DNA of 64,000 nucleotides from Lachnospiraceae bacterium. Lineage in GTDB: Bacteria; Bacillota; Clostridia; Lachnospirales; Lachnospiraceae. Each line of letters opens with the position of its first letter. Within the stretch, counting starts at the first letter, position 1. Below, one piece after another: positions 1 through 64,000 of this stretch. The DNA lies in contig JAFLTC010000008.1 of the NCBI GenBank assembly GCA_022510615.1, forward strand, positions 1 to 64,000. Direction: 5' to 3'. The translations under genes and the position numbers were made by a program. Under the pieces are notes generated by a model. That model did no database searches and was not told where the DNA came from. It worked only from the letters and a program-made list of their open reading frames with translations.

Positions 1-34
1 AAGATTAAAATATATAACCGGCTAAAAAGCCAAA

Positions 35-120
35 CGGAGAAGGTGGGATTCGAACCCACGGCCCCTTTCGGAGTCACCGGTTTTCAAGACCGGCTCCTTA
101 AACCACTCGGACACCTCTCC
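35..120 (-). tRNA. tRNA-Ser(UGA)
   Basis: Reverse complement GGAGAGGTGTCCGAGTGGTTTAAGGAGCCGGTCTTGAAAACCGGTGACTCC...GTGGGTTCGAATCCCACCTTCTCCG folds as a class II tRNA with long variable arm; anticodon TGA; G discriminator; CCA not encoded. Confidence 0.95.
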
Positions 121-192
121 AAGACTGCTTGAACAGTATATCATTCCACATATGGGCGTGTCAAGATAATTTTATAAATATTCAACTTATTT

Positions 193-1215
193 TCATTCGC
201 CCAGTTTCAGTCCCGGCACCGCATTCAGGTCCAGACCGTGGCGTACTCCGTTTCGATAGTCATAATAGCCTGCCGCCCCGATCATCGCCGCATTATCCGT
301 ACAGAGAATTGGCGTTGGCAGATAAAACTCATATCCGTCTTTTTCACAGGCGGCCTTCATCCCCTCCCGCAGGCCGGTGTTACAGGCTACGCCCCCGGCA
401 ATTGCCACCTTGGAGATTCCCAGATTCTTCGCTGCTAACATCGTATGCTCCACCAGCACATCTACCACAGCGCACTGGAAGGATGCGGCAACATCCGCCT
501 TGGAATATTCAATCTGTTTCATTTTACACTCATTCAGGTAATTTAATACTGCGGATTTCAGACCGCTAAAACTGAAATCATAAGGAGCTCCTTCAATAGA
601 TGCTCTTGGAAATTCAATTGCCTTTTCATTTCCTTCCTTTGATAATCTGTCGATTTCCGGTCCTCCGGGATACCCTAATCCGATAGCTCTCGCCACCTTG
701 TCAAAGGCTTCTCCCGCTGCGTCATCCCGGGTCCTGCCCAGTATTTCATACTGACCGTAATCCCGTACTACAACAAGATGGCTGTGTCCACCGGATGCCA
801 CCAGACATAAAAAAGGCGGTTCCAAATCCGGATTCGCAATATAGTTAGCAGAGATATGTCCCTCAATATGATGTACCCCTACCAACGGTTTTCCCACTGC
901 ATAGCTGATAGCTTTTGCCGCTCCCACACCAACCAGTAAAGCTCCAACCAGTCCGGGACCATAGGTGACACAGATTACATCGATGTCATCCAATGTTTTC
1001 CCAGCCTCAGTAAGAGCTTCTTCAATGACCTGATTAATTTTTTCAATATGCTTACGGGAAGCAATTTCAGGAACTACTCCACCATATAATTTGTGAATAT
1101 CAATCTGTGATGCGATAATATTAGAACGGACATCTCTTCCGTTTACCACTACCGCTGCCGCCGTCTCGTCACAAGAACTTTCTATAGCAAGAACAGCTAT
1201 CTCTTTTTCACCCAT
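193..1215 (-). CDS. tsaD: tRNA N6-adenosine threonylcarbamoyltransferase TsaD
   Basis: 340 aa; [14 protein letters not shown] start, HHIEGH metal motif, GGVACN C-terminal motif. Confidence 0.97.
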
Positions 1216-1216
1216 A

Positions 1217-1825
1217 CTACTCTTCCTTGTCTGTTACCTGATTCTGTTTTGCTGCCTGAAAGCCTAAAATTTTCCACTTGTCATCTTCATTGACCAGAAT
1301 GAAATCCTGATATGATTTTGCATATTTGCCACTATTATTTATAAAATAGGAAATCCGTATGTTGGCACATTCTCTGCCGCCAATCGTTTTATACTCTACG
1401 GATGTAGCCGGCTCAGCAGAATAACTGACAATCTTACTTTTATCCTGTTTGAATTCTCCCACTTCTTCTTCCAGCTTTGACAGGTGGCTTTCTTCCTTAT
1501 TACTCTCCAGCAAATCACTGCTGTACATGACACGGAGCTGTTTTAACAAGGAAAGGAATTCCTCCTCATCCACAGAAGCATTATACAAGCACTGGTTCAG
1601 CCGTCCCCACAGTTTCATTACCTCTGTCGGCGTTTCCGGATAGCCCGTTTTTAAGTCCTTGGCAATCAGCTTTTCCACCTCCGTAGTCGGGGTACGCACC
1701 TCCGTCTCCATCTGTTCTTTTTTCATATACTGATAATACACAGCCAGACAGCCAAGTACTACCATACATGCAATAAAGGTAAATGCTGTCATATTTTTTT
1801 TCAATTTTTCTCCAAAACGCTTCAT
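1217..1825 (-). CDS. Single-pass membrane protein of unknown function
   Basis: 202 aa, N-terminal TM segment ([20 protein letters not shown]) followed by extracytoplasmic domain; directly upstream of tsaD. Confidence 0.7.
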
Positions 1826-1843
1826 GTGCTCCCCCTCCTTCTC

Positions 1844-2758
1844 TTATTCATCCTTGTCAAAATTCAATACAAGATTCTTCCTGTCTTTTCCCGGCTTTGC
1901 ATGGGGAAAGATTTTTCTCGTTTTTTCCATATATTCCTCCGGACGTATCAGGGACGGGCTATAATGCGTCAGCCAGAGCTCTGCTACCTCTGCCTCCTTT
2001 GCTAGCGATGCCGCCTCTCCAAAGGTCATATGTTTATTTTCTTTCGCCTTAACCGCCATATCCTCCTCACCATACATACCTTCGCAGATAAAAAGATCCG
2101 CTTTTTTTGCACATTCGGCAATCTCCGATATTGGACGGCTATCGGTACAATACGTTATTTTTAATCCCTTTCGCGCCTCTCCCAGTACCATGTCCGGAGT
2201 GTATAACATACCATCGTCAGATACATCTTCACCCTTTTGCAAACGGCTCCAGACTTTCATCGGCACCTGGTTTTCCTTTGCCTTTTCCATATCAAATTTA
2301 CCGGCTCTCCGGATAATCTGGCTGTATCCGTAACAGGGTACTGTGTGATTCACACGAAAGGCTTCTAAGTAATATCCGTCACGCTCAATCTGTTCTAATC
2401 TTTCCGTTAATTCTATGTAATAAATCTCAAAGGGCAGCCCCTGAGCAATAATCAGCAATGCCTCTACCACCCTTTTCGTCCCCTTGGGACCGATAATTGT
2501 CAACGGCTCGGTGCGCTCTGCATTTCCCATGGAAAGCAAAAGCCCCGGCAGCCCACTGATATGGTCACCATGAACATGAGTAATACAAATCGTGTCGATC
2601 GAATGTATGCTCCAACCCTGCTCACGGATACTTACCTGTGTTCCCTCACCGCAATCAATCAAAAGGCTGCTCCCATTAAAACGTGTCATCAGGGCCGTCA
2701 ATGCTCTTCTTGGCAGTGGCATCATACCGCTGGTGCCTAACAGGCAGACATCCAACAT
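1844..2758 (-). CDS. rnz: Ribonuclease Z
   Basis: 304 aa; ITHVHGDHISGLPG metallo-beta-lactamase motif, tRNase Z layout. Confidence 0.93.
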   Translation of the reverse strand: MLDVCLLGTSGMMPLPRRALTALMTRFNGSSLLIDCGEGTQVSIREQGWSIHSIDTICITHVHGDHISGLPGLLLSMGNAERTEPLTIIGPKGTKRVVEALLIIAQGLPFEIYYIELTERLEQIERDGYYLEAFRVNHTVPCYGYSQIIRRAGKFDMEKAKENQVPMKVWSRLQKGEDVSDDGMLYTPDMVLGEARKGLKITYCTDSRPISEIAECAKKADLFICEGMYGEEDMAVKAKENKHMTFGEAASLAKEAEVAELWLTHYSPSLIRPEEYMEKTRKIFPHAKPGKDRKNLVLNFDKDE

Positions 2759-2850
2759 GATATAATCCTCCGTTCATTCCAATCAATTCCATTCTAGCAC
2801 ATATGAAATCCTTTTTCAAACCTTATTTTTCAGGCAAATAGGAATTTATA

Positions 2851-2885
2851 ACAAAAAAAAAGCCAGACAGCTATGCCGTCTAGCT
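2851..2885 (-). terminator. Intrinsic terminator overlapping the stop of the zinc-ribbon CDS
   Basis: Minus strand GCTAGACGGCATAGCTGTCTGGC followed by an uninterrupted T run. Confidence 0.7.
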
Positions 2886-3104
2886 TAATACTTCACTTTT
2901 GGGTAAAATCCGGACAGGCTTTTGAAATCCTGCAATCATTATATCATAGCAGTCCTCACAGAGAACAAATTCATGGATTTCCAAATCTTTCTTTGAAAAA
3001 TATCCCCAGTCCTTTTTGACACACAATGCGTCCTCCTGCAAAATTCCATCTTTGCTTTTCAATTCTCTGCCACAGGAGCTGCAATAGCATTCCTTTTCTG
3101 ACAC
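2880..3104 (-). CDS. Small zinc-ribbon-like protein
   Basis: 74 aa with CSSCGREL and LCEDCYD Cys pairs. Confidence 0.7.
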   Translation of the reverse strand: MSEKECYCSSCGRELKSKDGILQEDALCVKKDWGYFSKKDLEIHEFVLCEDCYDIMIAGFQKPVRILPKSEVLS

Positions 3105-3189
3105 CGGAATTCCCCCTTCTCTTAAAGATATGTTTATTATAACAAAAAAATCACCGGCATTCTACTTGTAATATTTGGCACCCGCCAGG

Positions 3190-3218
3190 TTAGCACGATG
3201 GCGCCAATTTGAACCCTG
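3190..3218. repeat. Half copy of dispersed element A (TAGCACGATGGCGCCAATTTGAACCCTG)
   Basis: Near identical to parts of 15514..15562 and, in reverse complement, 39101..39151; abuts the tsaB stop codon. Confidence 0.75.
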
Positions 3219-3222
3219 CTCT

Positions 3223-3930
3223 TCAATTTCTTTCCTGTCTTTCCAGTCGCTCCCGTTCTGCCTGAGAAAGTCTGAGATAGATCGGCGCAAACTCTCCGGC
3301 TTTTACCAGATACCCCTCCTCCAGATACATTCGCCCCAGTGCCGCCACAGAAGAAGCGCGCTGGTATCGGACACTATCCGCCCCAAAGTCATAGGGTATC
3401 TGAATCTCTTTTTCTAATTTTTCCTTAAAAACAGGAACCCCGTCTCCAATCAATAGAACCGGTTTTCCAAACTCATTTATTTTTTCTATCATTTTTTCTA
3501 TCGGTGCTGCTTCCTGATTCACAAGAGCTACCGGCTTTTTTTCCTTTACATCATAAATTCCATAATATACCTGGCTTCGTCTGGCGTCCATCAGCGGACA
3601 GACAAGGGCATCTGCACCGGACAGATTAAATGCCAGTCCCTCCAGTGCCGGAACCGGAACAATCGGAATCCCAAGAGCCTGAGCAAGTCCCTTTGCCGTA
3701 GAAGCACCGATGCGCAGTCCAGTAAAGGAACCGGGTCCCGATGCCACCGCTATGGCATCCAGCTCCTTTACATCAATTTCTGCCATCTGCAACATATCGT
3801 GTATCATGGGAAGCAAAGTCTGAGAATGCGTCTTTTTATTATGAATCGTATATTCGCCTACCAATACATCGTCACATAGCAAAGCAACAGTTGCCGCCAG
3901 ACCGGAACTGTCAATCGCCAATAAGTTCAT
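3223..3930 (-). CDS. tsaB: tRNA threonylcarbamoyladenosine biosynthesis protein TsaB
   Basis: 235 aa; MNLLAIDSSG start, GPGSFTGLRIG motif. Confidence 0.94.
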   Translation of the reverse strand: MNLLAIDSSGLAATVALLCDDVLVGEYTIHNKKTHSQTLLPMIHDMLQMAEIDVKELDAIAVASGPGSFTGLRIGASTAKGLAQALGIPIVPVPALEGLAFNLSGADALVCPLMDARRSQVYYGIYDVKEKKPVALVNQEAAPIEKMIEKINEFGKPVLLIGDGVPVFKEKLEKEIQIPYDFGADSVRYQRASSVAALGRMYLEEGYLVKAGEFAPIYLRLSQAERERLERQERN

Positions 3931-3945
3931 ACTGCCATCTCCTGT

Positions 3946-4365
3946 CTACTCCATTGTTATCCTTCGATAATCAAAGCCTTTTTCCAAATCCTTCTCAATC
4001 CGGATTGTCTTACACTGTGCCGGTAAAATCTCTTGAATCAAAGAGGCCCATTCAATCAGACACACACCCTCTCCAAATAAATAGCTCTCAAATCCAATTT
4101 CAATCATTTCCTCCGGGTCGGCAATCCGGTACACATCAAAATGATACAGGGGAATTCTCCCCTCCGAATATTCCTGCAAAATGGTAAAGGTGGGACTGGT
4201 AACCGGTTCCGTAATGCCAAGTCCTAAGGCAAATCCTTTGGCAAATACGGTTTTCCCTACACCAAGATCTCCCTCCAGAAGAAAGATTTCTCCCGGCTTT
4301 ACACCGGCACCGAGTTTTTCCGCTATCTGAAATGTATCCTGCTCACGAAAGCTCTCCCACATCAT
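3946..4365 (-). CDS. tsaE: tRNA threonylcarbamoyladenosine biosynthesis ATPase TsaE
   Basis: GDLGVGKT Walker A, SPTFTILQEY, YHFDVYRI. Start placed at the ATG overlapping the upstream stop (ATGA) rather than at the longer ORF start (4419). Confidence 0.93.
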   Translation of the reverse strand: MMWESFREQDTFQIAEKLGAGVKPGEIFLLEGDLGVGKTVFAKGFALGLGITEPVTSPTFTILQEYSEGRIPLYHFDVYRIADPEEMIEIGFESYLFGEGVCLIEWASLIQEILPAQCKTIRIEKDLEKGFDYRRITME

Positions 4366-4838
4366 TTCTCCCTGCGCTCCTTCATAAAGTCCACCAGCTC
4401 GGAAAAATGCCCATCGCACTGTGACTCCGGCAGAATAAATGCGCTCACCGTTGACATATAGACATAAATGGCGTCCTTCCGGTATATAATTTTGCGTATT
4501 TCCTTCCAGGCAAACTGCTGTTTTTGTTCTTTCTGGCTGATCATAATCCCCTTCTCATCAAAGATATAGTGAAAGGGCAGTTGGAATTCCTCCTGCTGCA
4601 GCTGTTTTCTTCCCTTCATTAACAGCATCATCGGCTGTAACACCGTAAACAGCAAAGCTAACGTCACTAAAATTCCCTTTTGGGTACCGGTCCAGTCACT
4701 CCATCTCATCACTAACACCACAACTGCCGCTACACTAATGACCACTCCCAGAATACCGGAGAGCTTGGCATAGTTATGAAACAAAAGAAAGCGGCTCAGT
4801 GATTTTTTATCCAGTATAACATCGAATTCAAACAACAT
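4362..4838 (-). CDS. YcxB-like membrane protein
   Basis: 158 aa; two TM segments and a YcxB-type C-terminal domain pattern (FHYIFDEKGIMISQKEQKQQFAWKEIRKI). Confidence 0.65.
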   Translation of the reverse strand: MLFEFDVILDKKSLSRFLLFHNYAKLSGILGVVISVAAVVVLVMRWSDWTGTQKGILVTLALLFTVLQPMMLLMKGRKQLQQEEFQLPFHYIFDEKGIMISQKEQKQQFAWKEIRKIIYRKDAIYVYMSTVSAFILPESQCDGHFSELVDFMKERREK

Positions 4839-4888
4839 TCATTTCCTCCCTGCTTTTTTCGATATTAGTATATCAAAAGCAGGTTTCG

Positions 4889-4917
4889 TTGACAACCCCA
4901 ACGATTTTTTATAAAAT
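4889..4917 (+). promoter_or_regulatory. Sigma-A type promoter
   Basis: TTGACA (4889-4894), 17-bp spacer, TAAAAT (4912-4917), upstream of GGAGG-ATG at 4949. Confidence 0.8.
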
Positions 4918-4948
4918 GAAAAAACAAGAGGATGAATGGAGGATTACT

Positions 4949-7087
4949 ATGTTTGGCTCACTACTAGGAAATATAGCTGGAATACTTTATTTTATGGCTT
5001 TTCAGATACTTGGCATACTGCTTGCCCTGTTACTTTTTAAGAAGGAAAAATTATGCCTTACTCTGTTATTCGGTAGCACTATAGGAAGCTTTTCCCTGCA
5101 ATGGCTTCCGGTTTTATATGCTTTTTTCTTTCAGTTTTCCGTGCGCGCTCATATTTTTGCACTTTTTACGATGATAGTTCTCGTTAGCGCTTTCTATTAT
5201 TTATCAAAGGAACGGAGTTTTTTAAACGGGCGGAAAATAAAACCGGACCTTCTCGGTGTTTTCCGGGAAAATCCTGTCCTGTTTCTTTTACTGCCGCTGT
5301 TTGTCTATGTCGTTATCGTACTGCTGCACCATACGATTTCTTACAGAAATGGCATACTGTACAGCGGACAGGGTACCTGGGGTGATATGAGTATGCACTT
5401 AGGCTTTGTTACCAGCATTGCAAAGCAAAAAGCATTTCCACCGGAATATTCCATTTTACCGGGAACCAAACTCGCCTATCCGTTTCTTTCCGACAGTATT
5501 TCCTCCAGCATTTATATTTGGGGAACCTCTCTTAGGATAGCCTATCTGCTTCCCATGTTTTTTGCGTTTTTTCAGGTATTTTTTGGTATGTATACCCTGG
5601 CCAAATATCTGTTACAGAAAATGGGAACCGTTTTTCGCGGAAAAGCTTTTCTGGCCTTTGCCCTATTCTTTTTCAACGGCGGTCTCGGTTTCTACTATTT
5701 TATAAACAAGGGATTTTTTAATGAAAATTTCACCCGGATCTTTACCGCATTTTATCAGACACCAACAAACTATACGGATGCTAACATCCAGTGGCACAAT
5801 ATTATTTGTGATATGCTGATTCCTCAGCGTGCCACCCTCTTTGGCTGGGCAATCCTCTTTCCCATTCTGGTTCTTTTAATGAAAGCCATTTCCGGGAAGG
5901 AGAGAAACTACTTTATCATTGCCGGTGTTATGGCAGGGGGGCTCCCGCTGATTCACACCCATTCCTTTCTGGCACTTGGGGTTTTATGTGCCGGCTTTCT
6001 CACTCTGGATTTATATCACCGGGGCCAAAAGGGGGATGAAAATAAGCGTTTTCCTTGGCCAGTGCGGCTCATCATTGTACTGGTATTCCTTTTTAGCATG
6101 ACTATCATCAGCATAAAGCAGTTTTCGGATAATCCATTGGAAGAGGATATTTTTCTCTATATTGGAATTTTCATGATTGCTATTTTTGCCGGTATATTTG
6201 CATATCAGCTAAAAAAAGGATTTTCCAAAGAAATTCTACTTACCTGGGGCATCTTTCTCGGCATTGTGTTAATACTTGCCCTGCCGCAGCTCTTTGGCTT
6301 TACGTTCCGGCAGGCACAGGGAGATAATTTTGTCCGGGGCATGTTTAACTGGGCAAATGGCGGCGATGTGGCAGATGGATATCCGATATTCTATCTTAAA
6401 AATCTTGGAATTTTGTTCCCGCTTGCCCTGCTAATGCTTATTTTTGGTACAAAACGCCAGATACAGCTTGTACTTCCTGCCACTTTTCTCTGGCTAATTT
6501 GTGAATTTATCGTATTTCAGCCAAATCCTTATGACAATAACAAGTTACTGTTAGTGTCCTATCTTTTCTTTTGTATTGCCATCTCCGATTTTGTCTGGGA
6601 AATGGCAGGAATGCTGTTTACAAAAATGAAATGGATGCGCGGTATCACCATATCTCTTATTGCAGCGGTGTCCGTATTTGCCGCTGTACTGACGATGGGT
6701 CGGGAATATGTTTCCGAGCTTGAACTGTTTGACAGTACTTATGCCGCTCTGGCAGAATGGGTGGAAGAAAATACAGAGCCAACAGATACTTTTCTCACTG
6801 CAGACAACCATAATAACGCCATTGCTGCCCTGACTGGCCGCAATATTGTATGCGGAAGCGGAAGCTATTTGTATTACCATGGAATCAATTATGGACAGAA
6901 TGAATTTGATGTAGAAATCATGTATGAAGACCCTTCCCAGAGAGAATTGTTATTGGAGCATTATAATGTGGACTATATCGTCATAGGCAGTAACGAAAGA
7001 AACACCTATCTCATCGATCTGGATACGATACTGAAAGATTATTCCATTGTGTATGAAAACAATGACCTTGTAGTGTTGGCGGTTTAA
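4949..7087 (+). CDS. Large polytopic membrane protein, possibly GT-C type glycosyltransferase
   Basis: About 712 aa, many TM helices and a C-terminal extracytoplasmic domain (YAALAEWVEENTEPTDTFLTADNHNNAIAALTGR). Start set at ATG after GGAGG because the longer ORF begins in the -35 box. Confidence 0.65.
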   Translation: MFGSLLGNIAGILYFMAFQILGILLALLLFKKEKLCLTLLFGSTIGSFSLQWLPVLYAFFFQFSVRAHIFALFTMIVLVSAFYYLSKERSFLNGRKIKPDLLGVFRENPVLFLLLPLFVYVVIVLLHHTISYRNGILYSGQGTWGDMSMHLGFVTSIAKQKAFPPEYSILPGTKLAYPFLSDSISSSIYIWGTSLRIAYLLPMFFAFFQVFFGMYTLAKYLLQKMGTVFRGKAFLAFALFFFNGGLGFYYFINKGFFNENFTRIFTAFYQTPTNYTDANIQWHNIICDMLIPQRATLFGWAILFPILVLLMKAISGKERNYFIIAGVMAGGLPLIHTHSFLALGVLCAGFLTLDLYHRGQKGDENKRFPWPVRLIIVLVFLFSMTIISIKQFSDNPLEEDIFLYIGIFMIAIFAGIFAYQLKKGFSKEILLTWGIFLGIVLILALPQLFGFTFRQAQGDNFVRGMFNWANGGDVADGYPIFYLKNLGILFPLALLMLIFGTKRQIQLVLPATFLWLICEFIVFQPNPYDNNKLLLVSYLFFCIAISDFVWEMAGMLFTKMKWMRGITISLIAAVSVFAAVLTMGREYVSELELFDSTYAALAEWVEENTEPTDTFLTADNHNNAIAALTGRNIVCGSGSYLYYHGINYGQNEFDVEIMYEDPSQRELLLEHYNVDYIVIGSNERNTYLIDLDTILKDYSIVYENNDLVVLAV

Positions 7088-7130
7088 CATACCGGCACTA
7101 CAAGGTCAAAACATAGCATAACTGCGCCAA

Positions 7131-8243
7131 TTACCTGGAACTATATTGGATGACACCAAACTCTCTTTCCTCATCATAGGACATAGCCTCCGATTCGGAA
7201 GCCCTGCTCACAAGCAGATAGACATCCTCCTTACTATCCACCATTACATCGTAAATGATAGTATCTGTCAGACCATCAAAGGATCCTTCACTACTTACGG
7301 GTGTGAGCATCATCTCTTTCCCCATTTCTCCTAACCGGTACAGACCATAGGTGTTAAACACATACATCTGCCACTCCTCTGTATGGGTATCGTAATACCA
7401 GTCCCGTCCCCGTTTTTCCTCCGGAACCTCTTCTCCGAAATCTCCCTCGGCAGACATGGTTTCCAGATTCCGCCTCTCAAATAATTTTTTTCCTGTGGAA
7501 TAATAAATAATTTCACTTTCTCCAAAGCCAATATTTTTTTCAAACATCTCAACAGGAACATCGTCATTTTTTATAAGGATAGCACCGCTTTCACTGTCAA
7601 AATGTATCTGTGTGGTATTGTCCATCATAAGCACCGGTGTTCCATCCTCTAACACCCGGAAATTTGATACATCATTTGACAGGGTGTGTTCGGAGACGTC
7701 TCCGTTCTCTCCCTCAAACTGTAATTTAATTTCTTCCAGACTGTCCTGTCCCTCATCAAATTTCAGTACGGAAAACCGATACTGTTCCGGTCCGGAATCC
7801 ATACGTTCTGTAAACTGAACCAGTCCATATAGATTACCGTCATCGCCCCGGATAATAAAACGCGTGATAATACCAGCATCTTCCTCCTGTTTGAATCTTT
7901 TTGAGAGAGACTTCATACAGATTACCTTCATCTCCCATTCTCCGCCTTCCGTCAAGGCATACTCCAAAATCTGTCCATATTTAGACTCCGTATCATCCCT
8001 GCCTGCCTCCAGTACATAGAGGGCCGGTCTGCCTAACATATCGCGTTGCAAAAAACGTGTTTTTGGCTCACCATTAAATTCTACTACCTCTTCTTCTGCC
8101 ATTTTGTAGAAATCTATTTGCCGGTATTTCACAGTTTCTTTCGGCAAAGGTGTCGCCTGTTCTTCTTCCGGTTTTGCTCCCTCGCATCCACTGAATAAGA
8201 AAGTGGCAGCCAAAAATATTGCTAATAGCTTTTTCCTTTTCAT
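7131..8243 (-). CDS. Putative lipoprotein
   Basis: Signal peptide with lipobox (FLFSGC); no recognised domain. Start chosen for SD spacing. Confidence 0.75.
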   Translation of the reverse strand: MKRKKLLAIFLAATFLFSGCEGAKPEEEQATPLPKETVKYRQIDFYKMAEEEVVEFNGEPKTRFLQRDMLGRPALYVLEAGRDDTESKYGQILEYALTEGGEWEMKVICMKSLSKRFKQEEDAGIITRFIIRGDDGNLYGLVQFTERMDSGPEQYRFSVLKFDEGQDSLEEIKLQFEGENGDVSEHTLSNDVSNFRVLEDGTPVLMMDNTTQIHFDSESGAILIKNDDVPVEMFEKNIGFGESEIIYYSTGKKLFERRNLETMSAEGDFGEEVPEEKRGRDWYYDTHTEEWQMYVFNTYGLYRLGEMGKEMMLTPVSSEGSFDGLTDTIIYDVMVDSKEDVYLLVSRASESEAMSYDEEREFGVIQYSSR

Positions 8244-8259
8244 GGTATCCATCCTTTCC

Positions 8260-10401
8260 TCAAAGAATCATAGACAACTGGATTCTCTTTTTCTGCAAAT
8301 CCACACTTAAAACCTTCACTTCTACCACATCTCCCACACTGACAACATCCAACGGATGCTTGACAAACTTTTTATCCGTCAACTTTGAAATATGCACCAG
8401 ACCGTCCTGATGTACACCGATATCCACAAAGGCTCCAAAGTCAATTACATTTCGAACCGTCCCCTTTAAAATCATTCCTTCCTTTAAATCCTTCATTTCC
8501 AAAACATCGGTGCGAAGAATCGGCTTTGGCATTTCCTCTCGCGGGTCCCTCCCCGGCTTTTCCAGCTCCTTAATGATATCCGCCAGTGTAATTTCACCGA
8601 TACCAAGCTTTTCCGCCAGCTTCTTTTTGTCCTTTACCATCAGAGACAAGCCAGTCAGCCCCCCTCTTATATCCTCCATGTTATAGCCGAGAGTCTTTAA
8701 TAATTCCTCTGCTGCCTCATAGGATTCCGGATGCACGCTGGTGGCATCCAGAGGATTTTTTCCATCACTGATTCTCATAAAGCCGGCGCACTGCTCATAG
8801 GCCTTCGGTCCCAGCTTCGCTACCTTCAAAAGCTGCTTACGACTGTTAAACCGTCCATTTTCTTCCCGGTACGTCACAATATTTTTTGCAATGACCTTGG
8901 AAATACCGGATACATATTCCAGTAGGGAGGCCGAAGCGGTATTCAAATCCACTCCGACATTGTTTACACAGTCCTCCACGACATTTCCCAGTGCTTCCCC
9001 CAGCTTTTTCTGGTTCATATCGTGCTGGTACTGCCCAACCCCGATACTTTTCGGCTCAATTTTCACTAACTCCGCCAGAGGGTCCTGCAGTCGTCTGGCA
9101 ATGGATACCGCACTTCTCTGTCCCACATCAAAGGAGGGAAACTCCTCCGTCGCCAGCTTGCTTGCCGAATAGACAGAAGCCCCGGCTTCATTTACAATAA
9201 TATATTGAACCGGCTTATTTATCTCTTTTAACATGTCCACAATAACCAGTTCCGATTCCCTGGATGCCGTTCCGTTTCCTACGGAAATGAGGCTGATGCT
9301 ATATTGATCAATCAGACCCTTTACTATTTTTTTCGTCTCGGCAATTTTATTTTGCGGTTCCGTCGGATAAACCACAATGGTATCTAATACCTTTCCGGTT
9401 TCATCCACCACCGCCAGCTTACAGCCGGTACGAAAGGCTGGGTCCCAGCCAAGGACAACCTTTCCTGCTATCGGCGGCTGCATCAGAAGCTGTTCCAGAT
9501 TTTTACCGAAAACATGAATGGCTCCGTCCTCTGCCCGCTCTGTCAGTTCGTTTCGAATTTCTCTTTCTATAGCCGGTGCAATCAGACGCTTATAGCTATC
9601 TTCGATTACCAGTGTCAGGCATCCCTCCGTATTGGCATTTTCTCCTACGATTACTTTCTTTTTCAGGTAACGTAAAATATCCTCTTCCGGTGCGTCTATT
9701 TTTACTGTCAGTATCTTTTCCTTTTCTCCCCGGTTAATGGCTAGCACCTGATAACCGGAAATTTTAGAAATAGCACTCTCAAAGTTATAATAATTTTCGT
9801 ATACTGATTTTTCGTTCTCATCCTTTGCCACAGAAACCAGTATGCCCTGATTCATCGTGGTCTTGCGGATAGCAGTGCGGTAATCTGCTTCATCGGCAAT
9901 AACTTCCGCAATAATGTCCATAGCCCCCTGAATGACCTCCTCGGTCGTTTCCACTCCTTTTTCTTCATCGATATAGGCGACTGCCTCTTCCTCTAACGTC
10001 TTTTTCGTCATCTGGAGCAGAATGATATCGGCCAGTCCCTCTAATCCTTTTTCCTTGGCAACAGTGGCACGGGTACGCCTCTTTGGCCGGTAAGGACGAT
10101 ATAAATCCTCTACCATAACCTGGGTCTGGGCTGCCAGAATCTGTGCCTTTAACTCCTCTGTCAGCTTTCCCTGCTCCTCAATACTGGCAAGCACCGTTTC
10201 TTTCCGCTCCTCCAGATTTCTCAAATAAGTCAATCGTTCCTCCAGCGTTCTCAGCTGCTCATCATTTAACGTGCCATGCTGTTCCTTCCGGTAACGGGCA
10301 ATAAAAGGAATGGTACATCCCTCATCCATCAGCTTTATGACAGCCTCTACCTGCCATGTCTTTATTTTCAGTTCCTCTGCAATTTTCTTACTAATGTCCA
10401 T
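8260..10401 (-). CDS. tex: Tex family RNA-binding protein with C-terminal S1 domain
   Basis: GWDPAFRTGCKLAVVD, helix-hairpin-helix region, C-terminal S1 (GTVRNVIDFGAFVDIGVHQDGLVHIS). Confidence 0.95.
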   Translation of the reverse strand: MDISKKIAEELKIKTWQVEAVIKLMDEGCTIPFIARYRKEQHGTLNDEQLRTLEERLTYLRNLEERKETVLASIEEQGKLTEELKAQILAAQTQVMVEDLYRPYRPKRRTRATVAKEKGLEGLADIILLQMTKKTLEEEAVAYIDEEKGVETTEEVIQGAMDIIAEVIADEADYRTAIRKTTMNQGILVSVAKDENEKSVYENYYNFESAISKISGYQVLAINRGEKEKILTVKIDAPEEDILRYLKKKVIVGENANTEGCLTLVIEDSYKRLIAPAIEREIRNELTERAEDGAIHVFGKNLEQLLMQPPIAGKVVLGWDPAFRTGCKLAVVDETGKVLDTIVVYPTEPQNKIAETKKIVKGLIDQYSISLISVGNGTASRESELVIVDMLKEINKPVQYIIVNEAGASVYSASKLATEEFPSFDVGQRSAVSIARRLQDPLAELVKIEPKSIGVGQYQHDMNQKKLGEALGNVVEDCVNNVGVDLNTASASLLEYVSGISKVIAKNIVTYREENGRFNSRKQLLKVAKLGPKAYEQCAGFMRISDGKNPLDATSVHPESYEAAEELLKTLGYNMEDIRGGLTGLSLMVKDKKKLAEKLGIGEITLADIIKELEKPGRDPREEMPKPILRTDVLEMKDLKEGMILKGTVRNVIDFGAFVDIGVHQDGLVHISKLTDKKFVKHPLDVVSVGDVVEVKVLSVDLQKKRIQLSMIL

Positions 10402-10553
10402 ACAAATCTCCATTCTCGGTAAAACCGCTCCCTGACCTTCAGGGTATTTGTCCGAAATTATTATACCTTAAATAAAAAAACGGTGCAAGAAATTCCGACT
10501 TCCTGTTTTCTCCGTTTTGTGGTATGCTAAATGCATAGGCAGGAGGGATAACT

Positions 10554-12728
10554 ATGGAAAAATTCACTTCAAAAATTGATGAGATGACATTAAAAGAAAA
10601 AATAAAGATGATACACGCCGCCGGTTTATTTTGCACCGGAGGCGTAGAACGACTGGGCATCCCCGAACTTCGTATGTCCGATGGCCCAAGTGGTGTCCGG
10701 CAGGAATTTGAAAATGATAAGTGGATTCCTTCCGATATTTCCGGAGATTTTGTTTCCTGGTTGCCAAGCAACACCTGTCTGGCCTCCACATGGAATCCGG
10801 AGCTTGCCCTTTCCTTTGGACAGATCCTTGGCAGTGAAGCCAGAGGCAGAGGAAAAGATATTATTCTGGCTCCGGGCATTAACATCAAGCGTACACCTCT
10901 CTGCGGAAGAAACTTTGAATATTTCAGCGAGGACCCGGTGCTCACCGGCCGTCTTGCCGTTCCCCTCATCCAGGGAATTCAGGAGAATGATGTGGCAGCC
11001 TGTGTCAAACACTTTGCCCTGAATAATCAGGAACTGGACCGCATGACTGTGGAAGCAGAAATTGATGATGCAACATTGCATGAGCTATATCTTTCCGCCT
11101 TTTTAGATGCACTGACAGAGGGGAAAAGCCTTACGGTCATGGGCGCTTACAATCGGTATGACGGAAGCTTTTGTTGTGAGAGCAGAAAACTTCTTCAGGA
11201 TATTTTGAGAAACCAGTGGCATTACGACGGCGTAGCCATTTCTGACTGGGGAGGAGTCCATCACACAGAAGAAGCAGCCCTTCATGGAGTAGATATCGAA
11301 ATGTCTGTCACACCTGACTTTGATGACTATAAAATGGCAGACCCTCTACATGAAAAAGTGAAAAATGGAGAAATTCCGGAATCTGTCATTGATGAAAAGG
11401 TTATACGCATTCTGACACTGATGGATAAAATACACATGAATCACCCGGAAAGACAAACCGGCAGCTTTAATACCCATGAACATCAGCAGATGACCCTGCA
11501 GATTGCAGAAGAGGGCATCGTTCTTTTGAAAAATGAAAAGAAGCGTCTTCCATTAACACCGGAGTTAAATGCGAACAAGCAGAAAAAGATATTGATAGCC
11601 GGTGACAATGCTGTAAGGCTCCATTCAAACGGTGGCGGCAGTGCAGAGATCAAAGCACTTTACGAAATTTCTCCACTCTTAGGTGTCCGTATGATACTGG
11701 GAGGAAATACCGAATGTACATGGATGCCAGGTTACTACGTGGATAACGAAAGCGAAATCCGAGGAGAACAACTCGCCGGCAATCTGGACCCTGAACATAA
11801 CGAAAGCAACGATAAAAAGAGATGGGAAGAAGAAATCCTGCCAAAAAGAAGGCAGTATCTGGAGAAACTACTGGAAGCCGTTCCTGACTATGATGAGGTG
11901 ATTTTTATCGGCGGTCTCAATCACTCTCTGGATATCGAGGGCTTTGACCGGCCGGATATGAAGCTTCCTTACGGACAGGATGAAGTAATTTCTGCACTGG
12001 CAGATGCCACGGACAATCTCACTGTCGTCCTGATAAACGGCAGTCCGGTAGAAATGCCATGGATTGACAAAGTACATTCCCTGATACAGACCAGCTACTA
12101 TGGCATGAATGGAGGCTATGCTCTGGCAAAGGTACTATTTGGTAAGGTAAATCCTTCCGGCAAACTTCCGGAAACCTACCCGATTCGCCTTGCCGATACT
12201 CCGACAGAGGTTTATCATTCCTATCCGGGAGAAATGAAGGAAGGCGGACATCGTCATGTTACCTACTCGGAAAAATTGATGGTGGGCTATCGATATTATA
12301 CCAGTAAGGAAGTTCCTGTTCTGTTTCCTTTTGGACATGGTCTTTCCTATACCACCTTTTCCTGTTCAAACTTTCATGTAGCAGTCCATGACATAAGCCA
12401 AACCAATGAATCCCTAATCACTCTTTCCTGCGAAATGCAAAACACAGGCGGGCGTGACGGTAAGGAAACCTTGCAGCTCTATGTGGGAATTCCGAAAGAG
12501 GGACAACCGAAGATGGCACTGAAAGCATTTAAAAAGGTATCTCTCAATGCCACTGAAAAGAAAGAAGTCTCCCTGACTCTGACTGGGAAAGCTTTTGCCG
12601 CTTACTCCACCGAAAAAGCTTGCTTTGTCGTCAGACCGGGAACCTATGAGCTATACGCCGGCACCTCTGCTGAGAACATTCTATACCACACGAGCATTGA
12701 TTTATCACAGGAATATATTCTTTCCTGA
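10554..12728 (+). CDS. Glycoside hydrolase family 3 beta-glucosidase-like protein
   Basis: 724 aa; KHFALNNQELDR, VAISDWGGVH nucleophile region, C-terminal fibronectin-like domain. Confidence 0.92.
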   Translation: MEKFTSKIDEMTLKEKIKMIHAAGLFCTGGVERLGIPELRMSDGPSGVRQEFENDKWIPSDISGDFVSWLPSNTCLASTWNPELALSFGQILGSEARGRGKDIILAPGINIKRTPLCGRNFEYFSEDPVLTGRLAVPLIQGIQENDVAACVKHFALNNQELDRMTVEAEIDDATLHELYLSAFLDALTEGKSLTVMGAYNRYDGSFCCESRKLLQDILRNQWHYDGVAISDWGGVHHTEEAALHGVDIEMSVTPDFDDYKMADPLHEKVKNGEIPESVIDEKVIRILTLMDKIHMNHPERQTGSFNTHEHQQMTLQIAEEGIVLLKNEKKRLPLTPELNANKQKKILIAGDNAVRLHSNGGGSAEIKALYEISPLLGVRMILGGNTECTWMPGYYVDNESEIRGEQLAGNLDPEHNESNDKKRWEEEILPKRRQYLEKLLEAVPDYDEVIFIGGLNHSLDIEGFDRPDMKLPYGQDEVISALADATDNLTVVLINGSPVEMPWIDKVHSLIQTSYYGMNGGYALAKVLFGKVNPSGKLPETYPIRLADTPTEVYHSYPGEMKEGGHRHVTYSEKLMVGYRYYTSKEVPVLFPFGHGLSYTTFSCSNFHVAVHDISQTNESLITLSCEMQNTGGRDGKETLQLYVGIPKEGQPKMALKAFKKVSLNATEKKEVSLTLTGKAFAAYSTEKACFVVRPGTYELYAGTSAENILYHTSIDLSQEYILS

Positions 12729-12731
12729 CAA

Positions 12732-14759
12732 TTAGAGCCCTATCCTCTCCCAAAGGGGAATGGTAAAATAGTCGACCGTTTCGGTTATCCATTTACCACC
12801 CTCGGTGGTTTTTCCGGTAAAATAATTTTTCCAGCTCCCCTCCGGCAAGTAATAGGTTACCTCCCCGGTGGGGCAAAATACCGGTGCCACCAGATATCTC
12901 TCTCCCAGCATATACTGTCTGTCCAGATATGCGCATGCCGGGTCTTCCGGAAATTCCAAAACCATGGCACGCATCAGCGGAATGCCGGTCTCATGATTTT
13001 CCTTTGCCTTTTCCAAAAGGTACGGACGCAACTGCTCTTTTACCTTAACAAAATGCCGCAGAACCTTCGTGGCTTCTTCATCATATATCCATGGTACACG
13101 GTAAGAACCGCTGCCATGAAGTCTTGAGTGGGTGGACAACAGACCAAATGCCACCCATCTTTTATAGACATCCGGTGTGGAGGTATCTTCAAACCCTCCG
13201 ATATCATGACTCCAATAGCCGTAGCCGGACAAAGTCAGTGACAGTCCCCCGCGTAAACTCTCCGCCATTGCCTCATAACGGGCAAAGCAATCACCACCCC
13301 AGTGGACAGGAAATTTTTGTCCTCCTGCCGTTCCGCTTCTGGCAAAAACAATGGCATCCTTTTCTCCCTTTTTCTTCTTAACAATCTCAAACACGGTCTC
13401 ATTGTATAAATAGGAATAAAAATTATGCATTTTCCGGGCATCGGAACCATCGTAATAGACAACATTCTCCACCGGTATTCGTTCTCCAAAATCTGTCTTG
13501 AAGCAATCCACTCCCATATCCAATAATGCTTCTAGTTTTAATTGATACCATTTTTTCGCCTCAGGATTCGTAAAATCCACAATCGCCATTCCCGCCTGCC
13601 ATTTATCCCATTGCCAGACATCACCGTTGTTCTTTCGGATAAAATATCCTTTTTCCATGCCCTCAGAAAATAAATCCGATGCCTGGGCAATATACGGATT
13701 AATCCAGACGCACACCCGGATTCCCTTCTCATGGAGCCTTTTTAACATGCCGGCAGCATCGGGAAATACTTCCTTATCCCATAAAAAATCACACCAATGA
13801 TATCCTTTCATCCAGAAGCAGTCAAAGTGGAATACGGAAACCGGTATCTCCTCCTCTGACATTCTTTCCAAAATTTCCGTCACCGTTTTCTCGTTATAAT
13901 TTGTCACAAAAGAAGTCGAAAGCCACAGACCAAAACTCCAGTCCGGCGGCAATGCCGGTTTCCCTGTCAAGTCGGTATAAAGCTTTAAAGCCTCTTTCAT
14001 GGTTCCGCCACCCAGATAGAAAAAGTCCAGACGCTCTCCCGGCACGGAAAATCCTACTTTTTCCACCCGGTCTGTCCCCACCTCAAAGGAAACTCGTTCC
14101 GGATGATTGACAAAAATACCATATCCTCGGTTGGATAAATAAAGGGGAATATTTTTATAGGACAAATCAGAGGAAGTTCCCCCATCGTCATTCCACATAT
14201 CAATACTCTGTCCGTTTTTCACAAGGGGTCCAAAATGCTCTCCCAGTCCGTAAATATTTTCTCCCACGGAAAGACTGGTGGCACCTCTCATATAGGTCTC
14301 TCCCGCCTGTTCCTCATACAGAAGAACACCGGTATCTTCCGTGCGGATGTACCCAAAATCAGAAAAATCTATTTTTGTCATATATTTTCCCCGATGGAAA
14401 AATTCCATAGAAAAAGGATTTTTTGTAATGTGAAGCTCACCTGTACCGGAACAGATGGTAAAAGCATTCTCTGTTTCCTCCGGACAAAGCTCTTCCTCAC
14501 CACGATTTAAAACAAATTCCGGTGTCCTTTTACGGATTCCCTGATAATGCTCCGCCACAATATGAAAAATCCCATCTCCTGCCACGGATATATGAAAGGT
14601 AAACACCACGCCGTCTAATGTCATACCCCGTCCTTGAATATTTTGGTGAGGGGCTAAAAAGACAAATTCCTTTCCTCTCTGATGCCACTCATATACTTCC
14701 CGTGGATGATACATGGTAACTCCCTTTGCTTTCTCCCAATGTCCGTTAAAAAATTTCAT
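12732..14759 (-). CDS. yicI: Glycoside hydrolase family 31, alpha-xylosidase (YicI-like)
   Basis: FHFDCFWMKGYHWCDFLWD, CFKTDFGERIP nucleophile region, GYWSHDIGGFE. Start set at MKFFNGHW; ORF extends to 14783. Confidence 0.88.
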   Translation of the reverse strand: MKFFNGHWEKAKGVTMYHPREVYEWHQRGKEFVFLAPHQNIQGRGMTLDGVVFTFHISVAGDGIFHIVAEHYQGIRKRTPEFVLNRGEEELCPEETENAFTICSGTGELHITKNPFSMEFFHRGKYMTKIDFSDFGYIRTEDTGVLLYEEQAGETYMRGATSLSVGENIYGLGEHFGPLVKNGQSIDMWNDDGGTSSDLSYKNIPLYLSNRGYGIFVNHPERVSFEVGTDRVEKVGFSVPGERLDFFYLGGGTMKEALKLYTDLTGKPALPPDWSFGLWLSTSFVTNYNEKTVTEILERMSEEEIPVSVFHFDCFWMKGYHWCDFLWDKEVFPDAAGMLKRLHEKGIRVCVWINPYIAQASDLFSEGMEKGYFIRKNNGDVWQWDKWQAGMAIVDFTNPEAKKWYQLKLEALLDMGVDCFKTDFGERIPVENVVYYDGSDARKMHNFYSYLYNETVFEIVKKKKGEKDAIVFARSGTAGGQKFPVHWGGDCFARYEAMAESLRGGLSLTLSGYGYWSHDIGGFEDTSTPDVYKRWVAFGLLSTHSRLHGSGSYRVPWIYDEEATKVLRHFVKVKEQLRPYLLEKAKENHETGIPLMRAMVLEFPEDPACAYLDRQYMLGERYLVAPVFCPTGEVTYYLPEGSWKNYFTGKTTEGGKWITETVDYFTIPLWERIGL

Positions 14760-14800
14760 CTCCTCAAAATCCTTTCCTTGCATTTTTTACCAAAACTGTT

Positions 14801-14835
14801 TATAATGATTATATAAGAGGACGAGAGATTCGTCC
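14801..14835 (+). promoter_or_regulatory. Putative -10 box and 5'UTR hairpin of downstream gene
   Basis: TATAAT at 14801-14806 and GGACGA-GAGAT-TCGTCC at 14819-14835. Confidence 0.45.
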
Positions 14836-14862
14836 AGTGAAGAAACGAAAGGGGGCGTTCCT

Positions 14863-15405
14863 ATGGGTATATCCGGAATATCCGGTGTTTCCGGCATTCA
14901 GACCTTTTATCCAATTTATAACGCTTCTCCTGTCAATGGAGTTACCCCGACAGATGCTGTTACGAGAGGAACTGACGGCACGGCACAGGGGACAGTAGAC
15001 GGGGCAAAAAACGGTACATCTCCTGACCGTGTAGAACAGAAAGAATGCCAAACCTGTAAAAACCGTAAATATGTAGATGGTTCGAATGAAAATGTTTCCT
15101 TTAAAACACCGACCCACATTAGTCCTAATAATGCGGCAGCCGCTGTTATGGGACATGAGAAAGAGCATCTGGCTAACGCCATTGCGGAAGGAAGTCAAAA
15201 AAATAAACAATTAGTTTCCGCCTCAATTACCCTGCACACATCCGTATGTCCGGAGTGTGGCAGAGTTTATGTATCCGGCGGTGTGACACATACACAGATT
15301 CGTACCATGAAAAATGGTCAGGAAAATAAAAATCCATACGCCAAACAACAGGCAAATCTGGATTATCTGATGTCGGCAGGCAGAAATATGGACATCGGAG
15401 CGTAA
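14863..15405 (+). CDS. Putative metalloprotease CJM1_0395 family-like protein
   Basis: 180 aa; HEKEH (HExxH) in AAAAVMGHEKEHLANA plus CQTCKNR and CPECGR Cys pairs. Confidence 0.65.
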   Translation: MGISGISGVSGIQTFYPIYNASPVNGVTPTDAVTRGTDGTAQGTVDGAKNGTSPDRVEQKECQTCKNRKYVDGSNENVSFKTPTHISPNNAAAAVMGHEKEHLANAIAEGSQKNKQLVSASITLHTSVCPECGRVYVSGGVTHTQIRTMKNGQENKNPYAKQQANLDYLMSAGRNMDIGA

Positions 15406-15430
15406 AACAGAAAACAAATTATGAAAAGAA

Positions 15431-15486
15431 AAGATACCATCCAATCGAACTCGAAAGGTTCTCGCTGATTGGATGGTATCTTTTGT
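15431..15486 (+). terminator. Strong intrinsic terminator
   Basis: AAGATACCATCCAATC ... GATTGGATGGTATCTT followed by TTGTTTT. Confidence 0.85.
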
Positions 15487-15513
15487 TTTAACTCTGTTTT
15501 GGGTTTATCTCCC

Positions 15514-15562
15514 TAGCACGATGATGCCAATTTGAACCCTGTTTAGTCTTGCGCTACTATCA
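15514..15562. repeat. Copy of dispersed element A
   Basis: TAGCACGATGATGCCAATTTGAACCCTGTTTAGTCTTGCGCTACTATCA aligns to the reverse complement of 39101..39151 over its whole length. Confidence 0.75.
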
Positions 15563-15573
15563 TCTGCAGAGAG

Positions 15574-15775
15574 AATGATAAGTGGAAGGCTTGGCACAGT
15601 GATGTCTGTTGTCATTTTTACAATCCAAAACCAAGGAAGACGACACGAATCAGTGAGAGCATTTAATGCGAAGCATTACCCGCTCGAATCGATTCGTGTC
15701 GCCTTCCTTGATTACTTTGAACTATAAAGGCTACAACAGGCATCACTGTGCCATGAGCTCCTTCCACTTATCATT
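15574..15775. repeat. Long imperfect inverted repeat (arms ~96 and ~103 bp, GAA loop)
   Basis: Left arm 15574-15669 aligns to reverse complement of 15673-15775, with exact blocks AATGATAAGTGGAAGG, TGGCACAGTGATG, CTGTTGT, CAAGGAAG, CGACACGAATC and TAATGC-GAA-GCATTA at the apex. Confidence 0.9.
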
Positions 15776-16822
15776 ATATATCTTATCTACATCACTCCCC
15801 AGATACAAAAACACTTCACAGTTTGCCAGGGAATTCATGTCCGGAAAGGCAATGGGACTTGTCCGGTACTCTTCCTCCTCAATCAGATCACGGCCCGCTG
15901 AACCTGGAATGGAATAGGTAATATAATCAAAATTCTTCTTCATAATCTCCGGCTGACAGAGAAAATTTAAAAACTTCTCTGCATTTTCTTTATTCTTCGC
16001 TCCTTTCGGAATAACCCAGCAGTCTAGCCAGAGATTGCTTCCCTCTTTTGGAATCACATATTCCAAATCCGGGTTATTCTCCTGACAGGTCAGGGCCTCG
16101 CCGGAATAAATCACACCCATGGCCGCCTCCCCGGCTATCATTTTATCCCGGACCTCATCGACCACATAGGCCTGTACAACGCCGGATTGTTTCTGCTCCA
16201 GAAGCTTTTGTTTCGCCTGCTCTATTTCTTCTTCCTTCGTGGAGTTCAGCGAATATCCAAGCGCTTTCAGGGTAACACCAAAAGCATCTCTCACACTTTT
16301 CTGCATGAGAATATTATCCTGATACTTCTTATCCCAGAGTACACTCCAGCTGTCAATAGTTCCTTCTACCATTGTTTTATTATATAAAATACCAACGGTA
16401 CCCCACAAGTATGGCACACCGTATTTATTTCCCTCATCAAAGGAGCTTGCAAAATCCCAGAACTCCTTATCAACATATTTCCGGTTCGGCACATTATCCC
16501 AATTAATTTCCTCCAGCAGATTTTCCTGTATCATCCGCTGAACCATATAATCGGACGGGCATACCAAATCATAGTCTGCCGCCCCCTTTGAAATAATCGG
16601 ATACATTACCTCATTGGTTTCATATTCGTCATAGGTTACCTCAATGCCGGTCTCTTCTTCAAACTGCTCCAGGGCATCCAGATCAAAATACTCGCCCCAG
16701 TTATAAATATTCAGCTTTCCGGCAGATTCCGCTTCCCCACTCCCGGAACCTCCGCAGCCCGCAAGCAGTCCCATCATCAATACACAGACACAACATAAAC
16801 TGATAATTTTTTTCCCTCTCAT
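15743..16822 (-). CDS. potD: Spermidine/putrescine ABC transporter substrate-binding lipoprotein
   Basis: 359 aa; lipobox LLAGCGG, LNIYNWGEYFD, PotD-like; in potABCD order. Confidence 0.93.
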   Translation of the reverse strand: MRGKKIISLCCVCVLMMGLLAGCGGSGSGEAESAGKLNIYNWGEYFDLDALEQFEEETGIEVTYDEYETNEVMYPIISKGAADYDLVCPSDYMVQRMIQENLLEEINWDNVPNRKYVDKEFWDFASSFDEGNKYGVPYLWGTVGILYNKTMVEGTIDSWSVLWDKKYQDNILMQKSVRDAFGVTLKALGYSLNSTKEEEIEQAKQKLLEQKQSGVVQAYVVDEVRDKMIAGEAAMGVIYSGEALTCQENNPDLEYVIPKEGSNLWLDCWVIPKGAKNKENAEKFLNFLCQPEIMKKNFDYITYSIPGSAGRDLIEEEEYRTSPIAFPDMNSLANCEVFLYLGSDVDKIYNDKWKELMAQ

Positions 16823-17604
16823 TTTCGACCTTCCTTCTTTCGATTATAGAATATAAGCAGTACAAAGACTGTCACAAACATAATAGTAGACAACGCATAC
16901 ATCTCCGGACGGATTCCCTTTCTCGCCTCGGCATAAATCTGGGTAGACAGCGTGTCCACTCCGACTCCCTTGGTAAAATGGGTAATCACAAAATCATCCA
17001 AAGACATAGTAAAGGACAATAGAAATCCTGTCAATACCCCCGGCATAATATCCGGTAAAATCACCTTCCAAAAGGCATACACCCTAGATGCACCCAAATC
17101 CAGTGCCGCCTCATAGGTACTGTTATTAATCTGGCGAAGCCTTGGCAGCACACTTAAAATAACATATGGCAGATTAAAAGTAATGTGGGCTAACAGAACA
17201 CTGGAAAATCCCATTGTATAGCGGACAGCAATAAATAACAGCATAAGGGAAATTCCCGTCACGATATCCGCATTGAGCATTGGCACATTGGTAATACTCA
17301 TCAGCACCGTTTTCGGGATCCTTTTCATCCGGTTCATGGCAAAGGAAACTGCCGTTCCAAATATGGTAGCAATGAAAGCGGATAACAATGCCAGTACCAA
17401 TGTAGTAATCAGAGCATCCATAATCGCTTTATCCTCAAAGAGCCCAACATACCATTTCAGACTGAGACCGCCCCAGCGCCCCCTGTATTTCGATTCATTA
17501 AAAGAAAGTACAATCAGCGTCACAATCGGGGCGTACAAAAAAAGAAAAATAATCGCCAGATAAAATTTACCGAAAAGCTGCTTGAACCGCCGCTTTGCTA
17601 CCAT
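16819..17604 (-). CDS. potC: Spermidine/putrescine ABC transporter permease
   Basis: 261 aa; EAALDLGASRVYAFWKVILPDIMPG permease loop; ATGA overlap with potD. Confidence 0.93.
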   Translation of the reverse strand: MVAKRRFKQLFGKFYLAIIFLFLYAPIVTLIVLSFNESKYRGRWGGLSLKWYVGLFEDKAIMDALITTLVLALLSAFIATIFGTAVSFAMNRMKRIPKTVLMSITNVPMLNADIVTGISLMLLFIAVRYTMGFSSVLLAHITFNLPYVILSVLPRLRQINNSTYEAALDLGASRVYAFWKVILPDIMPGVLTGFLLSFTMSLDDFVITHFTKGVGVDTLSTQIYAEARKGIRPEMYALSTIMFVTVFVLLIFYNRKKEGRK

Positions 17605-18425
17605 ATGCCTGCCCCCTCTCCGTTTTTATCATATTTGGACATAAGTGCCATACTGGCAAGCACTAAGACCATCAGCACCAGAGAAAGACCGGCTCCAAGG
17701 TTCCAGTCATTTGCCGTAGTAAAAGACTGTTCTATTACATTTCCAATCAGCTGGATTTTGGCCCCTCCCAGCAAATCCGACAGTACAAAAGTCGTCAGTG
17801 CCGGAACAAATACCATCGTACTTCCACTGACAATGCCCGGCAAAATTAACGGAAAGGTAATCCGGCGCATAGTCTGCCACCAGCCAGCCCCTAAATCCTT
17901 TGCAGCATCAAAGGTATCCTCGTCAATTTTAGCCAGAGCATTATAAATCGGTAGCACCATAAAAGGCAGATAATTATATATCATGCCAAGAACGATAGCC
18001 CCCTCTGTATTTATCATATTCTGTGCCGGCAATCCAAAGAAACCAAGAATGTTGTTGATGACACCGCTTTTTTCCAACAGCGACTGCCAGGCGATGGTTC
18101 GCAGAAGAAAATTCATCCACATAGGAAGAATAAAAATGAATATCACAAAGCCGTTGCTCTTTATGTGCAATCCCCGGATAACCATGGCTAACGGTAGTGC
18201 CAGTACAAAACAGAGCGCCGTGCAAATAACCGATAACCGAACCGAAGTCCACAACGCCTTCAAATGCACCGGATCCGCAATACTCTGTATATTTGCCAGA
18301 GTAAAATTCCCTTCCCCGTCCATAAGTCCGTAATAAGCCATAATTAAAAGCGGAACAATGACAAAAATCATCATCCAGATGGCATAGGGAGCAGAAAAGA
18401 CTCGCAATTTATTTCCACTATTCAT
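17598..18425 (-). CDS. potB: Spermidine/putrescine ABC transporter permease
   Basis: 275 aa; [29 protein letters not shown] permease loop. Confidence 0.93.
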
Positions 18426-19488
18426 CCCTCAATACCTCCTCCGCCTCATTTGCCGGTTTTTTCATAATCTGTATATTAAATGGGTCTACAAAAAGGCCCA
18501 CCTCGCTTCCTATCTCGGCAAGCCCTGTGCTATGTACCAGCCAGGTAAAGCCCAGTGCTTCCACCTCCATCTCATAGTGGACCCCTTTGAATATCAAAGA
18601 AACTACTTTGCCCCGTATCGTTCCCTGTTCCGGCGGCACCAAAATCAAATCCTCCGGGCGTATTACGACATCTACCGGATTGTTTTCACCAAAGCCCACA
18701 TCCACACAGTCAAATTCCTGTCCCTGGATATTGACCTTTTTATCCCGTATCATCACGGCAGAAAGAATATTACTGTCGCCAATAAAGTCTGCCACAAAGG
18801 CATTCTGCGGCTCATTGTAAATATCCTCCGGCGTTCCTACCTGCTGGATATACCCCTGGTTCATGACCACAATACGATCTGACATTGTCAATGCTTCTTC
18901 CTGATCATGGGTTACATACACAAAAGTAATGCCAAGCTCTTCCTTTAACCGTATCAGCTCATACTGCATTTCCTGACGAAGCTTTAAATCCAGCGCTCCC
19001 AATGGCTCATCCAGCAACAAAATCTTTGGCTCATTGACAATGGCCCTGGCAATGGCAATCCGCTGTTGTTGCCCGCCGCTTAAAGAATCCGGCCGGCGAC
19101 TTTCATACCCCTCAAGATTAACTAATTTTAAGGCATAGCGGATTTTATCCTGTATATAATCTTTGGATTTTTTCTTTATTTTCAGACCGAAGGCAATGTT
19201 ATCCGCAATACTCATATGGGAGAAAAGGGCATATTTTTGAAACACTGTATTAACCGGTCTTCTATTTGCCGGAACATGGGAAATATCTGTCCCGTTCAAA
19301 AACACCTGTCCCTCATCTGCCGTCTCAAATCCGCCGAGAATACGAAGCGTTGTCGTTTTTCCGCAGCCACTTGGTCCTAACAGGGTAACAAATTCATTTT
19401 CATGGATGGTAAGATTTAACCGGTCTAACACAAGTTCCCCGTCAAAGGATTTCGATATATTTTTTAATTCAATCCATTTATCTGACAT
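18418..19488 (-). CDS. potA: Spermidine/putrescine ABC transporter ATP-binding protein
   Basis: 356 aa; [26 protein letters not shown]-terminal TOBE-like domain. Confidence 0.95.
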
Positions 19489-19546
19489 ATATCATCACTC
19501 TTTTCCATGCTGGTATATCAAATCTCCACTATCTTATCATAAAATA

Positions 19547-19831
19547 CTAAAAGGTTCTACCGTTTTTTTGAACAATATTTTTCATCATCTCAATCTTTGC
19601 CTTTTCCTGGGGAGACATATCCTTCGTCAGTATCTCCATGAGGATAGAACTCTCCTCCGGAGTAAAGGATAAATCATGTTTTTTTAACTGACTGGCAGCC
19701 GCCATCAAAAGGGGTGCTGCCGCACTCATCTGCTTTCCTTCCATGTTTTCTGCCAGTTCTTTCATAACCTGGATTTTTATCGGATGCATTGTCTTGAAAA
19801 TATCATATTGTTCAAAAATCGACTGACTCAT
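19547..19831 (-). CDS. Small conserved-looking protein, unknown function
   Basis: 94 aa; C-terminal LTKDMSPQEKAKIEMMKNIV resembles neighbour's LRATLSPEQQDTVDMVSSMM. Confidence 0.65.
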   Translation of the reverse strand: MSQSIFEQYDIFKTMHPIKIQVMKELAENMEGKQMSAAAPLLMAAASQLKKHDLSFTPEESSILMEILTKDMSPQEKAKIEMMKNIVQKNGRTF

Positions 19832-20195
19832 CTTCTTCCTTTCCCGCTTCTTCCGGCATCTGCATCATGGACATCATGGAGGACACCATATCTACTGTAT
19901 CCTGCTGTTCCGGTGAAAGCGTTGCCCGGAGTATATCCGACATATCCTGGGGATCACCCTCCCTACTCTGCATGGCGTTCATCAACTGCATCATGGACAT
20001 CATACGTTCCATCTGGAAAAATTGCAGCAAAATATCAATGACCCACCGCTCTCGTCCACCGGTAAAGGGGCGTATGGCACGAAATAATCCCTCCAGATCA
20101 ATCATTTCCCCCACTGCCACATCGAAAAACGGGATAGCCGCTTTTAATAATTGCACACTGTGATTATTCTGCATTCGGCTATCCCATTCTATCAT
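19812..20195 (-). CDS. Small Met-rich protein, unknown function
   Basis: About 127 aa, MERMMSMMQLMNAMQ and SMMSMMQM; overlaps next CDS by 20 nt. Start chosen after an SD-like GGCAGGGG. Confidence 0.65.
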   Translation of the reverse strand: MIEWDSRMQNNHSVQLLKAAIPFFDVAVGEMIDLEGLFRAIRPFTGGRERWVIDILLQFFQMERMMSMMQLMNAMQSREGDPQDMSDILRATLSPEQQDTVDMVSSMMSMMQMPEEAGKEEDESVDF

Positions 20196-20272
20196 CTTTT
20201 CCCCTGCCTTCAAAACAAGCGATTGCTGTTATTTTACATAAATTTATGCAGGAATCGTAGTTTTTATGAACA

Positions 20273-20749
20273 TTACGAGTATTTCAGACGGTCCGGTGTG
20301 AGACGCATGAGCACCTCATCAATGAATTTCTCTGCCAGATATTTTGCCATGGGAAGATTTATATCCAGATAATTGCCACAACACTCCGGCGCAGCCCCCG
20401 GCACTTCCCCTTCAAAGTTTTTGATAAATCCAAACATTTCCCTCATAAGGGGAACAATCTCATCCGACTCATAGTCACCGGAAAGAAGCAGATAAAAGCC
20501 GGTGCGGCACCCCATCGGTCCAAAGTAGATTACCTTATCTCCCATCTCAGCATGGTTTCGTAAAAAGGTAGCCCCCAAATGCTCGATGGTATGAACTTCC
20601 GCCGTATTCATGACCGGTTCAAAATTCGGTCTGGTCATCCGAATATCAAAGGTTGTCACATTGTCATTGCCGATGGAATCCTTTCTGCTGACATAAATAC
20701 CCGGTAACAGTTTCATGTGGTCCACAGTAAAGCTTGCTATTGTTTCCAT
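20273..20749 (-). CDS. luxS: S-ribosylhomocysteine lyase (AI-2 synthase)
   Basis: METIASFTVDHMKLLPGIYVSR, HTIEHLGATFLRNH, GPMGCRTGFYLL. Start moved inside the longer ORF. Confidence 0.96.
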   Translation of the reverse strand: METIASFTVDHMKLLPGIYVSRKDSIGNDNVTTFDIRMTRPNFEPVMNTAEVHTIEHLGATFLRNHAEMGDKVIYFGPMGCRTGFYLLLSGDYESDEIVPLMREMFGFIKNFEGEVPGAAPECCGNYLDINLPMAKYLAEKFIDEVLMRLTPDRLKYS

Positions 20750-20762
20750 TACAAAATCCTCC

Positions 20763-22004
20763 TTATTCCATATCATAATATACATTTGGCTGCCGTTCCG
20801 GCAACAGGGAATGAATCAAATCCAATACATGGCTGGATGCATTCCCGTCGTCCACGGAATTATATTTTTCTATGAACTTCTGATACCGCTCCTCATAAAT
20901 AGAAGCATCATAATTCCGGATATCCTCTACTAACTGCTCCGTGGTGGAGGATATTGGTCCCGGCATTTCCTTCCTATAGCTGAAATAAAAACCTCTCAAT
21001 TCATTTTTATACTTATAAAAATCATAGGCAAAAAAGAAAATCGGACGCCGTAATATACTAAAGTCAAACATAACCGAGGAGTAATCGGTTATGAGAATAT
21101 CCGACACTAAAAATAACTCCGCAATGTCCCGGCTCTGATCAAAATGATAAATAAAGCCTTGATAGGGCGACCAATCCACCGCATCCATAATGAGATAATG
21201 GTACTTGACAATCATAATGTAATCGCCACTCAGCTCTTTTTGCAGCGTTTCAAAGGAAATCTGCGGCCGGAACTCGTACTTATTATCCTCAGAAAACTCA
21301 TCATCCCGCCAGGTCGGTGCATACAAAATCACCTTCTTGTCCAAAGGCAGTCCCAGCTTTTTCCGATATCTTCTTACTGCCTCCGGCGTATTTTCACGGA
21401 ACAGTATGTCATTTCTCGGATACCCGATTTCCAGCATTTCCTTTTTAAAATCAAAGGCTCTGCGGAAAGTTTCCGTGGAAAATGGATTTTGGGAAATGAG
21501 ATAGTCCCATGTCTCTACGTTTTTCATAAAGTGTTTCTTGTAAGTCTCAATATCGCTCTCGCCCACCATAAATACATCTTCCATATCCAGTGCCAGCTTT
21601 TTTAACGGTGTTCCATGCCATGTCTGGATATAATAGGTACCCTTTCTTCGGACTAACCACTCCGGCTGTCTCGTGTCAAAAACCCAGACCTTCGCTGTTA
21701 CCATATAGTACAGATACCGCATACGTCCATACCGTACCTGCCGACTCATACCGGGAATACTATATTTTTCTTTTTCGAAAAACCAGATACAGTCCCATTT
21801 TGTGTCATAGCCATTGGCGACCAGATATTCGTAAATATGCTTTGGATTACCGGCATAGCTTTTTCCGAGGCTGCTGTCAAATACAATCCGGTTCTTTTTT
21901 ACCGGCAAAATCCAGCACATGAGACGGTAAAACAAAACCACCAGTCCCTTTGTCGCCTTATAGAGCCATTTGCCCACTATGGTCTCCCCTTTCTTCCCTT
22001 GCAT
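20763..22004 (-). CDS. CDP-glycerol glycerophosphotransferase (TagF-like) family protein
   Basis: TWHGTPLKKLALDMED, GYPRNDILF, VILYAPTWRDDEF, ITDYSSVMFD; TagF domain only. Confidence 0.9.
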   Translation of the reverse strand: MQGKKGETIVGKWLYKATKGLVVLFYRLMCWILPVKKNRIVFDSSLGKSYAGNPKHIYEYLVANGYDTKWDCIWFFEKEKYSIPGMSRQVRYGRMRYLYYMVTAKVWVFDTRQPEWLVRRKGTYYIQTWHGTPLKKLALDMEDVFMVGESDIETYKKHFMKNVETWDYLISQNPFSTETFRRAFDFKKEMLEIGYPRNDILFRENTPEAVRRYRKKLGLPLDKKVILYAPTWRDDEFSEDNKYEFRPQISFETLQKELSGDYIMIVKYHYLIMDAVDWSPYQGFIYHFDQSRDIAELFLVSDILITDYSSVMFDFSILRRPIFFFAYDFYKYKNELRGFYFSYRKEMPGPISSTTEQLVEDIRNYDASIYEERYQKFIEKYNSVDDGNASSHVLDLIHSLLPERQPNVYYDME

Positions 22005-24219
22005 TTTCACCCGTTCCCCCTTCACGCTCTCCAAATACTTTTTCAATCACCCGCTCTGAGGCTCTCCCGTCATCCACATGACAAAACCGGTTATAAAATT
22101 CCTCATAGCGCGTATGATACTGCTCCTTTATTTCCTCCAGCCGGTGAAGCGCTTCTATCAGCTCCTCATTGGTACGCACTACCGGTCCGGGAAGTTCTTT
22201 ATCCATATCAATATAAAGCCCCCGAATTTCATCGGCATATTCCTCATAATCATAGGTAAAAAAGAAAATCGGGCGTTTCAGATTGGCAAAGTCAAAAAAC
22301 ACCGAGGAATAATCCGTAATACATATATCCGATGCCAGATACAACCGGGACACGTCCTCATACTGGCTTCCATTATACACAAAGCCCTCTTGTGCGGATA
22401 AGTCTAACATATCGGCAATGTAGTAATGAGTGCGAAGTAGCAGCACAGTGTCACTGCCAAATTCCTCCCGCAGCCCCTCCAAATTAAGAGCCAGTGTAAA
22501 ACTGTATTTTCCTACGCCGATGGGTTGGTTATCCCGCCAGGTCGGTGCATACAAAATGACCCGCTTGTCAAGGGGAATACCAAGCTCTTTTTTCACTTCC
22601 GCTGCAATTTCTTCCTTGTTATCTGCATATAAAATATCGTTTCGCGGATATCCATACTCCAGTATCTGACTTCGTTCATAGCCAAAGGCACGCTCAAATA
22701 CATCCGTGGAAAAACGGTTTGCCGACACAAGATAATTCCACTCTTTTCCCTGTTCATAAAAGACTGCCTTTAAGTTTTGATTTGAGGTGTAAACATCCTC
22801 CAAATCAAAGGCAAGCTTCTTTAACGGTGTTCCGTGCCATGTTTCCAAAAAGACGACCCCTTCCCTTTTTTTACACCAGGAAGGCTGCCTCACATTAAAG
22901 ATACGGTAACCGCATCTTGTCATATAATACACATAGCGAAGGCTGTTCAGTCTGCAAACCGTATGCTTTCCGGTCTGCTTTAACGCTCCTGACTGCTCAT
23001 TTAAAATCCAGATATAACGGTATTTATCGCCTCTTGTTTTCTGCAAATATTCATATAAATATTTCGGACTGTCCGAATAGCTTTTCCCGAAAAAGCTCTC
23101 AAATAACACCCAGTTCTTTTTCACCGGCAAGCGTCTGAATATCAAGTGCTCGATGACCCGATACCACTGAATCTTACTGCCAAACAACCCTTTTTTCTTT
23201 GTCACCACCGTGTGGCAACGACTGGCAAACCGGGAAAGCCTGTAATGTCCGGCACAAAACAAACGCAGCTTCCTTCGCAAAAAGAAGGGAAATTCCCTAA
23301 ATTCCCTTGTTATTTTTTTTCTTTCCGGTATCCCCCGAAGAGCCCTCCGGTATCTTCCCGCCTCACTGTCAGAAATAATTTTCGGATAACGGGATAGGAA
23401 AAAGTGAATCAGACTTCGGGACAGCAAATATTTCAGTTCTCCGTCTTCTTCCTTTAAAAACTCCAGCGATCGCTCATAGCAGGTAATAAATTCCCCGCCA
23501 CAGCCTCTATCCTCCTGCTGGGACAGTGCCGGCAGATGAATCCGGTCGTTCCGACAGCGTGCCACATACAGGCTGTCTGTTTCCGCCCACATTTTTCCTC
23601 TGGCAGCCTTTAATACCCGCAGGACAAAGCTCATATCGCTGTAATGCTTCGCCTCCGTATCAAAGGTAATGCCGCACTCTTGCAATAATTCTCTGCGTAT
23701 GAGCAGATGCTGGGCGGAAAAATTTTCCCGGAAGCGTTCTTCTAAAGCCGCCCCCTCCAAAAAAACAATTCCCTCCAGCCTTGTTTCCTGTGTTGCCGAC
23801 TTAAAATCAAAATTGCAGGGGCGAAACCAGCTACTGTATTTATTTCCAGTTACCATCAGGGCGTTTTTCTCCTCCGCCAGTTTCAGAAGACGGGGTAACG
23901 CCTCCTCCAATAGATAATCATCACAGTCAATAAAATAAACATAGTCTCCCGTTGCCTTGGAAAGTCCTATGTTCCGGCAGAAAGCGACACCAAAGGGCTC
24001 GTCCTTCTCTATGGTGTCCGCCCCTTTTGTCACCTTTTCTGCAGAATAAATCTGAACCTGACTGTTTACAGAAACAGCCTCCGGCACATAATCTCCTCCC
24101 TTATCACAGATCAGAAGAATTTCATAATCCGTCAGCTCCTGCTGTTCAAGGCTTGCTACACAGTCCTCCAGATATGCCGGTCCTTTCCAATAAGGAAGCA
24201 CTATGCTTATCTTACACAT
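21958..24219 (-). CDS. GT2 glycosyltransferase + CDP-glycerol glycerophosphotransferase (TagF-like) fusion, copy 1
   Basis: N-terminal KISIVLPYWKG...VYFIDCDDYLLE (GT-A) and C-terminal TWHGTPLKKLAFDLED, ITDYSSVFFD (TagF). Confidence 0.9.
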   Translation of the reverse strand: MCKISIVLPYWKGPAYLEDCVASLEQQELTDYEILLICDKGGDYVPEAVSVNSQVQIYSAEKVTKGADTIEKDEPFGVAFCRNIGLSKATGDYVYFIDCDDYLLEEALPRLLKLAEEKNALMVTGNKYSSWFRPCNFDFKSATQETRLEGIVFLEGAALEERFRENFSAQHLLIRRELLQECGITFDTEAKHYSDMSFVLRVLKAARGKMWAETDSLYVARCRNDRIHLPALSQQEDRGCGGEFITCYERSLEFLKEEDGELKYLLSRSLIHFFLSRYPKIISDSEAGRYRRALRGIPERKKITREFREFPFFLRRKLRLFCAGHYRLSRFASRCHTVVTKKKGLFGSKIQWYRVIEHLIFRRLPVKKNWVLFESFFGKSYSDSPKYLYEYLQKTRGDKYRYIWILNEQSGALKQTGKHTVCRLNSLRYVYYMTRCGYRIFNVRQPSWCKKREGVVFLETWHGTPLKKLAFDLEDVYTSNQNLKAVFYEQGKEWNYLVSANRFSTDVFERAFGYERSQILEYGYPRNDILYADNKEEIAAEVKKELGIPLDKRVILYAPTWRDNQPIGVGKYSFTLALNLEGLREEFGSDTVLLLRTHYYIADMLDLSAQEGFVYNGSQYEDVSRLYLASDICITDYSSVFFDFANLKRPIFFFTYDYEEYADEIRGLYIDMDKELPGPVVRTNEELIEALHRLEEIKEQYHTRYEEFYNRFCHVDDGRASERVIEKVFGEREGGTGENAREERGDHSGQMAL

Positions 24220-24230
24220 GGCATTGTCTC

Positions 24231-26435
24231 CTATTTTCCAAATACGGTTTCTATAATTCGTTCTGCCGCATGGCCATCGTCCACACTACAAAATCTCCGG
24301 TAAAATTCCTCATAGCGGTCATGGTAAGTCTCATTGATGGCATCCATATTGTGCAGCGCTTCCACAACAGCTTCATTGGTGCGCAGAACCGGTCCCGGCA
24401 GTTCCTTTTCCATATCAATATACAGGCCCCTGATTTCATCTGCATAGGACTCGTAATCGTAAGTGAAGAATAAAATCGGGCGTTTTAAGTTGGCATAATC
24501 GAAAAATACCGAGGAATAGTCGGTGATACAAATATCCGACGCCAGATACAACCGGGATACATCCTCATACTTGCTTCCATTATATACGAAGCCCTTATAG
24601 CCGGACAAGTCTACGATATCCGCAATGTGATAATGGGTGCGGAGCAAAATTACACTGTCTTCGCTGAATTCCCGGCGCATCAAATCCAAATCCATGGCCA
24701 GATGGAATTTATAGCGTCCCTTCCCATAAAACTGGTCGTCCCGCCAGGTCGGTGCATAAAGGATGACACGCTTGTCCTCCGGTATACCAAACTCCTTTTT
24801 TACCTCTGCAGCAATCTCTTCCCGGTTATCCGCATAGAGAATATCATTTCTCGGATAACCGTATTCCAGAATTTTATCCCGGTTATACACAAAGGCTCGT
24901 TCAAAAACATCGGTAGAAAATTCATTGGCAGATACCAGATAGTCCCACTCTCTTGCCTGCTCATAAAACTGCATTTTATGGTTCTGACTGGCAGCAAAAA
25001 TATCATCCAAATCAAAAGCCAGACGCTTTAGCGGCGTACCATGCCAGGTCTGTAAAAAGATTACTCCGGGACGCTTCTTACACCACATTGGCTGGCGCAC
25101 ATTGAATATCCGGTAGCCGCTCCGGGCCGCATAATATATATATCGCAGACTATACATCTTGCAACGGGTATACTTTCCCGTCTTTTTCAAATCCGGGGAA
25201 TTCCGGTTCAGTACCCAGATATAACGATACTTATCCCCTCTGGTTTTCTTCAGATATTCATAGAGATATTTCGGACTGTCCGAATAACTCTTGCCGAAAA
25301 AACTTTCTATAAAAATCCAGTCATGCCGGATGGACATTTTCCTGAAAATATATTTTTCCAGCATCAGGTACCACTGGATTTTACTGCCAAACAACCCATT
25401 TTTCTTTCTCAATCTGGTACTTATCTTACTGACAGGTTTTGCTAAACGGTATTTGCCCCGACGCACAAAACCCATCTCCAACCGCTCCAGCCGCCGAAAT
25501 TCCTTCGTCAGGTTTTTCCAGTCCGGCATCTTTTGCATGGCTTTTGTGTAACGCACTGCCTGCTCTCCTCGAATCTGTCCCGGGAATTTACTCAGGGAAA
25601 ACCGCACTAAAGACCGGTCTAATATCTGTCTCAGCACCGCATCCTTTTGGGTAAGAAACTCCAGGGAACGGCTGTAGGAATCCATAAATTCACGTCCTCG
25701 ACCGGAAGACTTTTTCTGTGACAGAGCCGGCAGATGAATTCGGTCATTGTGGTGGCGCCATACATACAGGCTGTCACCGTCCAACCACATCTGCTCTCCG
25801 GCAGCCTGCAAGGCCTGTACCACAAAGCGCATGTCACTGTAATAGGTAATCTCCTCATCAAATTCTATTCCCTTCTCCAGCAGAAACTTCCGCTGTATCA
25901 AAAGATGCTGGACAGAGAACATTGCTACAAAACGATCGGACAAAGCCTGTCCTGTCATTTGTTGAATTCCCTGAATAAAGGTCTCCTGAGTTCCTCTGTC
26001 AAAGTTAAAATTAGCTGGCTTAAACCATGAACTATATTTATTTCCCGTAGTAATCAGAGCGGCCTTTTCCTCTGCCAGTGCAACAAGACGGTTAAGCGCT
26101 CCCTCCAACAGATAATCATCACAATCGATAAAGTAGACATATTTTCCCGTGGCCTTTGCTATACCAATATTCCGGCAACAAGCCACACCAAGGGGAGCAT
26201 CTTCGTCAATTTCCTCCTCACCAGCCGAGATTTTATCCTCCTGCCGTTCCTCGATGGCATGGTATACCATCACCTGCGGTTTTTCAGTCACCGAAGTCGG
26301 AACCTCCTGACCACCCCTGTCATTTACCACAATAATTTCATAGTCCGACAGTTGCTGGTCCTCAATGCTCTCCACACATTCTTCGAGATAGATCTGTCCC
26401 TGCAGATAGGGAATAATAATACTTATCTTCGACAT
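24231..26435 (-). CDS. GT2 + TagF-like fusion, copy 2
   Basis: KISIIIPYLQG...YFIDCDDYLLE and TWHGTPLKRLAFDLDD, ITDYSSVFFD. Confidence 0.9.
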   Translation of the reverse strand: MSKISIIIPYLQGQIYLEECVESIEDQQLSDYEIIVVNDRGGQEVPTSVTEKPQVMVYHAIEERQEDKISAGEEEIDEDAPLGVACCRNIGIAKATGKYVYFIDCDDYLLEGALNRLVALAEEKAALITTGNKYSSWFKPANFNFDRGTQETFIQGIQQMTGQALSDRFVAMFSVQHLLIQRKFLLEKGIEFDEEITYYSDMRFVVQALQAAGEQMWLDGDSLYVWRHHNDRIHLPALSQKKSSGRGREFMDSYSRSLEFLTQKDAVLRQILDRSLVRFSLSKFPGQIRGEQAVRYTKAMQKMPDWKNLTKEFRRLERLEMGFVRRGKYRLAKPVSKISTRLRKKNGLFGSKIQWYLMLEKYIFRKMSIRHDWIFIESFFGKSYSDSPKYLYEYLKKTRGDKYRYIWVLNRNSPDLKKTGKYTRCKMYSLRYIYYAARSGYRIFNVRQPMWCKKRPGVIFLQTWHGTPLKRLAFDLDDIFAASQNHKMQFYEQAREWDYLVSANEFSTDVFERAFVYNRDKILEYGYPRNDILYADNREEIAAEVKKEFGIPEDKRVILYAPTWRDDQFYGKGRYKFHLAMDLDLMRREFSEDSVILLRTHYHIADIVDLSGYKGFVYNGSKYEDVSRLYLASDICITDYSSVFFDYANLKRPILFFTYDYESYADEIRGLYIDMEKELPGPVLRTNEAVVEALHNMDAINETYHDRYEEFYRRFCSVDDGHAAERIIETVFGK

Positions 26436-26447
26436 AGTTACACTCTC

Positions 26448-28703
26448 CTATTTTCCGAATACCGTCTCCACCACCTTGCGGGTAGCATTTCCATCTTCCC
26501 AGGCACAGTATTTCTCGTAAAATCTATCGTATTTCTCTTTGTACTGTTTTTCAATCTCCGGCAGATTTCGCAGAGCATTCAGTACCTCATCCGTGTCAAA
26601 CAACATTGGTCCCGGCAGCTCCTCCTCTACGTCCACATAAAAGCCGCGCAGGACGCTCCGATATTTTTCCAGGTCATAAGTAAAAAACAACATCGGCCTT
26701 CTCAGGTTTGCATAGTCAAAAAACACAGAGGAATAATCGGTAATCAGCACATCGGAAATGAGATACAGTCTCGCAATATCATTGTACTGACTTACATTAT
26801 AGGCAAAACCGTCATAGGGCGACAAATCCAGATTATCCACGACAAAATAATGGGTACGCAGAAGAAGCACATATTCATCCCCCAACTCCCGCTTCAATTT
26901 ATCCATATCCAGCTGCAGGGTAAATTTGTACTGAGCCGAAGCATAAAATTCATCGTCCCGCCAGGTCGGCGCATACAAAATCACTTTCTTTTTCTGGTCG
27001 ATACCAAGCTCATTCTTGATTTCTGCCGTCAGGGCAGATTTGTCTTCCAGATGGAGAATATCGTTGCGGGGATATCCGGTTTCCAGCATTTTTCCATCAT
27101 ACATGAAAGCATGTCGGAATACCTCCTCAGAAAACTTGTTTGGTGCCACAAGATAGTCCCAGGAACGGGTCTGAATATAAAACTGCTTTTTGTAAAGAGG
27201 AGAAGCCGTCGTCACCTCATCCATATCAAATACCAGTTTTTTCAGAGGCGTGCCATGCCAGGTCTCCAAAAAGACATTGCCCTTCCTCTTGATGAAGTAC
27301 TGGGGCTGGCGGCCGTTAAATACAATGTATTTTACCCGGGCCATATAGTAAAAATACCGAAGGCTGAACCGTATTACCTTTTTCGACGGATACGGCAGTT
27401 TTTCCTCCCTCTTTCTTTTCCTGCTGGAAAAAATCCAGACATATTTATATTCCCCCGGATAGTTCTGGTTCAAATACTCAAATATGTATTTCGGGCTGTC
27501 CGAGTAGTTCCTTCCAAAAAAACTCTCCAAAAGTACCACATTATCCATCATTTTCATCCGGCTGAACACCTTGCGGTACAAATACTTGCGCAGGGCTGAG
27601 CGGCTTGTCAGGACACGGCACAGGGTCTGAAGAGAACTGTGGCGGCTGACCCGCTTTGCAATTTTTGCAGGCGCCTCTTTTGCCGATGCCTTCAACAGAC
27701 GTCGGGTATAAACCATGGATCTCTTTTTGGCAGCCCTGGTAATCAGGGGCAGACATTTGGATGCCTGATTATAAATCTCCTTGGCATCTTTTTGGTCAGC
27801 CGTAATATAAAAAGGTGCAATCTTTTTTGCATAATATTTGATAAATTTGCGGTCCAGTCCAATTTCTGCTTCCTCCCGTCCCTGCACGAGCTCCTTCATT
27901 GTCAAATAGGCACGTATTCCCTCAGAGAGCTTCTTTTTATCATCCAAAATCTGGCTCAGAGATGGCAGATTAATCGGATCATTGTGTTTTCTCTTAATAT
28001 AGAGGATTTTGGGAACAAATCCTATATTCTCCGTGCCGCACAGCAGTAACATAGCATACGGCAAATCGGCATAGTAGGTATAATCCTCCTCAAACAGGTA
28101 ACCCCTCTCCTGAATATATTCCTTGCGTACTAACATTCCCAAAACGGTGATATCCTGAAAGAAAGAACAGTTATGAAACAGCATATGAAAGGTCTGCAGC
28201 CATTCACTGTCCGGTTCCTGCAGCTCCGGCCCATCATAATCCGCCTCAAAATCTGGTTCCTCATCGTCCTCCTCAATGCTCTTGCCGGTATTCTGTGCAT
28301 AGAGCTGCTTACCATTATCGTAATACACTCTCCGTCCATACCAGGTATTAGCATGTTTTGCACACACCACGTCTTTTCCCTCCGCCTGGGCCAGCATCTC
28401 CTCCAGCGCATAGGTTTCCAGATAGTCGTCACAGTCCAGAAACAGCACGTACTCACCCTGGCTGTTCCGGATACCCATATTCCGGGCTACGGCGGTACCC
28501 TGTCCTTCCGTCAGTTCCAATACCGTCAGCGGAAACGGACTCTCTTTCACCCGCTCCCTCAGTTCAAGGACAGCTTCACTGTCACAGTGGTCACAGACAA
28601 CAATGGCCTCTAAATCCTGAACGGTCTGGTCTGCCAGACTGTCCAGACAGTCTCCAATATATTTTTTCTCATTATGATAGGGAATGATGACACTGACTTT
28701 CAC
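26448..28703 (-). CDS. GT2 + TagF-like fusion, copy 3
   Basis: KVSVIIPYHNEKKYIGDCLDSL...VLFLDCDDYLE and TWHGTPLKKLVFDMDE, ITDYSSVFFD. Confidence 0.9.
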   Translation of the reverse strand: MKVSVIIPYHNEKKYIGDCLDSLADQTVQDLEAIVVCDHCDSEAVLELRERVKESPFPLTVLELTEGQGTAVARNMGIRNSQGEYVLFLDCDDYLETYALEEMLAQAEGKDVVCAKHANTWYGRRVYYDNGKQLYAQNTGKSIEEDDEEPDFEADYDGPELQEPDSEWLQTFHMLFHNCSFFQDITVLGMLVRKEYIQERGYLFEEDYTYYADLPYAMLLLCGTENIGFVPKILYIKRKHNDPINLPSLSQILDDKKKLSEGIRAYLTMKELVQGREEAEIGLDRKFIKYYAKKIAPFYITADQKDAKEIYNQASKCLPLITRAAKKRSMVYTRRLLKASAKEAPAKIAKRVSRHSSLQTLCRVLTSRSALRKYLYRKVFSRMKMMDNVVLLESFFGRNYSDSPKYIFEYLNQNYPGEYKYVWIFSSRKRKREEKLPYPSKKVIRFSLRYFYYMARVKYIVFNGRQPQYFIKRKGNVFLETWHGTPLKKLVFDMDEVTTASPLYKKQFYIQTRSWDYLVAPNKFSEEVFRHAFMYDGKMLETGYPRNDILHLEDKSALTAEIKNELGIDQKKKVILYAPTWRDDEFYASAQYKFTLQLDMDKLKRELGDEYVLLLRTHYFVVDNLDLSPYDGFAYNVSQYNDIARLYLISDVLITDYSSVFFDYANLRRPMLFFTYDLEKYRSVLRGFYVDVEEELPGPMLFDTDEVLNALRNLPEIEKQYKEKYDRFYEKYCAWEDGNATRKVVETVFGK

Positions 28704-28747
28704 TTGTTACCCTCCATCTCTGTAATAATAGGAATCCGGTTTATGGT

Positions 28748-31156
28748 TTATTTTACTACGATATTGATAATACGGCCCGGAACATAAATTTCTTTCACAA
28801 TATTTTTACCTTCCAGTTTGTCCGCTATGGCCTCTTTCCCGGCAGCCAATGCTTCCTCCTTGGAGGCATCAATGGCGATGGAGACAGTTCCGCGTACCTT
28901 GCCATTTACCTGTACGCCGATTTCCTGCACTTGTTCCACGGTCTTTGCCTCGTCATATGCCGGCCATGCGCTCTGGTACAGTCTTCCCTCATAATTCATA
29001 AGACTCCACAATTCCTCGGTAATGTGCGGAGCCACCGGGTTCAAAAGAATCAGTAACGTCTTAAATTCATCCCGGGTTACCGTACCTTCTTTATAAAAGT
29101 CATTAATCAATGCCATCATGGCGGCAATGGCCGTATTATATTTTAAAGATTCAAAGTCATTACTTACCTTCTTGATGGTCTGATGCATTTTGGTTTCCAT
29201 GGAAGCGCGGTAACCGGTTTCCTCCGTTACCATATCCTTTAACTTCCATACACGATCCAGAAAACGGCGGCATCCTTTTACGCCGTCATCGGACCAGGCA
29301 GCGGCGGCATCAAAAGCTCCGATAAACATTTCATAAGTACGAAGAGTATCGGCCCCGTAATCACGAATAATATCGTCAGGATTGACAACATTACCACGGG
29401 ACTTACTCATCTTCTCGCCGTTTTCTCCCAGAATCATACCATGGGAGGTTCTCTTCTGATATGGTTCCTTTGTCGGCACAACGCCCTGATCGTACAAAAA
29501 CTTATGCCAGAAACGGGAGTACAGAAGATGCAGGGTAGTATGCTCCATACCACCATTATACCAGTCTATCGGCAACCAGTATTTCAGTGCTTCTTGACTT
29601 GCCAGCGCCTCTTTGTTTTTCGGGTCAATATAGCGGAGGAAATACCAGGAAGAACCTGCCCACTGAGGCATGGTATCCGTTTCTCTTTCCGCCTTTCCAC
29701 CACAACAAGGACAGGTGGTTTCTACCCAGGATCGGATATTGGCAATCGGGGACTCCCCATTATCCGTCGGCATATAATTATCTACTTCCGGCAATTCCAG
29801 AGGAAGTTCCTCCTCCGGCACCGGAACATAACCACATTTTTCACATTTTACAATCGGAATCGGCTCACCCCAGTAACGCTGTCTGGAAAATACCCAGTCC
29901 CGGAGCTTAAAGTTTTTCTTCGCCGTTCCCACGCCTTCCTTTGTCAGCCATTCCACAATAGCTTCCTTCGCTTCCGCCACGGATTTTCCGCTTAAAAAGC
30001 CGGAATTAACAAGAGTTCCTGTCGCCACATCCGTAAAGGCCTCCTCTTCTACATTTCCACCGGCAATTACTTCAATAATCGGAAGGTCAAACTTTTTAGC
30101 AAATTCCCAGTCACGGGTATCGTGGGCCGGTACCGCCATAATCGCACCGGTTCCATAGCTCATCAGTACATAGTCGGAAACCCAGACAGGGATTTCCTTT
30201 CCGTTTACCGGATTCACTGCACTAAGTCCATCAATGGCCACACCGGTTTTATCCTTGGCAAGTTCTGTCCGCTCAAAATCCGATTTTCTTGCTGCCTGTT
30301 CCCGATACTCCACAATGGCATCCCAGTTCTTAATCTCATCTTTATATTTGTCCAGATACGGATGCTCCGGTGATACAACCATGTAAGTAACACCAAATAA
30401 GGTATCCGGTCTGGTTGTATAAATTCTCAACTTTTCCTCTTTGTCTTTCAGAGCAAAGTCTACCTCTGCCCCGTGAGAACGTCCAATCCAGTTTTTCTGG
30501 GATACTTTGACACGCTCAATATAATCCAGTCCGTCCAAATCGTCAATGAGCTGATCCGCATATTCTGTAATTTTTAACATCCACTGACTCTTTACTTTCC
30601 GGACAACCGGACTGCCACAGCGCTCACAGACGCCGTTTACCACTTCCTCATTGGCGAGTCCGCATTTACAGGACGTACACCAGTTAATCGGCATCTCTGT
30701 CTTATAAGCAAGCCCTGCTTTATATAATTTCAGAAAAATCCACTGGGTCCATTTGTAATATTCCGGGTCCGTCGTATTGACTTCCCTCTCCCAGTCAAAG
30801 GAATAGCCTAACGCCTGTAGCTGCTTCTTAAAACGCCCAACGTTATTTTTCGTCACTTCCTTTGGATGCACTTTATTTTTAATGGCATAGTTTTCGGTCG
30901 GAAGACCAAACGCATCCCAACCCATTGGATACAGAACATTATATCCCTGCATTCTTCTTTTTCTCGCTACGATATCAAGGGCTGTATATGGTCTTGGGTG
31001 CCCCACATGAAGTCCCTGTCCCGATGGGTAGGGAAACTCTACCAGGGCGTAATATTTCGGCTTTGTAAAATCATCGGTAGCCTGAAATGCTTTTTCCTCC
31101 TCCCAGACCTTCTGCCATTTCTTTTCAATCTCTTTTGGATTATAACTCTGACTCAT
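28748..31156 (-). CDS. leuS: Leucyl-tRNA synthetase
   Basis: [18 protein letters not shown] (HIGH region), MSKSRGN (KMSKS), editing domain. Start at [15 protein letters not shown]. Confidence 0.97.
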
Positions 31157-31192
31157 ATTCTTCCTCATTTCTGCGGGTGCTCGCCGCTGATG

Positions 31193-32851
31193 TTATTCAC
31201 TTGCTTGTTCTTCCGGCTCTTCTGTCACCTGAACCGTTGCTTTCAGCTTCGGAATCGTTCCTATCCAGCCGGATGGAAGAGTAACCGTTCCTGTCACCTC
31301 ATAGCTGCCCGGCTTACTTTCATCGTAGGCAGCACAACTCCATGTGACGGTCGCCTGTGCCGTATTTCCATAAGCATCGGCAATCGTTACCGAAGACGGT
31401 AGTTTCTCTGCCACTACAGTTTCCCACGAGGTTCCCGTTGTCACACTTGCCTCGCGAATAGCCGAGGTTACCTTTGCATACCGATAAACAACGGTAATGG
31501 TATAGCTGGCACTAATATTGCTTCCGTCCTTTGTCGTGGCTGTAATCGTAACGGTTCCACTCTTTAGTGCCTTCACACTTCCCGAGCTGCTCACAGACGC
31601 CACCGCCGGATTACTGGAGCGATACGTCAGGCTCCGGTTGGAAACCGTGGAAGGCTTCAAGGTAGCATGAAGCTGCATCGCATTTCCTACGGTCAGAACC
31701 TTTCCTGCCGCCGTAAGACTTAATCCTGTAGCATACTGGCGCACCGTAACCGTACAGGAATTCACGGTACCGGATCCATCTGCCGCCTTGACGGTAATCA
31801 CTGCTGTACCGGCCTTTTGCGCCCTTACAACACCCTTCTTAGAAACTGTTGCCACAGATGGATTGGAAGAAGTATATATTACCTTCTTTGACGTGGCTGT
31901 CTTTGGCTTAATTTTCTTTACCTTCAGTGTAAATTTAGCCGCCGAGGCTTTCCCGCCCAGATAAAGGGTCTTGGACCTATGGTTCAACGTAATGGAACTT
32001 ACTGACACTTTCGTCAGTACTTTATATACAACAGTTACCTTTGCTTTATGTTTGATTTCATCGGTAATACTATAGGTTACTTTATATTTCCCCGGTTTGT
32101 TCGTATCGATCTTTTTCACTTTTTTATACTTCGTTTTCTTATCCATCTTATAATAAATTTTTGTTCTAAGAAGATCTTTCGCATTAAAGCCCGTGGAGTT
32201 TTTTACTTTAATGCCTTTCATAACATTAAATTTGGAGCCATAGGCAATGCTTTTACTCTTTGCCCCTTTTATCGTTGGCTTTTTATTCCGATATGGATTT
32301 TCCGGATCCGGGTCTGTCGGATCCCATCCTGAATATCCCGACACCTTAATTGCTCTCGGCTTACCGAGAGGACCTGGATTTTTCGATTTATATATAATAA
32401 CCTTTGTACCGGTAGGGCAATTATCAAAAATCCATTTGGCATCTGCCACCGTCAGACGAACACAGCCATGAGAAGCTATTGACCCCAGTCGATTGTACTG
32501 AATATAGGACTGGCTGTCTTTTGTCTGCTGGTGATACCAGACAGAATGAAAAAGAAACCCTTTATAAATCCGGGTACAATACTGTCCATAACTTGGCCCA
32601 TCTAATAAATGCCAGCGCAGCTTCTCCTGTAGATGAAAGGTACCTAACGGCGTTGCTGACCCTGCCGAACAGACAAACGCCTTATAAGCTTTATATTTTC
32701 CACCTTTGTACTTATAAATCGTCACTACATTCTGCTGTTTGTTTATTTTAATCATATAAGGATTTGCCGCATGGGCTTCTGTTTTATTTACCACGCCACA
32801 AGTCACAAACAAAAGCAGAGTGAACAAAATAATTGTTATACTTTTTTTCAT
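31193..32851 (-). CDS. Secreted L,D-transpeptidase (YkuD) with bacterial Ig-like (Big2-type) repeats
   Basis: Signal peptide; SIASHGCVRLTVADAKWIFD catalytic motif; then ASSNPSVATVSKKGVVRAQKAGTAVITV and SSNPAVASVSSSGSVKALKSGTVTITA Ig-like repeats. Confidence 0.88.
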   Translation of the reverse strand: MKKSITIILFTLLLFVTCGVVNKTEAHAANPYMIKINKQQNVVTIYKYKGGKYKAYKAFVCSAGSATPLGTFHLQEKLRWHLLDGPSYGQYCTRIYKGFLFHSVWYHQQTKDSQSYIQYNRLGSIASHGCVRLTVADAKWIFDNCPTGTKVIIYKSKNPGPLGKPRAIKVSGYSGWDPTDPDPENPYRNKKPTIKGAKSKSIAYGSKFNVMKGIKVKNSTGFNAKDLLRTKIYYKMDKKTKYKKVKKIDTNKPGKYKVTYSITDEIKHKAKVTVVYKVLTKVSVSSITLNHRSKTLYLGGKASAAKFTLKVKKIKPKTATSKKVIYTSSNPSVATVSKKGVVRAQKAGTAVITVKAADGSGTVNSCTVTVRQYATGLSLTAAGKVLTVGNAMQLHATLKPSTVSNRSLTYRSSNPAVASVSSSGSVKALKSGTVTITATTKDGSNISASYTITVVYRYAKVTSAIREASVTTGTSWETVVAEKLPSSVTIADAYGNTAQATVTWSCAAYDESKPGSYEVTGTVTLPSGWIGTIPKLKATVQVTEEPEEQASE

Positions 32852-33003
32852 ATATAACCTCCAGACTGCCTACTGTTTTCAGCATTAATAATACAAAAAA
32901 GCATACGTTTTAATAATACCAATCTACCTAGTCTTTGTCAAGAATACTTCCCCTTTACCGGGCATAGATTATAGTAACTATTACAGAACAATCTGGTATA
33001 AAT

Positions 33004-33615
33004 ATGTCATTTGTAGAAAATATGATAAACCAGTATGGCCTGTCCGCCATGTTTTTACTTATTTTACTGGAATATGCCTGCTTCCCTGTATCCAGTGAAA
33101 TCATACTGCCCTTAGCCGGTCTGGTAGGGGCACGCTCCCACATGCCCTTTATTACCCTTGTACTGGCAAGCACGGCAGCCGGTCTTTTTGGCACCGGCAT
33201 TACCTATCTGGTCGGACGGATCGGAGGCTCTCCTCTGTTAGAAAAGATTATGAAACGGTTTCCTTCCTTTGAAAAACCAATTCTCGCTTCCTACCGTACC
33301 TTTGGCAATCATGGAAAAAGTGCAGTCTTTCTTAGTCGCATCATCCCTCTTTGCCGAACCTATATCGGATTTGTCGCCGGTGCTATGAAACAGCCGCCTG
33401 CCAGTTATTTTTTCTGCTCTGCTTTCGGCATCCTGTTGTGGAACAGTCTGCTTACCAGTCTGGGTTATTACTTTTATCAGCATCAGGATGTATTTTTTCT
33501 CTACTTTAACCGGTACAAAAAATGGATTCTCATCTGTGGAAGTCTGCTTTTATTATTGATTCTTTTTTGTAATATCAGCTCCCGCTGCAAAAAAAGCGAA
33601 GAAAACCGAGAATAA
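33004..33615 (+). CDS. DedA family membrane protein
   Basis: 203 aa; FPVSSEIILPLAGLVGA, FLSRIIPLCRTYIGFVAGAMKQ. Confidence 0.88.
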   Translation: MSFVENMINQYGLSAMFLLILLEYACFPVSSEIILPLAGLVGARSHMPFITLVLASTAAGLFGTGITYLVGRIGGSPLLEKIMKRFPSFEKPILASYRTFGNHGKSAVFLSRIIPLCRTYIGFVAGAMKQPPASYFFCSAFGILLWNSLLTSLGYYFYQHQDVFFLYFNRYKKWILICGSLLLLLILFCNISSRCKKSEENRE

Positions 33616-34114
33616 TAAGGATTCCTCCACCAATGCCATTGATTCGCCGCAGATTGCAAAACACTCTGGTTCCCAAGGTCAGAAAAACACCTCCGGCAAG
33701 TGCTGTCAAAAAGGGAAAAACATATGCTGTTCTTCCGTAACCGGTTATACCAAAACCAGCACTGATCGAGTCCAATGCCAGCGTAAGTCCCAACACCATT
33801 CCTTCCCATGGCTCCAAAACGTGGGAGGCATCCCTGTCATAGTCTGCGGTTTTATTTTCGCCCAAAGCGTTCCAGAGTGTCCTGCTGCCCAGAAAAATTA
33901 GTATGGCAGCACCGCCTATCCGAAACAGTTCATCTGGCACAAAATCCACCAGCCGTTCCCCGGCTGCCACGGCAAAAAGGGTCAATATGCCATTCATAAA
34001 GGCAATGATCAGTCTGGTGCTCCAGGGTATCCGGATTCCCGACACGGCATATGCCATTCCGATTCCCAGCGTATCCAGACTGACAGAAACAGCCAGCAAC
34101 ATAATCAAACCCAT
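33575..34114 (-). CDS. MntP/YtaF-like membrane protein
   Basis: 179 aa; SVSLDTLGIGMAYAVSGIRIPW and LGLTLALDSISAGFGITGYG duplicated Asp motifs. Confidence 0.75.
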   Translation of the reverse strand: MGLIMLLAVSVSLDTLGIGMAYAVSGIRIPWSTRLIIAFMNGILTLFAVAAGERLVDFVPDELFRIGGAAILIFLGSRTLWNALGENKTADYDRDASHVLEPWEGMVLGLTLALDSISAGFGITGYGRTAYVFPFLTALAGGVFLTLGTRVFCNLRRINGIGGGILIILGFLRFFCSGS

Positions 34115-34202
34115 AGAAATCTCCCGTTTTTTATTTCTATTCTATGTAAAGAAAGTAAAATGGGAAGATAATTCGACAAAATATTGAAAAGGAGCAATTA
34201 CC

Positions 34203-36728
34203 ATGGAATGGTATACACTGAGCATACCACAGTTTATCCGGGAAACCGGATGCCGCACAGAACAGGGTCTGTCGGAAAAGGAGGTAATCAAACGGCGGCG
34301 TCAGTATGGCCTGAATGAGCTGGAGCAAAAAAAGGGTCCCGGTCTTGCTGCCCGTTTTTTCGGCCAGTTTAAGGATTTTATGATTATTACCCTCTTAGCG
34401 GCCGCCCTGATTTCCTTTTTAGCCTCCTGTAGCAGGGGACATGCGGATTTTACCGATCCGTGTATTATTCTGGCCATCGTCATACTCAATGCCGTTATCG
34501 GGGTGTTTCAAGAACAAAAGGCAGAGCATTCTTTAGAGGCATTGCGTTCTTTGCAGACACCGGAGGCAGTTGTACTGAGAGAGGGAAGGCGAAAAACCAT
34601 TCCCTCAAATGAACTGGTTCCCGGTGATATTGTCTGTCTGGAGACCGGGAATCTTGTTCCGGCAGATGGGCGGCTTTTGTCCTGTCACAGCCTGTCAACC
34701 GAGGAATCGGCACTGACAGGAGAAACCGGCACCGTGGAAAAAAATACGGAGGCCATCCACTCCTCTTCTGTTTCCATCGGAGACCGGAAAAATTTTGTAT
34801 TCTCCGGCACTATGGTCACTACAGGCAGAGGGACTTTCTATGTCACAGATACCGGTATGAGTACCCAGATTGGACACATAGCCGGACTTCTCGCTGAGGA
34901 AGAAGCACCGGAAACTCCTCTGACCAAGAAACTGAATAAAACCGGGAAATTTCTCGGCTTTCTGGCACTGGCTATATGTGCCCTTGTATTTTTCCTTGGC
35001 ATTCGTAAGGAACAGCCGATTTTTTCCATGTTTATGACCTCCGTAAGCCTCGGAGTGGCTGCCATCCCGGAAAGTCTACCGGCCCTCGTTACTATTATGC
35101 TCTCTTTAGGCGTGGAGCGTATGGCAAAAAAGAATGCCATTATCCGTCACCTTCCAGCGGTGGAAACTCTCGGCAGTGCCACCGTCATTTGCTCCGACAA
35201 AACAGGAACTCTGACAGAAAATAAAATGACCGTACGGGATTTTTTCTGTTTTTGTGAGCCTGCCTATTTAGCCCGGCTTTTTGTCCTCTGTAATGACAAA
35301 ACCGGACCAATGGAGGAGGCACTGATCCATTTTGCATCCCAGCATGGCATTTCCTATGAAGCGGAAAATAGTGCGTCTCCTCGTATTTTTGAACTTCCCT
35401 TTGATTCCGGGCGAAAGAAAATGACTACCTTGCATAACACTCCGAAGGGTTATCTTTCCATTACTAAAGGAGCACCGGAAATTCTTTTGGAGGATTCCGC
35501 TTTTTATTACGAAAATGGTTCTGTGCAACCTATGACAAACAGCCGCCGGCAGGAATTTAGGAAACAGGCAGAGTGCTTTGCTTCTCAGGCACTCCGGGTA
35601 CTGGCGGTGACCTTCCGCAATCTTCCTGCCGCCTACAAAAATACTTCTTTAGAAAAGGAACTGGTCTTTGTCGGCTTTGCCGGCTTTATGGACCCTCCGA
35701 GAAAAGAAGCCTTTGATGCCGTGCGAAGATGTAAAGCCGCCGGTATTCTTCCGGTTATGATCACTGGAGACCACAGAATTACGGCTGCCGCCATTGGGAA
35801 AGAATTGGGCATCTGCTCCCATGAGGAAGAGGTCCTTACCGGAAGAGAGCTAGACCTTCTCACCGACAGTGAGCTGGAAAGACAATTAAAGCATTACCGG
35901 GTATTTGCACGGGTATCCCCCTCCCATAAGGTACGACTTGTGAAACTGTACCAGCGTCAGAAAAATGTCGTCGCCATGACCGGTGATGGTGTAAATGATG
36001 CGCCAGCCCTAAAGGCTGCTGATATTGGCTGTGCCATGGGTCTTACCGGTACAGATGTAGCAAAAAACGCAGCCGACATGATATTAATGGATGACAATTT
36101 TTCTACCATTGTTGCCGCCGTACGGGAAGGCCGGGGAATCTTTGATAACATAAAAAAAGCCATACATTTCCTGCTTTCCTGTAACATTGGGGAAATTATG
36201 ACTATTTTTACCGCTATTTTATTTGGACTTGACGTGCCGCTTCTGCCGGTGCAGCTCCTTTTTATCAATCTGGTGACAGACTCCTTCCCGGCACTCTGCC
36301 TCGGAGTAGAACCTCCGGATTCCGATATTATGATGCGCCCTCCGACCCATGCCGGAAAAGGCCTGTTTCATTTCGAATCGGTTTTTCAAATGACAATCGA
36401 GGGAATGTTTATTGGCTCGTTAGCACTGTTTGCCTATGTAGCCGGCAACTCCACAATGTGCTTTGCTGTACTGTCTCTTTCACAGTTAGTACATTCCTTT
36501 AATATGAGAAGCAGCCACTCTTTGGCAAATATTGGTTTTTTCGGAAACAAAAAGCTGTTTTTCAGTGTCCTGCTCTGCATTATCCTTCAATGCAGTGTCA
36601 TTACCGTGCCTGCTCTCCGGAATATTTTCCACACAGTGCCCCTTACCACCATGCAGTGGGGTATGGTTATCGTTTTATCCCTGCTACCCATTCCCCTGGT
36701 AGAACTGGAAAAACGATTACAACGTTAG
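34203..36728 (+). CDS. Cation-translocating P-type ATPase (P2A, calcium-type)
   Basis: [48 protein letters not shown]. Confidence 0.94.
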
Positions 36729-36741
36729 CATAACAGTGTCA

Positions 36742-38043
36742 TCACTGCCCCGTTATCCAGTCTGCCAAATCCCGGATTACCGACTGACTGACACTTCCTG
36801 TGCTGTCATATTCCGTGGTATCTGTCTTTCCGGCGGAGGTCATAAAATAATGGTTCAGCTTCTGATAAGAGTGGTAGGTGACATGGGAACGCCCCTTTAA
36901 CAGCTCCTGCCACTTTTCATAGTGGACCATGGGCGTCTCAAAATCTGATTCCCCCTGCAAAATAAGGAGCGGCAGGGTGGAATTTGTTTCTATCCAGTAT
37001 TTCGCATCACACTTTACTGCCTTTTTCTTCTCCGCATATATCGTTTCTGTCGTCTGTATCGGCTTTCCGGCTAACATAGCTGCTCCCGCCAGACGTCTTT
37101 CTTTTCTCTGAACCAGTGCCGGCAGATAATCCGCTGCTTTCCCTTGGGCAACAAGATAAATCCGGTCGGCATCAATTTCTCTTGTATTATACATCAAATC
37201 CACCGCATAACCGACATCCTCCGTAAGGGTGTCATAAATGCCGGCGCTTTCCGGCAGGGAATACGCATACTGGAACCCCCGCTTATTGTACCGCAGGCTT
37301 GCAATCCCCCTGGCAGCCAATCCCCTTGCCAAATCCCTGATAGGGGTATTTTCCCCGTTGCCAATACTTCCGTCCATATCCATATCATCCTTGCCTGGAA
37401 TTAGTATTACAACCGGGACTTTTTCTTCCTTTTCAGGAAGCAACAGTTTTCCTTTCAGGGCATAAGGTTCCCTGCCTACGATTACCTCTGTTTCCTCATA
37501 GGTATCCTCTTTCTCTTCTCCGTTTTGTCGGAGAAGCGTCACATCAAACCAAAGACCGGCAATTTTTTCCTGCTTATCATAGACAAACTGAATCGTTCTG
37601 CCCTGATTATTTCCGTAGCGGAGGGTAACCAGTACGATATGATACTCCCCGTTTTCTGATTCCTCCACCGATTCAATCCCCTCATACCCGGTAAGATTTC
37701 CTGCTATACTTTGGAAAGAAGCCCGTAAATTTTCCTCTCCCGTCTGATTCGCCAGCTCGGCAGTGAAATCTTCCATCATAGGTGCATACAATCCACTCAC
37801 GATCTGATTAGCGAAATTCCGGCTTTTTTTTGCCAGCTCACTCTCCGCATCCCCCGCGGAACCGGAAACCGTAGAAGAATCGGAATCAGCGGCTGTCCCA
37901 GAAACGGCAGAACCGGAAATTGCAACACTTCTCCCGGATTCTTCTTTTGTATCTGTCTTCTTTTGACAACCAGTAACAAATCCAGCTATCAAAAGAAAAC
38001 AAGCCGCTGCCAGCAATACTCTTTTCCCTATCACCTTTTTCAT
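36742..38043 (-). CDS. Lipoprotein with alpha/beta-hydrolase domain
   Basis: Lipobox FVTGCQ; VPVVILIPGKDDMDMDGS and LPLLILQGESDFETPM; N-terminal DUF3887-like region inferred. Confidence 0.75.
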   Translation of the reverse strand: MKKVIGKRVLLAAACFLLIAGFVTGCQKKTDTKEESGRSVAISGSAVSGTAADSDSSTVSGSAGDAESELAKKSRNFANQIVSGLYAPMMEDFTAELANQTGEENLRASFQSIAGNLTGYEGIESVEESENGEYHIVLVTLRYGNNQGRTIQFVYDKQEKIAGLWFDVTLLRQNGEEKEDTYEETEVIVGREPYALKGKLLLPEKEEKVPVVILIPGKDDMDMDGSIGNGENTPIRDLARGLAARGIASLRYNKRGFQYAYSLPESAGIYDTLTEDVGYAVDLMYNTREIDADRIYLVAQGKAADYLPALVQRKERRLAGAAMLAGKPIQTTETIYAEKKKAVKCDAKYWIETNSTLPLLILQGESDFETPMVHYEKWQELLKGRSHVTYHSYQKLNHYFMTSAGKTDTTEYDSTGSVSQSVIRDLADWITGQ

Positions 38044-39011
38044 CCTTCCCTGGCCTTTAAAATATAACTTTCAATCCGCTTTCTTAAAATATTGGAAAAG
38101 GCTTGTCCCTTATATTGTGTAGTTAGCATTTCCCGATGCACAAAACCACCCGCTTTATTCATATGTCCTCCACCGGAGCCTACATCAGCAGCAATACTTT
38201 CCGCCAGATGACTTGCCTCATATGGTTGTTTCCCGCTTCGAATGGACAACTTATATCCAATTGGGGTTTCATTGTATACTACACACACATCAATCCCTGC
38301 CACCTGTATTACCATATCACTGATAACACCAAGCAGATTGGGGTCACATGGTCTGGTTTTTACAACAGCAAAATAAAGTTGTTCATTATAGTAATAATTT
38401 GTCAGTGCCTCACCGGCAATCTGGAGTTCCTCCCTGGACAAATTAGAATTTACAACCATTTTAAATAATTCTCTGTCAATACGGAGGGTATCCCTCATCT
38501 CACGGTCGCTGGCGCAGTAAATTTCCGATAGTTGCCCGGTATCACTGTATAATCCATAGTACAAAGCTGTTGCCACATCGGTATTTTTATTTACATCAAA
38601 GCCGGCCTCGGTTAATAATAGCCAGACTACCGTACAACAGCTTCCATATTCACTTTTAATATAGCACCAGTCGTTTGTCGGCACACAGGAAGGATGATGA
38701 TCCACCATTGCCGCTAACGGAGTGTCAAACCGGGTAATATTTCCTCCCTCATACTGGCAGTCCACGGTAATTAGAACATCACAGGCAGGCAGTTCCTCCA
38801 CATATTTTACCGGAATCTCCATTTTTTCAACCATCATTCGAAGTCCCGGCTTGGTAATCCTGTTTACACCACTATAAACTAAGTGAACATCTTTTCCTTT
38901 TTCCTTAAAATAGACATATAAAGCATAACCGGCACCGATGGAATCGGCATCCGGACTGTCATGGCATTGAATCACAATTCTTTCCAATTCATCAAACTTT
39001 TGTAAAAACAT
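38040..39011 (-). CDS. DHH family phosphoesterase (NrnA-like)
   Basis: CHDSPDADSIGAGYALY, MVDHHPS, C-terminal GSGGGHMNKAGG (DHHA1). Confidence 0.9.
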   Translation of the reverse strand: MFLQKFDELERIVIQCHDSPDADSIGAGYALYVYFKEKGKDVHLVYSGVNRITKPGLRMMVEKMEIPVKYVEELPACDVLITVDCQYEGGNITRFDTPLAAMVDHHPSCVPTNDWCYIKSEYGSCCTVVWLLLTEAGFDVNKNTDVATALYYGLYSDTGQLSEIYCASDREMRDTLRIDRELFKMVVNSNLSREELQIAGEALTNYYYNEQLYFAVVKTRPCDPNLLGVISDMVIQVAGIDVCVVYNETPIGYKLSIRSGKQPYEASHLAESIAADVGSGGGHMNKAGGFVHREMLTTQYKGQAFSNILRKRIESYILKAREG

Positions 39012-39092
39012 AAAATCCCTCTCTTTCCCATATAGTTTACCAAAAAGTGAACAATTCCTCAAGAGTTCTTTCCTTTTCTTTTTATTTTATGT

Positions 39093-39098
39093 TATAAT
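39093..39098 (+). promoter_or_regulatory. Putative -10 box (TATAAT) of the GH13 gene
   Basis: TATAAT immediately before the element A hairpin; -35 weak. Confidence 0.5.
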
Positions 39099-39100
39099 GG

Positions 39101-39151
39101 TAGCACGATGGTGCAAGACTGAATAGAGTTCAAATTGGCGCCATCGTGCTA
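39101..39151 (+). repeat. Full copy of dispersed element A, hairpin in GH13 5'UTR
   Basis: TAGCACGATGG...CCATCGTGCTA, 11-bp perfect outer stem; shares sequence with 3190..3218 and 15514..15562. Confidence 0.85.
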
Positions 39152-39181
39152 AAAAGACAATACGAAAGGAGCAAAAGTACA

Positions 39182-40525
39182 ATGGCATGGTATGATGAAG
39201 CAATTTTTTATCATATATATCCACTGGGATTAAGCGGAGCACCTGCCCAGAATGAGAAAGGAGAAATCGTTCACCGACTGCGGGACATGGAAAACTGGAT
39301 AGACCATATTAAGGCAATCGGCTGCAACGCTCTCTATATCGGTCCCCTTTTTGAATCGGTGGGACACGGCTATGAAACGACAGACTATAAAACATTAGAC
39401 CGGCGTTTGGGAGATAATGAGGATTTAAAGCATTTTGTAGCTTCTTGTCATAAAAAGAATGTAAAAGTCATTTTCGACGGCGTTTTTAACCACACAGGAC
39501 GAGATTTCTTTGCTTTTTTGGATGTAAAGGAGCATCGGGAAAATTCCCGTTACAAAGACTGGTACTGTAATGTGAATTTTGGGGGAAATAATGAATACAA
39601 TGACGGCTTTTCCTACGATAACTGGGGAGGCTACAATCTCTTAGTCAAGCTGAACCAGAGAAACCCGGAGGTCAGGGATTATATTTATGATGTGATTCGT
39701 TTCTGGGTATCGGAATTCGATGTGGACGGCATCCGTCTGGATGCGGCAGATGTTCTGGATTTTGATTTTATGAAAGGAATGCGCCGGGTGGCGGAGGAAG
39801 TAAAACCGGATTTCTGGCTGATGGGCGAGGTAATTCACGGAGAATATAACCGCTGGGTCAATACAGACACCCTTCACTCGGTTACCAATTATCATCTCAA
39901 CAAGGCTTTATGGTCCGGCTGCAACGATCACAACTTTTTTGAGATTGCCCACACGGTAAAACGATTGTATGACATGGGCGGCGGGCATTATGAAAATTTC
40001 AAGCTGTACAACTTTGCGGATAATCACGACGTAGAGCGGATTGCCAGCATACTGTCGAGCAAAGAACATTTTGATGTTGTACATATCCTTATGTATACTC
40101 TTCCGGGCATTCCTTCGATTTATTATGGCTCTGAATTCGCCATAGAGGGAAAAAAAGAACGGGGCTCTGACGCTTCCTTACGCCCTTCCCTGAACCTTTC
40201 GGATTATGAAAATGCCATCGAGGAAAATCCTGCCACTGCCTTGATTGCTAAATTAGGACAGATTCGTCAGAACACACCTGCCCTTTCCTACGGAGAATAC
40301 AAGGAACTTTTACTGATGAATCGGCAATATGCTTATTCCCGCAGCTATCAGGGAACCGATGTCATTGCTGTGGTAAATAATGACGAACAGGAAGCCGTTC
40401 TTCGTATTCCATATTCCGGCAGCCAGACCTCCTTTACCGGGTCTCTGACGCAAAAAACATACACCGTAGAAAATGGGCAGATTGAAGTGGTGCTGCCTGC
40501 TTATGGCGGGGATATTCTGGTGTAA
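39182..40525 (+). CDS. Glycoside hydrolase family 13 (alpha-amylase family) protein
   Basis: VIFDGVFNHTG, VDGIRLDAADVL, LMGEVIHG, FADNHDVER; start at ATG after AAAGGAG. Confidence 0.92.
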   Translation: MAWYDEAIFYHIYPLGLSGAPAQNEKGEIVHRLRDMENWIDHIKAIGCNALYIGPLFESVGHGYETTDYKTLDRRLGDNEDLKHFVASCHKKNVKVIFDGVFNHTGRDFFAFLDVKEHRENSRYKDWYCNVNFGGNNEYNDGFSYDNWGGYNLLVKLNQRNPEVRDYIYDVIRFWVSEFDVDGIRLDAADVLDFDFMKGMRRVAEEVKPDFWLMGEVIHGEYNRWVNTDTLHSVTNYHLNKALWSGCNDHNFFEIAHTVKRLYDMGGGHYENFKLYNFADNHDVERIASILSSKEHFDVVHILMYTLPGIPSIYYGSEFAIEGKKERGSDASLRPSLNLSDYENAIEENPATALIAKLGQIRQNTPALSYGEYKELLLMNRQYAYSRSYQGTDVIAVVNNDEQEAVLRIPYSGSQTSFTGSLTQKTYTVENGQIEVVLPAYGGDILV

Positions 40526-40571
40526 TCGCCGGGGCTTTTGCTTACTTTTGGAGCTTTTAAAAGGATAGGGC

Positions 40572-41510
40572 CTAATCCGTCTTATTTACCAGATATATCC
40601 CTACGCATACAAGAGGCAGGGAGCAAACTACATAGAGATTCCAGATATTTTCTCGCAAAATGATTGCTGATAAAATGGTTCCAAATACTGGTATTAGGAA
40701 ATTAAATACGGTGATCTGGCCCATTTGGTTATATTTTAAAAGTGCAGTCCAGAGTCCGAATGCGGCTGCGGAGAGAAATGCCATATAGAAAAGTAGCATA
40801 AGGCCGGAAACACCTGCCTTATTCCAGTTACATTGTCCACCGGTCAGTGTTCCGGTGAGAACTAACATCACACCCCCTGCCAATAGCTGCCAACCGCATA
40901 GGGTGAGGGGGTTCATGCTGCGAGATACTTCTTTACTAATCAATGCTCCCAACGCAACACAGACCGCTGATATCAGCATAAAACCCTCTCCTAACAGGGA
41001 GAAATTTCCCCCTATTCCTCCCTTTCCCAGATTCACGATTACTACTCCTGCCATTCCAAGGAAACAACCAAACAACCTTTTACTGCCTAAAGACTCCTCT
41101 TTGTAAAAATAAGTTGCTGTAATGACGCAGAGAAAAGCGGAGGTGCCATTCATAATAGCCCCTTTCACTCCACTTACATGAGCCATTCCAATATAATAAA
41201 AGACATATTGCAGAAAGGTCTGTACGAAACCAAGCAGTAAAATTCCCCGGATAGATAAGCCGGACTTTTTCCGTTCTGCTTTTTTATCTCTTTCCCATAT
41301 AAAGGAAGCTGCTATCGTCAGGCAGCCCGCAAGTAAAAACCGGATGCCGGCAAAGAGCATCTGGCTCCCCATATTCTCTGGCTTAATATCAAAGAAGTTA
41401 TATCCTGTTTTAACACACGGAAACGCACTCCCCCATAAAAGAGTACACAATACGGCACAAGCAATTACCACGCCCCGCTTCTGAAGTAAATTTCTTTGCC
41501 CGTTTTTCAT
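40572..41510 (-). CDS. DMT superfamily (EamA) transporter
   Basis: About 10 TM helices with two EamA-like halves (TLLWGSAFPCVKTGY; FLIPVFGTILSAIILRE). Confidence 0.85.
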   Translation of the reverse strand: MKNGQRNLLQKRGVVIACAVLCTLLWGSAFPCVKTGYNFFDIKPENMGSQMLFAGIRFLLAGCLTIAASFIWERDKKAERKKSGLSIRGILLLGFVQTFLQYVFYYIGMAHVSGVKGAIMNGTSAFLCVITATYFYKEESLGSKRLFGCFLGMAGVVIVNLGKGGIGGNFSLLGEGFMLISAVCVALGALISKEVSRSMNPLTLCGWQLLAGGVMLVLTGTLTGGQCNWNKAGVSGLMLLFYMAFLSAAAFGLWTALLKYNQMGQITVFNFLIPVFGTILSAIILRENIWNLYVVCSLPLVCVGIYLVNKTD

Positions 41511-41689
41511 CTTTTCCTCCATTTCCAAACGTTTTGTGCTCTGGAACAGTATACACGCATTTTATATTTTTAGCAAATATCTTAAAGTTCTATATTGCAT
41601 CCTAAGCAAATTTCGAATATAATGAAAATAAGAAGATGCGGTAACCAAATTTGACTTTGCATAAAGGGCATGTACGAATGGAGGTATAT

Positions 41690-41896
41690 ATGACACCAGA
41701 AGATTTGTTTAAAAAAGAACTGATGTTGTATGACACCAGTTATGGTACAAATGATTCTTTTTATAATAATCTGCCTTACATTAAGGATTACGACTTATGT
41801 AACTGGCGGCCGCTTCGGATGTTCAGCGGTAACGTAATTAAATATTATCAGTATAAAATGGATAAACCGGTTATTCTTTTTACAGACCCGGAATAA
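41690..41896 (+). CDS. Small hypothetical protein
   Basis: 68 aa from ATG after GGAGG; no recognised domain. Confidence 0.5.
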   Translation: MTPEDLFKKELMLYDTSYGTNDSFYNNLPYIKDYDLCNWRPLRMFSGNVIKYYQYKMDKPVILFTDPE

Positions 41897-41970
41897 GAGG
41901 CGACTGAGAAACACACGCCTCTAAAAAACCCATAGCGTTTTTGCTCCGCGCAAGGGAACTTCCCCATAAA
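41896..41970. repeat. Copy of dispersed element B (hairpin + conserved tail)
   Basis: GAGGCGACTGAGAAACACACGCCTC hairpin then CATAGCGTTTTT-GCTCCGC...AACTTCCCCAT, shared with 53448..53522. Confidence 0.8.
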
Positions 41971-42481
41971 ATGAAAATGCTCCCTTAGAGGAGCACTTTT
42001 TATTGCATTTATTTTGATGAATTTTCTTTTTCCTGTCGGAAATTTTTAAAATTACCCTGCCGCTCATTTTGCTGCTGCCGGTAACAGACACTGCCATGTC
42101 CCCGTCTATTTCGATTTCTACCATGGAATCCAGCTCTAATTCCGCTACTGTTATTTCTGTTTTTTCCTCTCCCTGCTGTTTATATATTTTTGTATCACCG
42201 TCCAAAGAGATGGTTTTGGATTCACTCTTTCTATCTTGCCCTCGCACGGCATCCCCACTGGCACTTTCCGGGCGTCTTCTACCCTCTATGCCTCCGGGAC
42301 TTACATTTCCCGGGTTGTTATCATCCGATGCTTGTTTCCCGTCCGGAACACCTACATCATCGGGCATCCTTTCACCATCCGGAACACCTCTTCCTGTACC
42401 ATCTATAGCACTCCCGCTGACATTCTCACGCTGCCCCTCCGGTCTGTCAAAAACATCCACAATAATCTGAGTATCCGACAC
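41921..42481 (-). pseudogene. Likely truncated remnant of a secreted/lipoprotein family protein
   Basis: ORF starts at GTG (SDTQIIVDVFDRPEGQREN); same frame upstream encodes IILLTRIIGRVTSV with no ATG and no signal peptide; C-terminus reads through element B. Confidence 0.45.
41979..42005 (+). terminator. Intrinsic terminator
   Basis: GCTCC-CTTAGA-GGAGC followed by ACTTTTTATT. Confidence 0.65.
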
Positions 42482-42617
42482 ACTGGTTACTCTTCCAATT
42501 ATCCTTGTTAACAGAATAATAAAGGAAAATGATTGAACTGTGTTGATATTGTGTAAAATTTGTGAAACAGGTCAGCAGAAACATTACCTTCTTTCTCTTT
42601 CACATCCCCTGTTCTCC

Positions 42618-42646
42618 TTGACAATATGTAGGAAAGAAAGTAAAAT
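42618..42646 (+). promoter_or_regulatory. Sigma-A type promoter of the GT2/YfhO pair
   Basis: TTGACA (42618-42623), 17-bp spacer, TAAAAT (42641-42646). Confidence 0.75.
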
Positions 42647-42706
42647 TATCATATATTTTTTACAATATGACCTTTATTATATTGCTGTCCCCATGGAGGA
42701 AATAAT

Positions 42707-43672
42707 ATGGCTTCAAAGGATGAAAAAATAGATATTTCACTCATTGTTCCCTGCTATAATGAGCAGGAGGTTCTTCCTATTTTTTATAAAGAAACAACCC
42801 GCGTCCTATCAGAAATGGGCTATTCCTATGAGCTTTTATTTATCAATGATGGATCTGGTGATGGCACTCTCCGACTGATACAGGAATTTGCCTCCAGGGA
42901 TGAACACGTGAAATATATTTCCTTCTCGCGGAATTTCGGTAAAGAAGCGGCTATGTATGCAGGCTTTTGTAACGTACTGGGGGACTATGTAGCTGTATTG
43001 GATGCCGATATGCAGGACCCGCCTTCCCTTTTACCGGAAATGGTAAAAATACTGGAGCAGGGAGAATATGACAGCGTGGCAACAAGGCGAGTATCCAGAC
43101 AGGGAGAGCCGGTCATCAAAAGCTTTTTTGCCCGGTTATTTTACCGCATTATTAATCGGATCTCTGATGCTGATATTGCAGATGGGGCAAGAGATTTCCG
43201 GCTGATGAAGCGCTGCATGGTAGAGGTAATTGTCAGCATGGGCGAATACAACCGTTTTTCAAAAGGAATTTTCGGATGGATTGGTTTTAAAACCTTCTGG
43301 CTGCCATATGAAAATAAGGAACGGGCTGCCGGGGATACAAAATGGAGTTTCTGGAAGTTGATGAAATATGCCGTGGATGGTATTATTAACTTTTCGCAGG
43401 TTCCCCTCAGTATTGCCTCCTGGTTTGGTATGCTTATGACAGGAATTTCTATTTTGTTTATACTTTTCATTATTATACGAAAACTAATATTTGGCGACCC
43501 GGTAACAGGCTGGCCGTCTCTTGTCTGTATTATTACTTTGATAGGCGGTATTCAGCTTTTCTGCATGGGTGTCATGGGACAGTATTTGGCGAAAATGTAT
43601 ATGGAAACAAAAAAAAGACCCCACTATATTGTAGGGGAAAGTAATATTGAAACGATTTCAAAGGTAAATTAA
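42707..43672 (+). CDS. GT2 glycosyltransferase, polyprenyl-phosphate sugar transferase type (GtrB/DPM-like)
   Basis: SLIVPCYNEQEVLPIFY, VLDADMQDPPSLLPEM, two C-terminal TM helices. Confidence 0.92.
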   Translation: MASKDEKIDISLIVPCYNEQEVLPIFYKETTRVLSEMGYSYELLFINDGSGDGTLRLIQEFASRDEHVKYISFSRNFGKEAAMYAGFCNVLGDYVAVLDADMQDPPSLLPEMVKILEQGEYDSVATRRVSRQGEPVIKSFFARLFYRIINRISDADIADGARDFRLMKRCMVEVIVSMGEYNRFSKGIFGWIGFKTFWLPYENKERAAGDTKWSFWKLMKYAVDGIINFSQVPLSIASWFGMLMTGISILFILFIIIRKLIFGDPVTGWPSLVCIITLIGGIQLFCMGVMGQYLAKMYMETKKRPHYIVGESNIETISKVN

Positions 43673-43682
43673 GGAGGCAACA

Positions 43683-46124
43683 TTGATAAAAAAAATAGAA
43701 GATTTTACAAAGAAACAGCCAGTCGTTCTATATGCGACTGCCTTTCTTTTTCCTATTCTGATTATGCTGTGCATTCTGTACACCGGCGACTTTTATCCTT
43801 TTGGGGAAAAATCCCTGTTTATTATGGATATGAAAGGGCAATATGTAGAATTTTTCGCTTCGCTGCGGGACACCATTTGTGGCGACAATTCTCTGTTTTT
43901 TTCCTGGGCAAGATCCATGGGGGGGAACTATCTCGGGGTATTTGCCTATTATATAGCAAGCCCTCTTTCTTTTCTGACTATTTTCTTCCCAATAGAGAAA
44001 ATGCCTCTGGCGATAGAATTTCTGACTCTTTTAAAATTTGGCCTCTGCGGTCTTAGTTTTTCCGTGTACGCCAGATATATAACAAAAAAGCAGGGAAGGG
44101 AAATGGGGCTGCTGCTTTTAGTCCCGACAATCTGTTATGTGCTTATGTCCTATAATATGGTCTATTCCCTCTGCCTTATGTGGCTGGACGGAGTTATCCT
44201 TCTGCCTGCTGTGCTGCTTGGAGTAGAAAAGATTTTAGATGGAAAAAAGGGACTGCATTATATGCTGATGCTTACCCTCCTCTTTATCAGCAATTATTAT
44301 ACCGGATATATGATTGGAATTTTTACTGCTTTGTATATCCTGTACCGTATCTTAAGCAGCGTCACGAAAAAGGACTGGAAAACTTATATCCCGAAACTCC
44401 TCCGCCTTGCTCTGACAACGTTTCTCTCCACTTTACTATCGGCTCCTTTACTACTTGGGGTCCTAAAGGATCTGATGCAGGGAAAACTTGCTTCCGACAA
44501 CGTAAACTATCAGCCGGACACTGTAACGAACTTTAATTTTTTCGATTTGTTCGGAAAATATACGAACGGAAATTATGACAGTCTGACAAATGCGGGACTG
44601 CCGGCCATTTATTGCGGCTATGTTATCCTGTTTTTAGCAATTTTGTTTCTTCTATTCCGAACCGTTAAAATACGGGAGAAAATAGGAACTATTGCGATAC
44701 TCGGTATTTTGGCACTTAGCTTTTATTACACCAAATGGGATATGGCATGGCACGGCTTCCAGTATCCAAACTGGTTTCCTTATCGGTATGCCTTTCTCTT
44801 TAGCTTTCTTTTGCTTTATATGGCAATTCAGTCCATGTGCCGTCTGGCGCACTGGGAGGGAAACAATGCCAGTCTGAAAAAGCTAATGGCTTCCCCGACT
44901 GCCCGGATTATTTTTGCCATCGTTCTGATAATCGGAGTTTCCCTTGAAATGGGAGAAAACGGATCCAATCTTTTAGCCGGACTCGACGATGAATTTCATT
45001 ACGGCACCGTGGAAGAATACGAAACCTTTATTAAAAAAACGAATCCTCTGGTGAATGAAATTAAGAAAAAGGACAGCGGTTTTTACCGCATCAATCAGGG
45101 CTTTGAATATTCTAAAAATGATGCCATGCTGCTAGGCTATCATGGCATGACACACTATTCTTCCACTTTCAATGCTGCCATCAACAGCCTGACTCCAAAG
45201 CTTGGTATTTCCCAAGGGTATTTCTGGAATTCCGGCTATGGTTCCAACGCTATGTTAGACAGCTTATTTGCCGTAAAATATATACTGGCAGACCGGGCAG
45301 TGCCAACAGACTATACAAAGTTTTCGGGCACGGATATGGGAACAACTTCCTACCAAAATCCAATGGCGTTATCGATTGCCTACGGAGCAAAGCCATCCAG
45401 CCTGTCACCAGATTTATCGGACATCAGCCCTTTTGTCAACCAGAACCGATTTATGAATGCCATTGCAGGTACCGACACGGAGTATTTTACGGACTGCCCA
45501 TATTCGCTGGAGCAGATTTCTAATACTCAGTGGAACTATCATTTTACAGCTTCTTCCTCCAATCCGGTATATCTGTATATGAAAGCAGATAATGCCAACT
45601 GGGCGGATGTCTATGTAAATGATAACTGGATTGGCAATTATTTTTCCAATGAAACAAACGGAACCTTATATCTCGGTAATTTTACCACCGGTCAAAAGGT
45701 AACGATAACGGTTATCTCCTCCGAGCAGTCCACCTCTCTGTATTTTTCCGCTATTGCTGAGCTGCAAAAAGACAGATTACAAACTACACTGAACGCCCTT
45801 CGGAACAATGGTATGGAGATTGAAACTCATAAGGGCGGAGGGCTGTCCGGCAGTATCACACTGGCAGAAAATCACACTATCCTCACTTCTATCCCTTATG
45901 ATGAGGGATGGACCGTGCGGATTGACGGCGAACCGGCTGTGATGGAAAAATTTGCTGACACCTTTATAACGGTTCAATGCCCTGCAGGGAAACACAGGAT
46001 TACCTTTTCCTATATATCACCGGGAGTTATGACCGGACTGTGGATATGTCTGGCAGCACTTATTATTGCCCTGTTCTATTTTGTATTCTGGGATATCGGA
46101 AAAAAGAAATTTCTAAAAAAATAA
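43683..46124 (+). CDS. YfhO-like large membrane protein
   Basis: 813 aa; GDFYPFGEKSLFIMDMKGQYVEFF, multiple TM, C-terminal extracytoplasmic domain; TTG start after AGGAGG. Confidence 0.88.
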   Translation: MIKKIEDFTKKQPVVLYATAFLFPILIMLCILYTGDFYPFGEKSLFIMDMKGQYVEFFASLRDTICGDNSLFFSWARSMGGNYLGVFAYYIASPLSFLTIFFPIEKMPLAIEFLTLLKFGLCGLSFSVYARYITKKQGREMGLLLLVPTICYVLMSYNMVYSLCLMWLDGVILLPAVLLGVEKILDGKKGLHYMLMLTLLFISNYYTGYMIGIFTALYILYRILSSVTKKDWKTYIPKLLRLALTTFLSTLLSAPLLLGVLKDLMQGKLASDNVNYQPDTVTNFNFFDLFGKYTNGNYDSLTNAGLPAIYCGYVILFLAILFLLFRTVKIREKIGTIAILGILALSFYYTKWDMAWHGFQYPNWFPYRYAFLFSFLLLYMAIQSMCRLAHWEGNNASLKKLMASPTARIIFAIVLIIGVSLEMGENGSNLLAGLDDEFHYGTVEEYETFIKKTNPLVNEIKKKDSGFYRINQGFEYSKNDAMLLGYHGMTHYSSTFNAAINSLTPKLGISQGYFWNSGYGSNAMLDSLFAVKYILADRAVPTDYTKFSGTDMGTTSYQNPMALSIAYGAKPSSLSPDLSDISPFVNQNRFMNAIAGTDTEYFTDCPYSLEQISNTQWNYHFTASSSNPVYLYMKADNANWADVYVNDNWIGNYFSNETNGTLYLGNFTTGQKVTITVISSEQSTSLYFSAIAELQKDRLQTTLNALRNNGMEIETHKGGGLSGSITLAENHTILTSIPYDEGWTVRIDGEPAVMEKFADTFITVQCPAGKHRITFSYISPGVMTGLWICLAALIIALFYFVFWDIGKKKFLKK

Positions 46125-46139
46125 TTTTGTATAACGACT

Positions 46140-46176
46140 AACAGCTGGCAAAAGCGCCAGCTGTTTTTTATTTTTT
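46140..46176 (+). terminator. Intrinsic terminator
   Basis: ACAGCTGGC-AAAAGC-GCCAGCTGT followed by TTTTTTATTTTTT; overlaps eno stop on the other strand. Confidence 0.85.
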
Positions 46177-47475
46177 CAGGGAAACGCCCCTGCCAAATTC
46201 TGCACTGCTTCCCAATTGTTCCTCAATTCGCAGCAGCTGATTATATTTTGCCACACGATCTGTCCGGGAAGGCGCTCCGGTCTTAATCTGGCCGGCATTT
46301 AATCCCACCGCGATATCCGCAATGGTCGTATCCTCAGTCTCACCGGAACGATGACTGACAATAGCATTCCAACCGTTATTTTTTGTCATATGGATTGCTT
46401 CCAGCGTTTCGGAAACAGTTCCAATCTGATTTGGCTTAATCAGTACGGCATTGGAAACATCCATACTTATGCCTTTTCGAATCCGCCCTGTATTGGTAAC
46501 AAACAGGTCATCCCCCACCAACTGGACTCTCTGACCAAGACGGGCTGTCAATTTCTGCCACCCTTCCCAGTCTTCTTCGGCAAGACCATCCTCAATGGAA
46601 TAAATCGGATAGGTATCGCAGAGCTTCACCCAAAAGTCTATCATTTCATCTACTGTCTTGCACTCCCCCGACTTCCAAAATAAATAGTCGCCTTTTTTTC
46701 CTAATTTAACAGCTTCCTCATACATTTCCGTGGCTGCGCCGTCCATGGCGATTACAAAATCCTCTCCGGGGCGATGCCCGGCTTTCTCTATCGCCTGTAC
46801 AATATAGCGGAGAGCATCCTCATCACCGGAAAGTTGTGGGGCAAAACCGCCTTCATCACCTACGGAGGTGGCATAACCCTCCTCCTGAAGAATTTTTTTC
46901 AGTGTATGAAACACATTAGCACTCCATTCCAGTGCACTTTGAAATGTTTTTGCCCCGATAGGCATAATCATAAATTCCTGTATCGTGAGACTGCTGTCCG
47001 CATGTTTCCCGCCGTTTATAATGTTCATCATTGGAACCGGCAACGTCCGTCCGCCTGCTCCACCCAGATACTGATAGAGCGGCAGTCCCAGTTCCTTTGC
47101 CGCTGCCTTTGCCACTGCCATGGATGTACCAAGTATTGCATTTGCTCCCAGTCGTGCCTTATTTTTTGTCCCGTCCTCCCGAACCATTAGGGTGTCAATT
47201 TCCACCTGATTTAACGCATTTTTCCCCTCCAGTAAACCGCCCAAAACTTCATTTACATTTTCAACGGCTTTTTTTACTCCCTGTCCATTGTAGCGCATCA
47301 GCGAGCTATCCCTTAACTCCACTGCCTCAAAGGCTCCCGTTGACGCTCCGGATGGGACAGCCGCACGTCCTTTCGCTCCACCGCACAATGACACTTCTAC
47401 TTCCACCGTAGGATTCCCTCTGGAATCTAAAATTTCCCTTCCCCGTATCGTGTTTATTCGAAATTTATGCTCCAT
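46168..47475 (-). CDS. eno: Enolase
   Basis: [73 protein letters not shown]. Confidence 0.96.
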
Positions 47476-47477
47476 GC

Positions 47478-47522
47478 AAAAAGCCTCCTGTTTTTTATGT
47501 TAGTATGTAACAGAAGGCTTTG
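47478..47522 (-). promoter_or_regulatory. 13-bp stem hairpin that contains the eno Shine-Dalgarno
   Basis: Minus strand AAAGCCTTCTGTT-ACATACTAACATAAAA-AACAGGAGGCTTTTTGCATG; AGGAGG lies in the 3' arm. Confidence 0.75.
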
Positions 47523-47549
47523 TTTTATTCGTTTGTTTTAATTTTAAGC

Positions 47550-48230
47550 TTACTGCGGCTTCAGTCCTTTTTTATCAGTAAACTTATATTTCTTAAATTT
47601 TTTTAATGAAATCGATGGGGATACATATTTTTTATACAGAGAATTGTATCGTTTTTTCGCTTTCTTATCCGTTATCTTCTTTGTAGTCCAGTTATCACCG
47701 GTACTGAAGCAATACCGATTTGGCATGCGGTCAAAATACTGTATTTGCCCTAATTCCACTTTTCCTTTCTTTTTCTGAATGCGATAAATCTGATACTCAT
47801 CTATTCCACTGCCGCCTGCCCCATGCCAATGTCCGTGTTCCACCAGGACTCTTCTCTTTTTATTTATAGCTGTGGCAGCGACATAACCGACTCCTTTTAT
47901 CTTACCCTTTTGATAAGTCAGTACGGCAGACAGGCCATTCATTTTCTCATTGTAGAGAAACAATTCAGGAATTCCGTTCCCGTCCACGTCACATACAAAA
48001 TAGCGTTTGAATTTATAATCCTTACCAAAATACATTTTTACATACTCTAAGTCAATGTAATTTTCTACCTGCTTCCAATTCTTTAAGAAAGAATGATATG
48101 CTTTTTCCCAGCCTTTCCCCGCCGCCTGGGAATCTGCTCCCGGTATCATGACAGTAACTATCATCAGAACAAGAAGACAGAGGGCTACAATACGATTTCT
48201 TCTTTTCGTTACGTTTAAACTCTTTTTCAT
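47550..48230 (-). CDS. Secreted protein of unknown function
   Basis: Signal peptide (RIVALCLLVLMIVTVMIPGADSQAAG), no recognised domain; ATG chosen by SD spacing. Confidence 0.7.
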   Translation of the reverse strand: MKKSLNVTKRRNRIVALCLLVLMIVTVMIPGADSQAAGKGWEKAYHSFLKNWKQVENYIDLEYVKMYFGKDYKFKRYFVCDVDGNGIPELFLYNEKMNGLSAVLTYQKGKIKGVGYVAATAINKKRRVLVEHGHWHGAGGSGIDEYQIYRIQKKKGKVELGQIQYFDRMPNRYCFSTGDNWTTKKITDKKAKKRYNSLYKKYVSPSISLKKFKKYKFTDKKGLKPQ

Positions 48231-48296
48231 TCCATTCAATCTCCTTTACATTGTAAACCTTATTGTAAAGGAAAAGGTTTAATTTGTCAATCAGAA

Positions 48297-49412
48297 TTAA
48301 TGTTTTTTCTTTTTCTCTTTTTTCTCCAGTGTCTCCTCAAACTGCTCCAGCAGCTTTTTCTGCTCTCTTGTGAGACTGGTCGGCACATCCACAATCAAAT
48401 CCACATAATGGTTTCCCCGCATTTTTTTGTTTCTTAAAGACGGGACACCCTTTCCACGCAGACGCACTCTTGTACCGGTCTGGGTTCCTGCTTTCACATT
48501 GTATGCCACATCTCCGTCTATCGTATGAATGACAACATCTCCGCCTAATACTGCTCTCGGATAGGAAATCCGTACGCTGGAATAAACATCATAATCATGT
48601 CTCTGAAATTCCGGATGCCGTTCTACATATACTTCAACAAGCAAGTCGCCACGAGCACCGCCATTCTTTCCCGGCTCACCCTTTCCTCTCAGCCGGACAC
48701 TCTGTCCATGGTCAATACCAGCCGGTATCGTCGCCTGTAATTTTTCTTTCTTCGTAATATAACCGTTTCCACGACAGTCTGGGCATTTCTCTCTGATAAT
48801 GGTTCCCTTGCCGCCACAGGCTGGACAGGTTGTAACGTTTTGCACCATACCAAACAAGGACTGCTGGGTACGAACGACCTGGCCCTTACCACCACACTGT
48901 CCACATGTGATTGGACTGGTACCCGGTTTAGCACCATTTCCGCCACAGGTCTTACACTCTACCTTAGACGGAATCTCAATTTCCTTTTCCGTACCAAAGC
49001 AGGCTTCCTCAAAAGTAATCTTTACCTGAGTGCGAAGATTGGCTCCTCTCTGTGGAGCGTTCGGGTCAGTTCTTCGTCTTCCACCAAAACCTCCGCCGAA
49101 TAAATCGCCAAAAATATCACCAAAGCTGCCAAAGATATCATCCATGTCCATGCCGGAAAAACCACCGGCACCACCGGCTCCCCCCTCAAATGCCGCATGT
49201 CCAAACTGGTCATACTGGCGGCGTTTGTCCGGGTCACTGAGTACCGCATATGCCTCGGAGGCCTCCTTGAATTTTGCCTCTGCCTCCTTATCTCCCGGAT
49301 TGGTATCCGGATGATATTTTTTGGCAAGGACACGGTATGCTTTTTTTAATGCGGCGTCATCTGCATTTTTGTCTACGCCTAATACCTCATAATAATCTCT
49401 CTTGTCAGCCAT
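48297..49412 (-). CDS. dnaJ: Chaperone protein DnaJ
   Basis: [27 protein letters not shown] region, four CxxCxGxG motifs. Confidence 0.97.
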
Positions 49413-49436
49413 AATTTCCTCCATCTATGCACATAT

Positions 49437-49600
49437 GCCATGCCGACCTCGCACGGAAGTGCGGGGTCGCGGCTATCGCTTTCCCCACCTCCGAAAAGCC
49501 TCGCCATGCCGCTTCCGCCATGCCACTTCCGCCATGCCACTTCCGCCATGCCACTTCCGCCATGCCGACCTCGCGCTACCGCGCTCGGTCGCGGCTATCG
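49437..49600. repeat. Composite repeat: two 42-bp hairpin units flanking 14-bp tandem repeats
   Basis: GCCATGCCGACCTCGC...GCGGCTATCG at 49437-49478 and 49559-49600; four 14-mers GCCATGCC(A/G)CTTCC at 49503-49558. Confidence 0.92.
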
Positions 49601-49675
49601 CCGTATGCCGGACAGCCCCCATATCTTTCCGTGAGCAAGCTCCCGGCAGATATGAGGGCTTCCGTCGCATGGCTC

Positions 49676-51610
<1,935 letters not shown>

Positions 51611-51638
51611 CTAAAATATTGATACATAGCGGCATTCA

Positions 51639-52274
51639 TTAATTTAATACTTTAACCATACTATGTCTGACTACACTTTCTTTATACAAATATCCTTTTT
51701 GAAATTCTTCAATCACTTTGTTTGTCTCTTCGGAATCATCCTCATCATGCATTACCGCATTGTGAAGGTTCGGGTCAAATTCCTGCCCCACCGCCTCTAT
51801 CGGGGTAACACCCATTTCCTCCAGAGCAGATATCATCTGTTTATAAACTGCCTCAATCCCTTTGGCAAAAGGAGTTTCTTTCTCTTCCTCGGAAAGCCCA
51901 TCAAAACCTCTCTCCAGATTGTCAACCACCGGAAGAATTTTCTCAATGACCGATTTGGCACCGACTTCAAACATGGCACTCTTTTCTTTTTCTGAGCGGT
52001 TGCGGAAGTTTTCAAATTCTGCCAGATTCCGCATCAGGCGGTCATTCAGTTCTTCTATTTTTTCATCTTTTTTATCTTTCTTTGGCTTTTTTTTCGTTCC
52101 CTTCTTTTTTTCCTTTTCCGCTTCTTCTGCGTTTTCTTCAGAGGTTTCATTGCTGTCAGATACCGTTTCCTCTACAGCCTGCTCTGGATTTTCTTCTGTC
52201 TCTGCCGTTACCTCTTCCTTCTTTTCTTCCTCCAGCTCTTTCCTACTTTTCACTTCTTCCACGATACATTCCAC
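51639..52274 (-). CDS. grpE: Nucleotide exchange factor GrpE
   Basis: RLMRNLAEFENFRNRSEKEK, VIEEFQKGYLYKESVVRHSMVKV; acidic N-terminus. Confidence 0.95.
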   Translation of the reverse strand: MECIVEEVKSRKELEEEKKEEVTAETEENPEQAVEETVSDSNETSEENAEEAEKEKKKGTKKKPKKDKKDEKIEELNDRLMRNLAEFENFRNRSEKEKSAMFEVGAKSVIEKILPVVDNLERGFDGLSEEEKETPFAKGIEAVYKQMISALEEMGVTPIEAVGQEFDPNLHNAVMHDEDDSEETNKVIEEFQKGYLYKESVVRHSMVKVLN

Positions 52275-52294
52275 CTTTCTGCGTTAAGTCTGTT

Positions 52295-53329
52295 CTACGT
52301 CTTTTTCTTAAATATATCATCTAACTGCTGCATGCAGTTTTCCAATGTTCCAACTACCTTTTCATAATCCATTCGTTTCGGTCCTACAATACCGATTTTA
52401 CCATAGACACCTTCTTTTATCTGGTACGTTGCTGTCACAACAGAACAATCTTTCATGGACTCTACCGGAGATTCCTCTCCGATATAAACCTGAATGCCAT
52501 GCTCCTGATTTTCCTCCGGTGCCTTATCATTTGCCCAGGCAGCTAACATCTGCTTTTCCTCAAAGGTGGATAAAAGCTGTGTCATTTTCTCTTTGTCGGA
52601 TAACTCCGGATATTTTAATATATTCGTTGCCCCTGATGTATAAATCTCTGAGTTATCTTCTTCTGCCATTACCTCGGCGATACAATCTAAAATACTGGAA
52701 GCAAGCTCACCGTATTCTCCGGCCTTTTCCTTAATCTGCTGCATAATCGCCATATTAATCTCAGTAAAATCAAGTCCATTCAGCGCCGTATTCAGAATGA
52801 AATTCAACTGCGCCAGAGCGCCCTCATCCAAATCATCCAAAAGATCAATAAATTTATTGCTCACATGATTGTTATCCAGAACAATTAACACCAGAATCTG
52901 ACGATCCGCAAGCTGATTGAGCTGAATAAATTTAATTTTTTTATGCTCGTATTTTGGCTTTGTTACCATGGAAGTGTAGTTTGTATTCTGGGCTAAAAGT
53001 TTCGCCACCTGCTGTAAAAGCAAATCAATCTTATCTGCTTTTTCCACTAACAGGCCCTGCATTTCCTCCACCTGTGCGTCTTTTCTCTCCAACATCGTAT
53101 CCACATACAGTCGATATGCCTTATCCGATGGAATTCTGCCTGCTGACGTGTGAGGCTGTAAAATATATCCCATTTCCTCTAAATCTGACATTTCATTCCG
53201 TATCGTAGCGGAACTCAAGTTCAAATCTGTATACTTGGAAACGGTACGGGAACCAACCGGTTCTCCGGTTTCCATATAATTCCGGATAATCGCCTCCAGA
53301 ATTTTCTGCTTTCTCTCATTCAGTTCCAC
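52295..53329 (-). CDS. hrcA: Heat-inducible transcription repressor HrcA
   Basis: ERKQKILEAIIRNYMETGEPVGSRTVSKY; GTG start after AGGAAG preferred over the ORF start that lies inside CIRCE. Confidence 0.93.
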   Translation of the reverse strand: MELNERKQKILEAIIRNYMETGEPVGSRTVSKYTDLNLSSATIRNEMSDLEEMGYILQPHTSAGRIPSDKAYRLYVDTMLERKDAQVEEMQGLLVEKADKIDLLLQQVAKLLAQNTNYTSMVTKPKYEHKKIKFIQLNQLADRQILVLIVLDNNHVSNKFIDLLDDLDEGALAQLNFILNTALNGLDFTEINMAIMQQIKEKAGEYGELASSILDCIAEVMAEEDNSEIYTSGATNILKYPELSDKEKMTQLLSTFEEKQMLAAWANDKAPEENQEHGIQVYIGEESPVESMKDCSVVTATYQIKEGVYGKIGIVGPKRMDYEKVVGTLENCMQQLDDIFKKKT

Positions 53330-53346
53330 AGCATCACTTCCTTTTG

Positions 53347-53373
53347 TTAGCACTCATTAACAGGGAGTGCTAA
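53347..53373. promoter_or_regulatory. CIRCE operator
   Basis: TTAGCACTC-ATTAACAGG-GAGTGCTAA, perfect consensus arms. Confidence 0.98.
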
Positions 53374-53388
53374 TCATTGACTAAAATA

Positions 53389-53417
53389 AAGATACCACCT
53401 TAAGGTAGTATTGTCAA
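53389..53417 (-). promoter_or_regulatory. Sigma-A promoter of hrcA operon
   Basis: Minus strand TTGACA-17 bp-TATCTT. Confidence 0.8.
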
Positions 53418-53447
53418 TAGGTAAAATTACATTTTTTCCAAAAAAAA

Positions 53448-53558
53448 AGGGGCGACTGAAAACCGCGCCCCTCTGAAAAACGCATAGCGTTTTTCGCTCC
53501 GCAAGAAAAAAACTTCCCCATCAAAATAAAAGGGGCGACTGAAAACCGCGCCCCTCTG
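53448..53558. repeat. Dispersed element B with its first hairpin duplicated exactly
   Basis: AGGGGCGACTGAAAACCGCGCCCCTCTG at 53448-53475 and identically at 53531-53558; intervening CATAGCGTTTTTCGCTCCGC...AACTTCCCCAT shared with 41896..41970. Confidence 0.85.
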
Positions 53559-53601
53559 TGTATATTCTGTTCCTAAAGGATTCTTTCTATATTATAACAT
53601 A

Positions 53602-56600
53602 TTACTTTTTGGTAAATTTAATCCATTTCAGCATAACACCTGCTCTATTTGTTTTTACATAAACTGTGTGAGCACCGCTAAAAGGAGGGTAGATACTATT
53701 GTCGGCTTCCTTCCAACTTCCATTTCCCAGATTATATATAGGAGCAGGCGAATTGTTCAAACTATCAAGATAAATAGATATCTGCCCGCCGTTGTTTGGC
53801 TCCTTGACATAAACATATGCATGACTGGCAGAATCTGTTCCAAAATCAAGAGTAAAGGAAATCCACGAATCCGTACTGTTAAAGGTTACAATACCATCCT
53901 CCACCGTTACATCATTGGAATCGGCAAAGGCTGTCGCCGGAATCTGTTCAAACGGTCCTCCGATATCCGGCACCGCCCCCGGTGTCGTATCCTTTATCGT
54001 CAGGGTAAGCACCGCATTTCTGCCGGCACTAAATACAAACGTCAGGGAAACGGTTCCCGTTTTCAGGGAAGCCAGATAGGATTTTTCAATGGTCACAATA
54101 TTACCCTGCAGAGAATAATCTATTCCCTTTGCCAGTACCGTACTTCCGTTTTTAATTTGGGACAGAGTATTGTCATTTAACGTCATCGTAACCTGAATCG
54201 GCTTTTGTTCCGACTCATTCTTATCAAATTCATAACTGTCGGCGGTAATGGTAGCACTGGTTGCCGGCTTGGAGCCATCCGGCAGATAAGCACGGAATTT
54301 GCCGCTGCAATGCAACAGTCCCATCATATAAAGACATCCGTCATAATAACGATATTTTCCCGTGGTAGGAGAAATATTCCAGAGGTCTTCTAAAAATGCC
54401 CATGCCCGCTTATCACTGGCTGCCAGACTTGCCACTGCATTCATTGCCACAAGTCCCGGCGAATGATCGCTACTGTATTCCTTCTTTCCGTCTAGCGTCC
54501 ACTGGTTTCCGTAATTTTCAACACCCTTTTCGGTAAAAAATGCGTGCAGGGTATTGGCATGGGTGGTGGCCCAGCTATTCTTTCCCCACCATGCATAGTC
54601 ACAGGCGATATTGGCAGCAATACGCCAGGCATCGAAGCGGAAATCCCCGTGTTCACCCTCATTCCTTGCCACACCGCTATATTCGGAATAATCCGGTCCA
54701 AGTCCCGTCTCGGCATTGGTTGCTTTCTGGAAATAAGCACGGCTGGCATCTGCTGCCTCACTCCAGAAATCATTGTCCTTTTCTGCCAGTTCCGCCCATA
54801 CCTCATAAAAGGCCGGTAAGTGATAGGAGGGATCGGTATAGGTAGCGGCATTTCCGATTGGACAAAATACCGGCATCTTATAGGTACTGTCAAACATATT
54901 GACGCCCTGTTTATCATCCGCCTGATGAAGCATGGCATCTAAGATTATCTGCGCCTGTTCATTATAGTTATAAATACCGTCGCCGTCTCCCCAGCGGGCA
55001 GAAGCGAATAAAAGCGCTGTGGCAAAGTATTCCTCTCCGTCAGAAGCCGGTGTATTGTCCATCTTGGAACCACTGGAGGAACATTTCCATGCAAAATAAT
55101 TCTTAAACTCTCCACTGGTATGCTGCATATAGGTTTTTGCCCATTTCCACAGACGGTCAAATTCCTCCTGCTTATCCATCTGGACACATATCATCATACC
55201 GTAGGACATTCCCTCAGAGCGCACATCGTTGGTATCTGCCGTATAGATATATGCCATATCCGGCTCCACCGGATAATAGAGTCTTTCCTCATCCGTTCCG
55301 TAAAACAGCTTCTGCCAGGCATCCTCTACCTTGGCATCAATCTCCGACTCATGGTAGCCAAGCTCCTGAAACATATTGCGGTAGTTTCCGGTATAAGCGG
55401 CTCCACCTGCCGGTACCGGTGCTGTAGGAGGTTCCGGTATGTCACCTAAAAAGAATAACTCAAAGCTGTGCAGATAGGTATCATTGGACCCGTTATCGGT
55501 TTCCAGTCTAAACTCAATTTCCAGCTCGCCGGTTTCCTCATCCTGCATTTTGAAATCAATGGACTGCTCCTGAAGGTCGGTTCCTGTAAAGGAAACAGCT
55601 CCCTTCTTCTTTCCGCCGATATAGAGTGACACACCGGCGGCAGTAGAATTATCAGAAGCTCCCTTTATAACCATACGGTACTTTTTATTGATTCCATCAA
55701 AGAAATAGGTCGTCTTACAGTTATCCCCATTTCCGTACAGGGCTACACCGTCGAAAGGTTTTGAAATCTTTCCGGCATATTTTCCGCCACACTCCATATC
55801 ACTACAGTTTTTCTCCAATACACTGACGGGCTCCGGTGTCGGCGTCGGTGTTCCTGACGGTGTTCTGGTCGGCGAAGCCGTTGGTGCTCCGGACGAATTT
55901 CCCGTCGGTGTCCCAGATGGTTTTCCCGTCGGGGAATCGGTTCCTGTCTGCGATGGATTCTTTGTTGATGGTCCCTGAGAGTTTCCCGTATCCGTCGGCT
56001 TTTCGGACTCTGTCGGCGGATTTGTCACTCCATTGGTCGGAGCCGGGCTGATGCCGGTATCATATCTGTCCGATATGACTCTTATCTGGCAATATGCCTT
56101 TTTCTTTGTCCCATCCAGTGACATCGCCGTAATGGTAACCGTTCCGTCATTGATTCCTCTTACTATACCGCCGGTGGAAACTGTCGCCACCCTTTCATCA
56201 CTGCTTGAAAAACGCACCTTCTTATAGGAAGCCTTTTCCGGAGAAACGATAGTGTTTAACTGAACCGAAGTTCCCTTCCCAATCGACTTTGGTGCCATAT
56301 TAAACTTCAGAGATTTTACTTTTGTTCCGACAATAATTTTTAACTTTGCTTTTTTCTTTCCTTTTTTCGCTGTAACGGTAATGGTAGTCTTTCCCTTTTT
56401 CTTCGCTTTCATTTTTCCTTTTTTGTTTACCGTCACAATCTTTTTGTTTTTGGACCGAAAGGTTACCTTCTTCCATGCCTTTTTGGAAACCTTTCCGTTA
56501 ATGGCAATTTTCAGTGTGACTTTTTCTTTCTTTTTCATTACAAGCACACCGGAATCGGAATTTTTGATTTTTACTTTCTTTATCTTTGTCGATTTTTTCG

Positions 56601-56688
56601 CCTCTGCCCCAACAGAGGGAACCATTGACAATACAAGAGAGAAAATCAGTGCCAATATAACCCCTTTTTGCATGATACGTTTTGCCAT
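53602..56688 (-). CDS. Secreted multidomain GH8 (Rex-type xylanase-like) protein
   Basis: Signal peptide; Big2-like domain; S/T/P-rich linker; CBM-like; GH8 (DVRSEGMSYGMMICVQMDKQEEFDRLWKWAKTYM); CBM_X2-like; C-terminal CBM6-like. Confidence 0.85.
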   Translation of the reverse strand: MAKRIMQKGVILALIFSLVLSMVPSVGAEAKKSTKIKKVKIKNSDSGVLVMKKKEKVTLKIAINGKVSKKAWKKVTFRSKNKKIVTVNKKGKMKAKKKGKTTITVTAKKGKKKAKLKIIVGTKVKSLKFNMAPKSIGKGTSVQLNTIVSPEKASYKKVRFSSSDERVATVSTGGIVRGINDGTVTITAMSLDGTKKKAYCQIRVISDRYDTGISPAPTNGVTNPPTESEKPTDTGNSQGPSTKNPSQTGTDSPTGKPSGTPTGNSSGAPTASPTRTPSGTPTPTPEPVSVLEKNCSDMECGGKYAGKISKPFDGVALYGNGDNCKTTYFFDGINKKYRMVIKGASDNSTAAGVSLYIGGKKKGAVSFTGTDLQEQSIDFKMQDEETGELEIEFRLETDNGSNDTYLHSFELFFLGDIPEPPTAPVPAGGAAYTGNYRNMFQELGYHESEIDAKVEDAWQKLFYGTDEERLYYPVEPDMAYIYTADTNDVRSEGMSYGMMICVQMDKQEEFDRLWKWAKTYMQHTSGEFKNYFAWKCSSSGSKMDNTPASDGEEYFATALLFASARWGDGDGIYNYNEQAQIILDAMLHQADDKQGVNMFDSTYKMPVFCPIGNAATYTDPSYHLPAFYEVWAELAEKDNDFWSEAADASRAYFQKATNAETGLGPDYSEYSGVARNEGEHGDFRFDAWRIAANIACDYAWWGKNSWATTHANTLHAFFTEKGVENYGNQWTLDGKKEYSSDHSPGLVAMNAVASLAASDKRAWAFLEDLWNISPTTGKYRYYDGCLYMMGLLHCSGKFRAYLPDGSKPATSATITADSYEFDKNESEQKPIQVTMTLNDNTLSQIKNGSTVLAKGIDYSLQGNIVTIEKSYLASLKTGTVSLTFVFSAGRNAVLTLTIKDTTPGAVPDIGGPFEQIPATAFADSNDVTVEDGIVTFNSTDSWISFTLDFGTDSASHAYVYVKEPNNGGQISIYLDSLNNSPAPIYNLGNGSWKEADNSIYPPFSGAHTVYVKTNRAGVMLKWIKFTKK

Positions 56689-56769
56689 ATGCCCTTCCTC
56701 CTTTGTGTAAAATATTTATAAACCCTATTAATTTTATTATAATATTTTTCTTGGGTAAAATCAAATAAA

Positions 56770-56810
56770 ACAGAGCATGATATAGTCCTTTTTCCATATC
56801 ATGCCCTGTT
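56770..56810 (-). terminator. Intrinsic terminator
   Basis: Minus strand ACAGGGCATGATATGG-AAAAAGGA-CTATATCATGCTCTGT followed by TTTATTT. Confidence 0.8.
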
Positions 56811-56824
56811 CCTTTTTCTGGTAT

Positions 56825-59662
56825 TTATTTTACATAACCGGATTCTGTCGGTCCAAAATAAGATTCCTTCCAGTTTCCTTTATAAAGCACCAGCTTCTGA
56901 AGCACCACTCCGGCCTCTACACCATAGATGGTCACCGTATGAGTACCCGGCTTCAGGGTAACCTTATTTTCACCGTAATGGCAGTTATTGAGAACACCCT
57001 CTGCCCAGTCACGATTACGATGGTGACCGCCGCCGATATTGTACTCCTCATCCGGAATCGTCTTTACCGGCTCCGGTGTACTGCCGTCTATGGATACCGC
57101 ATATCTCATATTCCGTCCGTCCTCCAGATTATTCGTCGGTGAGGTTATAACCCGGAGATTATACTCGCCACCCTCACGAACCAGTATCCGGTATTCCAAC
57201 GCCGGAGCAACACCGATATCATCAAAGTTTCTGTCTAACGGATAAATTTTCATGGAAGAAAGCGTTTTCCCATATTCCTTTAACTTGCACCACTGATAAC
57301 CATCTCTTTCCCAGTCAGCGGCAAAATGCTCTGCCTCTATGGCAATCTCCCCTTCACTTTCCACAAAGGTCATGGAAGATACCCCGGCAGTATCAATCAC
57401 GGTAGCTCTTCCCTTTACCTTCACCTCACTGCCAGCCCCTTTAATGGTCAGGGTAAAATCACAATCCCCGGATAGCTTCTCCCAGTCTATCTGAATCTCA
57501 TATTCCCGGATAGAATCCACCGGACTTTTCACTTCCTTAATATTGACTGCCTCCAAATCACAGGCAATCTCACAGTCAAAGGCTGCCTTTCCACCTTGTG
57601 CCACCTGCAGAATCCGGCTCTCGTTTCCAATGTTTGTAAACTCAGGGAGAGAAATCGTTCCTTCACTGACAAAGGCATCTCCGCCTTCTGCCAGAACAAG
57701 CATTTTCTCCTCCTCCGGTAGTTCTATGGATACCGTCTCCGGATAATGCCAACCCTCGTCATTCCAATTTTCAAAACAGATATGGGCGGAGCTCATCATA
57801 CCCTTCCATTTGCCCTCTGACATTTCCTCGTGATAATAATCTGTCAGCTTCTTATCATAGGCAATACAACTTTCCACCCGCTTTTCATAGTCTGCCGCTG
57901 CTGCCACTCCGTTTTTTGCGTAAAACTGGTTTTTCGCCGCATAGAGGTTCATCAGCTGGACATTGGCTCCGGCTACTGCCGGATAATATACTAAGCTGTA
58001 AAAGCTGTCCTTACATTCTTCCGGTATTTTATGGTCCACATCATCTGCCATTCTCTTTATTTTCCTGCAAAGTGCAATCATCCGGTCATTTTCCCGGTAA
58101 TGTGTCACATGATAGGTATCCGGATGGGTTGCCTCCGGTCTACGGTTTCCATGCATTCTTGTATAAGCTTTCAGAATCGCTACAATATCTGCCTTAACCT
58201 CATCATCCTCCACATAGCTGCCAAACTGCTGCTCCACCCAGGAGTCCAGGAAACGGTCTGTCTCATTTGGATGATTAATTCCCATTCCCTCATAATCATA
58301 GGCAAGCGCCATGTAATAGGAAAGAGGAAGCTCATCCGGACGAATATCTCCCACATTGACAATCCACAAATCACGAATACCGTATTCATATGCCATAGTA
58401 AGCTGCTCCCATACCTTTGGCAGCGGAGTGGAATTTACCCATTCGTAGGAAATCGGGGCTCCATGGTAATCAAAATGGTAATACAGTCCCCAGCCGGCCT
58501 TCCGGTCACGGTTTTCCTTTGTCGGAAGGGTACGGACGTTGGCAAAGTTATCATCGGATAATAGTAACGTCGCATTATCCAGACCATCCCAGTCCTTTAA
58601 ACCTTTGACACCATCACCACCGTAATAATAGCCTTCTACTTCCTTATACAGAGCAAGCATCTGCGGCATATCGGCACAGCCTTTTTCCGCAAGAATACGG
58701 TTCTGGTCCGTAATAATCTGACGAAGCAGTTCTACATTTTCCTGAATCGAGGCATCCGGCGGCAGCATGGTAGTATCGCGCTCTCCACGCATACCGATGG
58801 TAATCATGTGCTTAAAGCCTTTATTTCTCTCTACGCCGTCCTCCCAGTAACGGTAAAGTCCTTCGCCGTTGGTGTAATAGTTCCAGTCCTTTCCGTATCC
58901 TACATTGTTGGTATCTGTCTTTACCTTATCCCACTCCTCACTGGATCGCATCAGCGGTTCGTGGTGAGAGTTTCCAATGGTAATACCAAGCTCTGTCGCC
59001 AGTCTGACATTGGCAAGAGGATCTCCCTCACCACCGTCCAGTGACAGGGAAGCAGACCACATGGCCGGCCAGAAATAGTTTCCCTTCAGACGAAGTAAAA
59101 GGTCAAATACCTTATCATAAAATTTTACATTAAAATCTCCGAAAGTATTATAGACAAAGCTGCCAAGAGACGGCCATTCATCATTCATAAAAAATCCACG
59201 GAATTTTACCGACGGTTCCTTGGAAGCAAAATTGATATCCTCACCAAAAACAATTTCACTCTGTTTTGCCGGCTTGACATCTGCCCAGTACACCCACGGA
59301 GACACACCGATTTTCTCCGAGATATGATACAGCCCGTGCAGGGTCGCTACCGTTTCCGTACCCGTCACTATCAGTTTTTTCCCAACGAGTTTCAGAGCAT
59401 AGCTTTCCCTCTTTCCCTGAATCGCCGATACATCCAGTGACCCATCTGATACCATGGCATCTACCACAGGAGAGTTTCCCAGTGTACCTGCCACAATCTG
59501 ATATCCTTCTGTTACTTCCGTTTCCAACTGTGGGCACACTCCCGCTACCAGCTCAATATCGGCACGGATTTTTTCTGCCACATGGGACAGACCCGCATAA
59601 TCAGATGCCTTATCATCTACATAAATGCCGGCTGCCTTTCCCCCCTTCACTAATTCAAACAT
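56825..59662 (-). CDS. Glycosyl hydrolase family 115 (xylan alpha-glucuronidase)
   Basis: KEPSVKFRGFFMNDEWPSLGSFV, KGNYFWPAMWSASLSLD, GITIGNSHHEPLMRSSEEW, C-terminal GH115 domain. Confidence 0.9.
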   Translation of the reverse strand: MFELVKGGKAAGIYVDDKASDYAGLSHVAEKIRADIELVAGVCPQLETEVTEGYQIVAGTLGNSPVVDAMVSDGSLDVSAIQGKRESYALKLVGKKLIVTGTETVATLHGLYHISEKIGVSPWVYWADVKPAKQSEIVFGEDINFASKEPSVKFRGFFMNDEWPSLGSFVYNTFGDFNVKFYDKVFDLLLRLKGNYFWPAMWSASLSLDGGEGDPLANVRLATELGITIGNSHHEPLMRSSEEWDKVKTDTNNVGYGKDWNYYTNGEGLYRYWEDGVERNKGFKHMITIGMRGERDTTMLPPDASIQENVELLRQIITDQNRILAEKGCADMPQMLALYKEVEGYYYGGDGVKGLKDWDGLDNATLLLSDDNFANVRTLPTKENRDRKAGWGLYYHFDYHGAPISYEWVNSTPLPKVWEQLTMAYEYGIRDLWIVNVGDIRPDELPLSYYMALAYDYEGMGINHPNETDRFLDSWVEQQFGSYVEDDEVKADIVAILKAYTRMHGNRRPEATHPDTYHVTHYRENDRMIALCRKIKRMADDVDHKIPEECKDSFYSLVYYPAVAGANVQLMNLYAAKNQFYAKNGVAAAADYEKRVESCIAYDKKLTDYYHEEMSEGKWKGMMSSAHICFENWNDEGWHYPETVSIELPEEEKMLVLAEGGDAFVSEGTISLPEFTNIGNESRILQVAQGGKAAFDCEIACDLEAVNIKEVKSPVDSIREYEIQIDWEKLSGDCDFTLTIKGAGSEVKVKGRATVIDTAGVSSMTFVESEGEIAIEAEHFAADWERDGYQWCKLKEYGKTLSSMKIYPLDRNFDDIGVAPALEYRILVREGGEYNLRVITSPTNNLEDGRNMRYAVSIDGSTPEPVKTIPDEEYNIGGGHHRNRDWAEGVLNNCHYGENKVTLKPGTHTVTIYGVEAGVVLQKLVLYKGNWKESYFGPTESGYVK

Positions 59663-59704
59663 AATAACCTCCAGTCCAAAGCGTCCTCACATATGAGAGC
59701 CTTC

Positions 59705-61111
59705 TTATAATTGAAATCCAAAATAATTTACTGCATTGTAATAGGATATATCCTGTACCAGTTCTCCTAACAGTTCATAATCCTCCGGGTACTCGCCGTT
59801 TTCCACCAGAGTACCGATATAATTACACAAAATACGACGGAAATACTCATGCCGCGGATAAGAAATAAAACTCCGGGAATCGGTCAGCATTCCAATAAAA
59901 TTTCCCAAAAGGCTTAACGAAGCAAGGGAATTCATATGCTCTTCCATACCATACTTGTGGTCATTAAACCACCATGCTGCACCCTGCTGAATTTTTCCCC
60001 GGACATTATCTCCCTGAAAACAGCCAATCATCGTTCCAATCAGTGCATTGTCTGTCGGATTTAATGAGTACAAAATCGTGCGGGGAAGATTTCCCTCTTT
60101 ATTCAGCGCATTCATAAAATCTGCCACCTCTGCCGAAAATCCCTTTGGATTAATGCAGTCAATTCCGGCATTGGCACCGGCAGACTGAAATACAACCTCA
60201 TTATTCTCCCGCTTTGCCCCGTAATGCAACTGCATAGCCCAATTTCTTTTCTTATATTCCGCTCCTAAGAACAACATTACCATTGTCTTAAAGGAGAGAA
60301 GCTCCTCGAAAGAAAGTTCTTCTCCCGCCAAGCTTTTTTCTGTCAGCTTTCTCATCTTATCCTCTGAAACCGGTCGAAACTCCGCATAATCCAAACCATG
60401 GTCGGAAATGCAACAGCCCCGCTCCCCAAAATAGTCCAGACGATTGACCAATGCCTTTTTCAATGTAGCAAAATCAACGATGGAAATTCCGCTGACCTCA
60501 GATAGTTTATTTATGTAATCAAGATAGCCTTCCTTTTCCGGACACATAACCAAATCCGGTCGCCATGCCGGTAGCACCTGTACTTCAAAGTCCTCATCGG
60601 CGGCAATCATTTCATGATAATGTAAATCATCCACCGGATCATCCGTTGTACACACCAATGTTACATTTGACATGCGAATGAGATTTTTCGCCGACATTTC
60701 CGGCTTTTGCAAAATTTCATTACATTTACCATAAATCTCTTTCCAGTTTTTTTCACTCAGAGTTTCGTATATGCCAAAATATCTCTGCAATTCCAAATGA
60801 CACCAGTGATACATCGGATTGCCGATGCATTTTGGAAGTGCCTTCGCAAAAGCATGAAATTTTTCCTCATCCGAAGCATCTCCCGTGATATATCTTTCAC
60901 TGACACCATTGGAGCGCATCACACGCCATTTATAGTGGTCCGCCCCCAGCCAAAGCTCTGTTATATTCTTAAAATGAATGTCCTCTGCGATTTCCTGCGG
61001 TATGAGATGACAGTGATAATCTAACACAGGTACCTGCGTGGCATACTGATGATACAATGTCTTTGCCACATCATTTTGAAGTAAAAAATCTTTATCCATA
61101 AACGGTTTCAT
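59705..61111 (-). CDS. uxaC: Glucuronate isomerase
   Basis: MKPFMDKDFLLQNDVAKTLYH, VLDYHCHLIPQEIAED, STDDPVDDLxYH-like TTDDPVDDLHYH, WWFNDHKYGMEEHMN. Confidence 0.95.
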   Translation of the reverse strand: MKPFMDKDFLLQNDVAKTLYHQYATQVPVLDYHCHLIPQEIAEDIHFKNITELWLGADHYKWRVMRSNGVSERYITGDASDEEKFHAFAKALPKCIGNPMYHWCHLELQRYFGIYETLSEKNWKEIYGKCNEILQKPEMSAKNLIRMSNVTLVCTTDDPVDDLHYHEMIAADEDFEVQVLPAWRPDLVMCPEKEGYLDYINKLSEVSGISIVDFATLKKALVNRLDYFGERGCCISDHGLDYAEFRPVSEDKMRKLTEKSLAGEELSFEELLSFKTMVMLFLGAEYKKRNWAMQLHYGAKRENNEVVFQSAGANAGIDCINPKGFSAEVADFMNALNKEGNLPRTILYSLNPTDNALIGTMIGCFQGDNVRGKIQQGAAWWFNDHKYGMEEHMNSLASLSLLGNFIGMLTDSRSFISYPRHEYFRRILCNYIGTLVENGEYPEDYELLGELVQDISYYNAVNYFGFQL

Positions 61112-61233
61112 AATAAAAATAACCTCCTGTATTGCGTTGGAATTCATTTTATCATATAATCATTTTATAGACAAGATACGAAGCCTGAAAACTTTTCCGT
61201 AAGGATTCCAATAATATAGAAAGAGGTGTTTCG

Positions 61234-63039
61234 ATGCCAATTATCAGCAACACAGTACAGAACAATGGCGGAGGTTCTTCCCCCTCTGTCACATCCCGTT
61301 CACGGGCGTACCGTTCCGGAGGCTCTACCATTCGTCTTCAGGAGGGGCAAACCTTAAAAGGAGTAATCAGTGATATTCACGGGAAAGAAATTACACTGTC
61401 TATGGAAGACGGTTCCTCTTTTACCGGTAAGCTGCCAGAAGCCAGCCAGTATTCCATTGGACAAAAGGCGGCTTTCCAGATAACCGGACTGGATAGTAAT
61501 ACCATATTTATGAAAGCTATGACAGACGCTTATCTGCTTGATATAGAAGATACCATTGAACAAGCACTGGAAGAAGCAAATCTCCCGAAAACCGAGAGAA
61601 ATATAGATGTAGTCCGCAGCCTGTTACAAAACCAGCAGTCCATTAGCAGAGAAAGTATTCTCTCCTCCATCCGGCTCTGCGCCGGCTTTCCGGATGCCGG
61701 AGTGGATTCTATCATTACGATGAGGCGGCTTGGCATGCCGATGACACAGGAATCGGTACAGCAGTTTGAAGACTATCAGAACCAGACACACCAGCTTTTG
61801 TATAAGATGGACACTTTGACAGATTCCATCGGCGACATGCTAAACTCCATCGGCACACAGGTACCACGTCTGGCAAAGGAAGTAGGAACCCAGCTTCTTT
61901 CCATTGCCCTGCAGGGAAATCTTTCTTTAGAGGAAACAGCACTAAAGATTTTTCAGGATGCCGAACTTCAGACGGCACTTACCGGGGAAGATGCCTTAGA
62001 GGACGAGGCGGTTTCTCTGGACGAAAACGGAAATCCCATCCCGGCAGAATCTGCTGAGGCAATAGCTGAGACCACTGCAGAAAATTCAGAGGAGACCACT
62101 ACCGGTGGACCTTTTTCTCGGATGAAGCAGCTTATTTCCAATATTACCGATGGCAGTGCCATTGCCAAAACGGCACTGACCGAATCGGGACTGGTCGATG
62201 ATTTCCGTACTCCTTTTATTCATGAGCAGACCGGATTTATTCTTTCACCGGAAGAACGACAGGAATTTGCAAAATTTTTATCGGATTATCCTCTTCCTGA
62301 CACGATAAAGGAGGGAATTGCCGAGGGAACATTGACGGCAAGAGATTTTCTGACTGCTATTCAGGAAGCTTTCCCGGATATGGACGAGAAACAGGCCGGT
62401 TCACTGCTTGCCTCCAAAGCCTTCCATGCCGTAGTAAAAGGACAGTTCCTCTCCGGATGGACACTTTCTCCGGAGCGTTTAAAACAGGAAAATGCCCTGG
62501 ATGAAGTATATGATAAAATGTCCCGCCAGTTTGAATCCCTATCCAAATTCGGCGAGCAGGTTTTAGGGAAGGATGTCTTTACCCAGATGTCCGATACCGC
62601 CTCCCATATGAATGATAATCTGGACTTTATGAAAACACTAAACCAGACCTTCCAGTATATCCAGCTGCCTCTGAAGCTGCAAAACCAGAATGCACATGGA
62701 GATTTGTATGTGATGACAAGAAAGGAAGCGTTAAAAAAGAATCCTAACAATCTGAAAGTACTTCTTCATCTGGATATGGATCATCTGGGAACACTGGATA
62801 TACAGATTGCCAAGGAAAATACCTCAGTTTCCACCAAGTTTTTTGTGTCTACCAAGGAAACACAAAAACTGTTAGAACGAAACATTGAATTATTATCCGA
62901 TGCCATTAACAATCAGGGCTACGCCTTTACTTCCGAACTGGCATTAAAGGAAAAGGAAGTAGATATCGTAAACGACTTCATCACCGCCGAAGCCCCGGTG
63001 GGGGATATTAAAAGGTACAACTTTGACCTCCGAGCCTAG
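61234..63039 (+). CDS. Flagellar hook-length control FliK-like protein
   Basis: 601 aa; C-terminal LLHLDMDHLGTLDIQIAKENTSVSTKFFV...LSDAINNQGY resembles FliK C-terminal domain. Confidence 0.65.
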   Translation: MPIISNTVQNNGGGSSPSVTSRSRAYRSGGSTIRLQEGQTLKGVISDIHGKEITLSMEDGSSFTGKLPEASQYSIGQKAAFQITGLDSNTIFMKAMTDAYLLDIEDTIEQALEEANLPKTERNIDVVRSLLQNQQSISRESILSSIRLCAGFPDAGVDSIITMRRLGMPMTQESVQQFEDYQNQTHQLLYKMDTLTDSIGDMLNSIGTQVPRLAKEVGTQLLSIALQGNLSLEETALKIFQDAELQTALTGEDALEDEAVSLDENGNPIPAESAEAIAETTAENSEETTTGGPFSRMKQLISNITDGSAIAKTALTESGLVDDFRTPFIHEQTGFILSPEERQEFAKFLSDYPLPDTIKEGIAEGTLTARDFLTAIQEAFPDMDEKQAGSLLASKAFHAVVKGQFLSGWTLSPERLKQENALDEVYDKMSRQFESLSKFGEQVLGKDVFTQMSDTASHMNDNLDFMKTLNQTFQYIQLPLKLQNQNAHGDLYVMTRKEALKKNPNNLKVLLHLDMDHLGTLDIQIAKENTSVSTKFFVSTKETQKLLERNIELLSDAINNQGYAFTSELALKEKEVDIVNDFITAEAPVGDIKRYNFDLRA

Positions 63040-63049
63040 CAACATTAGG

Positions 63050-63102
63050 AAAGAGCGTTCGTCCTTGTGAGCAAACTCACAAGAGGATGAACGCTCTTTT
63101 TT
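63050..63102 (+). terminator. Strong intrinsic terminator
   Basis: AAAGAGCGTTCGTCCTTGTGAG-CAAA-CTCACAAGAGGATGAACGCTCTTTTTT. Confidence 0.9.
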
Positions 63103-63110
63103 AATGTTAT

Positions 63111-63241
63111 TAGGCGAAGCCTACAAGCGAGGCGCCAGCCGAGCTTGGCTAGGCTCGGAGACTTTTCCGAGCTTGGGCTAGGCTCGGAGACTTCCCATGC
63201 CTTGGGCTAGGCTCGGAAGGTTTTTTCCGAGCCTGCCTCGC
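63111..63241. repeat. Hairpin array with repeated CTTGGGCTAGGCTCGGA units
   Basis: Three CTTGG(G)CTAGGCTCGGA copies between GCGAGGC (63127-63133) and GCCTCGC (63235-63241). Confidence 0.85.
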
Positions 63242-63251
63242 AATATTGCGT

Positions 63252-64000
63252 TTACAAGAAAATATACTTACAAATAAACAGCACCGCCAGCACATACATC
63301 AACGGTGTAATTTTTTTGCTCTTTCCGCAAACCAGATTAATCACTACATAAGAGATAACACCGATTGCGATACCTTCAGAAATACTATACATCAACGGCA
63401 TAGCCAAAAGGCAAAGATAAGCCGGAACCGCTTCTGTCAAATCGTTGAAATCCACATCGATAATAGAAGATATCATCAGGAATCCAACAAAAATCAGAGC
63501 CGGTGCAGTGGCAAATCCCGGAATCGCACAAAAGATTGGCGAGAAGAAAATGGCCAGCAAAAACAGGATACCCGTCACAACCGAAGACAATCCGGTCCGT
63601 CCACCGGCAGCTGCACCGGAGGAAGATTCAACATAAGTTGTGGTAGTGGAGGTACCAAGAACAGCACCTGCAGAAGTGGCAATGGCATCTGCCAGTAATG
63701 CCTGCTTAATACGTGGAAGTCTGCCTTTTTCATCTAACATATCTGCTTTCGTTGCCACACCAATCAGTGTTCCCAATGTATCAAACATATCAACAAACAG
63801 GAAAGCAAGAAGAATGACAATAAAGTTTACAACACTGACACCGGAAAAGTCGGCAGTAAAGCACTGTCCAAAGGTTTTTCCTAAATCTGTCAGATCAACA
63901 AATCCCCATGCCGGATACAGGGAATAAAATCCGGTTTCCGCATTCGGAACGTAAACACCGACAGCCTGCATAATCATACCAAGAATCCATGTGATAAGGA
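63252..64000 (-). CDS. NCS2 family (AzgA-type) nucleobase permease, truncated by window edge
   Basis: FVDMFDTLGTLIGVATKADMLDEKGRLPRIKQALLADAIATSAGAVLGTSTTTTYVESSSGAAAGGRTG; frame remains open to 64000. Confidence 0.92.
   Translation of the reverse strand, partial: LITWILGMIMQAVGVYVPNAETGFYSLYPAWGFVDLTDLGKTFGQCFTADFSGVSVVNFIVILLAFLFVDMFDTLGTLIGVATKADMLDEKGRLPRIKQALLADAIATSAGAVLGTSTTTTYVESSSGAAAGGRTGLSSVVTGILFLLAIFFSPIFCAIPGFATAPALIFVGFLMISSIIDVDFNDLTEAVPAYLCLLAMPLMYSISEGIAIGVISYVVINLVCGKSKKITPLMYVLAVLFICKYIFL

Follow-up and report, generated by a model that had tools for sequence, protein, structure and literature searches.

A probable BOX-like structured MITE of a diverged Clostridiales-1 subfamily between dnaK and dnaJ of a Lachnospiraceae bacterium

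The gap between dnaK and dnaJ in the window, i.e., the whole stretch of 64,000 nucleotides of Lachnospiraceae DNA that was analysed, carries a structured element which we assign, with a probability of roughly 0.7, to a dispersed, non-coding, BOX-like family of structured MITEs, a diverged subfamily of Clostridiales-1 (RF01699) whose copy at dnaK-dnaJ would be old and vertically inherited and would form a passive intercistronic fold. The source genome (G000) is a 2.1-Mb draft, 88% complete, and the nearest named relatives of its dnaJ region are Lachnospiraceae MAGs; the genomes compared are likewise drafts. Both genes lie on the minus strand, and the RNA strand is therefore the reverse complement of the sequence presented (Table 1).

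The sequence-only reading had described this gap as a GC-rich spacer with two 42-bp units of identical ends and four 14-bp repeats, and all three descriptions were confirmed. The units lie at 49559-49600 and at the second module of Table 1, the 14-mers GCCATGCC(A/G)CTTCC stand head to tail (TRF: 49502-49566, period 14, 98% matches, score 123), and the GC content of the 250-bp stretch is 0.64 vs 0.42-0.54 in the adjoining genes. On the RNA strand the predicted fold reaches -128 kcal/mol vs -103 +/- 4.6 kcal/mol in dinucleotide shuffles (z -5.4, 0/200). The 42-bp unit is, however, only the 3' half (P3-P4-P1') of a larger element, whose CUUG hairpin (P2) and other P1 strand, next to the dnaK stop, had been missed. 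Along the operon, in the 5' to 3' direction, the order is dnaK stop, GA, P1, P2, AUA, P3, P4, P1', 14-mers, spacer and a further P3-P4-P1'; the element starts at 49673, 2 nt past the dnaK stop codon, and stops 13 nt short of the annotated start of dnaJ, leaving the dnaJ ribosome-binding region free. No match to the repeat element was found in the plasmid collection.

Table 1. Coordinates of the features in the window (E-values of the covariance model R1 are rough, reflecting a short calibration)
Feature	Position	Strand	Basis or remark
dnaK, upstream cistron	49676..51580	-	ORF; protein ends ...DGDFREL
dnaJ, downstream cistron	48297..49424	-	ORF and dnaJ homologues
Core element P1-P2-P3-P4-P1'	49559..49673	-	RF01699 full length 34.7 bits, E 3.4e-6; R1 135.7 bits (core element sits in R1's own seed)
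P1 5' strand, GCCAUGC	49667..49673	-	fold; P1 97% paired in 55 distinct copies
P2 long hairpin, 56 nt, CUUG tetraloop at 49636-49639	49609..49664	-	folds
P3 small hairpin CGGC-GAUA-GCCG, conserved AUA 5' of it	49592..49603	-	folds and conserved columns
P4 hairpin, symmetric GA/GA internal loop (CGACC-GA-GCGC...GCGC-GA-GGUCG)	49566..49591	-	folds; GA/GA pattern judged by eye across individually folded copies
P1' 3' strand, GCAUGGC	49559..49565	-	fold and P1 pairing over copies
Four 14-bp tandem repeats, each with GGCATGGC; 3' tail-repeat type	49503..49558	-	TRF
Spacer, 14-mers to second module	49479..49502	-	sequence
Second P3-P4-P1' module, duplicated 3' half with other hairpin core	49437..49478	-	repeat search; weak R1 match 49437-49510, 22.9 bits
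Second, divergent family copy	63034..63154	+	R1 48.4 bits, E 6.4e-8
Tail repeats 3' of second copy, 29-bp period	63155..63235	+	TRF 63139-63217 and sequence

Used alone, BLASTN would wrongly have led to the conclusion that no family exists, as it returned the dnaK-dnaJ locus only in G000 and, across 39 congeners, the element in G000 and G036 only, at the same place. That just two copies occur in the genome, which had been named as an observation that would speak against the earlier interpretation, thus holds for BLASTN and exact pattern searches but not for a search by sequence plus structure. The covariance model R1, built from the three dnaK-dnaJ sequences of G000, G036 and G034, gave 15 matches in the G000 draft, reaching 1e-11 elsewhere in the genome, and one more in the window (the divergent copy of Table 1), i.e., at least 16 copies; copy numbers are lower bounds, because the genome-wide pass missed this last copy. 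R1 was positive in 27 of the 39 congeners, but among 115 further genomes from this order only six had a match, and just one each. The copies occupy many unrelated loci in either orientation. At dnaK-dnaJ, G036 and G034 share the architecture with stems that differ, and the degree to which the 3' half is duplicated varies, with about five units of 62 bp in G036 and two in G034. G034 also has a like-placed counterpart of the second window copy (L230), on a contig that carries dnaK-dnaJ as well.

Covariation, which the sequence-only reading had asked for, is present: among 55 distinct copies, 688 two-sided changes were counted vs 194 +/- 12 after shuffling, they affect 40 of 43 pairs, and 93% of cells are paired vs 36-44% in slid controls. 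The underlying alignment was fitted to the model, a concern answered in part by the slid controls and by the copies folded singly, which gave the same architecture. The CUUG columns are 91-96% conserved, and the AUA before P3 and GGC-G of P3 are conserved as well. When G000 is compared with G034 at dnaK-dnaJ, where the copies are orthologous, both partners differ in 18 pairs and a single partner in none, and six pairs are broken in one copy. Two-sided stem changes also far outnumber one-sided ones at the orthologous pairs L183/L185, L211/L210 and L216/L226, which is unlike usual RNA evolution. The arms of a hairpin may be re-templated from each other. On the sense strand, 79 G-U pairs stand against 35 A-C mismatches, favouring selection on the RNA of that strand; this is moderate evidence only, because the alignment model rewards G-U, and templated repair of the arms is a possible alternative to such selection.

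With respect to known RNA families, the window copy scored 34.7 bits against RF01699 in cmscan, below the curated cut-off of 48 bits, and aligned to model positions 1-166, sharing the order of helices and the orientation and keeping CUUG loop and P1. Many R1 copies gave full-model matches (39 loci scanned), and two of them, L217 in G000 (49.8 bits) and L237 in G003 (51.0 bits), passed the cut-off. Because of these matches, the dnaK-dnaJ element is best classed as a diverged element of the Clostridiales-1 type, though the window copy itself misses the formal threshold. Common to both are the helix order, the long hairpin with CUUG loop, the closing P1 and a last hairpin whose internal loop is rich in purines; the window copy differs in its shorter P3/P4 region, its tail repeats and its ends, GCCATGC vs TGATG in RF01699. 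Rfam lists Clostridiales-1 as type Gene, an sRNA without known function, and it was described as "probably" an RNA, not cis-regulatory, from Clostridiales and the human gut (Weinberg et al., 2010, PMC2864571). Matches of the long hairpins to microRNA families were dismissed as generic long-hairpin matches below the respective cut-offs.

The RF01699 copies of sister species are MITEs. They are near-identical and dispersed (eight full-length copies in G026), contain no ORF and carry a 20-bp inverted terminal repeat, TGATGYYRGGGTCAAAAGGT (131 matches vs none in the reversed control, four genomes). Exact 5-bp, A/T-rich target duplications flank eight of 20 elements vs 1.6 expected by permutation. 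A typical element measures about 204 bp at full length, and the Clostridiales-1 RNA is its interior. Among L155-L176 (G026) and L260-L279, many internally deleted derivatives of the ~204-bp MITE were seen. As for an autonomous partner, no inward-facing TIR pair 0.5-4 kb apart was recognised in the four genomes. In the literature searched, we found neither a description of RF01699 as a transposable or mobile element nor anything relevant on MITEs in Lachnospiraceae.

These hallmarks hold for the RF01699 subfamily and only partly for that of the window. Here, an outer TIR rose above shuffles in eight of 54 copies; the window copy has no outer inverted repeat beyond P1, its score equalling the shuffle threshold, and no target duplication was seen by eye. 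Presence and absence at orthologous sites is evident within the subfamily: L215, L220, L221 and L223 are empty or remnant in relatives, and for several G000 copies the empty or remnant sites were found in G036, G034, G015 or G026. Solo remnants consisting of two P1 arms without interior occur at L246 (G036:C10) and L051 (G022, GAGCCACGCGCATGGCTC behind dnaK). The "mobile hairpin" proposed earlier is thus borne out as to its kind by the dispersed, structure-conserved family, by presence and absence and by the MITE-type sisters.

Insertion sites follow a pattern as well. Copies share a 5' flank before GCC, TTTT-N-CGCG-WAAGC-WAYRA, which by inspection the last codons of dnaK (TTC CGC GAA CTC TAA GA) fit at 13 of 16 positions. 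An intrinsic terminator lies directly upstream of 17 of 53 copies vs 1-4 of 53 at control offsets, several copies sit directly 3' of stop codons, and the upstream neighbours include T-box leaders, a 6S RNA and tRNAs. Directly behind terminators of 6S RNA or T-box leaders are L210, L211, L216, L221, L226, L232, L235 and L192; in the T-box cases the copy separates the riboswitch terminator from the gene that it regulates. Repeats of the 3' end follow 30 of 54 copies as tandem tails and are very rare on the upstream side. The second 42-bp unit and the 14-mers consequently reflect a habit of the family rather than a peculiarity of dnaK-dnaJ.

A transposase supplied in trans would formerly have moved these elements, one of which probably inserted behind the dnaK stop in an ancestor of G000, G036 and G034 and was retained since, its tails presumably growing through tandem duplication. 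The element would be co-transcribed with the operon as an intercistronic fold, most likely a passive one, e.g., a barrier shielding the dnaK mRNA end from 3' exonucleases or a processing site, and probably no terminator; a scan of 49380-49720 revealed no site with GC stem and T run. BOX, BIME and ERIC insertions in operons have been described as acting on decay or processing (PMC3049150). An effect of the element on the DnaK:DnaJ ratio, as proposed in the sequence-only reading, would be plausible. Most element-free congeners have a simple hairpin, (A/G)CTCG(T)(A/G)CC...GG(C/T)(A/G)CGAGT, in the gap (L053-L056, L068, L070-L075), and G034 has both this hairpin and the element.

An alternative option could be a cis-regulatory or processing RNA selected at dnaK-dnaJ to set the DnaK:DnaJ ratio, with the dispersed relatives being secondary. 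The position after the dnaK stop that G000, G036 and G034 share, together with the conserved fold, another CUUG-hairpin element that G016, G008 and G002 carry at a similar place, the presence of some hairpin in the gap of most congeners and the G-U excess on the sense strand would all agree with it. We nonetheless hold it to be unlikely, since the element is also found, in both orientations, at numerous unrelated sites and nothing links it to heat shock. Moreover, most congeners lack the element and have a different, shorter gap, which in G027, G011, G012 and G030 comprises 2-35 nt without any hairpin, so that no essential heat-shock role follows. Very unlikely is an independently transcribed, multicopy small RNA in the sense of the Rfam typing: unpaired positions and orientation are conserved and a TATAAT-like box lies directly upstream of three copies in G014 and G022, but a scan at the window copy yielded no promoter-like site, and most copies are preceded by terminators, 6S RNA, tRNAs, T-box leaders or stop codons and not by promoters.

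The REP/BIME-like nature suggested by the sequence-only reading fits a short, palindromic, dispersed and intergenic repeat. Membership of that class, with movement by a RAYT (Y1) transposase, is highly improbable for a composite structure of 115-200 nt. The unit is an element of four helices and ~115 nt rather than a palindrome of 20-40 bp, and the inverted ends and 5-bp duplications of the sister family set it apart from REPs. No Y1_Tnp domain (PF01797) was matched in G000 (88% complete), G036 or G026 despite abundant copies, and the GTAG/CGTC-type end tag of REP is absent at the hairpin foot in the conserved columns of the copies. That slippage during replication produced a GC-rich tandem repeat by chance, one with neither family nor structure, is hardly credible as an account of the whole: the 14-mers alone look like slippage products, and the tail repeats probably arose in this way, but for the core this account is refuted by the model matches elsewhere in the genome, the covariation and the conserved loop and flank. 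Finally, the folded RNA (or folded single strand) itself could be the unit that spreads or is recognised, making this a structured-RNA mobile element and not a DNA-transposase MITE. We consider this quite unlikely, while it would explain the kept unpaired motifs, the G-U bias, the concerted changes of helix arms, the insertion just behind transcript ends and the successive incomplete copies of the 3' end.

Clostridiales-1, an sRNA without known function in Rfam, proves here to be the interior of a family of mobile elements which includes a sequence-diverged branch overlooked by BLASTN, and this identity makes its function testable. It also calls for caution, as not every covarying family is a regulatory RNA, and a structured MITE can turn into a long-lived component of a core heat-shock operon.

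Among known systems, REP/BIME elements with RAYT (TnpA_REP) resemble the family in being dispersed, intergenic hairpin elements, some of them within operons; the dnaK-dnaJ family differs in its much larger composite fold, in that no Y1 gene was found, and in the TIRs and target duplications of its sister family. The closest system in mode of working appears, by analogy, to be the pneumococcal BOX. Like BOX and RUP, the family is of MITE type, with ends that would pair in the RNA and modules of variable copy number, and is intergenic, in some cases at T-box leaders, and would be co-transcribed (Croucher et al., 2011, PMC3049150). BOX multiplies its middle module (boxB), whereas the dnaK-dnaJ family multiplies its 3' end; the likeness is one of working mode, and a relation in sequence is not to be expected.
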